64,000 nucleotides of DNA from Symbiotaphrina buchneri (lineage: Eukaryota > Ascomycota > Symbiotaphrinales > Symbiotaphrinaceae): the NCBI GenBank assembly GCA_001599915.1, contig BCIG01000009.1, positions 124,001-188,000 of the forward strand, given 5' to 3'. The notes under the pieces are model-generated. The model was not told where the DNA came from, made no database searches, and saw only the letters and a program-made list of their open reading frames with translations. The position numbers and the translations under genes are program-made. This document shows, piece after piece, positions 1 to 64,000 of the stretch (positions are counted from its first letter, which is position 1; each line of letters starts with the position of its first letter).

Positions 1-159
1 CAGAGGGCAGGACCGGAAAATCAGGATGGGCGGGTTGAAGTCAGGCATGGGCATTCTACATCTGCGGGTCGGCGGTCTTCTGCAACTGACGGAGTGCATA
101 TGGAAGAAGGAAAAGCAATCAAGCATTCGCAACACGAAGAGCAAGACGGAGGAGCATAG
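1..159 (+). CDS. Possible 3' end of a gene entering from the left edge
   Basis: Frame 1 is open from the first base to a TAG at 157-159, giving 52 hydrophilic, charged codons (ending QHEEQDGGA). That would suit the C-terminal tail of a plus-strand gene starting outside the window. I recognise no domain, and a 52-codon open frame can occur by chance. The opposite strand also has a short ATG-led frame here, so the call is weak. Confidence 0.25.
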   Translation, partial: QRAGPENQDGRVEVRHGHSTSAGRRSSATDGVHMEEGKAIKHSQHEEQDGGA

Positions 160-329
160 CACATTTAGCAGTCTCATATGGGATGGATGAGTACATCGCT
201 CTCGGATCAGATGCTCAGTGTACCTAGATATCAAGTGCTAGGACACCAATCCTACCAAAAGAACTACCACAAAAAGGCCATGCATGAAACATATAAGTAG
301 AGTAGGGGTATCAAAAAAAAGCCCGTCAC

Positions 330-359
330 ATCGACGTCAACGTCAACGTCAACGTCAAT
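330..359. repeat. ACGTCA hexamer microsatellite
   Basis: About four to five tandem copies of ACGTCA lie between the stop of the Sec7-PH gene and the left edge. Each copy carries the CRE/ATF half-site TGACGT on the minus strand. It may be a plain microsatellite in a 3' flank, or a bZIP (AtfA-type) site cluster; the sequence cannot decide between these. Confidence 0.6.
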
Positions 360-431
360 GCCACGTTCCCTTCCAACAAGCAAAAGACGCGCTGGCCAAA
401 CGCTGAACACCCGCCATCATAAAATCCCGCT

Positions 432-3400
432 TCAACCGCCTGCTGCAACCTGCTGCACAGCAGTCTCGGTCGGTTGAGGCGGTCCTTCCAGCTTTTCCTC
501 CTCGTGGGCGTCCTGCGCCCGCTCTTCCTCTCCGCCGCTAGGAGCCTGTTTGCCCGAAGCGGCTCTCTCGGCGTAGATGCGTTCCTTTTCTTTCTGCGCC
601 ATGGTCAGGCAGTCAATATAAGTGCGGAACTTGACAATCTCCCGCAGCAAGTACGAGGACTTGCGTTCCCAGTTGGCCATGGCCTTTGTCGCGTTGGGAT
701 GGCGGGGGGAGAACTGTTCGACGAATCTGAGTCAGTATGACGGTGCTTCAGTTCAGGGGGTGGAAGAAGAGAGGACGTACAGCGAGCAGCATTGGCGCCC
801 GTAACTCGTTGTGCCGCTGCAGTTCCTCCTCGACGTTCTTGACATACACAAGCAAAGCCTTCAGTTGATCTGCTTCTACAAGACTGCTTGTGGTACTCTG
901 CGACGGTGGGGTCCACTCGGTGATGTTGACTCGGTCGCCTGGTAACCTTGCCTTGACGCTGCCTGGGCCATGTTCCATCGAGCTCCTGATGGAGCTCTGT
1001 ATGCTAGACCGCGGCATGCCCGGAGGGTTGTTGTCTTCGTTGCTGGCGACGCTGTTGATAATCGACTCGCTCCAGCCATACTCGATATTGCTGATACCAC
1101 CAATGAGAGGCTCCTTGGAGAGGCGAGCGCTCCAGTAGTTCGCCGTCGAAACAAATTCTTTCACAATTTCCGGAGTTCCAGCTTGGAAGAGGTGCACTGC
1201 TCCCGACGGCAAGGAAAGAGCCCAAACATGTGGCCTGGTCTTGGAGTATCCGGGCGGAGGTAGAGCTGATGCAAGTGTCTGCTTCAGCATGAAGCCCTCA
1301 AGTTGCTCAGCATTGTCCATCCAGTTACCGCCACCCACAACTGCATTGTTGCCGAGGCCACGTCCCCGTTGTTTACTTCTTGTGGATGCCTTCATGGAGA
1401 ACGAAAACAATTGCAATCGGCCTTTCTCTATAACAGCAAAGCACTCTTCCCAGTTTCGATCACGAGCCTTCTTATCGTTCGAATCCAGATGGCGTTTGTG
1501 TTTTAGCATTCCTTCCTTGGCCCACGGTGCGCCCGCAAGTTCCAAGGTTTCGTCCTCTAAAAGTGGTACGGAGCGGTTCGCTTCGTCGGTGGTATGTATA
1601 GATCCCTCCTCCCGAATGATGGCTTGACTGAGCGCATTGGCAAATCCAATGGACTGCTGGTAATCCCCTTGCGTGTATACAGAGCCAAAGGATTCAACGG
1701 ACATGGACGTTTGCGTCTTGCCAAAGGAGTATTTGCTCCAAACACTCGAGCCAGATGGAGTGAATACCGAAGAGGAACCATCATCAAAGCTACTTCGCGT
1801 GGAACTCATGGTCCCGTATATCCTGGAACGCATTCGGGACTTGGTCTGCCATTTTCCGGTGCTTGGTCGCTGATCCAGAGCTCCGCGAATGCTAGGATTC
1901 TCAGACGCGGCACGACTGATGGTGCTTGGCGACCGGCGTAACATGGAAGAAGGGGCAACTGACAACGTAGCCCCAGAAGCTTGCACTGGAGTGGCGGCTT
2001 CGGAGGCACCGTGAAGAGGAAGTCGTTGCTGTTTGATAGAATTGAAAAAGGCTTTCAAGACAGCTTCGACTTGAGATTCCCATGCCTTGGTGGAGCCGTG
2101 AAACGGTGCCCTAACAAGAGGTCCACATTGATCAGTTGAGCCGTCGAACTCGATTGGGACGAAAAGGTCGTCTGATTCCCTCCATGGGATTGAGGCCCGC
2201 TTGGATAGCGTAGCCGGTCGGATGGTTTCAGTGTTTTCTGCTGCAGCATCGGCTGCAACCCGGCGGATGGTTGGCATGGTATTCTTGATGAACTGGCTTC
2301 GTGTCATTTTCTGCTCAATGTCCGCTAAGTGAAGATCGGTGTTGAGTAGTAGGAGTGAATAGCAGATAGTATGGACCACATCTGTCATCTCACGTCAGTT
2401 TGCAGTAAAGAGGGGATGTCACCGGGGCAAATTCCTCCCACTTACCGGGTGTTTTGAAGCCATGGCTCGGATTGCAGTCACACCATCTGTCCGTGAACGC
2501 ATCGAGCAAACGATCCATTTGTTGCGATTCAGCCTTGAGTATGAGTTTACTGCACAGTGACCGCAACGCGGCAAGTACGCTCATATTGGCCCAGTCGAAT
2601 ATTGCCATAAAGGCAATTCTTGTTCTTCTGCTAAGGCTGTTGGATTCTCCCAACCACGCTGCTGCCCTTTCGCTAGTAATTGTCTTGTGGCTATCGTCGT
2701 ATATTTGTTGCGCTCGTTCATGGTCCTCCGGTAATGGCTGTTCCTTCACAAACCCACTAATGGACCTTGTGGGAGCAGGAGGTTGGATTGCAGGCGTGCT
2801 CAAGGCCGACGCATACTCTCCAAGTGTAGAGTTCGAGGCATAAGTAGGGTCTTTCGTGCCTTCCAAAGGCAGCGACAGTTGACTACTTTCAGCCAATTGC
2901 TCCTCTGATGAAGTCGGCTCCAGCCACAACCGAGTTCCTCTTCCAGATCCGCTGGGGGATAAACCCAACTGCGGTGATCTTAAGGGCGTCTTCGAGATCC
3001 ATTCATCTACCGATACACCACCCGAGCTTTCATTGCGTTGATGAGCTTTCGGTGTTTCATCAATGTCTTCATGCGAGATCTCTAATTTCTTGCTGGCGGA
3101 CGACATTCTGGTAGATTTGTTGGGAGTCTGTTCCGACATGTCGGGTACAGAACTGGAGCGAATAGCAGTGCGCCTTGGTTGCGGATTATAAGGCATGCTG
3201 GTGGACCTCGGAGTGACTTTCGGAATATCTTCCCGTTCATTTCCGCTGCTGTCTTGCAAGAATGAATCATCTGTAACTTTGTCTCCAAGCTTTGGAGCAA
3301 AATACTCAGCAGGATCATCTTCGCGAAATACCCCGTGAGTGGCTGATGTTAAAGGTGTATAAAATTCCTCATCATACTCGTCTTTGGCGGGCTTACGAAC

Positions 3401-5038
3401 AGCACGGACGGTGGAACTCTTATGCGGCGCATAGCCGGGAGAAAAGCCCCGAGGACTCTCCGGATGGTCGTCACTAGCACCGTGACCATTTTCAAATAAG
3501 TATGGATCCATGACCCTCCTCAAACTGATCCCAGGACTTGTCTCTGGAAGTTCCAATGTTGCGTGTTGCACATTTTGCACCGGAAGTGGTGGGAGAGGAG
3601 CCAAAGATCGATCTTCCGATATTGATTTCTTTCTCCTTCGAAAGAATGACGACTTTTTATTGATAGAGTTTGGTGGCAAGTCCTTCGAGGTAGCGGGACG
3701 CTGCTGAGGCACGGCTTGCGATTGAATGGCTCCTTTGGAGGTGGATGATTTCGGGGCGTGTTGCATTTCTTGGAATGATTGAGGCTGCTGTAATGGAAGG
3801 TTCTGTTTGTTGGAGCCAAACACCCTTCGAAAGAAGCCCTGTTTTTCTTTAACCTGCGATTTGTCGCTAGATGGGACCGAGGGCTTTCTGTACGAGACAT
3901 TAGGGCTCGGTGCCGCTGGGTCCTCGAAACCTGGCAACGGAGGTAGTAGCTTATTATCAGAGGTCGATCGGTTGCCCAAGCCTGGATGCGTATTCTGTTC
4001 TCTCATCGTGCTTGGTCTTTTATTGTCCTGATTCCGCGATATTGAAGAAAGGAGACTCCCCCGGCGGTCAGTGTTTGCAGTAGGAGGAGGTGCACGAGGA
4101 GCATGTATAGGAAATGACACTGAATGAGGTAGTTGTGGCTGCGGACTTCTGGGTCCAACAGGAACAGTTGGGGTAGGAGCTGCATCATCGTCATCATAAG
4201 ATGTGATCCCCAATGGTCCACTGCTGTAATCACCGTTTCGTTCCGAATCTATAGGTGCCATATATGGCAGACGGCCGTTGAATACGTTATCGAAGCTCGT
4301 CGAGCGTTGAGTCGGGAATCCACCTCGGCCAGCATTGAATCGCCTAGGACCAATATCGAAACTTGACGAAGCACTATCCGATTCTCTTATGGCCTCTCCG
4401 CGACTTAGTGATGATTCACCTCTTTGACGGGCCGACTTTTGCGCTTTTATCTGGTCCAATGTCCTCACACTATCAATTCTCCCAAGTGATGTCTGAAGAT
4501 TTGAGCTGCTGTGACTCCGCCTTCCCCTCATACGCTCCGTCGAATTTCGGACTGTAGGCTCCGACTCCGCATCAGAAGACAAGGTGGACGAGTACGAGCT
4601 TGCACGCCTCCGTCCAATTGCCCGTTGAATTTTCGGACTCGAAAAACTTCGGTCGTCAGCGAAGATGGAGTATAGGTGGGCATCTTCCAGCCCCGAGGGC
4701 GCGGGACGGGAAAACTGATCGAGCGATTGCAGAAGGTTGTCCACCAATGAATATCTCACATTCTGACCAGGATTTAGTGATAGATCATGAGAATCCCTCG
4801 AATCATCGTGGGCGCTCTCGTTGTAGGTCTTCGCAGTGGGCGTGATCTCGTCCAGAAAGGTCTCGCGTGTGATTGCTTGCGTGTTAAGCGCGCGCGAAGA
4901 GCCTTTGTTCGCCCGCTGCGTCTTTGATGAGGTAGGATGCGATGGTCGAGAAGCTCGAGCCCCATTCTCAAAAGTCTTTCGACTGTTCCGCTGCTTGGGC
5001 GTCCTGGGAGGTGATGCTGTGCTTGTTGGTGCCGGCAT
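432..5038 (-). CDS. Sec7-PH domain Arf guanine nucleotide exchange factor (Syt1/Yel1-like)
   Basis: Predicted to catalyse GDP/GTP exchange on an Arf-family GTPase at Golgi or plasma membrane. Exons run 5038-2446, 2381-781 and 713-432, giving 1491 residues. The long N-terminal half is Ser/Pro-rich and probably disordered. The Sec7 domain spans roughly residues 760-930 and crosses intron 1; the conserved helix with LLLLNTDLH follows the splice. A PH domain (AKEGMLKHKRH) begins near residue 1145. The tail carries a coiled segment (VKNVEEELQRHNELRAPM) and, after intron 2, FSPRHPNATKAMANWERK. The introns are 64 and 67 nt; the second acceptor (GAACAG) was chosen because it keeps the conserved MLLAFSPRHPN junction in frame. 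The start is MPAPTSTASP; an in-frame ATG lies 8 codons upstream at 5062. Which yeast GEF it matches is inferred. Confidence 0.88.
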
Positions 5039-5062
5039 TCTGGTGGTGCATATGCAGTGCAA

Positions 5063-7450
5063 CCGTCTGCGTTACAATATCACAATACCTAGTTCGCGAC
5101 GGTTGTCTCCACGTCCTCAAATCTTTGCCTTATGGCTCCCTCAGGTTCGAGCTGTAGAATGGCCGCAGTGGAATTAATCTCAATGCCTCTCGAGCAGAGT
5201 CATTGAGGAGACAGCAGCAGTGCCCGAAGAGCTGAGAAGTTCGGCCGGGGGAAAGGGAATTTAGGGGGGATCGGCCGACGCTCGAAACTTGACAGGCGGC
5301 AGCAAGCTTAAGTCGCGCGAGCACGGGGAAAGTACAAGTACGGGATGGTGTCAGCAGCGATCCGTCAGGCCGTCCGCGTTGCAGCCGGGGCAAATAATCA
5401 ATCAATCCAGAAAGGCGATGCTGTAGGGGTGAATTGGCACTGTCGGCTCCACTCCAAAATAAGACAGAACGGGTGGAGAGGGAAGTGCCTTAGCTCGACA
5501 GGTCATTCGGCACTAAAGTCAGGGACAGCAGCTCGCCTGCACTTCAAGTGGCAGGGGCTCAAGGGCCTCTCGCATACTTCGTACAGAGGGAAAGGAGGAA
5601 GGTTAACCGGTTCTTGAAATCTAGGAATTAATATGGAAAATATATCCCTTGCGCCCGCCACAGATCCACCTTTTTATTGCCCTCAAATGATCATGTCCTC
5701 ATTGTGCTGCGTTCTCCATGAGCGGAAATATCGACTTGCGCCATGGGGCCTCAGGATTGTCTGCCCCTTGCCGATTGTTGCTTATCGCTCGACCGTTTCA
5801 GAACCCACACATCAATCTAGGCCTCCGAGACACCGCACTAGATGTTACGACTAGCCTTGTCGGAAGAAAGTCAACTCCATCTGCCGGCTATCCGACAGAA
5901 ACTGGTCCTCCAACTGCAAAAGGCCAGAAAGCAGGTTGTTTTGGGAGCCACGTCGGAACGGCCATTGTACGGACATATTTCTTGACAACCGCCTTCAAGC
6001 GGGACGGCCAGCAGTGTACTCCGTACGGTACTCAGTCCCATGGATTCTCATGCAAACAGTCGGCCCGGCTGCAGCCAACGCATTTTACAGTAGTGCGGGC
6101 AAACTGCAGGATCTGTTTCGAAATCAAACCACTATCAGCGTGCCAATTAATGCACTTGGCGACCGTCGGACAGTTTTTGTTGCATTACTCGTGCAGCTTT
6201 CCCCTGGCACCTTTGCAAGCCACATCCCAGCCTCGCCAGATACGTTTGCCAACCAAGGCGGTGAGGATAGCTGCATCAGGAGTCCTGATTGTCTGATTCG
6301 TCCGAAGGCTTTGGCGCATGACACCCTCTCCAATTTGTCCAGCGGCCATTCAGGAACGCGAGAGTCAGGAGAAAAGCTTGGCTGCACAGCTCCCGCGAGA
6401 AACTAGAGCATTAAGAGTCGCAATTCCAATGCTTCATGCCACTTCCAAAGTATCACTTTTCTGTGAAGCCTGGGAGTGCCTTCAACGCTCGAGAACCTGA
6501 ATGATTGACCTTTAACGTTCTGCAGCAGCGTGCATTATCAAAACTGTTACGCGGCGTTGTGCTGCGAACTGAAACCACGTGGACCACAAGGGGGCCTCCT
6601 TACTTCCGAGGGCGCCGTAACCCACGCTTGCAGCTTGCACCACTTGACAGTTTCCCGCGGCGCTGTGCCTGTGCTATGCGGGAGAGTGCAGCTGCATGCT
6701 ATGTTTTCGACGCACGATTGTTAACTGGCAAAAGCACCTGCATGATGCGCGGTTCTGTACTCCTAAACGGTGTCGTAAGTTGGCCCTTATCCACAGAATT
6801 CAAAGTAGCCGGACAACCGGGAGAATCTCCTTGGCGCGAGATGTTATTGTCTTAATTGCAAGATTTAATTGATCAAGAAATCCATGGCTCAATATTCGGT
6901 GATCATCCAGGTTGCCAGGTCTGCCTCGACAATTCCTCAGCTATTGGATGATGTACTGTTCCTCCAGTAACAAATCGACTCCGAACAGTTAATGTAAGAG
7001 CAAAAGATGCTAGAAGTTAAGTTGTCAACAATTATTTACCCTTCTCCATCGAAACGGTGATTTTACGTATGATCCATATCGAAATACCCTGAACAAGGGG
7101 ATATGGATCAGACGGCCCGGAGGTTCGTTCTTCCTGACTCGCTGGGCATGGTCCGAGGTCCGGGGGTGTTAGTAGCGCAGTTGGCAACCCGTACGGACCA
7201 GATGTGCAGTAAGGCCGAGAGACAACAAAACCAAAGCGGAATGACGATGCCTGTTATGAAGGCTAAAGTAGCTCCACACAACGAGTACAACGTCTAGAGC
7301 CAACAGATTGCTGAGCGCCTCTTTGAGGCGACAGATGAAGTCTTCGAGCAGTACTCGATAGTACGCCCACCTTCGCTGCACGAGACACACGTTCCTTCCA
7401 TCCTCAAAGCTCCCCTTGCCTGCGGCGTACCAGGCATCAAACCGCCAGCG
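5063..7450. other. 2.4 kb without a recognisable gene
   Basis: This stretch lies between the 5' end of the Sec7-PH gene and the UNC-50 start. Several short open frames occur, the longest about 190 codons at 5718-6296, but none shows a recognisable domain, a spliced continuation or coding-like composition. It presumably holds the promoter and leader of both flanking genes. The one structured element I see is the inverted repeat at 7071-7109. Confidence 0.6.
7071..7109. repeat. Imperfect hairpin with 10-bp perfect outer arms
   Basis: GATCCATATC at 7071-7080 is the exact reverse complement of 7100-7109. Inside it, CCCT (7087-7090) pairs with AGGG (7096-7099) around a GAACA loop, leaving a six-base bulge on one side. 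It lies about 340 bp upstream of the UNC-50 start codon. Function unknown; it could be an operator-like site or chance. Confidence 0.6.
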
Positions 7451-8628
7451 ATGAATCCGCATATTTCCTTACCACGACAACATGGCGGACCCTCAACCTT
7501 CGGTGGCTTGACACCAAGTAGCCGGACGGATGGGCTCCGTATGCCTCGATTCTTCAAGCGGTACGTATGCCATGCATATTGGCTTTTCTATAACAGTCCC
7601 GGTTGAGCTGCAACATCACACAGCTATCTGCTCTATGGTGCACAACGTTTTGCGGTGCATGAAGGATAGTATACAAGAATATTGTTACCGGAAACTAACA
7701 TCTCTCTAGACTCTTCAAATTCCCGCAAATGGACTTTGAGATGGCGGTATGGGAGATGACCAACCTTATAATAGCCCCAAAGAAGGTGTTTAGGACAATA
7801 TACTATCATGTATGTCATTCTGCTCTCCCGAAACGAATTCCAATTAGCTGACAACTCTCAGAAACGTAGGAAATCAGCGAATTGCTGCTGATGGATATTT
7901 TGAACTGACGGCTGCTTCAGAAACCAAGAACACATGGCACCGGCCAGATCCTTCATTCACCTACCTCCTATCATTCTTCATGCTTCTGACGTCCTTTGCT
8001 TGGGGACTCGCGTACGCTTCATCGTTTGTGAATATACTGCGTCTCACCCTCATCTTCATCTTCGGGCACTTTCTCGCCATCTCGCTCTTCGCATCCACAA
8101 CAGCATACTTCCTAGTCGGAAGGTTCTTGGGGCCTGGGATACCCGGACTGCCCGGACGAAGAAGACAAGGGTTGTTCACCCGACAAGGAGAAGGCGATCA
8201 GCTAGAATTCGGGTATTGTTTTGATGTGGGTAGAAACGCCGGCTCCTAAAGCTCCCTGCTGATCGTTTCTCAGGTATCAATACGAGCATTCTTCCCGGTA
8301 TGGGTGTTCATATACGTCATTCAGTTCATTTTGATGCCTGTCGTTTCACGAAACTTTTGGCTGGCTGGTTTTATTGGCAACTCCCTGTACCTTGTAGCTG
8401 CCAGCTACTACAGTATCATTACCTTTCTGGGGTACAATGGTACGTTATCCAAGCTGACGCACAGAGAATCCATTTCTGACGTATCCGTATCTAGCTCTGC
8501 CATTCTTGCATCATACCGAGCTGCTACTCTCACCAATAGTAGTCTTTACCATCCTTTGGATCATAAGTCTCTTTGGCTTCAACATGCCAAAGCATTTCGC
8601 TCCGGTGCTATTAGCTGGTGCACGATGA
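7451..8628 (+). CDS. GMH1: UNC-50 / Gmh1 family Golgi membrane protein
   Basis: A multi-pass Golgi membrane protein; yeast Gmh1 is a binding partner of the Gea1/2 Arf-GEFs. Exons: 7451-7560, 7710-7809, 7862-7865, 7921-8225, 8274-8439 and 8495-8628, giving 272 residues, normal for the family. Recognised by RLFKFPQMDFEMAVWEM, IIAPKKVFRTIYYH and TKNTWHRPDPSFTYLLSFF, followed by hydrophobic segments and the ending NMPKHFAPVLLAGAR. Exon 3 is only AAAC. It is needed to rebuild the family motif YYHKQTKNTWHR and is flanked by introns of 52 and 55 nt, each with its own CTGAC branch site just before a CAG acceptor. The remaining introns are 149, 48 and 55 nt. The start is the ATG opening MNPHISLPRQ. 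Confidence 0.92.
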
Positions 8629-9042
8629 TAACTTTGGTCATCAGACTTGGCTCAGACATTGGCATTCTTCTCTGAATTTGGGGCGTTGGAGAAAAAGCAT
8701 CGAGCATAGTAAGGTGTTTCTGGCGTGTGGATTCGGTCGTTTCACCTGGAAATGCAAACGCAGGCGCTGTAATATTGTCAGTTGCATAAATTGAACTATC
8801 AAGCTGGAAATCTCGCAATATCCTTAAGCCCTAAAGCTAGCAATCACTTGACCATACCCCTTGCGGACCTCGCCAACCCGCCCACTGCCGCTCGGCCGAG
8901 AAAACCATCGTATCCTGTCACTTTTCTGATCGCAACAGTCCATCCGGTCCTCTCATCAAAACCCAATATTTATCAATTTCCTCTATCTCCCAAATTGACT
9001 CAGAGTTATAAGACTAAATAAGGAGCAAAGCGCTTCAGACAC
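8629..9042. other. Spacer between UNC-50 and the tRNA gene
   Basis: About 410 bp with no coding signal that I can support. It should contain the UNC-50 3' UTR and the upstream flank of the tRNA gene; the latter needs only internal A and B boxes for pol III. Confidence 0.5.
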
Positions 9043-9217
9043 GGTCGTATAGCTCAGTCGGTAGAGCACCAGTCTAATACTGGACCGCATCACTTGCGAC
9101 ATGGTATTTGCCAGCTGGTTGTCCTGGGGTAGGTTCATCCGATCATCGAACAATAAATTTCCATCTTCAAGGTTTCTGACGGCGTTTGTGTGAATAGTTC
9201 GAGCCCCAGTATGACCA
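9043..9217 (+). tRNA. tRNA-Ile (AAT) gene with two insertions
   Basis: Acceptor arm 9043-9049 (GGTCGTA) pairs with 9210-9216 (TATGACC), with one G-T pair; A73 is 9217. The D arm is 9052-9067 (GCTC/GAGC). Anticodon stem CCAGT (9069-9073) pairs with GCTGG (9114-9118); loop C-T-A-A-T-A gives anticodon AAT. A 33-nt insertion, 9080-9112, sits after position 37, the canonical tRNA intron site. The 5' T stem CTGGG (9124-9128) and the TTCGAGC loop plus CCCAG (9198-9209) are separated by a second insertion, 9129-9197 (69 nt). Removing it exactly restores a perfect T stem and loop. That insertion begins GTAGGT and ends TAG, with CTGAC about 20 nt before its end, as in a spliceosomal intron. T runs follow at 9222-9226 and 9229-9235. 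The gene may be functional or a disrupted copy. Confidence 0.72.
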
Positions 9218-9221
9218 TTTC

Positions 9222-9235
9222 TTTTTGCTTTTTTT
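9222..9235 (+). terminator. RNA polymerase III T-run terminator
   Basis: Runs of five and seven T (9222-9226, 9229-9235) lie immediately after the tRNA discriminator base, which is the usual pol III stop signal and supports the tRNA call. Confidence 0.65.
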
Positions 9236-9670
9236 GAGTTGAATTACTGTGGGGATTCCCGGTCTTTTTCTTTTTGGCTTTTTGATGGAGGGAAAGGGCG
9301 GAAGGAAATGTGGGGTCCGCGAAGTGGATGGGTTGATGCGCGAGAAGCTTATTGGTTGGTAGATTCAAGAAGAGATGCAGTCGGAAATCATGCCCAGGAC
9401 GTCTTCATAGCGGTTCTGCAATAACCATGTTCCTTGCATCTACGATAATCATGATAAGGCACTGAATTCTGCTTGGAGATCTGAATTTTGAAATGTGGTA
9501 GCACGATGATGGACAAATTATGGGCCTAGGGGTGAAAGGGGAAGCCTTCACACTGAAAGCTGTTGGGAGCGGAACTTTCCGGGCCATAATCTCTCGGCTA
9601 CGAATTTCTGGAAAGTAACATTCAAACGCAGAGCTGTCGAGATTGCTTTTGAGCAGCAAGCTGTGAGAAG
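9236..9670. other. Spacer upstream of mitochondrial IF-2
   Basis: 435 bp with no supportable gene. It is expected to hold the promoter of the IF-2 gene; I see no distinct motif. Confidence 0.5.
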
Positions 9671-12600
9671 ATGAAGCGCAGTGCAGCCCTGATTGCTGTA
9701 AGTGCAAGGCATCTGAGTTCTGTGAAAGTTTTAATACCGTGCTAATCTTGTTTGGAAAGGCGTCCGGCCAGCCATCAATATGCATCTTCTGCGCCAGTCG
9801 TCTGCGTCCCTTGTACGCTCAGAGGAGCTTGCACTCATCAGGCGCCTCTTCAAAGCCTCCTGGTGTTGCCCAACAAGAGAATGATCATGATACCGTCACC
9901 TCTGTACCGGTGGGAGCTTGGAACAATGCTGGCGCAGCATCAAACAGCGGCGTGGCCAAGAGGGGTCTGTCGCCTGAGGAAGAGGCAGCGAGACTGGCTC
10001 TACAGCGGAGACAGAGGGCCAACACTCCGACCCCGCCTGTGGAGCCTTCAGCGGTTAGGTTTATGAAGCAGAATGGACCTGTGAATCAAAAAGTGGGAGG
10101 TAGACATGGTCAAAATCACCAGGAGAGGAGGAATCAATTTAGACCGAGCAGACAGAGTCATCCGGCCCAAAACACTGACTCCATTACAAGACAGTCCTTC
10201 AAAGCTAGACCGGCGGGTTCAGGAGTGGAATCGGTGAACGCTGACGTAGAGGACTCAGATGTCGTCCGCGGCTGGCAGCATTTATCTAGGAGGAATGGAG
10301 GGCAAGACCTCAAACGTACCGAGCCTGTATCGCAAGATACAGTTTCCGATATACAAGCACATGAGAGCCAATTTGATCGCGGTAGATGGGAGAGGGAGGA
10401 AGGTTCTAAAGCGGCAAGATTTGTGGGCTTTGATGGCCCTTCTGGAGACTCGACATCTTACGGCAAGACTGATCGTGAGCGCAACGGGTTATCATCGCAG
10501 TTTCCGCGATACACTCCAGCCGCGGAGCAAAGAGACGGACCTGAAGCGGTACAGAGATGGCAACCTCTGGTAGATGACTCCGTCGTTGCAAATGAGTGGC
10601 AGGAAAGCCCTGGGATACGCACCCAGACAACCAACGAAGATGACAATCGCGGGCCTTCGAAAGTAAGGTTTGGTCAGCGTCCTTCACATCTCGATACCGA
10701 GGATGCCTATGGTTCTCCTTCAAGATTCAAGTTCGCTAAGTCTGGTGAACGAGATGTAGCTCCTAGCCGTGGGTCCGGACGCTTTGCTGAGGCTTATGAA
10801 GAGATGGGCACATCAGCTCGGGGTCGAGATAAAAGGAAGGGCTCGAGGCGAAGTGAGAGATTTGCGGCGGCAGATGAACATCTGGACGATGACACTGAAC
10901 GGAAGAGAGAAGACAAGCGACTACGAAAGAAGAACAAAGCTGCGGCCAGACAAACTGGACCTGCTTCGCCCATCATCTTGCCGGAGTTCATCAGCGTGTC
11001 TAATATGGCAATGGCCTTGAGGGTGAAATTAGAGGATATAACATACAAAATGCAGTCATTAGGATTTGAGGAGACAAACTACGACCATGTACTGGATGCG
11101 GAAAACGCCGGCCTCATTGCTATGGAGTACAACTATGAGCCTATTATCGACAGGAGCGAGTCTCAAGACTTACATCCCAGACCACCGCCTGAAGATAAGT
11201 CTGCGCTACCGCCGCGCCCGCCGGTTGTGACTATCATGGGTCATGTCGACCATGGCAAGACAACCCTGTTGGACTACCTGCGCAAATCCTCTGTGGCAGC
11301 TACAGAACACGGTGGTATCACTCAGCATATTGGAGCATTTTCTGTCCCTTTGGCTTCTGGAAAAGTCATCACATTCCTGGATACACCAGGGCACGCAGCT
11401 TTCCTAAATATGCGGCAGAGGGGGGCGAACGTTACTGATATTGTTATATTGGTTGTGGCTGCCGATGACAGTGTCAAACCACAGACCATTGAAGCCATCA
11501 AACATGCGAAAGCGGCCAAGGTGCCGATGATCGTTGCTATCAACAAGATTGACAAGGAAGGTGCAAACATCAACCAAGTCAAGCAAGACCTTGCGCGCCA
11601 TGATGTCGATATAGAGGACTTTGGCGGAGACACTCAGGTCGTCTGTGTCAGTGGAAAAACTGGCCAGGGCATGTCAGAATTAGAAGAGGCGGCCATTACG
11701 TTGTCTGAAATCCTGGATATGCGTGCTGAGAGAGATGGACCAGTGGAAGGCTGGGTGTTGGAAAGTACAACTACTCAAGCCGGACGAGTGGCAACGGTAC
11801 TTGTCCGTCGTGGAACATTGCGGCCAGGCGATGTTGTTGTTGCAGGCAACACATGGGCTCGCGTTAGGAGAATGCGAAATGAAGCTGGTGTGGACGTCGA
11901 AACAGCTGGCCCTGGAACACCAATCGAAGTCGATGGCTGGCGGGACGCCGTTGAAGCTGGTGACGAAGTTCTTCAAGCTCCCGATGAAGCCAAGGCGAAG
12001 GATGTTGTAGAGTTTCGGCTGGATCGTGCTGAGCGTCTGAAACTTGCTGAAGATATACAAGCTATGAACGCTGCACGCCGGCAAGAGCAAGAAAAGCGAG
12101 AACGTGAAGCTCGTCAAGCGGCTGCTCCCGATGAAGCTGATGAAGAAATCGTCGAGGAGGCCTCTGGACCTAAGCAGGTCTACTTCCTCATCAAAGCAGA
12201 CGTATCAGGGTCCGCTGAAGCAGTCACCGACGCGATAGGAAACTTGGGCAACGATGAAGTCCGCGCCTCAGTGCTGCGCTCTGGCGTTGGCCATGTCAAT
12301 GAAACCGACGTGGAGCATGCATCCCTCGCCAGCGGCTACATAGTCAGCTTCAATGCGGAGGTGGACGGTCATATTGCCCGTCTGGCGGAGCAAAAGGGTG
12401 TCAAGATTCTGGACCATACTATCATCTACCGCTTGGTAGATGACGTGCGGGACAAATTGAGCGACCTGTTGCCGCCGATAGTGAAGACGAAGGTGCTCGG
12501 TGAGGCTGAAGTTGCTCAAGTATTTGAGATCCAGGTGAAGAACAGGGTTACGACCCCTGTGGCGGGATGCAAAGTCAGGAATGGCGTGATCAGTCGCAGT

Positions 12601-12885
12601 CAAAAGGTTAGGGTGCTGAGGGATAAGGAAGTGGTTTACACAGGTGGGTCACTCCTAGGTTCCCCTCTTATTACCTGTTATGCCTTTGAAATCTTCGGTC
12701 TGTCAAGTGTTGTGTCACTAAACATCTCCCTAGGAACACTCTCTTCGCTCAAACAGGTCAAGAAGGACGTTACTGAAATGCGGAAGGGTACTGAGTGCGG
12801 CATGGGGTTCGAAGGGTGGGACGGCTTTCAGGTGGGCGATCAGGTCCAGTGCTTCGAGGAGATTCACGAAAAGCGGACTCTGTAG
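9671..12885 (+). CDS. IFM1: Mitochondrial translation initiation factor IF-2
   Basis: A GTPase that places initiator tRNA on the mitochondrial ribosome. Exons: 9671-9697, 9760-12643 and 12734-12885, giving 1020 residues. The start lies in a 9-codon first exon (MKRSAALIA) joined to ASGQPSICIFCASRLR, a basic presequence-like N terminus for mitochondrial import. A long charged, low-complexity region follows, then the G domain at about residue 500: GHVDHGKTTL (G1), DTPGHAAF (G3) and NKID (G4). Beta-barrel and C-terminal IF-2 domains follow, ending GFQVGDQVQCFEEIHEKRTL. The last intron (90 nt, GTGGGT...CCTAG) is a multiple of three without stops, so unspliced mRNA would encode 30 extra residues inside domain IV. 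Identity is secure. Confidence 0.93.
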
Positions 12886-13472
12886 TGGCTGTGTTATCCA
12901 CTCCGCAATGTCCCGTCATTGGAGACGACCGAGGCTTTGGCACATATCTCAATCCAGTTTGTATTTGTACATCTAAGTACGCATAGCGCCGGTGTCGACC
13001 TCGGGTAGAATGAAAACACCTCTCTGCTTCCATTAGATGCTCAGGAGAACCTCCTGCTCGCCTTGCTACAATATCATGATAAGTCAGGGGTAGTTCCATG
13101 TTGTTTCTTTGGCCTAGCAGTCAGGGCTTCCTAACCACATCGGGACTAGCATATTTCTCCACGCAACAAAAATCGCACGCGCTGCTGCATCTTTTCTTTT
13201 TCTCTCCAAAAACTGAATCCCTTCAATATCCACTCTGGCTGTACCAACTCTCCATGGATAGTCTTGGAGGGGAAATTGAAGGGAAGAACGATGGAGACGT
13301 TGTTGACTTACCCCTCGACCTCCGGCCTGAAAAGGATCGTGGAGGTTGAGGAAATATTGTTCAGCGCGACAGACTCGTATTATCTGCCCTATTCACCATA
13401 CTTTCATGCCTATCATCTTGTTTTCTGCTATTGAAAGCTAAATTGGACTATATATAGTATATTACTGTCCTG
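12886..13472. other. Convergent intergenic region
   Basis: Between the IF-2 stop and the stop of the dehalogenase on the other strand. It holds only 3' flanks; I see no further gene. Confidence 0.5.
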
Positions 13473-14291
13473 CTATCTCCTTGCTCCATGCTTTTTCACT
13501 GCGTCCACGACTTCTCCCAGGTCTTTTACCACCACTGTTGGCTTGCCATCTTCACCTGCGACCAGCGAATCCACCCAACCGTTTCCCTGGCGATCCACCC
13601 ATGCAGCTTGCATGCCCATAGATCTCGCTCCCACTATATCAAACGGATTGCCGCTTACGAGCCAAATCTCGCCCATCTCCTCCCTCTTCTTCGGATCTTT
13701 TCCCACCTTCCTAGCCAACAGCTCATATACCTCAGGCGCCGGCTTGAATTTCTTGGCCTCTTCGACGACGACCAGCTGCTCGAATACCGATGAGTGGGGC
13801 GACAGATCCGCGGATTTATATACAGAGTTGGAGACCATGTCCTGGGTGCCGTTCGAGAAGACTACGGAGGTGATGCCTGGGGTGTCTCGGAGTGTCGACA
13901 GCGCTGGTGCCACGTCCGGGAATGTGGACAGGGAGTCGTATGCTTTCATTAGGGAGTTGATGTCCTTTTCTGAGAGGGAGACGGAAGCTTCGGCCAGTGC
14001 GTGCTTGAGTGCGCGGAGAGTGAGGGTATAGAAAGGCTCATATTGGCCTGTGGAGCGGAAGTTAGCAAGGCCCTGACCATGTAATTTATGTTCCAGTCGC
14101 TCCAAGAGAGGAGACATACCCATGCTCGTTAGGCGCCATGTATATTCCAGCTGGTAAAGCCTCCATTGAGCCGCTATTGAACCAGCTTTCTCCTGGCCGA
14201 AGTGCTCCGCCAGCTGTTTGGCGATGGATGCTGTGGATAGCAATGTGCCGTAAAGGTCGAAGGCGATCACTATTTTGTTTTCCGGAGCCAT
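13473..14291 (-). CDS. HAD-superfamily haloacid dehalogenase, type II-like
   Basis: Predicted hydrolase of the 2-haloacid dehalogenase branch, cytosolic, substrate unknown. Exons 14291-14120 and 14047-13473 give 248 residues, the usual length. Motif I is DLYGTLL near residue 12 with the nucleophilic Asp. The cap signature YEYTWR-like (YQLEYTWRLTSMG) joins QYEPF across the splice. VVFSNGT is the Ser motif II, and KFKPAPEVYELL supplies the motif III Lys. IWLVSGNPFDIVGARSMGM lies near the C terminus; Ser-Gly-Asn stands where classical members have Ser-Xaa-Asn. The 72-nt intron is a multiple of three with no stop, so an unspliced 272-residue version would also be open. Divergent from the HNH gene, sharing about 290 bp of promoter. 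Confidence 0.87.
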   Translation of the reverse strand: MAPENKIVIAFDLYGTLLSTASIAKQLAEHFGQEKAGSIAAQWRLYQLEYTWRLTSMGMSPLLERLEHKLHGQGLANFRSTGQYEPFYTLTLRALKHALAEASVSLSEKDINSLMKAYDSLSTFPDVAPALSTLRDTPGITSVVFSNGTQDMVSNSVYKSADLSPHSSVFEQLVVVEEAKKFKPAPEVYELLARKVGKDPKKREEMGEIWLVSGNPFDIVGARSMGMQAAWVDRQGNGWVDSLVAGEDGKPTVVVKDLGEVVDAVKKHGARR

Positions 14292-14577
14292 TATTGCCTT
14301 CGTTCGAGGAGTTGCTCCTTCAGTGGAGAAAATAATCCTCTTTCAGAATACTGGAACAAATATACTGTTCCGGGCTGTACTGTAGGGCCGCCGGCCCGGC
14401 ATGCGCATTGGTGGGCCAGTTCATGACGCAAGCGTAGCGTGGGGTGCAACCGTCAGCCTTTCCGCTCAGCCCGTTCAGCCTTGTCTCGAACATCACCATG
14501 CTCCAGAGAATCTCAACGGCAGATATATAGCGGAGGCAGGCCCCGTAATTTCCCGCTTCACATCATTCATTGCGCTT

Positions 14578-15393
14578 ATGGTTGTCGGCAGCCATGATCC
14601 CGACGGCAAAGAACAAGACAACTTCCTCCTGTTCCGGGACTGTCTTTCGGGCCCCTTAATCCAGCACGCCGCCCCAACTCCATCGAAGCGCGGCAAGAGG
14701 ACCACGCGCGCCAAAGCCGGCCGGAAGCAGGGCATTAAGCCAGTTACTCCCACTCCTGATGCATCACCAGCAGTCGAGGGCGCCGATTCCGCCACCGCGG
14801 AAGACCTCGCCGACTTCACCGACTACCTCAGCAGCGAGATCTTCTGGGCCTTGCCAGCCTCGCTGCGCAGCCTGAGCTACACCTCGCTGAACGCCTCGCG
14901 CGCGCTGCAAGAAGCCTATTCGCTGCCGTTATCCTCAGGCACGCTGGCGGATCTCCTGGCGCCGCTTCCGCCTACGGTTACAGACTCGCTGGTCGCATAC
15001 GCCATCCTGCCCTCGCCATCCCACCTCGACACGTTCCTCGGGCCCGTGCTCGGCGCGTATATCGCCTCTGCTGCGGCCCCGCCACCGATCTACGCTCAGA
15101 CTAAAGCGCTGGCAGAGGGCTGCGAGATCTGTGGCCGTGATTGGGTGCCCCTCACGTACCATCATTTGATCCCCAGAGGCGTGCATGAGAAGGTGAAGAA
15201 GCGCGGGTGGCATGATGAGAGCTTGTTGAATAGCGTGGCTTGGTTGTGTAGAGCCTGTCATAGCTTTGTGCATGGCGTCGCGAGTAATGAGGAGTTGGCC
15301 CGGGAGTGGTGGAGCGTGGAGAGGTTGATGGAGAGAGAGGATGTGAGGAGGTGGGCGCAGTGGGTCGGGAAGGTGAGGTGGAAGAAGAGGTAG
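14578..15393 (+). CDS. HNH-nuclease-like fungal protein
   Basis: A predicted protein of about 271 residues whose C-terminal third holds an HNH-type zinc/nuclease module: CEICGRDW, then YHHLIPR with the paired His, then WLCRACHSFVH supplying the second CxxC and a final His. The N-terminal part (NFLLFRDCLSGPLIQ) begins a helical region, interrupted by a basic stretch (KRGKRTTRAKAGRKQG). No intron is evident. The frame is open back to an ATG at 14401, but that part reads like leader sequence, so I prefer ATG 14578 (MVVGSHDPDG). Whether it cuts nucleic acid is unknown; such proteins are common and uncharacterised in filamentous fungi. Confidence 0.72.
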   Translation: MVVGSHDPDGKEQDNFLLFRDCLSGPLIQHAAPTPSKRGKRTTRAKAGRKQGIKPVTPTPDASPAVEGADSATAEDLADFTDYLSSEIFWALPASLRSLSYTSLNASRALQEAYSLPLSSGTLADLLAPLPPTVTDSLVAYAILPSPSHLDTFLGPVLGAYIASAAAPPPIYAQTKALAEGCEICGRDWVPLTYHHLIPRGVHEKVKKRGWHDESLLNSVAWLCRACHSFVHGVASNEELAREWWSVERLMEREDVRRWAQWVGKVRWKKR

Positions 15394-15546
15394 CGAAGAG
15401 GATACGGTTTATGGCATGTATAGCAAGCGTATAAGGCATCTGGAGTTTGATCTACGAGGGTTGCACGATTTATGAGGCACATATATCTCTGACAATGTTC
15501 TAGCGGATGGCAAGAAGCCAGTCCTGCCACAATTGCATTTCTACCG

Positions 15547-16864
15547 CTACCACTTTTTAGGCGCATTGATACTGGCTCTTGAAAACCTGGCCGTGACTGT
15601 GTCTGCGGCTCGCATCCTCTCTTTGGCTTGTATTCCTGTTCGATCCGTCACTGGCGTGGCGTTGATGATATTGTTGAACTCTGCATCATCCTCCAGCTCC
15701 GACCCTGAACCCTCTAGCTCTTCGTCCGAGTCTACAGGAATATTCGCCGGCCTTGTTATCCGCTCTGGCGCAGGCTTTTCCTGTGTATCGGCGACGTTCT
15801 GGAAAGGTTTCGAGGCCACTATCCTCCGACGGATCTCGGCCATTTCTTCTTCGTCATCCGTGTCATCTGATATCGCGAAGGGGTCTTTGTCTTCATCCTC
15901 CTCTTCCACATCTTCATCGCCCTCCTCGTCTCCCTCATTGTCTTCTAGACCAGGCAGCTTTTTCTTAGCCTCTCCGTCGTCATCTTCGTCTTCTTCATCT
16001 TCTTCCTCAGAATCCACTAGCTCCCGTCTATTCAAATTCCCGGCTGCCCATGCATCATGTTGTTCCTGGCCTTCAGTACCCTCCCTGCTTTCGTTATACT
16101 CCCGCTCAATCTTCTCTAGCCAGCGTGCCTCCGCGGCCTTAATCTCCTCTTCATTTGCACAAGCGGCGTATCGCTTCAGGAGTGTTTCATTTATGTCTAT
16201 GAAGGCTTCGCCGTAGGAGAAATGTGATAAGATCGAAGTCGCCCAGTCGGGGTGCCCGCAGATATAATAGCAAGCCGCCAGTGCTTCGACACAGTTTAAC
16301 CGCCAAGGTCGACCGTAGTTGACACCATTTGCGGCGATCAGATATGGCACTGGTAGACATAAGCATTTGCGAGCTACAAAGAGCCTACAGAACGGAATTC
16401 CGGAATACTGACATAGTCGTTCGCATTTGCCCCCTATCCGCGAGAAAGGGACCTCTTTGACCCTGTTCCACGAGCACTCCACGACAGCGGCGCCGAACTG
16501 ATCCAAAAGTTCTTTATCCTCAGGCGATACGGTCTTCTTTGCGTTCGGTCTATGAACGCCGTTAATCTTCTCTCCTGTATGAAATCGACACCAGCCTTTC
16601 AACCTACGAGACTATTACTCCTGGAAACCGCTGGCCAATATGTAGCTCTCGCATAAGTCCCAGCCAAATGAGCCGCTTTCCAGAGCATCGCTTTGGATCG
16701 CAGTGACCCAGGTCCCAACATGCTGCTTTGTATGGAGGCCGACCTGAAGTACGTGTGCCCTCTGCGCCTTCGCCTTCCTCGCCGCGGGGCGGGCGGGGCG
16801 TTCTGTAGCCTCCTCTTGAGCGGTTGCCGCGAGACGAGAAGTTGTCTTTCTTGTGACGGACCAT
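15547..16864 (-). CDS. TSR3: Tsr3, 18S rRNA aminocarboxypropyltransferase
   Basis: Transfers an aminocarboxypropyl group from SAM to a hypermodified uridine of 18S rRNA late in small-subunit assembly. Exons 16864-16608, 16549-16413 and 16349-15547 give 398 residues. Family motifs are rebuilt by splicing: RELHIGQRFPGVIVS joins PNAKKTVSPEDKELL, and GGKCERL joins LPYLIAANGVNYGRPWRLN. CVEALAACYYICG and ILSHFSYGEAFIDIN follow. The N terminus is a basic Arg/Gly/Pro-rich tail and the C terminus is a long acidic Ser/Glu/Asp tail, both usual in fungal members. Intron 2 (63 nt, GTCAGT...CCAG) is a stop-free multiple of three. Divergent from the GGA gene. Confidence 0.92.
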
Positions 16865-16951
16865 GATAGTTGTATGCTAAACCGTGCAAAGGATTACTGA
16901 GGAGGTAAAGATTGTCCCGCCGGAGAGAAATGGGCTGTTTGTGAGTTGGTG

Positions 16952-19694
16952 ATGGATGAGCTCATTGTTCGTAGTTTTCCGGTAGTTCGCCGCTCACCGC
17001 TCGGATCGCGAGCACTAGCGCCCGCGAGGCCACAGCGGCGGTTCATTGCTGCACGGAGTACGTAGCTTCATCTCCGACTCCTCTGCAACCACTCATTTTA
17101 CGAGCTTAGAGCTTTTTGAGCTCTGACCCTTCGAGTTGCGATTTCTCTATATTGCACGGACACCGGGTTGTCGAACCTGTCCCTCCTGGCCCATTAAGCG
17201 GAATCTCCGCAACAACCGTCAAGCTGGAGGCAGCATCAGCCCGGTACGCAGCCAGGGACCGCTTTGGTACCCTAGGCGATGCGGGCCCTTCACAGCTGCA
17301 GAGATATATTCGTACGTCCAAAAGCTCCTTGAAGTTTGTGTACTCGTACTGGAAACTAACTGGCATTGCAGAGAGCGCCTGCGACCCTGCCAATTTCGAG
17401 CCAAATCTAGCGCTAGACCTCGAGATAGCAGATCTGATCAATTCTAAGAAGGGAAATGCGTATGTGTTTTCATATGCTGCCGTGGATAATAAGCTGATCA
17501 TAGCTTGTAGACCACGAGAAGCGGCCGTTGCGATTGTCAACTACATCAACCACCGCAATCCGAATGTCTCGTTACTTGCGCTGACGGTAAATAAATAAGT
17601 GTATCTAGTCATTCTGGGCTATCTGACGTGGCATAGCTTCTTGATATCTGCGTCAAGAATTGCGGTTATCCATTTCATCTACAGATCAGCACGAAAGAAT
17701 TCCTCAATGAGCTGGTCCGGCGGTTCCCTGAGCGGCCGCCAATACGGCCTACAAGGGTGCAGCAACGGATCCTTGAACTTATCGAGGAATGGCGGCAGAC
17801 AATATGTCAAACCTCGAGGTACAAGGAGGACTTGGGTTTTATCAGGGACATGCACCGGCTGTTGAGCTACAAGGGCTATGTGTTTCCAGAAGTTCGAAAG
17901 GAAGATACGGCAGTGCTGAACCCTAGCGATGTATGTCTCGTGGTCGTTTGTTACGCTTCATACTAATGCGCTTTTAGAATCTCCGCTCTGCCGAGGAGAT
18001 GGAAGAGGAGGAGAGAGCGGCGCAGTCGGCCAAGTTACAAGAACTGATAAGAAGAGGAGGGCCAGAAGATTTGCAGGAAGCTAATAGACTGATGAAAGTC
18101 ATGGCCGGCTATGATCAGAGGAACAAGACCGATTATCGGGCAAAGGCTGCGGAAGAAGTAGGGAAAATACAGCAGAAAGCAAGGATATTGGAAGAGATGC
18201 TCCAGAATTACAAACCAGGAGACCCGATTAAAGAAGGGGATGCCTTCGAGGTTCGTCACGCAAACCAATGAGTACTTGAGGGAAGCAGCTAAAACAAGGA
18301 TAGGAACTGGGAAATGCCTTACAAAGTGCACAACCCAAGATTCAGAAAATGTGTGAGGAGGAGTCGGATGATGCAGAAGCCGTCGCCAAGTTACTAGAGA
18401 TCAATGACAGCATACACCGGACTATTGCTCGTTACAGGCTTGTCAAGCAAGGAGACCTTGAAGCAGCAAAAAATATACCACAGGGTACATTAGGAACTAC
18501 GACGGGTGTGGGCAAGAACAAAAACAACGAACTGTCACTGCTTGATTTTGGCGACGAACCCGAGCCATCGCCTGCACCAGAAGCTAATGGAGCTGCTGGT
18601 ACATCCTCTGCAGGTCAGGCCCAAAGCGGACACTCTTTAGAGGATGATCTGTTGGGTCTGTCTTTTAATGACACTAGCTATGGCCAGACTGGTGGGATAG
18701 CCCTTGGTGTGGGACAGAATATGGGCAAGTGCATCTCTTCAATAAGTACAGGTCAACTGCTAACGTCCTTCAAGGGGTACCGGGACCATCACTCCTCTCA
18801 TCACTTGCTTCGCCTCCATCTCAGGCTGCGGCGCCTGGATTTTCCGCTCCTCAAGCATCTGCACAACCCCAGCCTACCAAACCGGACTACTCCGCTTTTT
18901 CCTCACTTACAGCATCTCAATCCGCATCTCGTAATGTCACTCCGTTTGCCCCTTACACACCGCAAACTCCGCCTCCAGCGCCCGTTCCATCACACGCGAA
19001 ACCGGCCCAGAAGCCGGCCGTTGACCCTTTTGCCTCTTTAACCGCGTCAATATCTCGAAACTCTTCGCCTTTTCAGCACTCGCGCGGTCCGTCAGGGGGT
19101 AAACCAGCGGCAGCGCCTTCTTCTAGCCTCCTAGACCTTGGCGGCCCTGCACCAGCGCCAGCAGCAAGCTCAACAGCGGCCCCTGCTGCAGCCGCAGGCG
19201 ACGATGAATGGACCTTCGCTTCGGCACTGCCAGAACAAAAAGCCCCGTCATTACCGGAACGCAACACCATCACCGTCCACAACAGCAGCATCAACATCCT
19301 TCTCGAGGTTGTCCGACCAGCAGGATCCGAGGATGCCTTGGCGTTACGAGCCAGCTTCAGCAATAATACCCCGCAGCCGGTGACGGACCTGACGTTCCAG
19401 GTTGCCGTGCATAAGGTACGTCTTACCACTTCTGTCCCTCTTCTACTTTGTCTCGGTCTTCACTTCGGGCTTGACTTTACTGACACGCGCCAGGGTTATA
19501 CGCTCCAGCTATCCCCACAGTCAGGCCGAGATCTGCAGCCGCTGCAGAAAGCCGGCGTCACTCAGGCTATGAAGCTTGGGAATGTGCCTAGGGGGAGCGG
19601 TAACTCGGTCAAGATACGTTGGCGGGTGTCTTACTCGGTGGGAGGAAAGTCCATGGCCGAGCAAGGCGAGGTGGCAAGCTTGGGGGTTGCGTAG
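16952..19694 (+). CDS. GGA: GGA-type Arf-binding clathrin adaptor (VHS-GAT-GAE)
   Basis: Sorts cargo from trans-Golgi to endosomes, binding Arf-GTP, cargo and clathrin. Well-supported exons: 17240-17311, 17372-17459, 17511-17586, 17637-17930, 17978-18250, 18304-18724, 18775-19415 and 19494-19694. The VHS domain starts at LQRYIQSACDPANFEPNLALDLEIADLIN and includes LLDICVKNCGYPFHLQI. The GAT domain covers EEMEEEERAAQSAKLQELIRR to IQKMCEEESDD. A Pro/Ala/Ser-rich hinge leads to the GAE ear (NTITVHNSSINILLEVVRP). The intron at 18725 begins GCAAGT, a GC-AG type that alone keeps the frame. The start is unresolved: no ATG lies in frame in the first supported exon. I propose a small first exon from ATG 16952 spliced to CATCAG at 17239. 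Confidence 0.82.
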
Positions 19695-19999
19695 AGCTGC
19701 TTTGACAGCGCATGGGACAGGGAGGTCAATGTTTTCGGTATTTAGCACTTGAATCAGCTGATGTGTGGGGATGATAGGAAGGGTTCAAGAAGAATCGATG
19801 CTGAGGGTTGACGCCTATTTCTTCGTCGTGAAACCGCCGCTGTGTGTGGCGTAAATGCAAGTCTGAAGTAGGAATTCTTTCGTCCCGCCGTTGTAAAGAA
19901 ATGCATGACCCTCGCTGTCTACCTCAGGCCACTGGCACCCGATCGTCCATCCGGCCAAAACAATAATGAGATACCATCACCGAGCCTGCAGCCCGTCCA

Positions 20000-20878
20000 C
20001 TACTTCTTACCCTTCTTCCCGCCCGCAGCAGCCTCCCTCCTTCTCCTCTCCCTCTCATCCAGCTCCTTGGCCTTTTCCTTCTCCACCGCTTCCCTCTCTT
20101 CCTTCTCGGCCTTCTTCCTCGCGGCCTCCGCCTCTCGCTTCTCCCGAATAAGCTTCAATCGCGCCAGGTCTGCTCGCGCCTCATCCGTCTTGCCCTCAGC
20201 ATGCAGCTTCATATACCGCTCCTTCGCCTGCTGGGCCTGGATGGCCTCTCTCTCGCGGCGGCTGAGCTGGGAGAGATCGCCGCCCTTAGGCGCCTTGGGC
20301 GGGGCGGCGGGAGCCGACGCCGTCGCGGCCGCTGAAGCCTGCGAGCGCGCGGACGCAGTGTGGTTCGGGTTGGCGGGCATATCGGCGTCGGAGTCGTCGT
20401 CTTCGGAGGACGAGGGCGGCAGGTCGCCCGGGGCCGGGGGCTTGCCGGTCTTGCGGGCGATGGCTGCGGATTTCTTCGCCTTGGCGAGCGCGCGGCGTTG
20501 TTCGCGGGTCAGTTCTTCGGGAGCGGCAGAGGTGGTGGGCTTGCTGGGCCCGTCGTCTTCGGAGGAGGATTCTTCTTCAGAGGACTCTTCCTCTGAGGAG
20601 GAGGTGTCGTCTTCTTCTGAGGGCGCACGTGGCTCCTGGTGAGAGGTTAGGAGGAGATCCAGAGCCGGGGAATGGAGGGAGACTTACTCCCCACAAGCCC
20701 TCTGGGTTGCCATCTGCGTCGAGGGGTCGGAGGTCTCTGCTGAAGTGCTTGCCGCCTACAGAGTGCGGGGTGTCAGCTCAGTGCAAGTTGAGGTTGGCAG
20801 GGGTATATAGCCTGAAACGGCATACTGACCTCCTCTTGTAGGCTTGGAGAATTTGCCTCCGCGTCCTCGTGGAGCCAT
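20000..20878 (-). CDS. PP28/PDAP1-like casein-kinase-substrate phosphoprotein
   Basis: Exons 20878-20830, 20755-20688 and 20635-20000 give 250 residues. It starts [16 protein letters not shown] and ends with the family core: [20 protein letters not shown], then [31 protein letters not shown] and a basic tail. This matches the PDAP1/PP28 domain of a small heat- and acid-stable phosphoprotein. The middle is an acidic Ser/Glu block (several SSEEE and SSEDDD runs), likely casein kinase II substrate, and an Ala/Pro-rich stretch. Splicing (74 and 52 nt introns) gives the join [20 protein letters not shown]. The molecular role of the family is poorly known; RNA-binding or translation-linked functions are suggested only by charge. 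Confidence 0.82.
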
Positions 20879-21551
20879 GTCTGATGTGACACTGGGGAAG
20901 TGTTGAGCACTGAAATTTCCAGATTCGAAGGGGCTTTGTCTGCCAGGCACGTGGGGGGTTTCACAGTTCTTGGATAGTGATTGTTGTTGATCCTCTAACT
21001 CTAAATATGGTGGGAAATGAGACTTGGGCAAGGATATGTGTATGCTCGACCTGAAAGGTGAGGCTGGTGGATTGGTTGCCTTGATTGAGTTGATCAGACG
21101 AAAGTGAATGGAGTTGGAGGGGCACAAATCATGTGCTGGCAGGCCCTGGCTAGTGACACTCGCAAGCGGTCTGGTTGACAGGAGGGCACGTGATGCTGCT
21201 ATCCACTAGGCCGGAGGCGGTCAGGGAGTCGGGAACGAATAGAAATGCCTGAATTATCATCACCGTCTATTGTCTAGGTTCTTTTGGAGCCCCATGAAGT
21301 ATGTTACAAAAAGGATCATGTCAAAGCAACAGTAAGCAATTGTAGACTCCGTTCTCCCAGCTTGTAGAAGATGCCTTCAATACCCGAAGGCAACACCATC
21401 TCGCATCCCCATCCAAAAATCAAACTCAACTGACCACGCTCGTCGTGGTTGCTGCAAGATAGTTTTGAGGAAACACCGCGCTGCCTCAGCATATCAAACA
21501 CAAGCGCAAAGAGAAAGCAGCCTGATAGCTTCTTTGCAGAGAAAAGCCGTG
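20879..21551. other. Spacer upstream of the PP28-like gene
   Basis: 670 bp between two minus-strand genes. It holds the promoter of the PP28-like gene and the 3' end of the next. No gene or clear motif seen. Confidence 0.5.
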
Positions 21552-24443
21552 TCACTGCCCGTTCACTGGTGTACCGGTCAACGACTCAGGGGTAACCCCG
21601 TTCGGCTGCGCCGTAGGCCCTGGTCCAGGCGCAGGTGCGAGTGCAGGTGGAGGTGCAGGCGACCCTTGCGGAGGCTGAGGAGTGCCACTGCCTTGTCTAG
21701 CGGCTCCGGCCTGAGCTGCATTCTTAGCTTGCTGTTGACTATAGCTGGATGACTGCTGAGCAGCGATTGCTGCCCGATTCCGCTCTATGATCGCTGCCTG
21801 ATCTTCTGCTCCTAGATGAGATCGGTACCCGCCAAGTGGTCCACTATTGGATGTATCGAACTGTGATCGACCTGACAAAAGAGGGTTGCCGCTTTGCTGC
21901 GGAGGTTGTGGATTTTGGAAGTACTGGCGGTTATTTGGCGTGCCATAGCGTTGTCCTTGCTGCGGTGTCTGTTGTGGGGCGTAAGGAGGCGGTTTCTGAG
22001 GAGAGGCACTTCTCGCGTAAGGGCTTTGTGCAGCGGTATATGTCGCGCTAGATGGGCGGGGGGCTTGATATCCTGGCTGACCTGGCTGCGGCTGATATTG
22101 AGCTGTCTGCATAGGTGCCTGTGGAGCCGAAGGAGCCGAAGGCGTGTGCTGATATTGATTATAGGAGTATGACCGTTGGCTCTGTTGAAAGTACTGTTGC
22201 GGATTTGTTTGTCCATAAGGAGTAGGGCGTGAGGTCTGTGGTGGATATGGTTGATACGGTGGACGTTGTGCCGTGGATGAAGGTGGCCGTTGAGGATATG
22301 TGACACCCGGGTAGGGTGGCCGCCCTGGCGTTTGTGGGTAATAAGGTTGCTGTGATCCCCTCGCATTAGGTATCTGTGGTAGGTAGCCGGCCCGGGTGCT
22401 CGGAGTACCGGTGCTCTGCCCGTAGGGGGTGCGCATGGATGAGGGAGGGGCAGGGGTCCGGCCTGTCGCTGCAGCAGCGGTCATGGCCGAAGCCTTGATC
22501 TTTGCGGAGACCTCATCTTCCTCCATCGTGCCTCTGTAATCCTTGCTTTCGCCCAATATCTTTGCGCTCAGATTGAGCTCTGCTAGCTGGTCGCCATTTA
22601 ATTTGGCAACAGCATACGGAGGCAGTGTTGCAATCATCAATGCCAGCTGAGATTTCAACACCTCATAAGTCTGAATCTCGCTTTCAGACGGCGTATCAAC
22701 GCTGCCAAATAAAGCAGTCTCCTGAGAACCTTGTGAGTTAACTGACTTCGCTGCCGGAAGAGATGACATCCGAATCCGTTGGAACGAATAGAGCGTCTCT
22801 AAAAGGTCTGACATGTTTTGTAAGTCTTCCTCCACATCTTTATCGTTTCGCTCAGCATCTTCTTCTTGCCCGTCAATGAATGTGTCGTCCCAGGATTCTA
22901 CAGCATCCTTGAACATCCTGTACTCCTCATCTTCATATTCCATTGCCCCATCCTGCCCGTCCACCTCATTCTCCGTGGCAGTCTCCGACTCCTCCTGGAA
23001 GAGCGGAGGGTATTGTTCAGCCCCATACTTCTCCCACCACAGCTGGCTCTTGACTTCATGCGGAACAATAGCTGCAGTGTCATCATGTGTAGGAGCAAAG
23101 CTCGAATATACACGCTTGAACAGAGCTTCATTTCGGGCTTCTTTTCGGGCTTCTTCTCTCACTTTCTCCGCCTCCATCTCTGCCCGACTAAGCGCAGGTT
23201 TTCCGTCGCCTGTGCTTAAAGCCCGGTCACGTTGGCGCCGCTTTGCTTCAGGAGATGACGGCCTTTGTTCTGGAACATAAGTGCCGTAACTAAGCCATGT
23301 GGATGCTGGTACTTCCTCTGTTGGGTAAGAATTGAAACCCTTTCTGGTACGTTTAATTTCAGCTTTCCATGGCTGAATCCAATCAACAGAGGAACCTCGA
23401 GTAGACGTATGTTTGGATTGTTTTGGAGGAGCAAGAGGATCCAGCTTGTATGGAGTCGCAAAAAACTCGCCAATTGTGGGAATCTTTTTCGGCTTGACAT
23501 CAACCTCCTCCGGGTGAAAGGGCAGCACCTTTGTAATATTTATCCCAGTCGGCAGAGCGGCGTCTCGAAGTGGAGGTATGACTTTAACGCCATTCGGTGC
23601 TGCCACTGGAGCCTGAAAACTGGAGAACAGTTGTCGCGGCGGATTCCCACCATATATTGTTAATACCGACTTGGTCTCCGGGATTTCGGCAGGTGCTGCA
23701 GAAGCGGACGCAGGTGGTGGAGGCGGGGAAGATGTTGTTCCGGCAAGCCTGGAAGCACCATTCACCACGATCTTATCTTCGTCTGACTTGCTCTCCACCT
23801 CTTCCGACTTCTCTGCCGGTTTTCGTATCTGTTCCGGGATTATGAGGTCGTTTAACGCAGTTTTGAACCCTAGAACACTCTCCACAAATTTCTTTTCTTC
23901 TGGCGCGAAAGGAATGTATCGTGATTGAGTCGGGTCTTTGGGTAGGACCAAGGATTGTACAGTATCGATTGCTCGATCAACGTCGGATAAGAAGTCGCCC
24001 AACGAGGAGTAGGAGTGTGATGTTATCTTTGACGTGATATTGCTTTGCTCCTTCGCGGAAGACGTCTTTTTGCGTTTTGCCGCTGGTTCATCGGACTTAT
24101 TCTCATCGAGACCCGTCTCTATTGATTGTTGGAGGATGGATGGTTTCGTATCGTGACTGTCGTTCATATGCATGTCAGCATGAGGTCCTTGGTACGAGGG
24201 AAAACTGGATAGCCCTGTGCGGAAAGGAAATATATGAGATCGCACTGACCGTTTCAAGACAAGGAGTATGTCTTCCAAGAAGCTGTAAAGGCGATCTTTA
24301 CTTTCTCCGTTTGCGACATGACCATTTGTCGGCGGCTGCATTTCCTCCGCTGTCGATTCGGCACGTTTTCGCTTTCCATTGAGAGCAGGCATCGCGGATT
24401 CCGCGCGCGTCTCGGAATTCGACGCCCCATTCACTGTGGCCAT
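21552..24443 (-). CDS. Conserved-looking low-complexity nuclear-type regulator, function unknown
   Basis: Exons 24443-24250 and 24156-21552 give about 932 residues from MATVNGASNSETRAES. An early basic KRKR motif could be a nuclear signal. Folded-looking segments are YSFLEDILLVLKR joined to HDTKPSILQQ, then SSLGDFLSDVDRAIDTVQS, PFAPEEKKFVESVLGFKTAL, KKIPTIGEFFATP and VYSSFAPTHDDTAAIVP followed by LWWEKYG. The last 300 residues are Gln/Pro/Tyr-rich (many YPQTPGRPPY-like runs), as in transcription or chromatin cofactors. The 93-nt intron is a stop-free multiple of three with a good CTGAC branch site. I considered an Rxt2-type histone deacetylase subunit but cannot support it, so no function is given. 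Confidence 0.75.
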   Translation of the reverse strand: MATVNGASNSETRAESAMPALNGKRKRAESTAEEMQPPTNGHVANGESKDRLYSFLEDILLVLKRSVRSHIFPFRTGLSSFPSYQGPHADMHMNDSHDTKPSILQQSIETGLDENKSDEPAAKRKKTSSAKEQSNITSKITSHSYSSLGDFLSDVDRAIDTVQSLVLPKDPTQSRYIPFAPEEKKFVESVLGFKTALNDLIIPEQIRKPAEKSEEVESKSDEDKIVVNGASRLAGTTSSPPPPPASASAAPAEIPETKSVLTIYGGNPPRQLFSSFQAPVAAPNGVKVIPPLRDAALPTGINITKVLPFHPEEVDVKPKKIPTIGEFFATPYKLDPLAPPKQSKHTSTRGSSVDWIQPWKAEIKRTRKGFNSYPTEEVPASTWLSYGTYVPEQRPSSPEAKRRQRDRALSTGDGKPALSRAEMEAEKVREEARKEARNEALFKRVYSSFAPTHDDTAAIVPHEVKSQLWWEKYGAEQYPPLFQEESETATENEVDGQDGAMEYEDEEYRMFKDAVESWDDTFIDGQEEDAERNDKDVEEDLQNMSDLLETLYSFQRIRMSSLPAAKSVNSQGSQETALFGSVDTPSESEIQTYEVLKSQLALMIATLPPYAVAKLNGDQLAELNLSAKILGESKDYRGTMEEDEVSAKIKASAMTAAAATGRTPAPPSSMRTPYGQSTGTPSTRAGYLPQIPNARGSQQPYYPQTPGRPPYPGVTYPQRPPSSTAQRPPYQPYPPQTSRPTPYGQTNPQQYFQQSQRSYSYNQYQHTPSAPSAPQAPMQTAQYQPQPGQPGYQAPRPSSATYTAAQSPYARSASPQKPPPYAPQQTPQQGQRYGTPNNRQYFQNPQPPQQSGNPLLSGRSQFDTSNSGPLGGYRSHLGAEDQAAIIERNRAAIAAQQSSSYSQQQAKNAAQAGAARQGSGTPQPPQGSPAPPPALAPAPGPGPTAQPNGVTPESLTGTPVNGQ

Positions 24444-25363
24444 TATATTCGTAGAGGTCCAAGAACGGCTACAGTGGATAGTCAAGTGGGAGACGCGCTC
24501 CTGTCTGCGATTCTGCCGCGAGGCGTCAGCAGGACGGGTCATGCGGCAGCTATTCCCTCAACTTGCCTGGGACTAGGCTTCCAGAGTCTTAAAATCGACA
24601 GGGTCGACGCGCCTGCTCCAGAAATTGGGATCCTGGACTGCTTTGCGATCTTCGTGTTCGCGGTCGCGGAACTTTGATTGGGTTGACCCGACGGTACTAC
24701 GATCGTTAGGAGGGATCTTCGTCGCGAGCGACACAAACCACCGTTATGTCGCTGCTACAGTGACAGAAAGGCTCCCGTCAACAATGCAGCAACGAAAGAA
24801 GAGCAGAAGCAGATGGAAAACGGAACCGGCCAGCTCTGAGCGATGAGGATCACAGCTGAAGGAAAGAGCCAGATTGAGCAAGAGGCTCTGGCACAGATTG
24901 GCTGTCCTGTCTGTAAGGGAATGTGGTGGGTATCTCGTAGCCAATCAGAAGCCGTACCGGAAAGAGCCGCTACGGTAAAGGGGCGTCTTTAACTAGAAAT
25001 GCTTGTGCGAGCCATCGCTACCTTAATCCCACAGGTACCTTATTAAACAATTAAAACACCAAGCTGTTCGTACCAAGCTTCCAAGCCTTCTATCGTTTAT
25101 AATGAGAAGTGGTCGACGTATTGGATACATAAACCTAGTGGGCAGACGGGCACATTCTAACTTCAAGGATTTATTGTTGTGAGCTTCTGACTTGATACCT
25201 TGAGAGGTAATACTTTATCTGGCCTTGTAGAGTGATTCAAGATAGCGCTCTTAGGCTAGTATGCCTTGGCTAACTTTCATGGGCCCTTCAATGGATCTCT
25301 ATTATAGACTCCTGCTCCATCGAGGTTCCAATGTACGCGCCTGGCCCTCCGCTGGTTCAATGA
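24444..25363. other. Divergent promoter region, 920 bp
   Basis: Lies between the unknown regulator (-) and the PPR-like gene (+). Only short open frames without recognisable content. It likely carries both promoters. Confidence 0.5.
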
Positions 25364-28300
25364 ATGCCGTCTATCTTCTATGCTGCGTTGGGCACCGCGA
25401 TCAATAGGACAGGCCCATCCCTGCATGCCATTGGCCCTTGGCTGAAGGTAAGCTCAACAATTCTTCCAAGTATGGCCGAGCTAATCGAGTTCCATCCAAG
25501 TGGGCAAGATATGCCACGTCTGTTGCAACGCAGGAAATTGCGTCTGGCTACGGTAAGATAAATTCACCGACTCCAAAGCCGCGGCGGTCATATTCTCGAC
25601 CGGAGGGGACAAGATCCCCCGAAACACAAGTGTGGGGATGGCAAGAGGAGGCTGCGGAAGAGAATGCGGCCTTTGGAGAAGACCACAGGGGGAATTTCTC
25701 GCATGGCTACGGGAAGTGCAAGACCGATAGAGGTCTTACGAGTAAAAGAAAGAAGAAAGCAATGCGCGCGAGCCCGTCAACTGTGTTGAACGCTGCGCTG
25801 TATGCAGTCGGCCTGGAAGATGCAATACCTCCTGATACTCCGCACAAGGCAGATCTGTCATATGTCAATCCAAGAGCCGATGTGCGCCACGACCCATCCA
25901 AGTTCATTGCGACACGAAATCAAAAAAGGCCTGCAGATATATCCCTTGCCTCGATAACCGCGCGTTATATTTGCAGAGTATATCCACTGGCTAAACCTGA
26001 CTACTTGCCGCGAAACGGACTTACCCTCGGTAAGGGCTTGAAGGAGGTTTTCGATCAGAATACCATGACGTACCTTAAACGAAAGGGTTATGGGCCTCAT
26101 GATGTAACGACTTGGGCCTGGGTTCTTACAGCAGATAGTTCCGAACAAGCTGTTAGGCGTCTCGTCTCGCTAGTCGAGGGAAACGACAGACAGCATGATA
26201 AGACAAAGGCCACTCTTCCAACGTTCTTACTCCTGTATTTGCTACGGCGGGACAATATCAGCCCACAAGCTTTTCAACAACTTCTTTATTACGCGTGGAA
26301 GCATATCAGCGGACTACCGATCAGCAGACATCAGCAGATAGCCAAGCTTGAAGACACGGTTACGAATGGTAGCGTCTCCGAGCTTCCAACGTCATTGATT
26401 CAGGTCGGAACCTCTAAAATGGGTTCTTCAATGGATGAAAGTACGATAATGACCATGATTGTACGATTATTACGGCATGCGCGTGAAGTGTGGCCACAGG
26501 CCGTCGTTAGCATTGCTTGCATGGTGTCCAGTTATTTGGATGGATTCGCAGGTTGCGAGCGAGCCCAAGCGGAGAGCGAGTTGTCGGAGGAGCGTTCTTC
26601 CCGCTTGACCGACGTCTACAATCGATTGCTTACGTTACTGGCAATTCCGTCGCCTGTTGAACCATATCGAACAGTCAGGCATCGACAAGTGGCCCAATTC
26701 ATTCTATTACGGAAGATGGCTACCTTCAATCCTCCGTTGTCAATATCTAGAGAAGGCTATAGGGCTGTGATACGGACACAACTTGCACATAAGAAGACTG
26801 TCCAGGAACGGAAATGGGCGTTGATGAAAGCGAGATCTTGGCCGCCGTGGAGAGAAGAACGGACCGGCCTAGACATTGGCCAGGGGGTTGAAGAAGGCAT
26901 AAGTCGAGCTACCCATGCTCTCTGGAGGATGAAGGAAGCTGGGTATTCAGAGCACACAAGAGATGGAGCGGCGAATATCTTCGCCGGATGGGACACGGAT
27001 AGAAGTCCAACAATTCAGACCCGTACTCTGGTGAAACGGCAGGCTATCCGAACGAGGGTGTCCGATGATTCTGGAGCGGAACTGGATGCTTGGCCTGCCA
27101 GAATTCGCGCAACTCGTACAGTGGAAGAAGCATGGTCATGCTTCTTATCAGCAAAGGATACAGGGACGCATCTTTCTCATGAAGCCTATCATGCGATGTT
27201 TGAGAAGTTGTTCTACGACCTGAAAAGGCGCCGAGCTGCCGAGAAACTATCGCATCAACAGGAAACCTTAGAAGAGCCAGCTATCCCTGGGGACGGAAGG
27301 GAAGTGATTGCAGGCCCCTTCTCTCCTCGGGAAGCAGTCTACCTGCACACGCCAGTCCCATCTATCGAGCGATTTTTCGATCAGATGATTCAAAACGGAG
27401 TCCGGCCTCGTGGGCAACTTCTGGCATTCCTAGTCCGCCACGCATTGACCATAGAGGAAGGCCTAAGGTATATGCGAGCTAGTAGGTCTATGGATGTCAA
27501 AACCACACATCTACTGGCATTTGGCTACATCAACGGGGATGGGAGTCCGTTACAGGCAGCTCTTGACAGACTCCCGAACCTTATTTCTGCTGCATATATC
27601 GAGCTCCTATGTGCCAAAGCCCGTTTGCCAGACAGAAATGCTTTTCTTTCCCGCCGAAAAGATCTTCGAGCTCACCAGAAGCAAATCCCAGCCTTCAATC
27701 TCTTCTGCGATCTTCCAACAAGTTATGAGACGCCGTTGCTGCACGCTTGCAAGCTTGTTAGTGTGCGACGGCCTAAGTACCGTCCGCCCTGGAACGCTCT
27801 TCTGGCGGTATTGGCAAGGAAATGGAGACATCACAGAGGCGGGAAGAACGCCCTGGTGGATACTGGAATGTCCGACTGGTTTTCCTACCGAGCAATTCGG
27901 GAAATCCTAACTCAAATGACTTCCGAAGGACTTGATCCAGATAGTCATGCTTTCCGTCACCTCTGCAAAGGCCTAGGGAAGGCAGTCGTCGCTCGTTTGA
28001 GAAGCCTGCCACCTGACGCCAAGGCAGATAGTGCAGTGCGCGAGGATCTCACATTCCTCAAGAAGATGTTCGAGAAATTGGTAGGGGTGAAGCTAGGTAC
28101 TGTGGATGACGCTGCTGGAGGTTCTGATCAATCGTGGTCCCTTCCCCGTCTGCTTACGATGCCGCCCGCAGCTCATCTGCACGCATACGCCAGAGTATTA
28201 GGTCTAGCGGGAGATTACCAAAGTCTTCTAGATCTTTTACGTTGGATGGTCAAGTATGCTCCGGAACTCCAGACTGCAGTTGATGAAGTCAACAACGGCC

Positions 28301-28515
28301 GAAAGCATCTACGTCATATTCTCACAGCTATGAGAGTATATTTGGAACGTGATGTATGGATAAGTGATCATGAGGCTATATCGAGGGTTCCGCCCGCTGG
28401 ATCAGCTGTTCTGGATGAGTTCAGGCGTTTCATCGAAGCTCAAGAGGACTGGGGCGGCTGGCCAGATGACCAGGAAGTGGAAATGTATTGTCAACATGCC
28501 AGTGCTACACTTTGA
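25364..28515 (+). CDS. Large PPR-like, probably mitochondrial protein
   Basis: Exons 25364-25447 and 25501-28515 give 1032 residues. The first exon encodes MPSIFYAALGTAINRTGPSL, a presequence-like N terminus; its 53-nt intron (GTAAGC, CTAAT branch, CCAAG acceptor) joins LK to WARYATSVATQEI. The body is helical and basic, with repeats resembling fungal pentatricopeptide units, for example SIERFFDQMIQNGVRPRGQL and IREILTQMTSEGLDPDSHAF followed by RHLCKGL. Such proteins bind organellar transcripts and control their stability or translation. The PPR assignment rests on spacing and the GVxPxxxx/GLDPDxHxF-type ends, and a profile search could overturn it. Confidence 0.7.
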
Positions 28516-28767
28516 ATGTACGAGGATTAGGGCGATCGACGCAATAGAGATATAAAGTATATAATGTTTCTAGAGCCTTCATGCGACTCCGTTCGAGTAG
28601 TATATCGTGGGAATCACCAGCTTCGGGGTGGAGCTTGGCGCAGCCTTCTCCGAGATGGGCGCGACTGTCACCCCCTATCGTACCCCAGATTCGACGCACC
28701 CCGCATCAACCATCGTCTGTGAGCTGCGCACCTCTCCTCTCTTCCTTTTCCTCTCACACCCTGCAAG

Positions 28768-29750
28768 ATGCGCCCGCCACAACTTGCGTTCATCAGGCCA
28801 TTGAGTCGCTGTGCCCGATTCGCGTCGAAACAAAATGCCTTCTACTCGACCACATCTCCAACACCGCTCGTCAACGTCCGGTCCGTTCCCGCGCCGCACA
28901 CAGGCACCATCCGCATTCTGTCCCTCAACCGCCCCGCAGCACGAAATGCCATATCCCGGCAACTGCTAGCCGAGCTATCGCACCAGATCACTGACGTCAG
29001 GAGCGAAGGATCCAATGGCCGAACTAGGGCGCTGATACTGGCCAGCGAGACGGATGATGCTTTCTGCGCCGGTGCCGATCTGAAGGAGCGGAGTGGCTTC
29101 TCGGAAGAAGAGTGCGTGGTTACCCCGAGATATAGGGTCAGGCTATAGGCTATGGGACATACGGCTGACCTTCCCACTTCCACAGAACCGCACAATTCCT
29201 CTCCTCCCTCCGCGGCACCTTCGCCTCACTCTCCGACCTACAGATCCCCACCATTTCCGCCATCGCCTCCACCGCCCTGGGCGGCGGCCTCGAGCTCGGC
29301 CTCGCCACCACCTTCCGCGTCTTCAGCTCCAACTGCGCCGTCGCTCTCCCTGAGACCCGGCTCGGCATCATCCCCGGCGCCGGCGGCACATACCGGCTTC
29401 CGCAATTGATTGGTCGTACGCGCGCGCTGGATCTGATACTTACGGGGCGGAGGGTCAGTGGCTTGGATGCGTTCAGGATGGGAGTCTGTGATCGGCTCGT
29501 GCTGATCAGCGAGGAGAATGCGACACAGCCAGGGAAGGCCAGGGAGATGGTGTTGGATGAGGCGGTGCAGATGGCTAGAGTGATTTGTGAAGGTGCGCCC
29601 AGGGCGGCGGGAGCGGCGAGAGCGGCCGTGCTGGCGGAGAGCGAAGAGGTGGAGAATAAGATGTATGATAGTGTTGTACGGACGGAGGATAGAAACGAGG
29701 CTCTGAAGGCCTTTAGGGAGAAGAGAAGACCGATATTCAAGGGTCGTTGA
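28768..29750 (+). CDS. Mitochondrial enoyl-CoA hydratase/isomerase (AUH-like)
   Basis: Crotonase-fold enzyme, most like methylglutaconyl-CoA hydratase of leucine breakdown. Exons 28768-29111 and 29186-29750 give 302 residues. An Arg/Ser-rich presequence (RPLSRCARFASKQNAFYSTT) indicates mitochondrial import. Core motifs are LNRPAARNAIS, DDAFCAGADLKER (oxyanion hole), then after the 74-nt intron ISAIASTALGGGLELGLAT and ALPETRLGIIPGAGGTYRL, which carries the catalytic Glu region. The end EALKAFREKRRPIFKGR is typical of AUH. The precise substrate is inferred from similarity remembered for the family. Confidence 0.9.
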
Positions 29751-29928
29751 GAAGAGAGCTTATATGACAGGTTCACGGCTTAGAAAGGGTGGGTATAAGT
29801 CACGGCAATCAGGTTATCATGGTTGTATAATAATTTCATAGCACAGATTTATAGTCCCCAGGGTATGACCGGCCTAGCCAATGATAAAGATGACGCCTAT
29901 GCTATGCAAACACCAGAAACTTGCTGTA

Positions 29929-31634
29929 TCAATGCAGACGATCCGCAGATCGAGAGCGGAAGTCCTCAACTTCCCAAGCAACCTTGTCACTCAGGCGGAC
30001 GTGACCTCTAGCAGTCCCATTTTCCCCATCTCTCAGCGCCCCAGTGTATATATTTGGTACAGAGTGAGGGTGAAACAATCCTGGTAGTGTGCAGTTAAGG
30101 ACAGACTTTAGTCCCGGTGGGTTTGTGAGCCGGAAGATATCCCACCTAGAGGAACGGTTAGGATAGCAGAGGCTCGAGGGATCGGAATCATGACTCACGA
30201 GTTGTTTTTAGACGGTGCACAAACGATTGCAATGGCTTCGGGCAACATGACCTGATATCCGGAATGTGTATGCAAATCCCTCGAGCTCATAAAGCAGGTC
30301 TGTGTAGGATGGGTATGGATCCAGCCCAAGACCAGCAGGTTCTCTTTCTCACAATAGTCGAAAAGGGCCGATTCATTGATCATCTCACATGTATCGGACG
30401 TGGCCTCCTGCTCAGGAATGACCAACCTGGTGACCACCAGAAGGCCACGCATAAGCATGCCACAAAGGATGCCGCACGTCTCTAGATTTGCTTCAGTATT
30501 GGTTCGAGCATGCTCAAGGAACCTCAGTCGAAGCTGCGGAGAGATGTAGACAGTGCGCAAAGGCGTTTTCCCGTCTTCAAGAAAAGCGGTCGGTTTGATG
30601 GAGAATGAATCTGGCGCCGGTGTACCCGAATGGGAACTCGGTTCTGGTGGGGGAGTTAAAGCCAAAGATGTCTTATCGGGCCTCGGGGGCGGGACTTGCT
30701 TCGGTGGTAGCGGGGGCGGGGTAGTGTCATAAAAGTGTGGAGATGGTTCTTTCGCAGGTCGTTGAGGTCCATGGAGCGCCGCGGGAGGAGCCACGCTGGG
30801 GTCTGGTTCATAAAGCCTGCGCTGTGGGATGCCGGGGTAGTGATATTTCGACGTCCCTGGCTGAGGGAACCGGTGCTGTGTGCCATGACGCTCACTCTCG
30901 TCTGACCAGCAAGCTCCGTCGATCCGCCTCTTTATGTTGCGCATCGTCTCTGTACTATCTTCATCTGTATCCACCGAAGTGTCACCCACTAAGTTGTTCC
31001 TAGCAAACTTTCTCCGCTTCATCTCCCTAGCGGCCAAACTCAGTACCAGATCGATGTTCTCAGCACTCTCGACAGTACGATCTCCCGCTGAATAGGCACC
31101 GTCGGCAATGGAAGTGTCGTGCCAGTCAGAGTGAGTCTGGTTGGAAGACGCATCTCGGTTGGTCAATGCTTTGATCTGTTCAGGTTCAGGTCGCGAAGCG
31201 GCACGCAGCCGTGCCGCCTTTTCATATCTCTCGTATCGTCGGTCGATCCTTCCTTTCAGCTTTTCGAGCTCGGCTAAGTGATTCACGAGAGTCCGCTCGG
31301 CCTCTTCCAATGCAGGATCTCTCTTTCCATTTCGCTTCGCTTCGGGGTGCTTTGATAGCTTCTTGAGGACGAGGTCAAGAGCTCTATAACGAAGCAGGAA
31401 AGCCTGCTGCTCGTCGTGTTCCCGTTCATAAGTTGCTGCCTGCCAAACTTGTGAGTCAGTCCTGCACCATCTGGTTAAGACCTTGAAAACACGAACCTGC
31501 GCTAGAAGAACTCTCGCAGCCCTCAGCCATTGTCTCAGAGGCACCAGAGTATTATAGTCGTAGGCTTCGGCCTCTCTGATAATCTCTGCGGATTTCCGCG
31601 GCCTCCGAGCTTGTGGGAAGTCCGGCTCGCTCAT
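29929..31634 (-). CDS. SST2: AMSH-like JAMM deubiquitinase (Sst2 homologue)
   Basis: A zinc metalloprotease that trims Lys63-linked ubiquitin chains at endosomes. Exons 31634-31497, 31439-30199 and 30145-29929 give 531 residues. The N terminus is a USP8-type dimerisation helix bundle (YNTLVPLRQWLRAARVLLAQ, then AATYEREHDEQQAFLLRYR). The middle is Pro-rich and disordered. The MPN domain begins VYISPQLRLRFLEHARTN and has the full JAMM set: Glu in NLETCGILCG, His-x-His in GWIHTHPTQ, then SSRDLHTH. After the last intron come WDIFRLTNPPGLKSVLNC and PGLFHPHS, the second zinc-site region of AMSH enzymes. Intron 1 (57 nt) is a stop-free multiple of three. Confidence 0.92.
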
Positions 31635-32204
31635 GATGTGCGACGTTCATTAATAGGAATGAAGCAGGAACGTCCTTCCTTCGGGAAGGGGGCCTCTTCC
31701 CTTATTGGTAGGCGGGGGTCTCGAAGGTGCTTTGCTCGCTGCTGCGGGTTCGTAATGAACGTTCAGCTGCAAAAATATATACCGTTTCTCATTGGGTTCG
31801 GTATCGATAACATCAAATCAAGAGATCCTGCATACTTTGCAGGGGGCAAGTGCTGCTTCCATAGTGTTTGCTGATGCCTATCGTAAACCCGGTGTTTCCC
31901 ACACACGCACGCACCCATGGCTGACAAGGCTCGGCACGGATCATCTTTCCGCCATCGCTCATTGAAGAATCAATTCTATTGGCCAGGCGCACCTTGATTT
32001 TCGAGGTTCATTGGAAATTTAGAGCTGTGAGAAAGCTACAAGAAACATCGAATATCTGGACAGTTGGGACGCTGGCGATCCTGGCAGTCTGCTCTTCTGA
32101 AGAATCAAATCCTCGGGCTATATCAGCTGCAGCTCCCATATGGCTTAATCCGACCGTCGTCCTTCTCGAGAGGACGAGATGTGCGCCTCTACTCCATCTA
32201 CGCC
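31635..32204. other. Divergent promoter region, AMSH / Mtf1-like
   Basis: 570 bp without a supported gene. The frame of the Mtf1-like protein is open upstream of its first ATG, so part of this could be coding if a further 5' exon exists. Confidence 0.45.
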
Positions 32205-34118
32205 ATGGCGACCGTTCCCAAGACTGTCGTGCCAGGAAAGCTGGCCGCGAGGTTCCCTCTGGCAAAGAGGCTGGAAGAGCATTTCCGACAGCAGCCTCAT
32301 AGTATCGCTACCCGGCAGCGGCCTATAAGTATCGTGAGCCCCGAACTATGTGGTGAGTCGATTCCGCTGCGTCGCATTTTGCTGAATTTCTGCGTCCAAG
32401 CCTTCAAACAGCTAACGACCGTGACCTCAGACGATGTCCTCCGTCAGTTAGGACCAAGCCTGGAAAAACATAAAGGATGCGATATTATTGATCTAAATCC
32501 CGGTGCTGGCCTCTGGTCTGCGAAATTGCACGAATACTTGCAGCCTCGATCCCATATACTCATGGGCGTACATAACGACTCGTTTCATTCGTTTCTTCAA
32601 CCATTAATTGAAGAGCCAGGCTCGAAGTATCGTGTCTTTTCAAAGGCTGTGAACGTCTGGCATTCATTCGACCATTTGGGTAAACAAGGGTTCCTGCCTC
32701 ATCAAGAGTCTCTCAAATTCACCGACCCTCGCATCAATGAGCCCAATAATACCTTACTAGTGACGGGTGTGTTGGGAGATTATCCCAAAGACAGAAAGAA
32801 GCAAGACGTTTATCAACGCTCTGCATTTACGCTTTTGAGGTATTTGTCTACAGTTCAATCGCACGATCTCTTCCAGAAGTATGGCCTGGTTAGGATGTTG
32901 ATCTGGACCGCCGATGATGATAAATTTCGGGTACTGCCACGGACATTACCTGATCGTCGCAGATATACTGTCGTCGCGGAATTGAATTGGCAGACTACGG
33001 AAGTGGCTGGAATAGATGGACCGGGAAAAACTCCAAGGAGACGGGAGCTTGTAGTTGATATGGAAAGTTCGAGGCGAGTTGCTAGAAGGCAAGCAAAGGC
33101 GGGCCTAACAACACCTGCTCACCGACGCAGCAGCGTACAGCAACGAATTCTCGATCTAATGGAGTCTGAGGGAGATAATGAGAATGAAACGCATGCAATC
33201 ATCGCGGAAAGACTTAATTCACCTCAATCGGATTTTGAATCCGACGATCTTCGGAGGAATTGGGGAAAAGAATTCCTTCAACTGAAGGAAGACTACAAGA
33301 ATGGAAAATTCGCAAAGTTCATTGGACAAGTACCAGGGACCATTCCTCCTGAACATAAAAGGGGTGTGAAGAACCATATGACGCCGCAATTCCATAGGCT
33401 CCAAAGGTTGACAGCACTGTTGAAGTGGTACACTGCCCGAAAAAATGAGATACTGGGTCTAATCCGCGAACGGTATGACATCATTACACTGGATGAAGAG
33501 ATAAAAGGCCTGGAGGTGGGCTCCGAAGAGAGGCTGAAGAAAGAGTCGAAAAGGAAGAAACTGTTTAAGGACTACACACAAAAGACCTCCACTCTCGCTG
33601 CTCGGAAGCTCGAGAGATTCGGGCATATTCTTGACGACCGAAAATCCATGGAAATGGATCCTCCTGTCTTGCATTGGGATCGCCGAGCTTTTGAACCTTT
33701 GATTGTTGAGCCGGATGAGTTCTGGCCGCGGAGGCCTCTGGCTCTTCTTGATTTCCAACCTCGCCCTGTGGCGGACCTTATGCAAGAGGATGCATCATAT
33801 ATGTACCTTTTACGAGTCTTGGGTTTTGTGTTTGCGAACCCCAAAAGAAACCTAGTCGATGTACTAGAACAGCTATTACCGGGAGCGAGAGAAGCGGTTA
33901 TACCCCGAATGAAAGAGTTGATCGGAAAATCTGACTCCTTTGATAAGGAGGTCGAACAGTTGAACGTACGTGTCATTCGCGATGATATGTGGCTGGCATT
34001 ATCGCAGGCCTTGGACGAATGGCCTTTCAAACCGTCCATGGCTGATCTTCTGGCCCGGCTTGGTGTTCATAAGATGGACGAGTGGGGAGGGGGAACTGCC
34101 TTGGGGAAGATTGGATGA
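32205..34118 (+). CDS. MTF1: Mtf1-like mitochondrial transcription factor (rRNA dimethylase fold)
   Basis: Probable specificity factor for mitochondrial RNA polymerase. Exons 32205-32352 and 32431-34118 give 611 residues. The methyltransferase-like fold shows IIDLNPGAGLWSAKLHEYLQ (degenerate SAM motif I) and LLVTGVLGDYPKD, as in KsgA/Dim1/Mtf1 relatives. The protein is much longer than yeast Mtf1, with charged helical insertions in the second half. The 78-nt intron is a stop-free multiple of three; splicing gives PELCDDVLRQLG. ATG 32205 (MATVPKTVVPGK) is chosen because the upstream in-frame part has no ATG. About 60 bp of this gene (33078-33140) recur, diverged, at 47702-47762. The Mtf1 role is inferred from the fold. 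Confidence 0.72.
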   Translation: MATVPKTVVPGKLAARFPLAKRLEEHFRQQPHSIATRQRPISIVSPELCGESIPLRRILLNFCVQAFKQLTTVTSDDVLRQLGPSLEKHKGCDIIDLNPGAGLWSAKLHEYLQPRSHILMGVHNDSFHSFLQPLIEEPGSKYRVFSKAVNVWHSFDHLGKQGFLPHQESLKFTDPRINEPNNTLLVTGVLGDYPKDRKKQDVYQRSAFTLLRYLSTVQSHDLFQKYGLVRMLIWTADDDKFRVLPRTLPDRRRYTVVAELNWQTTEVAGIDGPGKTPRRRELVVDMESSRRVARRQAKAGLTTPAHRRSSVQQRILDLMESEGDNENETHAIIAERLNSPQSDFESDDLRRNWGKEFLQLKEDYKNGKFAKFIGQVPGTIPPEHKRGVKNHMTPQFHRLQRLTALLKWYTARKNEILGLIRERYDIITLDEEIKGLEVGSEERLKKESKRKKLFKDYTQKTSTLAARKLERFGHILDDRKSMEMDPPVLHWDRRAFEPLIVEPDEFWPRRPLALLDFQPRPVADLMQEDASYMYLLRVLGFVFANPKRNLVDVLEQLLPGAREAVIPRMKELIGKSDSFDKEVEQLNVRVIRDDMWLALSQALDEWPFKPSMADLLARLGVHKMDEWGGGTALGKIG

Positions 34119-34656
34119 TTAGCCACTAAAACAGCCTTCCGGAATGTTGGCTTGAGCTGTTTCCGGCGCTTTGGAGGGATATTGCAGCATGGATTAAAAA
34201 GAAGGGCATTTAGAGATCTTGGAACTCGGTATCCAAGTACAGTTGCATATGCATTCGTGGCGCTGGGTTTATTGAACACAAGAGGTGGTGTCTATATAGA
34301 GATTGCTAGTGCCGTAGAATAGATGGCCGATCCTACGTATTTATAGCTGGTCAAATATCTACAATTCAATAACCTCAGTCTGAGCGGTCGTCAATGGCAA
34401 CAGTTATAAAAGGGGCCTCTGGCGCCATCTCAGCTCAGCCTTTCGCTTGTTAAATGCCGCTCATTATGCCACATCGGGTGCTGATTGGCTTCCGTGCGAG
34501 AGGCTGACAGCCTCGTCAGCGCAGGTCAGCTGCAGACTCCAGCTGTCATTGCCGTGTCGTACAAGACTATTTCTTTCTCACAAGGCACTCTTCTGAACGT
34601 CTTCTTCCTCACACTGGATTTACTTCTCATAATTTTCATTGTCAAGCTATCAAGAT
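34119..34656. other. Intergenic spacer and App1-like promoter
   Basis: 540 bp between two plus-strand genes; no gene seen. A pyrimidine-rich stretch just before the next start suggests a normal fungal 5' leader. Confidence 0.5.
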
Positions 34657-35999
34657 ATGACAAATCTTCTAGGGCGTGTCCTTTCCGAGGGCGAAGAGGA
34701 ACTGCAGTATTTGCAGGACCTTTTCCCAGCCTTTCATGACCTCTTCAAAGACACGCACAAGTTTGCTACCCTTGACAAAGCGGCCGCTTACCTAGGAGCG
34801 CTGAATCCTTTTGCTCGGGAATATGATCCAGACACTGAGAAGTTCTGGATCTTGGACAATACAGCATTCAAGCCAGCAGCTCAGCCGGCAGAACATTGGC
34901 ATGCGGAATATGTCGCCGCATTCTTCAAGAGGAGTGGGATGGCCCAAGAGATTGGCGACGTGGTCGCGGAGATTGCAGAGAAGCTAGGCCTGGCAGATGA
35001 GGACAAGGAGACTGCGCAGGAGAAAAGGCGATTGATTGAAAGTCGTGTACAGCCATTCCTCGATAGAGTCCTGGCATCACGGACAGTGGTGGTAGAGACT
35101 GGCACACAGGGTCCGTCAATGACTCTAGGTCCTTCAAATCCTAATGGAATCACAAGCCCTGTCATGCCAGTTGAGGGGTCCTTCCAAGGAGGCGAAGTCG
35201 TCGTTACAACGGCGCTGAGAGATGATGGCAAGGTAGGTGATGAAGAGGCACATACGAGATTCTTTGACACGCAAGGCTGGGGGTTCATCTCAGGTGCTCC
35301 TTCCCGGCTTTCACCCACAGATCAACAACTGATGCAGTGAACAGATATCGATGACTCCATCAAGATTACTCGCACTTCTGAAGAACTGGGTATGATCAAG
35401 ACAACATTCGCAGAGCCTCCACAGCCGATTCCTGGCATGAGCGACTTGTACCACTATGTCAATAAAGTTCTCGGTGGACCCGCATTCTTCTATGTCTCCG
35501 CATCACTGTACAATCTCTACCCTTTCCTCAAGGAGTTCCGACAGAAGTACTACCCTGGTGGCACAATCATCTTGCGGGATAGCTCGTGGATGAATATCGC
35601 TGGGTTCCTTTCACAATATGAAGAAGGCGTAGAAGGTTTCAAGGTCGATAGGTGTGAGAAGATCCATGGCTGGCTTCCAAACAGGAAGTTTATGTGCCTC
35701 GGAGATTCGACCCAGAGCGATCCTGAGACATATGGTGAGATGTACGCATACCTACAATGTCTTCCGACTATGTCAGACGCTCACAAATCACTCCTCACAG
35801 GTACCGTAGACATCCGCAATGGATCAAGAGAATATTCATCCGCCGTGTCACAGGTGTGATGCAAATGGATGTGAAAACCAAGAATGCCCCGGAGAGGTTC
35901 GAGAAGGCCTTCGAAGGAGTGCCGACTGATGTCTGGCATGTGTTTGATGCGCCTAGAGAGCTATATGCCCTTGTCGACGAGGCAGCAAACACTGTTTGA
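34657..35999 (+). CDS. App1-type phosphatidate phosphatase-like protein
   Basis: Exons 34657-35293, 35345-35741 and 35801-35999 give 410 residues. The catalytic domain is HAD-like: splicing at the first intron creates SDIDDSIKIT, the DxDxT/S nucleophile motif of App1 phosphatases. FFYVSASLYNLYPFL supplies the Ser motif, KIHGWLPNRKFMCLGDSTQSDPETYGEMYRRHPQWI the Lys and acidic motifs, and IFIRRVTG a typical strand. Yeast App1 makes diacylglycerol at endocytic actin patches. The N-terminal 200 residues (LSEGEEELQYLQDLFPAFHD) are helical and unlike yeast App1. No signal peptide seen. Substrate unproven. Confidence 0.82.
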
Positions 36000-36415
36000 A
36001 GAGCCAATTATTCAAAATATCATAAGGGATAGTTCATTCATTTACGCTCATGATGGCTTTGGTTTTATACCAATTTCTGTTTGGGTTGGGGGAAGTGGAA
36101 AATCGGAGCTGATGGCATCTGTTGATTCCCAATAGTCTCCACCCCAGAAATGTCAACGGCACCTTCCGTTAGCTTGACTTGTGAAGCTCGCCATACGTCA
36201 AAGCTCCGCATATGACGTACTGGCTGTGTCTGTAGCTTCGTAGCACGCAGCAGCCATCCAATAAATAATCCGAGCTACCCCTACCTTGTACTCCGGACGA
36301 ATATTCTTCTCGCAACCACACTCTTCAGACAAACCATTTTCGAACGAAGCTTCTCTTCCTGCATACAATCTACTATCCAGTCAATCGGATAACCACATCT
36401 TCTACACACATCACA
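36000..36415. other. Promoter of the LEA-like gene
   Basis: 416 bp with no gene. The last 100 bp are CT- and CA-rich, typical of a strongly expressed fungal gene leader. Confidence 0.5.
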
Positions 36416-36929
36416 ATGTCCGCCATCATGAGAACATCGGTGCTCCGCGTCTCCCGCGCTGCCGCTCCTCAAGCCCGCTACTTCACCACCTCGCTACGTG
36501 TGCAAAAGGACCCTGTCGAGACAGCAAAAGAGACCCTCAAGTCTGTGGATCGGAAAGTCTCTGATGCAGCCGTAAAGGGCATCGAGACTGGAGGTTAGTA
36601 CCAACATTGCCTGCCTTTCCTTGCTCCTCCAGGCCATGCACCACGTCAGTGGCGCAGGGTATCTGTATTGGACTTTCCTGGCTTTGACCTCTCTTTTGAC
36701 ATATTTTGCTTGCCACTTACAATTCTCTTGTTTAATAGCTGCTAACATGATCATCAATGCAGAGAAAGCCGCTCAAAAATTAAAGGAAACGACCGGCATC
36801 AAGTCCAAGGAGGCCGCCGCATCAGCCAAGGAAACCGCAGGTGAAGCCAAGGGCAAGGCATCCGAACTCACTGGAGAGGCCAAGGGCAAGGCTGCGGAAT
36901 TGAAGGGCGAGGCTAAGAGCAAGATCTAG
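36416..36929 (+). CDS. Small LEA-like mitochondrial protein
   Basis: Exons 36416-36593 and 36763-36929 give 114 residues. The N terminus (IMRTSVLRVSRAAAPQARYF followed by TTS) is a classic mitochondrial presequence with a likely cleavage site. The mature part is an amphipathic Lys/Ala/Glu helix with 11-residue-like repeats (KETAGEAKGKASELTGEAKG, KAAELKGEAKSK), as in group 3 LEA proteins. A stress-protective membrane or protein stabiliser in the matrix is inferred. The 169-nt intron has a GTTAGT donor, GCTAAC branch site and GCAG acceptor. Confidence 0.8.
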
Positions 36930-37092
36930 GTGGTAGCATGGCATCTCCGGAAATTAGGGGGAGCTGCTGAGAGGAGTGTGAGAATGGGAGTGGACGGCGG
37001 GGCTTGTACTTTATCCTCACGAAGCTACGCCATTTGAGCAGATATTGCCAAATCCTCATTGATTCATTGCCGTGGTATCATATGCTAGGTGA

Positions 37093-38140
37093 TTATGGTG
37101 GGGGTAACATGAGCACGTATTCCCTTGTGCTGAAACCAAACTGTACCATATCCTTGTCCATCAATTCCACATAACGGCTCGGTGGTATCTTCTCCCTGTT
37201 GACCATTGTTCCATTGGCGCTTTCCAAATCAATTATGTACGGCCTAGACATCGTCAATTCCTCGAAGCTTTGAAAACATGGAGAAAAGCACCACTAACCT
37301 TACTCTCCCATCCTTATCCCCAAATTCATTAGTCTTCACCACGTATCTGAATTGAATAACTGCATGCTGTTTCGAGCAACTCGGATGATCAATTGGGAAA
37401 TCCGCAATCAACCTCTCCCGTCCAAAGAGCCAACAACTCCTCGTGCCAAGCTCCACGGTCTCGACAATCTCATCTCCTTTGAACACATACATCCGCCAGG
37501 CCTCCCTAGAAGGGGGCTTACGTGCTTCAGCCGGCTCGTTGTATTTCAACACCACGCCGGCGACTGTATTCGTCTCAGCAGCAAGCGCCCCCGTATTGCC
37601 GAAGTTGGGCTTCTGTTTCTCGATAGGTTTGTCCAAGGCATCGCTCGGACCTTGAGAGCCTCCACGGAAGGAAGCTTCCTGACTCGGCAATGGGGCACGC
37701 GAGCGTTTCGACGCGGGCGATCGTGAGCGCGAAGGCCGAGCGGGGACAGGTGACTTGCTGCGAGGACTGTCCCGCCGCCGACGCTCTTTCTGGCGGCGCG
37801 GAGGTGGAGGGCTGCGGGGGACATTTTTGCGACGATCTGATCGGAGGGGGCTGCGGGATCGCGGGCTCTGCCGCCGTCGATGCCTGTAGTCGCTGCGATC
37901 TGCATCCCCAACCTCATCACGATGACTGCAGTAGCTTCGTGAACGCGAGCGTTCCCTTGCCCTGTGCCTGTCCCTGCCCGTATCTGATTCCCGTTCTCTT
38001 TCTCTCTCCGGTTCCCGCTCCCGCTCCCGCCTTCGTCGCCTTTCCCGTTGGCGGCGTTCTTCTTCGGAGTCGTAAGAGTCTGCACGACTACGGTGCCGTC
38101 TCCGGCGTTCTCGATCATCTGAAGCTTCGTATTCTGTCAT
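37093..38140 (-). CDS. FHA-domain splicing factor, SNIP1/Pml1-like
   Basis: Exons 38140-37299 and 37243-37093 give about 330 residues from MTEYEASDDRER; an in-frame ATG 11 codons upstream (38173) would give 341. The N terminal half is an Arg/Ser/Asp/Glu-rich RS-like domain. The FHA domain follows a linker (KPNFGNTGALAAETN): WRMYVFKGDEIVETVELGTR, CWLFGRERLIADFPIDHPSC, KQHAVIQFRYV, then across the 55-nt intron RPYIIDLESANGTMVNREKI and ending FGFSTREYVLMLPPP. Pml1 belongs to the pre-mRNA retention and splicing (RES) complex; SNIP1 is the animal counterpart. Nuclear role by homology. Confidence 0.88.
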
Positions 38141-38173
38141 TTTGCCTCTTCTCGGAAAACCAGAGAAGTTCAT

Positions 38174-39021
38174 GTAATTTCAGGTGAACGGATGATCGTC
38201 GCATATCTGGATCTTCCACCTACCGTAGTTGCGGCTTTGGGCTCTAAGCGCAAACCAACAACACCATCACCAAATGGAATGGATCTCTCGCAGAATGTGC
38301 CACATAGGCCTTGTTCATTCTCCTAATTCCAGACAAACTCAAAGTACCAAAAAAGCTTACCCTGTCTGAGTTACAAGAGAAAGCCCTCCCCATTTGATAA
38401 TCTGAGAGTCTGAGAGCGTTCGCTCTTCCATGTTTGCCGTTAATTATTGCTTTGTCACCTATCCAGCTTCAACGCTGTCAGGCTATGTCTCCGATTGTTC
38501 CCGTTGCACCTACGAAGAGCCATACTCCCCGGGAAGTTCCGAGGCAGTTTAATCTTCCATTTATCATCTTACCATAGTTCTCCTTTCTATATATTTACTA
38601 TATGCAAAGGCTGAAGCAATGGCTCCAACATCTCTGATATATCTGCTTTTCTTTTTTTTTTCCCAGCAAAGGTCATCCATGATCTTCTCCCCATGCAGTC
38701 ATGACTTTTATAATGGGCTTCTTTGTGGCAATCCAGCTAGACATATCACAGCCTAGCGCCTTTTGGATCAACTGTTTACCCACAACTCTGCTGCGTGAAT
38801 GTTCTTGGATAGCTGAGGTCGGCATTCGCCGACTCGCGATGGCCCTCATGTCTTTCTCATCTCTCTTTTCACGACTCCAGGCTAGACTGTCAGTCCCCGT
38901 GCAATCCCTGTCTTGAAGTTGCTTCATCCTATAACTCGTTCGGCCAACGTCCGTCTGGCCCCTGAGGTGTATCCTGATTCAATATCGACGCGAACGGCAA
39001 CAGATAAAGTTGTGACAAGGC
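38174..39021. other. Divergent intergenic region
   Basis: About 850 bp between the FHA gene and the 2EXR-like gene. Short T-rich tracts are visible near 38650; no gene supported. Confidence 0.5.
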
Positions 39022-39964
39022 ATGTCGTCTGAGCTCGAGGGAGTCGCAAGTGAGGAGGAGAGCGTTCTGGGAGAAGTGGGTCTTTCCAACGCGTCCAGGG
39101 GCCTTATTACTGATATATGCGTCAAACCTCCAGGACACGGCGGTGCTCTCCCTTCAGGACCCCCCTGCAGAAATCCGAAACAAGATCTATGAGCTCGCAC
39201 TCCTGCCGCCTGACCGAGTCATAATTGCCAGCAAGATGGCAAATGGAGAAGAACGGGCACGATCTGCCAGGCGCCTGGCTCTTCTCTTAGTCAACAAGCA
39301 AATAAATCAAGAGGCAACTGGTGTATTCTACGAAAGGGTCATCGTAGCTATCGGCATCCGTGACGGCTCGTGGGGCACGCAAGAGGCGCATCAGAACTGG
39401 GCGCCTAACCCTCGGACGGTCACTTTACGAGATGGCCGAACAGTCCCTTTGGCAGACGCGCCGGTGGGCAACCCCAGATTCATGCCTCATATCTTCGAGA
39501 ACATTCGTTCCTTTCGGATTGATGATTTCTCCATGTGGTTGTTTGACTGTTTCATGGCCAGACCGGGGTTCTCCGGCAATACCAGGGCGTTGACGAAGCT
39601 CTTAGGGCTGCTCAATTATTGTCAAATCGAAAAACTGGACTTGACCTGGAACAGGCACGTAGGCATAAAGTGGTATTGGCTCCGTGGAGGACAAACGCCT
39701 GAGGAACGGGCAATTACCCATCTCATTTACATGTGTCTAGTGCCCAAGAAAGGATGCGTCGTCACTATCAGCACGAAGGGCGGCACTGTTCTCCTCCGTC
39801 GGGAGGCGGAGGTTTTCCATATCAGACGGGGCCTTCAAGATGACACATTGTTTACCATCTCCGTTAATCTCTGCTACCCGAGGATTGAGGATCATGTTTT
39901 TGGGCTGTGGGAAGCATGGATGGAGCACGTCCGGGCTGAACAGGAGACGAATGCCAGCGAGTAG
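39022..39964 (+). CDS. Fungal F-box/2EXR-like protein, function unknown
   Basis: The clear coding part runs from about 39134 to 39964. It opens LQDPPAEIRNKIYELALLPP, the signature of a large Pezizomycotina family with an F-box-like N-terminal helix pair, and continues ARSARRLALLLVNKQINQEA followed by TGVFYERV. The rest is unrecognised and contains a long alpha/beta region. The start is unresolved: ATG 39022 is in another frame and would need an intron (39043-39133, poor GTCGCA donor); a better donor at 39050 does not keep the frame. Substrate-adaptor function is only guessed from the F-box-like helices. Confidence 0.6.
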
Positions 39965-41324
39965 TCCGCATGAAAGGTGGGTTCGCGTCTGCGCTGCTGT
40001 CAAGACTCTGAACGCTGACCAAGTAGGAAGACTGATGAGCGGTCCTGTGTTGGCGATCGTGACTTGTTGCGGCAGTGACGGAAATGGGATCTGATCAAAC
40101 AGGTTGTGGATGCATTTGCTTTGATGATCACACCTGAAGGTTGTCTCTTCAGGGTATTGGTGACAGTTTGACCATACGAGGAATTGACGCAGTGATGATG
40201 ATATCTCTGGTCTAATGGGAATGATAATAGTCAGATCTGGTATCGTCCAAAGAATCAGATGGTGAAAGAATCTGGATGCCGAAGTTTTTGCCAGTCACAG
40301 ATTTGGACTAATTGCATCTGCTATCTGATATGAATGAGACGCTCGTGACAGCGAACGATGGACTCATGTAGTACATGAAGCTCGAAGGGTTTTAAGTTGT
40401 GTTACGGCGGAAAGACACAGGACCTGGTGATGCCAAGCTCAGGGGTTCACCTTGCAAAGAAACGCCTTTCTCTGTCACTTGCGGAAGGGAAGGTAGATCA
40501 CGCAGATTATGAAAAATGCTTAGACTCTCGATCTAAAAGCGAGGCCTTCTCTAGTCCACTGCTGAGCCAGACGTTGGTGGCTCATCCCTTCCCCATACAA
40601 GACCTTGAAGCTTCTACCTAATTTGAGTTGGTTGTGGCTAAGCGTAAGTCGAAACTGTCAAGGCTCCCGTCCCGAAAACCGGGGGGATTTAAGGTTTGAT
40701 CCGATGAACCCTGATACCCCAACTAAAAAGGGAGACGATTTATCCAATGACCGATCAGCACAGGAGCACCGCGGCCATGCTCGAGTAAATGTGAGCCATA
40801 AGAGGTCTCAGCCACACGCCTCAGCTGACTCGGTTCCATACTAATTACGGTATCGAAATCTAAGGTTGGCAGGGAAGGCTCCCATCATGGCGCGTCGGCT
40901 GTTGTCGACTATTCCAAATGCGCCATCGAGTGGTTGCACGATGCGGAGCAGCTGCCCGCGTTTCGCGTCCTCGAGGCGCACTTGACGCATTTCTTCACAG
41001 TTTTTCTTTGATCAGTTACTTGTGATTTGTCTCGTTTCGTGGATGAGGCAGTGACTGTGGGACATTTCGGGTCGTGGGACCTGCATTCGTGACCTCAAAT
41101 TTCGTACCGTTCCCGCACCGCCCCTCGCCCCCGCAGGCAGCTAGATCTGTACTTGAGCAGCTTGATTCAGCTATTTGGCCTCTTTTCTTTATATTGCCCA
41201 ACTCCTCTCCGTGATCGTATGGCTTTCTACTTGCGACAACGACGCCGTCCAGAATGAAGACAGGTTTGGGCGCCATTGATGGTATGGTGAAGCTCTGAAT
41301 CGCCGAGGGATCAAACCGGCGCCC
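39965..41324. other. 1.36 kb intergenic region
   Basis: Only short open frames. It holds the 3' flank of the 2EXR-like gene and the promoter of the lipase/NB-ARC gene. I see no RNA gene or repeat here. Confidence 0.5.
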
Positions 41325-44300
41325 ATGCTAGCACTGCACTCCAAGGGGGGCTCGGCGGCCCAGGTTAATGATGGGCGATTCTTACTGAGAGAAGTTTATT
41401 CGCATCCGGATCCTCTTGTCGAGTAAGTCCTGCTTCGGTCAGCCAGTCAAGGGACTTTACTGATGTTGCAGTGTTGTATTCGTTCATGGCCTCAACGGTC
41501 ACCCACTCGATACGTGGACCTCGCACGAAAAGGGGGCCGAGCCTGTGTTTTGGCCAAAGGACCTACTTCCGGAGAATACAAGGAATGAGAGGCTCAGGAT
41601 CTTGACGCATGGATATGATGCCGACGTGGCTTCTTTCATGGGCGGGGCGTCTAGGGACAAGATACATAACCATGCGGAGAATCTGGTCGCCAGGCTGTAT
41701 GCCAACCGTTCTGTGAGTCATACCATATGATTTGTTTTACGCTGTCATCAACTGATGTAGACCCTAGCTCAAAGATGCCACAAGAAGGCCAATCATCTTC
41801 GTATGTCATTCACTGGGCGGTTTGGTGGTGAAAAGGGTATGCACTACTGCGTACAGTCAGTGAGCTCAGAGCTAACAGAGACTTCGCAGGCTCTCATCTA
41901 CTCCCAAAGTCTGATGAACCCAAAAGTGAACCATCTGAGGTCCATTTTCCTGTCCACCTATGGTGTTCTGTTCCTCGGCACACCCCACAATGGTTCAGAT
42001 GTTGCAAAATGGGGCTCCCTGCTACAATCAATATGCGCAGCGACACTTCCTAAGAAATTCTTTGACACATCCCCTCACCTGATCGAAGCTCTCAAGACTC
42101 AAAGCGAGACTTTGCAGAATATTAATAGACTCTTTGCCGACACGGTAGTGTCGCAGCTCCGGATATACTTTTTCCATGAGAGCAAACCCACAGATCTGAA
42201 GGGCACCAGAGAGTTTGTAAGGGTTACAACCTGCAGCACCTGTGACTCTGCTGACCGCTCTTTAGATCGTAGATGAGGACTCAGCAGCTCCTACAATGGA
42301 GGGTGTCGAACGCATGGGTATTGAAGCAGATCACAGTCATAGTACGTTCTGCCACCGCTTTATGTAAAGCACAGAATACTGACCAGTATAGTGTGCAAAT
42401 TCTCCAGCGAAGACTCTCCAGGTTACATGGAAGTTGCTGAAGGCATCAAGAGATATGCAAGAGACGCCCCACGCGCTATTTCTCATCGATGGACAAAGGA
42501 TGAAAAACAGAAGGCGTTATTGCGACGGGAAGATGCTGAGGAGATCCTCGGAGGTGAGTATTCGCACATGGTCAATGAATACAGCTAATGTGTCTAGGTA
42601 GTTTCCCCACTGGGCTAGGGGCCGAGCGGATGTACGACACTGCTGCAACGACTTCATTTGATAACTCACCAAGTAGGTCACAGCAAGCGCTGCCAAATGC
42701 TCCCAGTCAGCCTGTCTTTGATTTTAAATTTGAAGGGGTAGAAGAAGCGGAGAAAGATATGGCAAGCTACAAGTGACTGTGGTCATTCCGAGAAGGCGGT
42801 TCAAATGGAGTTGCTTCGGCGTTTGTGCGAGTTCAAGCTTGAAATCAAATCATCGTATTGAAGCTGATTTACTTTGTTCTTCGTAGATCCATCACATACC
42901 TCTCTGCCGCAGCTGAGTCGTTCCGAAATCATTTCTAGACCGATGACTGTTGCTTCCTTCGAGCCAGAGCCAGAGAGCGAACATCAAACCTTCTTTGTTG
43001 TGCCTTCCGGCTTTCGTCAGAATGCACTCTTTGTAGGGATGAAAAGAGAAATGGAGCAGCTGAAGAAAAAGCTTTTTGACAAGAAGAAAAGGGCACTTGG
43101 AACCAGTTGCATTCTTTTACATGGTATAGCCGGGTCAGGTAAGACCCATCTAGCAAGGCAATACATATACACCCAAAGAGACAAGTTTCCAGGAGGTGTT
43201 TTCTGGGTCCGCGCAAAGTCCAAAGAGGACATCTGGCGGGACCTGTGGGTCATTGCACAAAAGGCGGCCTTGCAAGATGATGACAAACCAGAAGCATGGA
43301 GACGGCATTTCGAAGAGGATAACACATCTTTTGTGGAGAAGGTTCGCCAATGGTTCGAAGAACGCGAGGAATGGCTTCTGGTTTTCGACGGGGTTACGAT
43401 CGAGAGTGAGGCGGACTCTGTTCGATTTCAGGACATCCTGCCAGATAGCAAGAACAGCAGCCTGATATTGATATCACGAGGGGCAAATCTGATCGGGAGA
43501 GCGAGGCTGCTGAATCCCTACGGCGTCAAGGTCCACTCTTTGGCCGAAAATGAAGCCGTGCACCTACTCATGAAGGAGTGTGATAGAGAAGAGTTGAGTG
43601 CAGCAGAGATGAGCCACGCCGTGAAGCTAGTCAGGCAGGTGGACTGCCTACCGTTGGCTATACACGCAATGGGTCGCCGACTTATGGCTAGCCACGTGCC
43701 ATTGCTCAAGTACCATCCGAAGTCTTATTCTTCCGACATACTTTCCGTCAGGATCAGCAATTGTTATCGAGAGATCATGGGTGATCTCGAACGTCTAAAG
43801 AAGGTCGAGGCACGCAATTTGATTTGTGTTCTCGCATTCTTTGGTCAGCATATTCCTGTGGAGATGATCCAACTTGGATTATCAGCCATGAAGCCGTTTC
43901 ATGTCAATTTCAAAAGCCACATTGGTGGCAGAGCCGATATCAACCACACATTTACGACGCTAATGAATTATGCTTTGGTTGAACGCAACGATCCAGATGA
44001 TAAGCTTGAGGGAAGTCACGACAGCATTGTGGATACGATTGATATGTTACGGGTGCATAGCGTGGTTCAGGCGTCACTTTGTGAATATCTACGGTCACGC
44101 GGCGAATTATCTAAGTGGCTTTCGCTGGCTGTGAAATTGTTTTGTGCATCTTTCCAAAATGCGGATCGGCGTATCAAAGAAAAGGAAGGTACGGGGAAAG
44201 GATCCGACTACAGGGAATATGAAGTGCATGGAGAGAGATTACTACAACATATCAGAACCAATGAAAGGAAGAGCCCCGGCCTTGAAGAAGCAAGATTTGA

Positions 44301-46134
44301 ATTAGAGAAGACGCTAGAGCTTATCAAAGTCGAGAGCGACAGGAGGAGCCCCAGCCATTCCCAACAGGACCTCGTATCCATTTTTGATCGCACAAGCAGC
44401 AACTCGAGCACGACCGGGACAGGGCCTGAGGAACTTCAACACCGCCATTCGGAATCGAGCGTCTCAATATATGGTATAGAGAATGATAGACCGCAGTCAG
44501 AATCTCCAACTGCCATGCACGCTTCAAGGACAAGCGTCGACAGTAGTGCCCGACTGCTCTTCCCGCCGTATCAAGAAGAAGACAATGGATACCTGTCGGA
44601 AGACGACATTCACTCAACTCCTATGGAACAGACACTCTCCGCGCAGACAGTCCGCCCTGTAACGGCAAGACCAGCCACTGCAGGAGCTGAGAATGGGTCG
44701 AATGGACCTCGGCCGTGGGAGGAAGTCACTTACAAGAGGAAAGCCCCAAAGACCGAGAGCGATCTGAAACCACATAGGGCTCTCTCTTCTTTGAAAGAGC
44801 GCGGTCGAAGAGACTTTCGATCTTCCTTCCGTGCTCAGCCACTTGCAGCAACAGTTGACCCCAGGGTTGCACTCGGCGATATTACCAGAGCCGGACGCTC
44901 TCATGGAACCATTTCCAGTTCATCCGATGCAGCCTCTTACTTGACGTCCGTGACTACAAGAAGCCCTCCTCCTCCAAGAGGGGGTGGTAGGATCCCTCCT
45001 AAGATGCCTCATACTCAGGTGGCACAGTCGCAGGCTTCAGTCACTCCACCTTCTTACGCAGACGTCGTTATTGGCGGTCTGAACGGTCCCGCAGAGTCAA
45101 GAGGTCGTTCATCGTCAGCTGCTCGTCTCGGGGCGCCGCCGGGTACTACTTTCAGGATATCTCCAAGCCGAGGACGTGGAAGAAGTCAATCCAGGCCGTC
45201 ACCTCTGTCATCAGGGTTTGTGGTCCCAGAGAGACCTTTCAACTCGGCCCCAATGAGTTCGGTAGCTGTCTTCCCTCCGCCGGCTCATCCTTATAGTGTC
45301 ATCCGCCCAATCGGCCGGAATCCTGCACCGCTACCCATTGAAGAAGATGTCACCATCTCGTCTCCAACTCCAGTCGTAGCCAGTCTCCGCTACGACCATC
45401 AAACCAACTCTTCGACACAAGTGGCCTTAGCGAACTACCCCTTCGAACCTCGACCGCGAGATTCCCTGCCCTTCCTCACGGGCTATACCTCTCAGCCCAT
45501 GTCCCGCGACCCGTCGGGCCAATCGCAATACTCCATCGCCGACACCGCTCCCGCAGCCTTCTCGCCTCGCCTCACCGCCGCTGTGGGCTTCGGCAGTTTC
45601 CATGATAGTTTCGTTCAGAAAGCCAATCCCGCGGCCACGCTTCCATACGATAACGAAGGCATACCCATGCCCTCCACGCCCCCTAATCAAAACATCGTCT
45701 TTGGCGCGGGTGCCTGGACGTCTCCCATGTCAGTCGACCCAGTCACTCACGAGACAGGGGGGCTAGCGATCCAATTCGGACAACACTCTCCGCTTGACGT
45801 TGAGGCTGCTCGCACGCGGGTACAGGCACAGAGGGAGCTACTGCAGCGGCAGTTCGACATGGGCGTTTACCGCCAGCGTGGACGGCGAGAGCAGCAGCAG
45901 CAGCGGGTGAGGGAATGGCAGGATGTGAGGCTGGTAGACTATTACGGCAATGGATATGCGCTTGGTGGAAATGTGAACGCCGGAGGACTCAATGGCGGGG
46001 AAGATGGCGAGCTTGGCGGGAGCGAGATGCTGCCTCCTCAGGGGCTTGACTATGGCATGGGAAGGAGGGGGCAGATGTATGAGGGTGCTGGAGCTGTTAG
46101 CCAGAGAAGATTGTCGAGTCCCGTGGGCAGGTGA
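41325..46134 (+). CDS. Lipase-like alpha/beta hydrolase fused to NB-ARC (STAND/NLR-like protein)
   Basis: Exons I can support: 41325-41422, 41472-41712, 41768-41836, 41890-42216, 42266-42341, 42392-42553, 42598-about 42774, and a long last exon to 46134. Domain 1 is a SERAC1/SesB-like hydrolase: VVFVHGLNGHPLDTW and IIFVCHSLGGLVVKRAL with the nucleophile Ser. Domain 2 is NB-ARC: P-loop LLHGIAGSGKTHLARQY, Walker B EWLLVFDGV, GLPL-like DCLPLAIHAMG and MHD-like LRVHSVVQ. The last 550 residues are disordered, Ser/Pro-rich, with no TPR, WD or ankyrin repeats. The frame slips by one base near 42774: MASYK ends at TGA, while coding-like DCGHSEKAVQMELLRRLCEF continues in the next frame; no intron I can find repairs this. 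The exact final acceptor (42886 or 42938) is unsure. Fungal relatives act in self/non-self recognition; that role is inference. Confidence 0.78.
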
Positions 46135-46599
46135 TGACTAGCATTTATGTAGCTGGGAACAGAATGTGCGATACTATCTTCCATGAGCATATGCGCTTCA
46201 TCTTGCTGGATATGGCCAAGATTTTGCCAGGATGCCTGCGCAGTAACCAGGTGCTTCTTCAGCAGAGACTTCGGCCGCAATGACGGAAACTTGTTGCAGC
46301 TTTTAAACCAATGCCTTCGGGGATCAGACATCGCTCCTAAAGGTGCATGTGTGCATATCCCTCAGGTGAGAGCACGATCTGCCCCGCCATTTGGACCAGC
46401 AGAATGGATGCGCGATCTGCCAAAGTTGAGCCCTGATCTCCACGACAGCCACGCTTTCTCCAGAGGCCATGTGAGTATTAACTGGGCCCTTCTTTGATCT
46501 TGGAGAAGAGATCCTCCAATGGACAGAAAGCGCTCCAAAGCAATGATTCATACAGCCTGGAAATTCCTGTAGAGCGCCCCTATTTCTGGCGCACTATCC
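46135..46599. other. Spacer between the NB-ARC gene and the repeat region
   Basis: An open frame of about 100 codons (46183-46497, plus) contains PPFGPAEWMRDLPKLSPDLH and an intron-like GTGAGT, but I recognise no family. It could be another gene shred, or chance. Confidence 0.35.
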
Positions 46600-47010
46600 T
46601 TAAACCGCGACGATATTTTTTTGTATGCGATAATACCCCTAAAACGCGACGTTTATTTCTTAAAAAGCGACGACAATACACTATAAAGCGACTACATTTT
46701 TGGCGGCCCATATATTCTTAAAAAGCGACGACATTTTTTAGTGTGCAACAATTCCTTATAAAGCGACGCCTGTTTCTTAAACAGCGTCGACAATACACTA
46801 TAAAGCGACGATATTTTTAGCGGCCCATATATTCCTAAAAAGGGACGGCGATTTTTTGTATGCAATAATATCCTTAAAAAGCGACGCTTATTTCTCAAAC
46901 AGCGATGACAATACACTATAAAGCGACGCTTATTCTAGTAACGCCTATATTTTGTTATAGCGACGACAATACACTATAGAGCGACGACATTCTTATACGG
47001 CGACGATATT
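46600..47010 (+). repeat. AGCGACG array P1, higher-order period about 117 nt
   Basis: About 15 units, each opening with AGCGACG or a near variant. Four unit types recur in order: about 37 nt (containing GGCGGCCCATATATTC), 38 nt (ATTTTTTGTATGCAATAAT), 21 nt (CTTATTTCTTAAAC) and 21 nt (ACAATACACTATAA). Together they make a higher-order unit of about 117 nt, repeated about three times with scattered substitutions. No coding potential. The C at the fourth position and the CGACG core are best conserved. Confidence 0.9.
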
Positions 47011-47029
47011 TGCTCGCACTGCCAATTCT

Positions 47030-47450
47030 TCATGCTTTGGAGGTCTTAAGCCTCGATGGATAGGAATATCAATGAAATACACTGCTACGGTCATTTTCCA
47101 TGGGCGTTAGAGCTTTGCAAGGAAGCTGTGGTGCAGGTGGTAGACAAACCCTAGTCATGCTCCGCAATTGTCGTAAGTGGTGTCATAGAATGATAAGCTA
47201 CGCAAAGACCCTGGAGAATGGTAAATCAACAGGCGTGGCGCAGATGTCTAGTGCTATGGTGCCACAGATTTATCTGGCCGTGGATTGACTCATTTTGCAA
47301 ACTGGTTTGGCACTGCATGGCAGTATGGCTGCTTGCTAAGACCGGCTTCAACCTTGGTTTCCAACCCGTGAACCGGAACAAGACATCACGAGGCTAAAAA
47401 GCCTGAAAAGAGTTCCGTAGAGCATGTAAAAGGCTATGATCGGGACCTTC
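47030..47450. repeat. Duplicated block R (first copy)
   Basis: Non-coding block following array P1. The part 47212-47400 is a diverged direct copy of 48650-48830: both share GTAAA(T/C)CAACA, GGCGCAGA..TCTA..GTGCT, ATGGCTGCT and GGCTTCA.(C/G)(C/T)TTGGTT in the same order with small gaps. This suggests old tandem duplication of array plus block. Confidence 0.65.
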
Positions 47451-47701
47451 TTTCATGTACTCCGTATCGCTCCTACGATATGACTTAAATAACGCCCCTG
47501 TTTGGAAAAGGCTCCGTCAGGGGGTGGGACCCTCGAGCCTTGTCGACAGCCCTAGGAATCTGCAAGACTAGGACTGTCAACCGGAAACGCAAATGGGAGC
47601 CTAGCCATTGCAGGTATATCTGCTCCAACCGACGCAGCGCTCCCTAAATAATCATGGAGGACCTTGCTACCGCTGGCAATGAGATAACTACGCTACAGCA
47701 A

Positions 47702-47762
47702 GTTGCCTAGAAGGCAAGCAAAGGCGGGTCCCTCAACACCTGCTCACCAACCAGCAATGTAC
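47702..47762 (+). pseudogene. Short shred similar to the Mtf1-like gene
   Basis: About 60 bp closely match exon 2 of the Mtf1-like gene at 33078-33140 in the same window: TAGAAGGCAAGCAAAGGCGG and AACACCTGCTCACC are shared, with a few substitutions and small indels. The encoded segment RRQAKAG..TPAH is preserved. Too short and isolated to be a gene; it abuts a LEU1-like shred on the other strand. Confidence 0.75.
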
Positions 47763-47849
47763 AAGGTGGTTTCCTTCCTGCGGAGAAGGCGTCAGAGAAT
47801 GTTGCTCTCAAGGAAGACAGGAGCTGGACTCCTGTCCCAGGGAATATTC

Positions 47850-47976
47850 TGGCGGCAGGGAAGACCATGGCGGGGTTGACATCAGGAGCGACCTTTTTGC
47901 CTTTCACGACCTTCGCGGCAGCGCGGAGGCCTTCGATGCGCGAGTTTGTGCAGGATTTAATACCGTCGCCAATCAT
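47850..47976 (-). pseudogene. Shred of an isopropylmalate isomerase (LEU1)-like gene
   Basis: On the minus strand this reads MIGDGIK, then SCTNSRIEGLRAAAKVVKG followed by KKVAPDVNPAM. This is the iron-sulfur Cys-containing SCTNSRIEDLRAAA region of 3-isopropylmalate dehydratase, of which the usual neighbouring residues are missing between GDGIK and SCTNS. Only about 40 codons are recognisable, inside a 127-codon open frame whose rest is unrelated. No full LEU1 gene is in the window. Confidence 0.7.
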
Positions 47977-48078
47977 TCTAAAGCTCCCTGTCGACCTTTT
48001 ATGTAAATTGTTGATATTCTGAATCAGAACCGCGATGCGAAAGGCACCGCTATTTCCTCGCACCCGTTTATTCCTAAA

Positions 48079-48320
48079 AGGCGATGACAAGTTTTGTATG
48101 CGACAATATCCTCTTAAAGCGACGACTATTCCTTAAGCGGCGACGACAATTGCTTGTAGAGCGACGCTCACCATATATTCTTGAAAAGCGACAACATTCT
48201 TATGTAGCGACGATTATTCCTTAAGTAGCGACGATAATTGCTTGTAGGGTGACTCTAACCATATATTCTTGAAAAGCGACGACACTCTTATGTAGCGACG
48301 AGAATTTCTTTTAAGGCGTT
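48079..48320 (+). repeat. AGCGACG array P2, higher-order period 88 nt
   Basis: Ten units in plus orientation. After a 39-nt unit with TTTTGTATGCGACAATAT, units of 21, 21, 27 and 19 nt (ending CCTTAAG, TTGCTTGTAG, CCATATATTCTTGAAA and ATTCTTATGT) repeat twice as an 88-nt higher-order unit. Shares the AGCGACG core and the CATATATTCTT and GTATGCGA words with array P1. Confidence 0.9.
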
Positions 48321-48328
48321 GATAACAC

Positions 48329-48525
48329 TGCCATGGCCTTCCTGCTGCTATGCTCCGTCGAGGCCATCAATGGTGAAGTGCGCCGCTGGGCTATGCACTT
48401 CATCATCGTGCAGGTATCATCGAGTCTCTCCGTGGCCGGGCGTGCTCCGGCGCAACCCCGACGGCCTGTTCCTGTTGAGAGCCTTCGTGTATCACGACAT
48501 CCTCAGGGCCGTGGTACCATGAACT
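48329..48525 (+). pseudogene. Shred resembling a fungal Zn2Cys6 transcription factor middle domain
   Basis: Two adjoining frames read LLLCSVEAINGEVRRWAMHF and, after about 30 nt, NPDGLFLLRAFVYHDILRAV. Both resemble the fungal-specific transcription factor region of Zn2Cys6 regulators (LLL..VE..NG..R.W..H and L...F.YHD.L...). No DNA-binding domain or rest of a gene is nearby. The assignment is from memory of the family pattern and moderate. Confidence 0.5.
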
Positions 48526-48589
48526 CTTACAGCATCCATGACATTTTGCTCAAATGATAATAATGCAATAAGCAATGATCATCCTTGGG

Positions 48590-48880
48590 CCAATACGGCG
48601 GGCTGGCTTTAAGAATACTTGCTTGCTTGCGGGATACTTGAAGCAGATACCCTCCCGATAGTAAACCAACAAGTTGGCGCAGACATCTACAGTGCTCTAG
48701 ATTTTCCCCCGTAGATTGGAACAAATATGACAGGCATGGCATCTCCATGGCTGCTAGTGGAGAGTGGCTTCAGTCTTGGTTCTTAACTTCTCCCGCCTGG
48801 CTTGCGTCCTTGCACCTTGATGAGACATCCTGATTCTGGGAGCTCAAACACTGGCCGTTAAAGTACGGCACAATTAGGAT
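48590..48880. repeat. Duplicated block R (second copy)
   Basis: Diverged direct copy of the block at 47030-47450, again placed downstream of a plus-strand AGCGACG array. Similarity is patchy over about 180 bp. No coding content recognised. Confidence 0.6.
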
Positions 48881-48940
48881 TCACTGTAAACTCCATGATA
48901 CTGTCGCCGTTCGGTTTTAAGCTCCCAATGATTCTCTCTG

Positions 48941-49116
48941 TAAAGCGTTGTATTTTTCATATAGCCATGAAATCCCTGAGAGAGCGCTGCTGTTTTCCAG
49001 TACTCGATATTCTTACAAGGCGACGAGATCTTTTTGTATGCGATAATACCCTTAAAAGGCGACGCCTATTTCTTATGTAGCGTCGACAATACACTATAAA
49101 GCGACAAGACTTCTTG
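48941..49116 (+). repeat. AGCGACG array P3
   Basis: Degenerate plus-strand array. Its last part, 49014-49116, has the P1 unit order: GGCGACGA with TTTTTGTATGCGATAATACC, then GGCGACGCCTATTTCTTATG, then the ACAATACACTATAA unit. It ends about 30 nt before the palindrome at 49147. Confidence 0.8.
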
Positions 49117-49146
49117 GCGCCGCCTACACAGACACAGCAATGATAG

Positions 49147-49161
49147 ACTACGTCACGTAGT
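49147..49161. repeat. Perfect 15-nt palindrome at the array orientation switch
   Basis: ACTACGT-C-ACGTAGT is a perfect inverted repeat around a central C. It lies in the only gap where the arrays change from plus to minus orientation (49117-49300). Copies of TTGGCGCCG also occur near both sides of this gap. Confidence 0.75.
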
Positions 49162-49300
49162 GATAATGCCACAAACAACGATGACACTTATAAGGAAATG
49201 GCAATAGGAAGATAGGGGATGTCAAAATTGTTTGTTGACTTGCAAGCAATAACGTTGCGCTTTATCTACGCTGTATCTTTGGCGCCGATGACAGGCATCG

Positions 49301-49494
49301 CGTTACAAGTAATATCGTCTCCTTTTAAGTAATATCGTCGCTCTAAAGGTTATTATCGTCGCTTCTTAAGAATATATGGGCTGCCAAGAATTTTAGTCGC
49401 TTTATAGTGTATTATCGTCGCCATATAACTAATTGTCGACGCTTGATAAGAATATCGTCACCTTACAAGAATACGTGCCCCTGAAGAATTGTCG
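49301..49494 (-). repeat. AGCGACG array M1, minus orientation
   Basis: Same family read on the minus strand: TCGTCGCT recurs every 20-40 nt, with the complements of the P1 words (TTATAGTGTATT, GAATATATGGGCTGCC). About eight units, interrupted at the right end. Confidence 0.85.
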
Positions 49495-49980
49495 TAAACA
49501 CGAACTCCCAGACCCATGAGATGTTGCAAATAAAATCTTAAAAGGAGCAACGATCATATGAAAACACCAATCATTGAAAACTTCAGAGCAGAATTTATCG
49601 GCATAGCTTCCCTCACGCAGGGGCCCAGACCTGGTCGCGGGGCGCCGGGCGTGCAGAGCTTCCCCTGGCGAACCGTCAAGTCCTAGCAACGAGAAGAGGA
49701 GAAAAAGGAACAGATCCATTGAACTCGGATTCATCCACCTCCAGCACTTCTGAGGCTAGGATATCTTAAGCCCTTGTTCACCATGTCCAGGGCTCAAGGA
49801 ACGGTGCAATCAATAAACTCGGTAGAGGCGACCAGCCGAACAGGGGCTACTAAGTGATCATGACCTCGTCTTACCTCGAAACAATGTAACAGATTATCAG
49901 ACTCTAACATGACGGTAAGTGCTGGAGCAGAGCAAGAAGTATGCAGTCAAAATCTCCAGAACCAAGCTCTAGGAATGTAT
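49495..49980. other. Spacer between arrays M1 and M2
   Basis: Contains a GC-rich patch (about 49615-49690) unlike its AT-rich surroundings, with plus-strand codons reading SNEKRRKRNRSIELGFIHLQ. I recognise no family; by analogy with the neighbours it may be another host-gene shred. Confidence 0.3.
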
Positions 49981-50190
49981 GGTGCCAGGAATTATCGTCG
50001 CCGTATAGTGTATTATCGACGCTTTTTAAGGAATTATCGTCGCTTGATAAGAATATTATCGCATACAAAAAAAAGGTCGTCCCCATGTAAGAATATCGTC
50101 GCTCTATAGTGTATTGTCGACGCTCTTTAAGAAATTGTCGTCGCTATATTAAAATATCGTCGCCTTGCAAGAATAAATGGTGCCGGGAAA
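49981..50190 (-). repeat. AGCGACG array M2, minus orientation
   Basis: About eight minus-strand units. It contains the full complement of the P1 order, including TATAGTGTATT(A/G)TCGACGCT twice and ATTATCGCATACAAAAAAAA. It begins and ends with ATGGTGCC(A/G)GGAA, as if bounded by short direct repeats. Confidence 0.85.
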
Positions 50191-50269
50191 TAATGCCCCC
50201 TCCTAGAGTATTATGGCCTTGGAAAATCTGAACACCGGACCAGACACCTGAATAATGGGTTTCAACGGC

Positions 50270-50556
50270 CACAGAGATATTTTCTTCAGATGATGACGCC
50301 GTAATTTCCATGCCATTTCTGTTCCCAATCCTCATGCTTGTGGTTGTAGGGCGCAAAATCTCAAGAGCCAAGGTTATCGCGGCCAAGATCTCAAGAACCA
50401 AGAGCTGTCGCAACAAATTCCAAGCATCAAAGGCTTTCGCAAGCAAATCTCCAGGAATCTGAAAATTACCGTGAGACCAAACGGAATTACGGTAACAACA
50501 TCTCAAAGACCAAATATTGTCGCGGGCAAGCTCTCAGGAACCAAGATGTAAGAATG
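50270..50556. repeat. Block S with an internal 30-nt tandem repeat
   Basis: From about 50355 to 50550 a motif of the form CTCAAGAACCAAGA plus TGTCGC and CAAG recurs about every 30 nt, five to six diverged copies. The part 50290-50385 resembles 50870-50970 (shared TTGCCAT/TTCCAT, ATCCT.ATGCTTGT/ATCCTTGTACTTGT, CTCAAGAGCC/TTCAAGGAGCC), a second duplicated block paired with minus-strand arrays. Confidence 0.65.
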
Positions 50557-50785
50557 TATGGGACCGACATATCATCGCTATACAAGGCATTGTCGACGCT
50601 ATACAAGTAACATCGTCGCTTTGTAGGGATATTGTCGAAACAAAAAAAATTGTCGTCCCTTTCTAGGAATATATGGTCGCCAAGAATTCTTGTCGCCGTA
50701 TAAGGCATTGTCGACGCTGTAGAAGTAATATCGTCGCTACATAAGAATATTATCGCATACAAAAAAAGTCATCGCTTTACAAGAA
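50557..50785 (-). repeat. AGCGACG array M3, minus orientation
   Basis: About ten minus-strand units. Paired words GGCATTGTCGACGCT and AGTAA(C/T)ATCGTCGCT occur twice, about 120 nt apart, so the higher-order period resembles that of P1. Ends in a TATTATCGCATACAAAAAAAG unit. Confidence 0.87.
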
Positions 50786-52771
50786 TATATCCTTCCAGTA
50801 AATAAACTTGCAGAAATCCAGACTTTCGACTGGGCACCTCGAGGCTGTATCAATGATGAGTCCCGCTGGTCACAACCAGTCATGATGTCGCAACATCTTG
50901 CCATCTCTGTCCTGATCCTTGTACTTGTAACTGGAAGGCAGGAAACTTCAAGGAGCCAAGAATTGTCGTGCACCAAGTTGCACTGAAAAGTGGAGATATA
51001 TCGCAGCCAAATTTGAGGAGCCATAATCTACTGCAGATATTTTCAAGAGGTCGAGGTGCGCTCTAAGAATGTTGCCGACTTGCAAAGAATAAGAAATCAG
51101 GGTCAGGAATAATCGGCCCCAATGATAACAGGCGTAATGTAGAGAGCAAGTTCAGATAAATCAACGTAGAAGCAGCCTAGCACAATTGCACACACGGGGC
51201 CACAGATCCTGAAGCCTTATGACAGTCTGTTGGACCTTTGATTCTTCAAAAACCTTCCATCCTCGTAGGAACTCTAGGCTTGGGAGCTTTTGCTTTGGAA
51301 AGATATCGAGGATTTCAAGATGACGTTCTGGCAGGCATAACACATGAGTTAAGGAAGAAAATATCACGAATCGCTGCCTTGTTTCATAAGACAGACTCAT
51401 TCGAGACCACTTGCCCTTGCTTCGGATGTCAAATCAAAAAGGAAAGCACACATAGATCACCAAAACAAAAAGTTCGGGGCCGTGACTGCAGAGCAGCCAG
51501 GGCACCCTATGAAAACCCCCATTCCGAAGAAAGGTGATTTTACCAGGACTCGAACACAGGTGTGTTGACCAGGTGAATGGTGTACGCACGACAAGCTAAG
51601 CCTCCCTTTCCCAAATTCCCAATCGGGTAATTTGGCATCATGGGGAGAACCGTGTTACTCGCTTCGACCATCCATCCGTTTTCCGTTGAAAAGGGGAGCC
51701 TTATAACAATATATAAATAAGTCTCAAGCAGTTGTGGGAGACCCATAAGCTCATTGTTCTGCTCGGAGCTTCATTGTGCGAGACATTAGACATCGGCTTC
51801 CTGTCCAACAGCTCACCCTCCTTTGAAAAGGTAGAGACTTGTCTGGGCGACATCCTAAGGCTCAACAATGTTAGGATTCCGGGCCCATATAAACCATCTA
51901 TATGGCTGGCAGAGTTGTCAGCTACCGCCCACGAAAAATGGTACGAGCGGCATGAGTTCCCATGGCCGGCGAGCGGCAGATGGCTACCAACCTTTTCCAT
52001 CTATACCAAGCATTCACACCACTAGATAATGTGCACAGTCACCAGGGCGAATGGAACAAAAGGGACTTCAATAGCCTTATCATTGAGCACTTTCATTCAT
52101 TCTGACATTGTCGGCGGTGAAGGTTCAATTAAACATTCTGGCACATGCCGGCCGACAATTAAAGGGGCTAACGGGCGGGATTGACAACGTGGCCCGCCCG
52201 GCGGGCGCTAAAAACTTGGCTCCCGACCCGAGATCCCGCCATCCCCCTGTCCGTGCGACGGTGCATCACGACATGGGTCCGGAGTCAGGGTTCAACACCA
52301 AGCGGAAATATATCTGATGTCTCAGCATGTTCGGATTCGAGAATCATTGCACCAGTAAGTGAAGAGCGGCACGGCGGGGCTTCTGGGGTGCTCCCTCAAT
52401 GGCTCTTGAAGCGCATGTAGAAGTGTATTGTAGGATTCTATGGCAGCTCATGGAAACAGGTCAGCCTCGAAGTGGTGGAAGGTATAATAGCTGGCGAGTG
52501 AATATGACCTACTTAGTGCTCGTTATTCGATATCAATTGAACCCAGCCGTACACTTCCGCTCCTCTCCTCCCCGTCCACGCTCACATTTCCGCTCTGGCC
52601 AGCTCTCATATCCAGCAGCCGAATCTTCCTCTATCCAGACCGGAATTGTGATCACCTCTATCAGCACGGAACTGTGCTTCGCCCTTTTCTATTCCCCAAC
52701 GCAAATCGGCCTCTTTCTCGGCCTTAGAACTTTCCCCCCATATCCTCGACAGCAAGATCCCGACTCTCAGA
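50786..52771. other. Right flank of the repeat region
   Basis: The first 250 bp contain the diverged second copy of block S (with GGAGCC motifs near 50950 and 51020). From 51050 on I see no array units. Open frames of about 100 codons at 51238-51537 and 51732-52025 have no recognisable domain. A GC-rich patch lies near 52185-52210. The last 200 bp are CT-rich and look like the leader of the DUF3716 gene. Confidence 0.45.
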
Positions 52772-53416
52772 ATGCCCCGCAAGTCATCGAAGACGAAGCG
52801 AACCGTCTCCCCGATCCACGGTGAAATTATTGGCCGCTTGAAGCAGCTCAAATGGCCTCTCTATAAAGAACTACGGAAGGATAAGCAGCGAAACCGAGAC
52901 ATTGTGTTCCGGTCGGGCGCGGGGCTCAACTTTCCGCTGGGTATGTGCCCAGATACCCTTTCCCAGCAACTTCTAACAGCCAAGATAGACACCCCCAAGG
53001 ATGCCAGAGCCCTCACTAGGAACCACGGCTATCAGCTGAATGCCGTGGTGGTGCAAGGGTGGGGGGTTGATAACCAGGAAGCGTGTACGCACTGCCTGGC
53101 GGGCAAGGGGCCGTTCAGGCAGTGTATCCGGCTGCCCCGAAGCCGCGGCGTGGGTGCCCCGGGGTCACACCCTTGGGCTTGCTCGAACTGCGTATGGCGC
53201 AACGCAACTGTGCTGTGCATGAGTAAGTCATCTTCCAATGACTCTGAATCCCTGGTTGACAGACACATAGCAGCACAGGAGGAAGAAGCCGAAAAGCGGC
53301 AGAAGCAGCAGCAGCAGGAGCAGCAACAAACAGAAGAGCAGGAGGATGAAGAGATGGAGGAAGGCGAGGACGAAGATGACGGAGAAGCCGACGAAGATGA
53401 TGGAGAAGCCGAGTAG
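52772..53416 (+). CDS. DUF3716-type cysteine-rich fungal protein
   Basis: 214 residues if unspliced. The N terminus is basic (MPRKSSKTKRTVSP). The Cys module is CTHCLAGKGPFRQCIRLP followed by CSNCVWRNATVLC, the CxxC...C...CxxC...C pattern of DUF3716, a domain of unknown function expanded in some filamentous fungi. The tail is Gln-rich then Glu/Asp-rich. A stop-free 48-nt intron is possible at 53223-53270 (GTAAGT...CATAG), which would remove SKSSSNDSESLVDRHI-like sequence and leave the frame intact. A zinc-binding, nucleic-acid-related role can be guessed but not shown. It sits between the repeat region and the poly-G tract. Confidence 0.68.
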   Translation: MPRKSSKTKRTVSPIHGEIIGRLKQLKWPLYKELRKDKQRNRDIVFRSGAGLNFPLGMCPDTLSQQLLTAKIDTPKDARALTRNHGYQLNAVVVQGWGVDNQEACTHCLAGKGPFRQCIRLPRSRGVGAPGSHPWACSNCVWRNATVLCMSKSSSNDSESLVDRHIAAQEEEAEKRQKQQQQEQQQTEEQEDEEMEEGEDEDDGEADEDDGEAE

Positions 53417-53427
53417 GGGCGTCTTCT

Positions 53428-53457
53428 GGGGGGGGGGGGGGAGGGGGGGGGGGGGGG

Positions 53458-53512
<55 letters not shown>
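53428..53512 (+). repeat. 85-nt poly-G tract
   Basis: G throughout except A at 53442 and 53460; the last 52 bases are uninterrupted G. It begins 12 nt after the DUF3716 stop codon. It may be a real G-quadruplex-forming tract or an assembly artefact of dark-base calling or homopolymer collapse. Confidence 0.85.
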
Positions 53513-54072
53513 CGCTGGGCTTGAAATACCCTTGCGGATGCTGGCTGGTCCAACATCTGACATTGTAAGCTTAGGCAAAAAACGACAGAAAAGTTGACTG
53601 CTTCAGTCACGAACTTGAATTTCAGACAGATAACCCTTGAATGAGAGCAAGAAGCACGAAAAACAGTAGAATGGGAAAGGTCCAGGTAGGACCAATCTGG
53701 TTCGAAACGAGCGATAAGAAAAGGTTGTTTCGTTGAATGGAGGCATCACGAGTACACTCTAGTACTCAGACCCTTGTGCAAGGTATGACAGAGAGGATCA
53801 AGCAATCGGTCATAAATGTTCAATTTTCCTGGGGTGTGCAATCAAGTGAGGATGTCGCAATGCTGGAAGAAGCTGTCGATTCATTGCTGATCCCGACGTT
53901 GATGATTATCGACTGTAGGTGATCACTCGTCATTGCTACTATGACGCAAGGAGTGATGTTGAAAGCAATAGAACAGTGCCAAACGATTCCCATCAAACCC
54001 CGATACAGATCGCTCAAACGCTCAAAAAGCACATTAATGGGAAACGCCAATCGTAACAAGAAGACAGTGGTA
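53513..54072. other. Convergent spacer before BCK1
   Basis: 560 bp after the poly-G tract, with only short open frames. It contains the BCK1 3' flank. No gene recognised. Confidence 0.5.
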
Positions 54073-57000
54073 TTAGTAAGTTCCCCTGATCTTCGCATAA
54101 AGCTCAGTGTCAAGGAAATTATAGTTTGGATCGTGTTGACAGAAGGGATGCTGATTCAACAGTGTGTCAGCGGTGGGACGTTCGGCAGGGTCACTAAAGC
54201 AATTCTTATTAGCAAACCACAAGAAGGCGAGATCTTATATCATCTTACATCTGGAAACAGTCTGCCATAAACGCCACCGCCCATGGACTGATGTTCGCAG
54301 AGACATCGTCTGGAATTGGAGGCGCTTGGTTCAGGCTTCCGAGCTTATAAATGGCACCAATAGCCTCTTCTTCGGCCCAAGGTCGTCGACCGGCAAACAT
54401 CTCCAAGACCACGCAACCAAGAGACCAAATGTCAACTTTTGCAGAATACCCGTGACCTTGAGAGCGAATAACCTCGGGTGCCATCCAAAAGACGGAACCC
54501 TGCATCGAGTTGGTCGCATCGTTTCCATAAATATTGTCAGTCTTCTTGGAGATACCAAAGTCAGAGATCTTGCACGTTCCGTCAAGGTCAAGCAAGATAT
54601 TGTCCGCTTTTAGGTCACGATGTAAAATACCCTCACGATGAAGATATGCAAGACCATCAAGAGTCTGGCGAGTGAGGGATCGTACAACGCTTTCCTCGAA
54701 TTTTCCATGTTTTCGAAGGCAGCTTCCCACGGATCCACCAGAGATATATTCCAGAAAGATGGAAATCTCCATCTCTTTGCGCTCGCAGCCGAGATATTGA
54801 ACAATGTTGACATGATCAAGATGTTGCATGGTCTCGATCTCTTGGTTCAAAGCTGCCACCAACTCCTTCATACGGTCTTGATCCTGACCGGCTGCTTTGC
54901 GATTAACTTCAACTTGCTTGACTGCCAGAAACTCTCCGGTCGTCGCATTCATTCCGAGGTACACTCTACCATATGTACCTTTCCCAATCAACTGTCCCTT
55001 GAACCATTTGAACGTCGCCTGACGTTTCGGCACATTGTCCTGAGGGAAAGCCTCGATCCTTCCGATGCGGCTACCTCGGGTAGGCTTTATTTGAACAATG
55101 TTCGCACCAAACATCTTCGTGCTTTTGCGTCGGATAATGTCACCAGATCTCTGTCCACTGGGAACTGTAGTACTCTTACGTGTTGATTGATGCGCTCCTT
55201 TCGCGACCTCACGGATCGACTTCATCCTACCCAGGCCGCCCGAGCGTCTAGTGTTTCGCTGAGCTACATTCTGAATGGATGGCCCGCCTCGTCTCAACCC
55301 TGCATCAGGAGTACTTGTACTGTGATCCTCGGAAGTAAGAGAAGATGCAGAGAGGTTGGGTAAATCGAAGAATGGCAGGTCAGGAGGTCTGCTCAAGCGG
55401 AACCCAGAAGGCTCCGCATCCATGATACTAGGGTCAACAGACGGACCTGGGGACGGTGGAGGCGATGCTTGCTGCTCCTCAAGTATCGGTTGGTCGAGAT
55501 CAAGATTAGGGAAAAAGTCGTCAAGATGGTCAATCAGAGATTCAGGTGGAGGCCTATTTGCCCAGATGTCGTCCCTTGCAAATGATTCCCGACGAAGTAA
55601 TTTACTGCCATCCTCTGGCGATTGCGCTGACCAAGTAGCCGAGCTTGCGGATGCCGGGATCTGGCGTTCACTTCGCGAACCAGTGTCTTGTATCCCGCTG
55701 TCTGGCGGATAAGCCGAACCAGATGTATCGCTGGAGTCGAGAGCGGACAATTGCGGCGATCGAAAGGCCACTGATAGTCCCTTACGAGACCTCTCAGTTT
55801 TAAGAGTCAACGATGGCCGCACAGTTTTCGCATCTGACTCATCAGCTCGTTCAGGTTTGACGTCCTCAGCTTGCGTTGTCTTTGTTTTATTCGGCATTAG
55901 GGGGATAGCAAACAAGTCATTATCGTCGGAGTCATCAGCCCTGGGGGTGGGCGTGCTTCTGGGATTTGGTTTCAGGGGCACAGCAAATAAGCCATCGTCG
56001 GAATTGTCGTCCGGTGCTTCGTTGGTCAGATCAGAAGACCTGACGAAACTAACATCCGGCTCCACAAATTCTTGGACGGCACCTTGTTGCGACAAACCTC
56101 CAGATGAAGGTGGATATTCCGACGAAGGGCTAATCGCCGGTGAAGTTCCAGGAGGGTGTTCAGGCGCCCGCTGCAATTGTGATTCCGTAGTTTTATCCGG
56201 CATTGTCAGAGTAAGAGAAGGTTTCTTTGGTGCAGAACTTGGCGGAGATGACTCTTCATAGTCTGGAACTTTGAAAACTGTGTCACCCTTTCCACGAGTC
56301 AGGCTCCCTGGACTACCAGGTGAACCACGTGAATTCGTCCTGGACGAAACATCGACGGAAGCGATGGCTCTTCTCCCTTGGACGGCTTTGTCACCACTGG
56401 GAGATATTATGTCTGTGGGCCGGCTGATAGAAGTCGCCGAAGAAGGTTCTGAAGGTAATCCAATACCGACCGTCATTTTTCCTGCATTTAAAACCGCGCT
56501 GGCTATTCCAGAGCCTGGAGATCTTTCCCAGTCGCCGATGGAAGGCCGTTGTTGCGAAACCACTGTACCCGTGAGCGACTGTCTAGCCTTTTCACCCGAC
56601 TTTTTGGATAGTGAGTTGGCCTTAATAAGAGTGCTGGACTCTGCCGGCGCCGGAGGTGGCTTTCGAAGAGGAACAAGATTGTCCGTCTTCTTATCTTCAA
56701 ACGGTGAATTGCGAGGTTGATCAAAGTCAATAATACCTTCCCTCCGAATGCCATACGAACTGCTCTCGATCGGTGACTCTCCATGGTGTTTCTGCTGTTT
56801 TGAAGCAAGATATGCCTTCGGCTTTCGCTCTACTTCTCCATGGTGCTCTTCTGCTGCAGCCTCGAGCATCGAATTTCGCTTGGATCCTTTCACGTCGCCG
56901 AAATCTGCTGGAGCATCCCCAGGCTGAGGACTTCTATCCCCGTACCATCCATCTGAAGGTAGACGGGGCATCTGGCCCATTTGCGGTCGCACAGCTTTGA

Positions 57001-59932
57001 TGGTGCCCGACCTTCCGCCAACTTCTGACGACTGGGCATCGTCAGCAGCTTGTGCTGCTTGTAGGAATGCATGGTCATCTACAGGCTTTCTGGAAGGGAC
57101 CGCCGAGAGAGGATGTGGGGATGTTGCGGTAATCTCAGCACCTGCACCACTAGAAGAACCATAGGATGCAGATATAGCGGAAAGTGGTTGACCCCGTACA
57201 AAGAACTTAAGAGTCCCCAAATGGTCAGCTTTTCTTCGGATCTGCGTCAGGGATCTATCAGAAAGTGCATCCTCATGTTCTGTCTGTCCAAGTTCGGTAA
57301 GAAAGATCTGAGTATAATTCGTATCTGAGAATCCAAGGCTTTGACAGATTGCCTTTCGGACATTTTCCGCGGAGACAGCTTCAGTAATGTCGACCAACCG
57401 ATAATTCCAACCATCGGTTGTCACAAATGCCCATCGTTTGGCGAAGCTGGCTTTTGTGACTGTGCCACCACGGCCACCCAAAGCGTGCTTCTCTTGCTGC
57501 TGCTGCTCGGGATGTGCGGAATTCGTCGAGTACTGGTCTAACGAGGTATTACTCGCGTTTACCGTCGGACGTGCGAAAGGAAGATAGACATTGGTTGGAT
57601 CAGGGGCAACATGTCTGGAACTGACAGGACTGGTTGGAGAATCAAGGCTAGGGTCATCAGGTGACCTATGACTTGAATGAGCAGACTCGTCACGTTTTTT
57701 CTTGCGGAAGACACCAAATATTCCCCGATGCTCCTTGTTCGCGCTTGCGGAGCCTTCGTTGCTAGGTTGTCTCCCAGCTGCCTCCAGTGGTATGGCACGC
57801 GGACCGTCTTGTCCATTGCGACGACTCTCTTGAGGTTTGTTGACAAGACCGACTTCGCCAATAGCTCCTCCCATACCTCCTCTTAACGTATTGGAAGCTC
57901 CAGGATTTGCTGAACTAGGTGTGCCGGATAATATTGACACAGAGTCTGTGCTGTTGCTCTTATGATGACCATAACGGCCATGGGGTGCGCTTGTCGTACT
58001 GTTCATACCACCGACGAATGCAGGTGAAGCGTAGCCTGGATTGGGGCTGCCGCTCTGAGGGCTTGAATCGTGCGACGGACGAAGTTCACTTCTGTAACTT
58101 GAGCTATACGGACCACCTGCGCCAGTCTCACTAGACGTGGCTGGGCTGTGTTTCTTGGATCCTGGAGGGCCAGACCTGGGTTGTCCGTATTCAGAGATGT
58201 TGGGCTGACTTGTAACGGCAAGGGAGTTGCTGTACACCGGAAGCGTACTTGTCCGGTTCGCCGAGAATCTTCTCGCACCCATACCAAATCCAGGCGACCT
58301 CTTCGGGAATTGATTCCCAGGACTTTCTTCCCCGTCTAATCCCGTAGCAGGCGTCGCGAGGTTTGGAGAGTTATCCAGGGAGTTGTCAAGGGGATTCGCG
58401 CTCAGTGCTTGCTGATAAGATTCTCTCCTTGCCGCTGGCGGTTTCGGAAGTCCGCTGTTTCCAGTGTCCACAATCCTACGTATCAGCCTCCGCATCCGCT
58501 TTCCTTCCTCTCTTTCTCTGGCTTGGTCCCAACCTGTCCCACTTTTGCTGCACTCCTTTGCTAGCTGAGGGTAGACAGTCTGGTACAGCATACTAAAGTT
58601 GCCTTTACCACCCTGTCCACCTTGTCCTATCTCCAGAAAGTCGGCACCCTGCAGATTCAGATTCTTAAATGCTTCTTGCCAGTCATTGGAGAAGCCATTA
58701 GCTGCTAACCAGATGAGCACCCTATCTAGGGGCCATTGTTCTGATGCATCATTGGGAGACGGGGAATTAGACGTATTACTGCTAGTATGCTGATGATTGC
58801 CTGTCGGAACAGCAGAAAGGCCGTAAGGTAGTGGTATCGGATCGTGAATAGATTGACGCTGGCCACCGGAAGATTGCTCGTGATGGTCACGGCTTGATGT
58901 TATATGATTATGCCTGGTCAGAGGTGTTGGCGGGACTTCGTATCCTCTCTCGCCAGAATCTCCTTGTAAGGGCGGCGGTGAAGCAATATCGTAAAGACCT
59001 TGGGCGCTTGAGAGCCTCCTGCTCTTATCTAGCCTAGATGGCTGACTATTGTCCATTTGTCTAGCATTCTGTTGTTGCTCCATGGACCCAGGGACGGTGG
59101 GATAAGCACTGGACGCAGCACCCCCAACCCCAGCCAGGTCATTATTTGAGCCATACATCTGCTCTCTCGGAATCGGTGCATTTGGAAAGGTCTGTGGGGA
59201 GGGCTGATGCGTACGAAAGTTTTGTGGCCCTGGCGTATACGGTACATGAGGAGTCTGAGGTTGATTCATGTTGCCAGGAAAAGGCGGTGGGGGTGGTAAT
59301 CCCTGCGGTCTCCAAGGGTAAGGCCAGTTATGTGGCACTCCCATTGGCGGACCTTGGAATTGCCCCGGTGCAGGACCCGGAGGCGGTCCGGGAGGTGGAG
59401 GAAGAACCATCCCTGGGCCCGGGCCTGGTGGCGGCCTCGGTGGTGGAGGAGGTAGGCTCATCATATGCCCCTGCGGTCCCGGAGAATTCAACGGTGTCAG
59501 GGACGGGACATATTGGGCAGGCCGTTGAGGGTCTAAAACATGAGCCGCCGAGGCATGCCGCTGACCTTGGCCATAAGGTGACTGGGTGGGCCCACCTTGC
59601 CGCACGCCGGACCTGTACAGTGGCTGCTGCCCCGACGCAGAATCCGAAGTAGCCGCCCTTTGTCTCTGTCCGGCCTGTACCCCAGCCGGCGAATATGGGT
59701 GGTTTCCCCCGGCTATCGAAGGATAGGGAGAGCCCATCCCCATCGAGGGAATGTGAAGTCCCGATGCAGTATTTGCAGCATTGAAATTCGGTACGTCACT
59801 TAATATCAAGTCGTCTGGGATCGCCCCTGGGGTATTTGATCGAGGCGCCGGAGGTGGAGTACCTGTCTGCCGTGCATTTAGATCGGACGCGTTTGATCGA
59901 GCTGAAGAAGAACGCTGGCGTGAGGACGCCAT
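54073..59932 (-). CDS. BCK1: MAP kinase kinase kinase of the cell wall integrity pathway (Bck1/Mkh1)
   Basis: Relays the Pkc1 signal to the Mkk and Slt2-type kinases that maintain the cell wall. Exons 59932-54249 and 54193-54073 give 1934 residues. The N terminus is Pro/Ser/Gly-rich. A SAM-like segment (WLAANGFSNDWQEAFKNLNL) is followed by a Ras-association-like fold (WAFVTTDGWNYRLVDITEAV). Long disordered regulatory sequence leads to the C-terminal kinase: LIGKGTYGRVYLGMNATTGE, AVKQVEV with the ATP Lys, HRDLKADNILL, DFGISKK and MAPEVI. The 55-nt intron near the end joins ADCFQI to DPAERPTADTLLNQHPFC; the protein stops after NFLDTELYAKIRGTY. The kinase domain clearly matches the Bck1 branch rather than Ste11 or Ssk2. 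Confidence 0.93.
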
Positions 59933-61007
59933 AGCTTTCGGATAGACTCAAAATTCCCCTTATGGAAGGCGCCCCTTGGTAGCGCACTACCGGCGGGAAA
60001 GCAGGATGTGTCCACGAAGTATATCGTTTCCCTCCATTGAGCGAATGTACTCGAGTTCCACCAACTGACAGCAACTGAACACGCAGCTCCCTTTGGTCGG
60101 CAGATGTAGCTACTGCCCCTCAGGTTTCTGCTGATCTCGAGCTCGTTTGCCCGAGAAGATGGTCCTCCGCCGCTTTTTAATGTCAAGCCCAACTTTTGCT
60201 GGATGTAAAGGACCCGGCTGACATCTAGTCAGTCCTCGTGCTTTGTAGCCTTGTTTGTTCAATGCTCTTTGTTTTTAGGGAGCAAGCAGGAGTGCATGCG
60301 ACGATGGGCAATCGAACCGTGAACGAAACTTACCGCAGGACCGATCGCTCTAGGTTCACTTCTAATAGGACAATCCGGGGCAAGACTCAGGAACCATGGC
60401 AATTTGTCTAATCAACGTGGAGTTTGACAGCGCACCATCCAGGCAAGTTCAAGAAGAAAAGACGAGCGCTTCCCGGCAAGCAGCTGAAGTGAGCTTGGCT
60501 GTAACACCCGCTAAATAACGAGCGGTATGAGACACTGCGAAAGACGCCTACGGCACCTACCGAGCTGCGGAATACGGTCCCTAGCTTTGGTACCCGTGCC
60601 AGATTTCCTTCCTTACCTAAAGGGTCCGTTTGTCAGTCCTGTTAATTGACCTGCCTCACCCGTGCTTCCAGAAGTGTTTGCAGCCCTTGGCGTTCTCCTG
60701 ACGAGATAAACACCATCTACAGAATCTGCCATAATTTCTGACTATGGGCAAGGCAAGGGTCCTCTACAGTGTACATCCCTTACCCAAATATAGAAGCGCG
60801 GGGACGCTTAAGGTACGCCTCGAGGGCCTGTCACGGAGAATGCTCACAGCTCACAACTCACAGCATACTAATAACGAGGACCAGCCATAGTCTCTTCCGT
60901 GAATTAATTCATATGCATACTGTTTCTTTCTATATTCAAAACCACTCCCATTTCCGGAACCGCCGTCGCTCAAATGCAGGTATCAACAACTAAAGCAACG
61001 CTCGTCA
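59933..61007. other. Region upstream of BCK1
   Basis: 1.07 kb between the BCK1 start and the POL2 stop, both genes on the minus strand. It should contain the BCK1 promoter and leader. No additional gene or motif can be supported. Confidence 0.5.
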
Positions 61008-64000
61008 TCATGCCATTTCCATGACCTCCTTGACCACGTCGCCTAGGAGTCTAAGGCCATAGAAGGATGCCACCCGGTCCATAACGCCTAGTTTCCTTTC
61101 CACTTCGTCCTTTTTCATCGTACATACCCATTCTCCGCTGCATGAACAATGTTCCATAAGCTCATTGACCCTGATGCTCTTGCACTTCCCACATCTGAGA
61201 TCTTGTGTCTGCCATTCCACCACGAGACGTTGTACACGGGCAACTAGCCTCTCCTCCACCGCAACATGACGATATTCAGCATTGCAGGTCGGGCATTTCC
61301 ATGCTTTGGCCCCTGAATTGGGACCTTGTTCAGGCAATAGGTCTTCGTCGCGGCAAAGGTCAAGATCTCGTGCCATTGTACACTCATCGCACACCAGTTG
61401 CTCAATCTTCAAACTCTCGCTTGGGTTCTGGAAGTGTGCTTCGGAGCTGAACTCTCGCACTTCGAAGAGGGCCAGCAGCTGTTTCCGTATCAAACGCACT
61501 TCGAGCGAGATTGTCTTGTCCAAACTAAGCACCTGACAGATGCTCTTGACGAGCTGAAGGACCGGATTGGAGAGGTGCAGGTGCGAGCCAGGCAGTTCAG
61601 GGAAAGCATAATCGGCTGCAAGATCTGGATGGAGAAGTTCATCCCGCTGGCGTCGTATAAGCTGGGTAACTTGCTTCTTCAAAGCCTTCGAAAACTCATC
61701 CCCAAGCACGTCTTTGCTTTCGTCCTCATCTGTATTGTTCATTGGCAATTGTGTAAGCCTAGGAGTACTCGTCAAATCTCCGTTACTGGCCTTTGGACGT
61801 TTTCGGTCATGCATCTTTTCAATGAACTTTACAACCCATTCGTGGAAAACCGGTTGCAGTGGTGCTGGTAAGAATGTGCTCAGCTGCCAGTGCATGACGG
61901 TGTCTAGCTGCTGTGACTCAGCCGCCACAACCTCCTGACAAGCCTTGCCGCCATAGTTGTATTCATCATACCAGGCTAGGTAATCCCAGTATTCCTTGAT
62001 CTCAAGGTCCAGGAAGTAAAACAGTGGTTTAGCCTTGATTGACTTCAGAATATATTGGCTGTAGGCATATGCGTTTCCAACCTCAGCCTTGGTCGTCTGA
62101 AGAAGGAGACGATTGGCATTGGCGAAGATGACATTAGAACCAACACGTCGAAAGTCAGTCATGAGCTGCTGGAAAGCTTTCTTTGACATCATCTGCACGT
62201 AGTAGTGCAATGAGCGGTCATAGAAGAAGGACTCGGGACTTTCGACCCAGCGGACCAAATGCTGTACCATGATATCCGCCATATCACTACCCCTGGTAGC
62301 TTCGGCCCACCAGGCTTTGACCATCTCCCGCAGGACTTGGATGCCTATAGTGGTAAATGCACTTTCAGAGTAAAGAACATTGGTACCATCCTCAGTAGCT
62401 TCATCTATCGGACCAGCAGGGTTGAGTGATACTGAGTCGCTTCCTTCCATTTCATTGATCATTGAAGAAGTCAGAATCGTATTTATGGCTAGATTCTTGA
62501 CTTCTAGCTCGATGCATACGGTGGAATATGTGGAAGGGTTGTTGACCGACGGCATCTCCACGGTTTCCATAGATCGGAGTATATCATCCTTCTCATACCC
62601 AGCGTGATCTGGTCGAGGACTTGCCGACCACCAAAGAACAACATTATTCTGTTGCAGTCTTCGTGCATATGCAATATCGATCAAGAATTTTGGGTCATCT
62701 TTTTCGATATTGCAGATTGGAATATCTCCATATCTGGCCAATCCAGTCAAGTGAGAGATCCAGTTTCCCAGTGCGAGATAGTGGTGAATAAGTCGTCGAG
62801 CAAAGACCGGTTGCCATCCCAGCGCTGGAAGACTACTGTCAATTTGCTCATAACGAAGTGACAGGATCGGAAACTCATTCAGGACCGGGATGTCATGTGT
62901 CAGCAGGCGACGTTGTGCCGATTGTATGACTAGCATCAAAGGCATAGTCTCATGTTTTCGCAGCTTTTTCACCAGGTCTGATATTTCGAGGTGAGCTTTT
63001 CTCTTCGTTGTTGCGAGTGTAGTCTTGAAATGCAACTTTTCCTGGTACTGAAAGGTGTCCTGCCATGTCTGCCCAACGGATTCCTGCAATCTTTTGACCA
63101 ATTGATCAGCGTACAGTTTGTCCATGTTGGGGAAGGCCTGCGTGTCCCGAGAGCGGTTCAGCACGACTACATGCGCTTCATCCTTAGTCGTGGAGAATAA
63201 AGCGAAGAACTGTCTTTCTCCCGAGACGGCGTGGTAGAGATATATGTATCCCATAGAAGCTTGTGATAGATACGGCTGTCGTGCAGGCGCTCTCCGTAGG
63301 CTCTCAAGGTCAAACCCTTGCTCTAGTCCCTTTCCAAGAACACCACGTTGACTTTCGTCAAACGTGCAGAGACTGCCGAGTTCAAGCAGCGCACGTATGT
63401 TCAGTGGCACGTTCTTCTCATAGACGCCTTCCACGCTTGGATGATTGAAGAGGAAGCCCAATTTCTCGGTTTCGTCCACATAGACATCTTCGGGCATGGT
63501 GAGCTTGAAGAGATGTACAGAAGGATGACCATTTGGCAGAGTGTGGTTGACTTTCTCCACCGAGCATTTCTCAATGTCCACATCTGGTAGTTCTTTGCCC
63601 TTGAGATTGAGGTACAGCTGACGCTGCACCTTGACCCTAAGGCTGTGGATCTTTTTGTCAATCAACACAAAAGCACGGACTTCTCCTGGAACATCCGTGT
63701 CTCGTAGTTGCAGGACTTGCCAGGTGCTGGTAAAGAGTAGCTCGGCCTGATTGCGGAAGAAACTTCCTATAGCATCACCTGCTACAGTGCTTCGCTCACC
63801 AAATAGTTGTCTCCGTCTCGTTCGTGCTTGCTTTTGGATCTTCCATTTCTTCTTCTGGTATTGAAGCCACCCTTCGTAGTCCTCTGTCATAGAAGGCATC
63901 TTCGTCGGCAAGCTGGCGTATGGGTCGGCTGACACAGCAGCTTGTGACTCCGGAGCCTTGCGTTTCTGCACTAACTTTGTGACGACTCCAGTTTTGGGCT
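61008..64000 (-). CDS. POL2: DNA polymerase epsilon catalytic subunit, C-terminal part
   Basis: Leading-strand replicative polymerase. The frame is open from the right edge (encoding PKTGVVTKLVQKRKAPES) to the stop at 61008, about 997 residues; the polymerase and exonuclease half lies outside the window. What is present is the catalytically inactive C-terminal half: EDYEGWLQYQKKKWKIQKQA, then RTRRRQLF, YLYHAVSGERQFFALFSTTK, SLHYYVQMMSKKAFQQL and LEIKEYWDYLAWYDEYNYGG. It ends with two Cys-rich zinc/metal sites: VCDECTMARDLDLC with WKCPTCNAEY, then LRCGKCKSIRV with CSCSGEWVC, which bind Dpb2 in yeast. No intron is seen in this part. Confidence 0.95.
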   Translation of the reverse strand, partial: PKTGVVTKLVQKRKAPESQAAVSADPYASLPTKMPSMTEDYEGWLQYQKKKWKIQKQARTRRRQLFGERSTVAGDAIGSFFRNQAELLFTSTWQVLQLRDTDVPGEVRAFVLIDKKIHSLRVKVQRQLYLNLKGKELPDVDIEKCSVEKVNHTLPNGHPSVHLFKLTMPEDVYVDETEKLGFLFNHPSVEGVYEKNVPLNIRALLELGSLCTFDESQRGVLGKGLEQGFDLESLRRAPARQPYLSQASMGYIYLYHAVSGERQFFALFSTTKDEAHVVVLNRSRDTQAFPNMDKLYADQLVKRLQESVGQTWQDTFQYQEKLHFKTTLATTKRKAHLEISDLVKKLRKHETMPLMLVIQSAQRRLLTHDIPVLNEFPILSLRYEQIDSSLPALGWQPVFARRLIHHYLALGNWISHLTGLARYGDIPICNIEKDDPKFLIDIAYARRLQQNNVVLWWSASPRPDHAGYEKDDILRSMETVEMPSVNNPSTYSTVCIELEVKNLAINTILTSSMINEMEGSDSVSLNPAGPIDEATEDGTNVLYSESAFTTIGIQVLREMVKAWWAEATRGSDMADIMVQHLVRWVESPESFFYDRSLHYYVQMMSKKAFQQLMTDFRRVGSNVIFANANRLLLQTTKAEVGNAYAYSQYILKSIKAKPLFYFLDLEIKEYWDYLAWYDEYNYGGKACQEVVAAESQQLDTVMHWQLSTFLPAPLQPVFHEWVVKFIEKMHDRKRPKASNGDLTSTPRLTQLPMNNTDEDESKDVLGDEFSKALKKQVTQLIRRQRDELLHPDLAADYAFPELPGSHLHLSNPVLQLVKSICQVLSLDKTISLEVRLIRKQLLALFEVREFSSEAHFQNPSESLKIEQLVCDECTMARDLDLCRDEDLLPEQGPNSGAKAWKCPTCNAEYRHVAVEERLVARVQRLVVEWQTQDLRCGKCKSIRVNELMEHCSCSGEWVCTMKKDEVERKLGVMDRVASFYGLRLLGDVVKEVMEMA

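Follow-up and report, generated by a model that had tools for sequence, protein, structure and literature searches.

The 64,000-nucleotide window, which is the whole stretch of DNA that was analysed, contains a cluster of short repeats that probably represents a decayed, non-autonomous, foldback-like (Pack-type) DNA transposon of a filamentous ascomycete, with candidate ends at 46548 and 50852 and ATGAT as its putative target-site duplication. The arrays form a single locus within the window, in the stretch between an NB-ARC gene and a DUF3716 reading frame. Features are given below in window coordinates.

46548–50852, no strand: candidate element of 4305 bp; its inverted ends TCATACAGCCTGGA / TGATACAGCCTCGA span 14 nt, match imperfectly and are both flanked by ATGAT
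46598–47010, plus: array L1 of 15 units, ordered as three ~117-bp higher-order units and one partial
47012–48063, plus: spacer S1; 47192–47359 homologous to 48633–48781 of S2
47728–47964, minus: 3-isopropylmalate dehydratase fragment (LEU1/LeuC-like) in spacer S1; best profile match 47752–47961
48069–48330, plus: array L2, 9 strong units; 88-bp higher-order period
48324–48413, plus: weak match to Fungal_trans_2 (transcription-factor domain), a lead only; E 0.02, below cut-off
48335–48950, plus: spacer S2, homologous in part to S1
49007–49124, plus: array L3, 4 strong units; one full higher-order unit
49125–49300, no strand: centre, where orientation flips (profile unit calls)
49311–49475, minus: array R1, 7 units
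49478–49965, minus: spacer T1, no same-orientation homology above noise
49981–50182, minus: array R2, 8 units
50185–50545, minus: spacer T2, homologous to T3, with its own ~51-nt direct repeat inside
50550–50790, minus: array R3, 8 units; two higher-order units
50795–51140, minus: T3, homologous to T2, largely beyond the candidate right end

The stretch at 46.5–50.9 kb was scored with an iterated 22-bp profile (TCTTATAAAGCGACGACAATTC), and units of at least 15 bits were called strong; the maximum in 20 mononucleotide shuffles of 46.0–51.2 kb (one strand) was 14.7 bits. The AGCGACG-type arrays at 46.6–50.8 kb comprised 51 strong units, of which 28 in succession lie on the plus strand and the 23 that follow lie on the minus strand with zero exceptions, in agreement with the original prediction of two opposite-facing groups. 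The accessory words that had been reported from both groups were recovered in each, namely TGTATGCGATAAT (2 plus, 2 minus), ACAATACACTATA (5 plus, 1 minus) and CATATATTC (4 plus, 2 minus). The third array had been placed at 48.94–49.12 kb; its strong part begins at about 49.01 kb, and the unit at 48.94 kb reached only 7.8 bits. Further, units of 19–39 nt had been proposed, of which the ordered spacing was retained and the values were corrected to classes of 19–21, 33–40 and 48 nt; the 37–40 nt steps hold diverged units that we recognized by eye, Z (TGTATGCGATAAT) and E (GGCGCCCATATATTC). The most frequent spacing was exactly 21 bp (21 of 46). An 11-mer at 48280, CGACACTCTTA, matches what we take to be the En/Spm motif; this string was not found by literature text search among the matches listed.

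Tandem Repeats Finder detected head-to-tail tandem units and recovered both of the predicted higher-order repeats, with periods of 117 nt at 46595–46928 (2.8 copies) and 88 nt at 48118–48301 (2.1 copies), as well as 21-nt periods in R2. A higher-order unit of ~117 bp, with the element order A-Z-B-C-D-E, was common to both halves. The mean identity of its ten copies was 69% between left and right, 75% within left and 71% within right, and a tree of these copies grouped them loosely by side (R2a with R1a, 0.97; R3b with L copies, 0.57). Thus, with 51 units and a higher-order unit common to both halves, the locus has the long inverted ends made of tandem subrepeats that are expected of a foldback-like or Mutator-like element.

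The spacers were also duplicated in part. The S1–S2 duplication was the best of 132 comparisons (z 7.0), and the T2–T3 duplication (50287–50493 and 50877–51103) reached z 6.4. The latter extends past the right limit of the region as first delimited (46600–50785). Lesser pairs were T1–T2 inverted (z 5.3), S2–T2 inverted (4.1) and T3 against 52.4–53.3 kb inverted (4.0); values near 4–5 were treated as noise because a control-segment pair reached 3.6 and other pairs 4.0–5.3. Relative to random pairs, the homology score of the S1 and S2 tails ranked near the 99th percentile, and that of the upstream flanks of L1 and L3 taken alone fell below it. BLAST homology between L1 and L3 started at 46547 and 48956, upstream of the strong units of L3. 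Since this start adjoins the candidate left end at 46548, we counted it in favor of a transposon. A six-way macro-unit of spacer plus array was rejected, as it aligned well only in the arrays, S1–S2 and T2–T3, and T1 and the left flank failed to align convincingly.

Divergence in the GCGACG core was three times lower than in the other columns (0.107 versus 0.330; 28 slots in seven ~117-bp units), and 3 of 20,000 column permutations were equally extreme. The flanks of the core remained class-specific. A core less diverged than its flanks is as expected of protein-binding sites, and its conservation, together with the 21-bp commonest spacing, supports the earlier proposal that the units are putative clustered protein-binding sites, as judged from the repeats themselves. 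The same two observations would suit a host chromosomal protein-binding element (a replication, segregation, boundary or regulatory platform) under selection on GCGACGA sites. We consider such an element quite improbable, because the surroundings of the arrays are gene-rich, the spacers are diverged and a gene fragment lies inside. Further, no host factor for the site was found: six DNA-pattern scans of viral and prokaryotic collections (4 scans of viral contigs and 2 of prokaryote genome contigs, with degenerate patterns; 0 matches each) gave nothing relevant, although they carry little weight for a fungal host and demanded exact pattern matches, and literature text search for the site string returned nothing relevant among the matches listed. 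The replication or segregation elements named in the original prediction gained no specific support.

The candidate ends, which are of the type TCATACAG...CTGTATCA, lie 50 nt (left) and 62 nt (right) beyond the outermost strong arrays and show 12 of 14 inverted matches next to the 5-bp duplication. An end search (14 nt, 2 mismatches) yielded 8 pairs, 6 of them on the 46548/50852 diagonal, compared with 0–5 pairs in each of 12 control region pairs; none of the 8 begins with CACTA. A comparable end pair with a 5-bp duplication occurred in 2 of 1500 same-size control region pairs, the 5-bp threshold having been set after the pair was seen. When edges of 130 × 130 nt were compared, a duplication of at least 5 bp was obtained in 5 of 3000 controls under any of six settings. 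A search of the outer ends for Mutator-like target-site duplications of 8–11 bp turned up 0 candidates, whereas 7 of 15 control pairs contained such a duplication. For the inner arrays, no end pair with a duplication was detected for L2 or L3 versus R1 or R2, and three nested insertions (L1/R3, L2/R2 and L3/R1) were rejected. The sole L3/R1 end match, CTTACAAG, sits within the repeat units themselves.

Several features of the ends and arrays count against a transposon. The ends are short and imperfect, the inner arrays have no end pair, and an arrangement of three arrays on each side, separated by long spacers, is uncommon. T3, outside the right end, is homologous to T2 inside it, which simple insertion does not predict. 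The absence of an 8–11 bp duplication and of a transposase match, and the one copy seen in the 64-kb window, point in the same direction.

Between the candidate inverted ends lies a fragment of a host gene, as in Pack-type elements. This LEU1-like fragment of ~70 codons matched Pfam Aconitase (7e-7; 29.0 bits against a cut-off of 28.7), the NCBIfam models PRK12466 (1.1e-10, the best E) and leuC (3.7e-10), with scores far under the whole-protein cut-offs, as is unavoidable for a fragment, and PDB 4kp2 (0.0054). It is alternatively explicable as filler DNA at a repaired break. No Aconitase match was found in the stretches of S2 that were scanned, and no transposase in 62 open stretches of at least 48 codons (Pfam, E up to 0.1). 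We do not claim Fungal_trans_2 as a second gene fragment, given its E of 0.02 among 62 stretches and no match when shortened. A tandem-peptide coding gene was rejected, since spacings of 19, 37–40 and 48 break the frame and no open reading frame of at least 150 aa overlaps the arrays; a structured RNA was likewise rejected, the one Rfam match (gathering scores) in the whole window being a tRNA located elsewhere. Accordingly, the proposal of subterminal transposase sites fits the inverted two-block layout, the gene fragment and the candidate ends with their 5-bp duplication, but not the missing transposase and 8–11 bp duplication.

The locus had been described as more ordered than a simple minisatellite, and this description holds. 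An old, complex, non-mobile minisatellite in a gene-poor stretch, produced by slippage and unequal exchange with one inversion and a LEU1 fragment introduced through break repair, is the main rival reading, possible but rather unlikely. The nested periods (about 20 and 88/117 nt), the spacer duplication past the candidate end, the decay of units toward the array edges (graded, by eye), the single locus in the 64-kb window and the lack of an open reading frame of at least 150 aa between 46134 and 52772 are consistent with it. In contrast, a threefold less diverged core with class-specific flanks would not be expected from slippage or homogenisation alone, and the end pair with its 5-bp duplication would be unexpected. 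Further, a single inversion gives equal halves more readily than three arrays per side with differing spacers.

In the favored transposon, a ~20-bp site with the core GCGACGA is repeated in ordered arrays in both halves, most often at a distance of two helical turns, and the halves face oppositely. These arrays would serve as binding sites for a transposase or accessory protein encoded by an autonomous partner at another site of the genome. The bound protein would pair the two ends and the element would move; growth of the arrays may have raised occupancy. The LEU1 fragment may have been acquired by the element or by DNA repair at the inverted repeat, the order of these events being presumptive.

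Known systems were compared as described in excerpts of the cited papers. Foldback-type Mutator-like elements similarly have inverted ends built from short tandem repeats: Aedes Muta1 and its kin combine long terminal inverted repeats with 9–15 bp subterminal tandem repeats and include non-autonomous copies with host-gene fragments (PMC5225508), and Meloidogyne Tm1 has inverted ends of short tandem repeats (PMC3169594). However, their target-site duplications are 8–9 bp (Aedes) and 9 bp (Tm1) against the candidate 5 bp here, and their units of 9–15 bp differ from ~20-bp units in 117-bp order with three arrays per side. The Drosophila foldback elements Tetris and Galileo also carry tandem repeats within inverted ends, which in Galileo hold extra transposase sites (PMC4079207), but they differ in sequence and repeat length (Tetris about 220 bp) and are known in several copies. 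Short ends with repeated subterminal sites recall hAT elements, among which families with 5-bp duplications exist; the usual hAT duplication is 8 bp (PMC12730594), and no hAT transposase was found here. CACTA (En/Spm) elements bear near both ends copies of a short motif that is part GC-rich and part AT-rich and is bound by an element protein (PMC2613891), whereas the candidate ends lack a CACTA terminal repeat and a 3-bp duplication, and Tgmt* units are 17 bp. In the ascomycete Pyrenophora tritici-repentis, hAT and Tc1/mariner transduplication has yielded DNA transposons with host-like genes (PMC3538342); unlike our candidate, these have terminal repeats, a transposase and many copies, and the term "tandem repeat" is absent from the text of PMC3538342.

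Arabidopsis VANDAL elements likewise have degenerate terminal repeats and, in their non-coding parts, a short motif that is bound by protein and arrayed in tandem, but differ in the motif (YAGTATTAY), the plant host and a known autonomous copy. By analogy, the arrays might be docking sites for a sequence-specific anti-silencing protein of the VANC kind rather than transposase sites. The excerpts of PMC5735166 and PMC10398659 agree with this idea, as they place VANC target motifs in non-coding VANDAL parts, arranged as tandem repeats that diverge rapidly, and describe the terminal inverted repeats as degenerate. We regard it as very improbable: the VANDALs of these excerpts come from Arabidopsis, a strict inversion between halves is not presented in them as a requirement, and such a protein is not among the 8 Pfam families listed for the interval.

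If the element is mobile, it would be a fungal example of a foldback/Pack-type transposon that has ordered binding arrays and picks up genes; GCGACGA at 21-bp steps plus the candidate ends would provide a handle for sister copies and the protein. If not mobile, the core conservation raises the question of which host protein reads GCGACGA; an old minisatellite would be ordinary. We think it unlikely that the locus represents an ascomycete mobile-element family with a short imperfect inverted repeat, a 5-bp duplication and mirror-image blocks in which ~20-bp sites (A-Z-B-C-D-E, GCGACGA core) form phased lattices. A transposase or anti-silencing protein not yet described would recognize these sites, and the family could acquire host gene fragments. 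The mutation pattern gave no clear sign of repeat-induced point mutation (RIP): the RIP indices in the region were 0.85 (TpA/ApT) and 1.20 ((CpA+TpG)/(ApC+GpT)), compared with 0.64 and 1.33 outside; those in the region fall short of the usual cut-offs.

The arrays lie between an NB-ARC gene and a DUF3716 reading frame, in a window that also encodes an IF-2-like protein and whose genes suggest a filamentous ascomycete. The features are as follows.

42874-46131 (42.9-46.1 kb): gene for an NB-ARC (STAND/NLR-like) protein, immediately upstream of the arrays
46598-47010, 48069-48330 and 49007-49124, plus strand: GCGACGA-type arrays L1, L2 and L3
47012-48063 and 48335-48950: left spacers S1 and S2
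47728-47964, minus strand: LEU1 (3-isopropylmalate dehydratase) fragment in S1
49311-49475, 49981-50182 and 50550-50790, minus strand: arrays R1, R2 and R3
49478-49965 and 50185-50545: right spacers T1 and T2
50795-51140: T3, similar to T2
46548-50852: candidate element, 4305 bp
52.8-53.4 kb: DUF3716 reading frame with an acidic C-terminus
54.2-59.9 kb: large protein kinase, Bck1-like by our reading
61.0-64.0 kb: DNA polymerase epsilon, C-terminal part

All six arrays of the original prediction were present, and its 117-nt and 88-nt periods were recovered by Tandem Repeats Finder. An iterated profile (consensus TCTTATAAAGCGACGACAATTC), initially built from 24 exact GCGACGA sites, converged on 54 sites, 51 of which lay within 46.5-50.9 kb. 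All 51 scored at least 15 bits, compared with a top score of 14.7 bits when the region was shuffled 20 times at the mononucleotide level and scored on one strand. The predicted division into two opposite-facing groups held throughout: 28 plus-strand units came first and 23 minus-strand units followed, with no exceptions. Among 46 neighbour spacings below 60 nt (counted over 52 of the 53 listed sites, including a 9.8-bit site at 46574), 21 were exactly 21 nt, 9 were 19-20 nt, 14 were 33-40 nt and 2 were 48 nt. Near the orientation flip, a perfect inverted repeat with 7-bp arms enclosed a single base (49147-49161, ACTACGTCACGTAGT); this could be due to chance.

The units were ordered into one unit of about 117 nt, and the seven copies with all of slots A-D aligned end to end; three came from L1, two from R3 and one each from L3 and R2. 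With slots and letters assigned by eye, the order was A, Z (TGTATGCGATAAT), B, C (often GCGTCGAC), D, in which CACTATA mostly preceded the core, and E (GGCGCCCATATATTC). The mean identity of ten full or partial copies was 75% among left-hand copies, 71% among right-hand copies and 69% between the two groups, so the left and right arrays share one origin, of considerable age.

For slots A, B, C and D separately, we compared how far the columns diverged from copy to copy. The GCGACG columns differed in 10.7% of pairs versus 33.0% for the other 15 columns (28 slots, seven units), and 3 of 20,000 column permutations were as extreme; mild ascertainment is possible, because the sites were found by profile and the seven units were picked for completeness. 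When the set was widened to 36 units by adding L2 and further R1 and R2 units, the values were 13.6% for a 7-nt core and 34.7% elsewhere, and the divergence minimum fell at the core offset. Blurring of the class-specific flanks would also be expected from slippage or conversion between classes. In the simplest view, past selection acted on a core bound by a protein. The two-block array is real and ordered, and its units are probably protein-binding sites, as had been proposed; preferential conservation of the core columns supports that proposal, and from it we infer binding itself.

A minus-strand open stretch in S1, beginning GIKSCTNSRIEGLRAAAKVVKGKKVAPDV, matched the large subunit of 3-isopropylmalate dehydratase at residues 58-127. 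The matches to PRK12466 (E 1.1e-10) and leuC (E 3.7e-10, residues 58-96) were both far below whole-protein cut-offs, as is unavoidable for a fragment; the match to Pfam Aconitase (7e-7) reached 29.0 bits (cut-off 28.7), and that to the PDB homoaconitase 4kp2 was 0.0054. Since Aconitase matched in only 1 of 62 scanned stretches, nothing of it was seen in S2, whose middle part is in common with S1, among stretches of at least 48 codons. Either the fragment entered S1 by insertion or capture, or S2 has lost it. No transposase was detected by Pfam among the 62 stretches (46135-52400); the other seven of the eight families listed had E values of 0.02 or worse. One of these, CxC1 (E 0.037), a cluster whose name reflects an association with KDZ transposases, was treated as a chance match.

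The GC-rich stretch 48324-48510, within and before S2, had a transcription-factor-like match (Fungal_trans_2) too weak to support a claim, and inspection by eye showed a similar piece in a different frame. The stretch is possibly a second gene fragment. T1 contained a GC-rich island (49601-49800, 0.57) amid the AT-rich arrays, and Pfam matched none of the three scanned stretches that overlap it; the island is possibly another inserted piece.

Allowing at most two mismatches, we obtained eight pairs of 14-nt inverted ends, six of them on a single diagonal (46543-46548/50852-50857), versus 0-5 pairs in 12 control region pairs. On this diagonal, the pair 46548/50852 matched at 12 of 14 positions, with ATGAT immediately outside both ends, which lay 50 and 62 nt beyond the outermost arrays. 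With equal search space, a 12/14 pair with a duplication of at least 5 occurred in 2 of 1500 control region pairs, the threshold of 5 having been chosen after this pair was seen. Within edges of 130 x 130 nt, the pair was recovered at 10/9, 12/10, 14/12 and 20/15 (length/match), not at 8/8 or 16/13; a duplication of at least 5 under any of the six settings was seen in 5 of 3000 controls. BLAST homology between L1 and L3 started at 46547/48956, adjoining the candidate left end. It counts against the end pair that the inner arrays had no comparable one. Spacers were repeated too: of 132 comparisons (30 dinucleotide shuffles each), the best two joined 47192-47359 and 48633-48781 (z 7.0), and 50287-50493 and 50877-51103 (z 6.4); repeated sequence thus reaches about 51.1 kb. 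T3, which is similar to T2, falls outside the candidate right end, and this also counts against the pair.

The most likely identity of the region is a worn non-autonomous transposon, which would work like a foldback or Pack-type element; an old minisatellite with an inversion is a serious rival. The layout in two inverted blocks, the conserved and phased cores, the gene fragment and the candidate ends, together with the absent transposase, resemble foldback-like non-autonomous elements; comparable ends are described for Tm1 (PMC3169594) and Tetris/Galileo (PMC4079207). In Aedes, 10 of 12 long-TIR Mutator-like families carry subterminal tandem repeats of 9-15 bp, and non-autonomous copies contain host gene fragments (PMC5225508). 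The 5-bp duplication of the candidate element does not fit Mutator-like elements. A search of the outer ends for duplications of 8-11 bp gave 0 candidates, against one or more in 7 of 15 controls, which also speaks against the end pair. Because a Mutator-like duplication was looked for and not found and no transposase is known, we did not place the element in a named family. hAT families with 5-bp duplications are mentioned (PMC12730594), and gene carriage by hAT and Tc1/mariner transposons is reported in an ascomycete (PMC3538342). VANDAL elements, with degenerate terminal repeats, use such arrays differently, for docking of an anti-silencing protein (PMC5735166, PMC10398659). Among the matches listed, which covered few subscription journals, we recognized by title or abstract no fungal element with the GCGACGA motif or the two-block layout.

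Elsewhere in the window, a tRNA missed by ARAGORN in its bacterial setting was found by Rfam at 9043-9217; its length (175 nt) implies a long intron. An 85-nt G tract (53428-53512, 95% matches) immediately follows the acidic C-terminus of the DUF3716 frame and is possibly an assembly artefact or a G-quadruplex tract.
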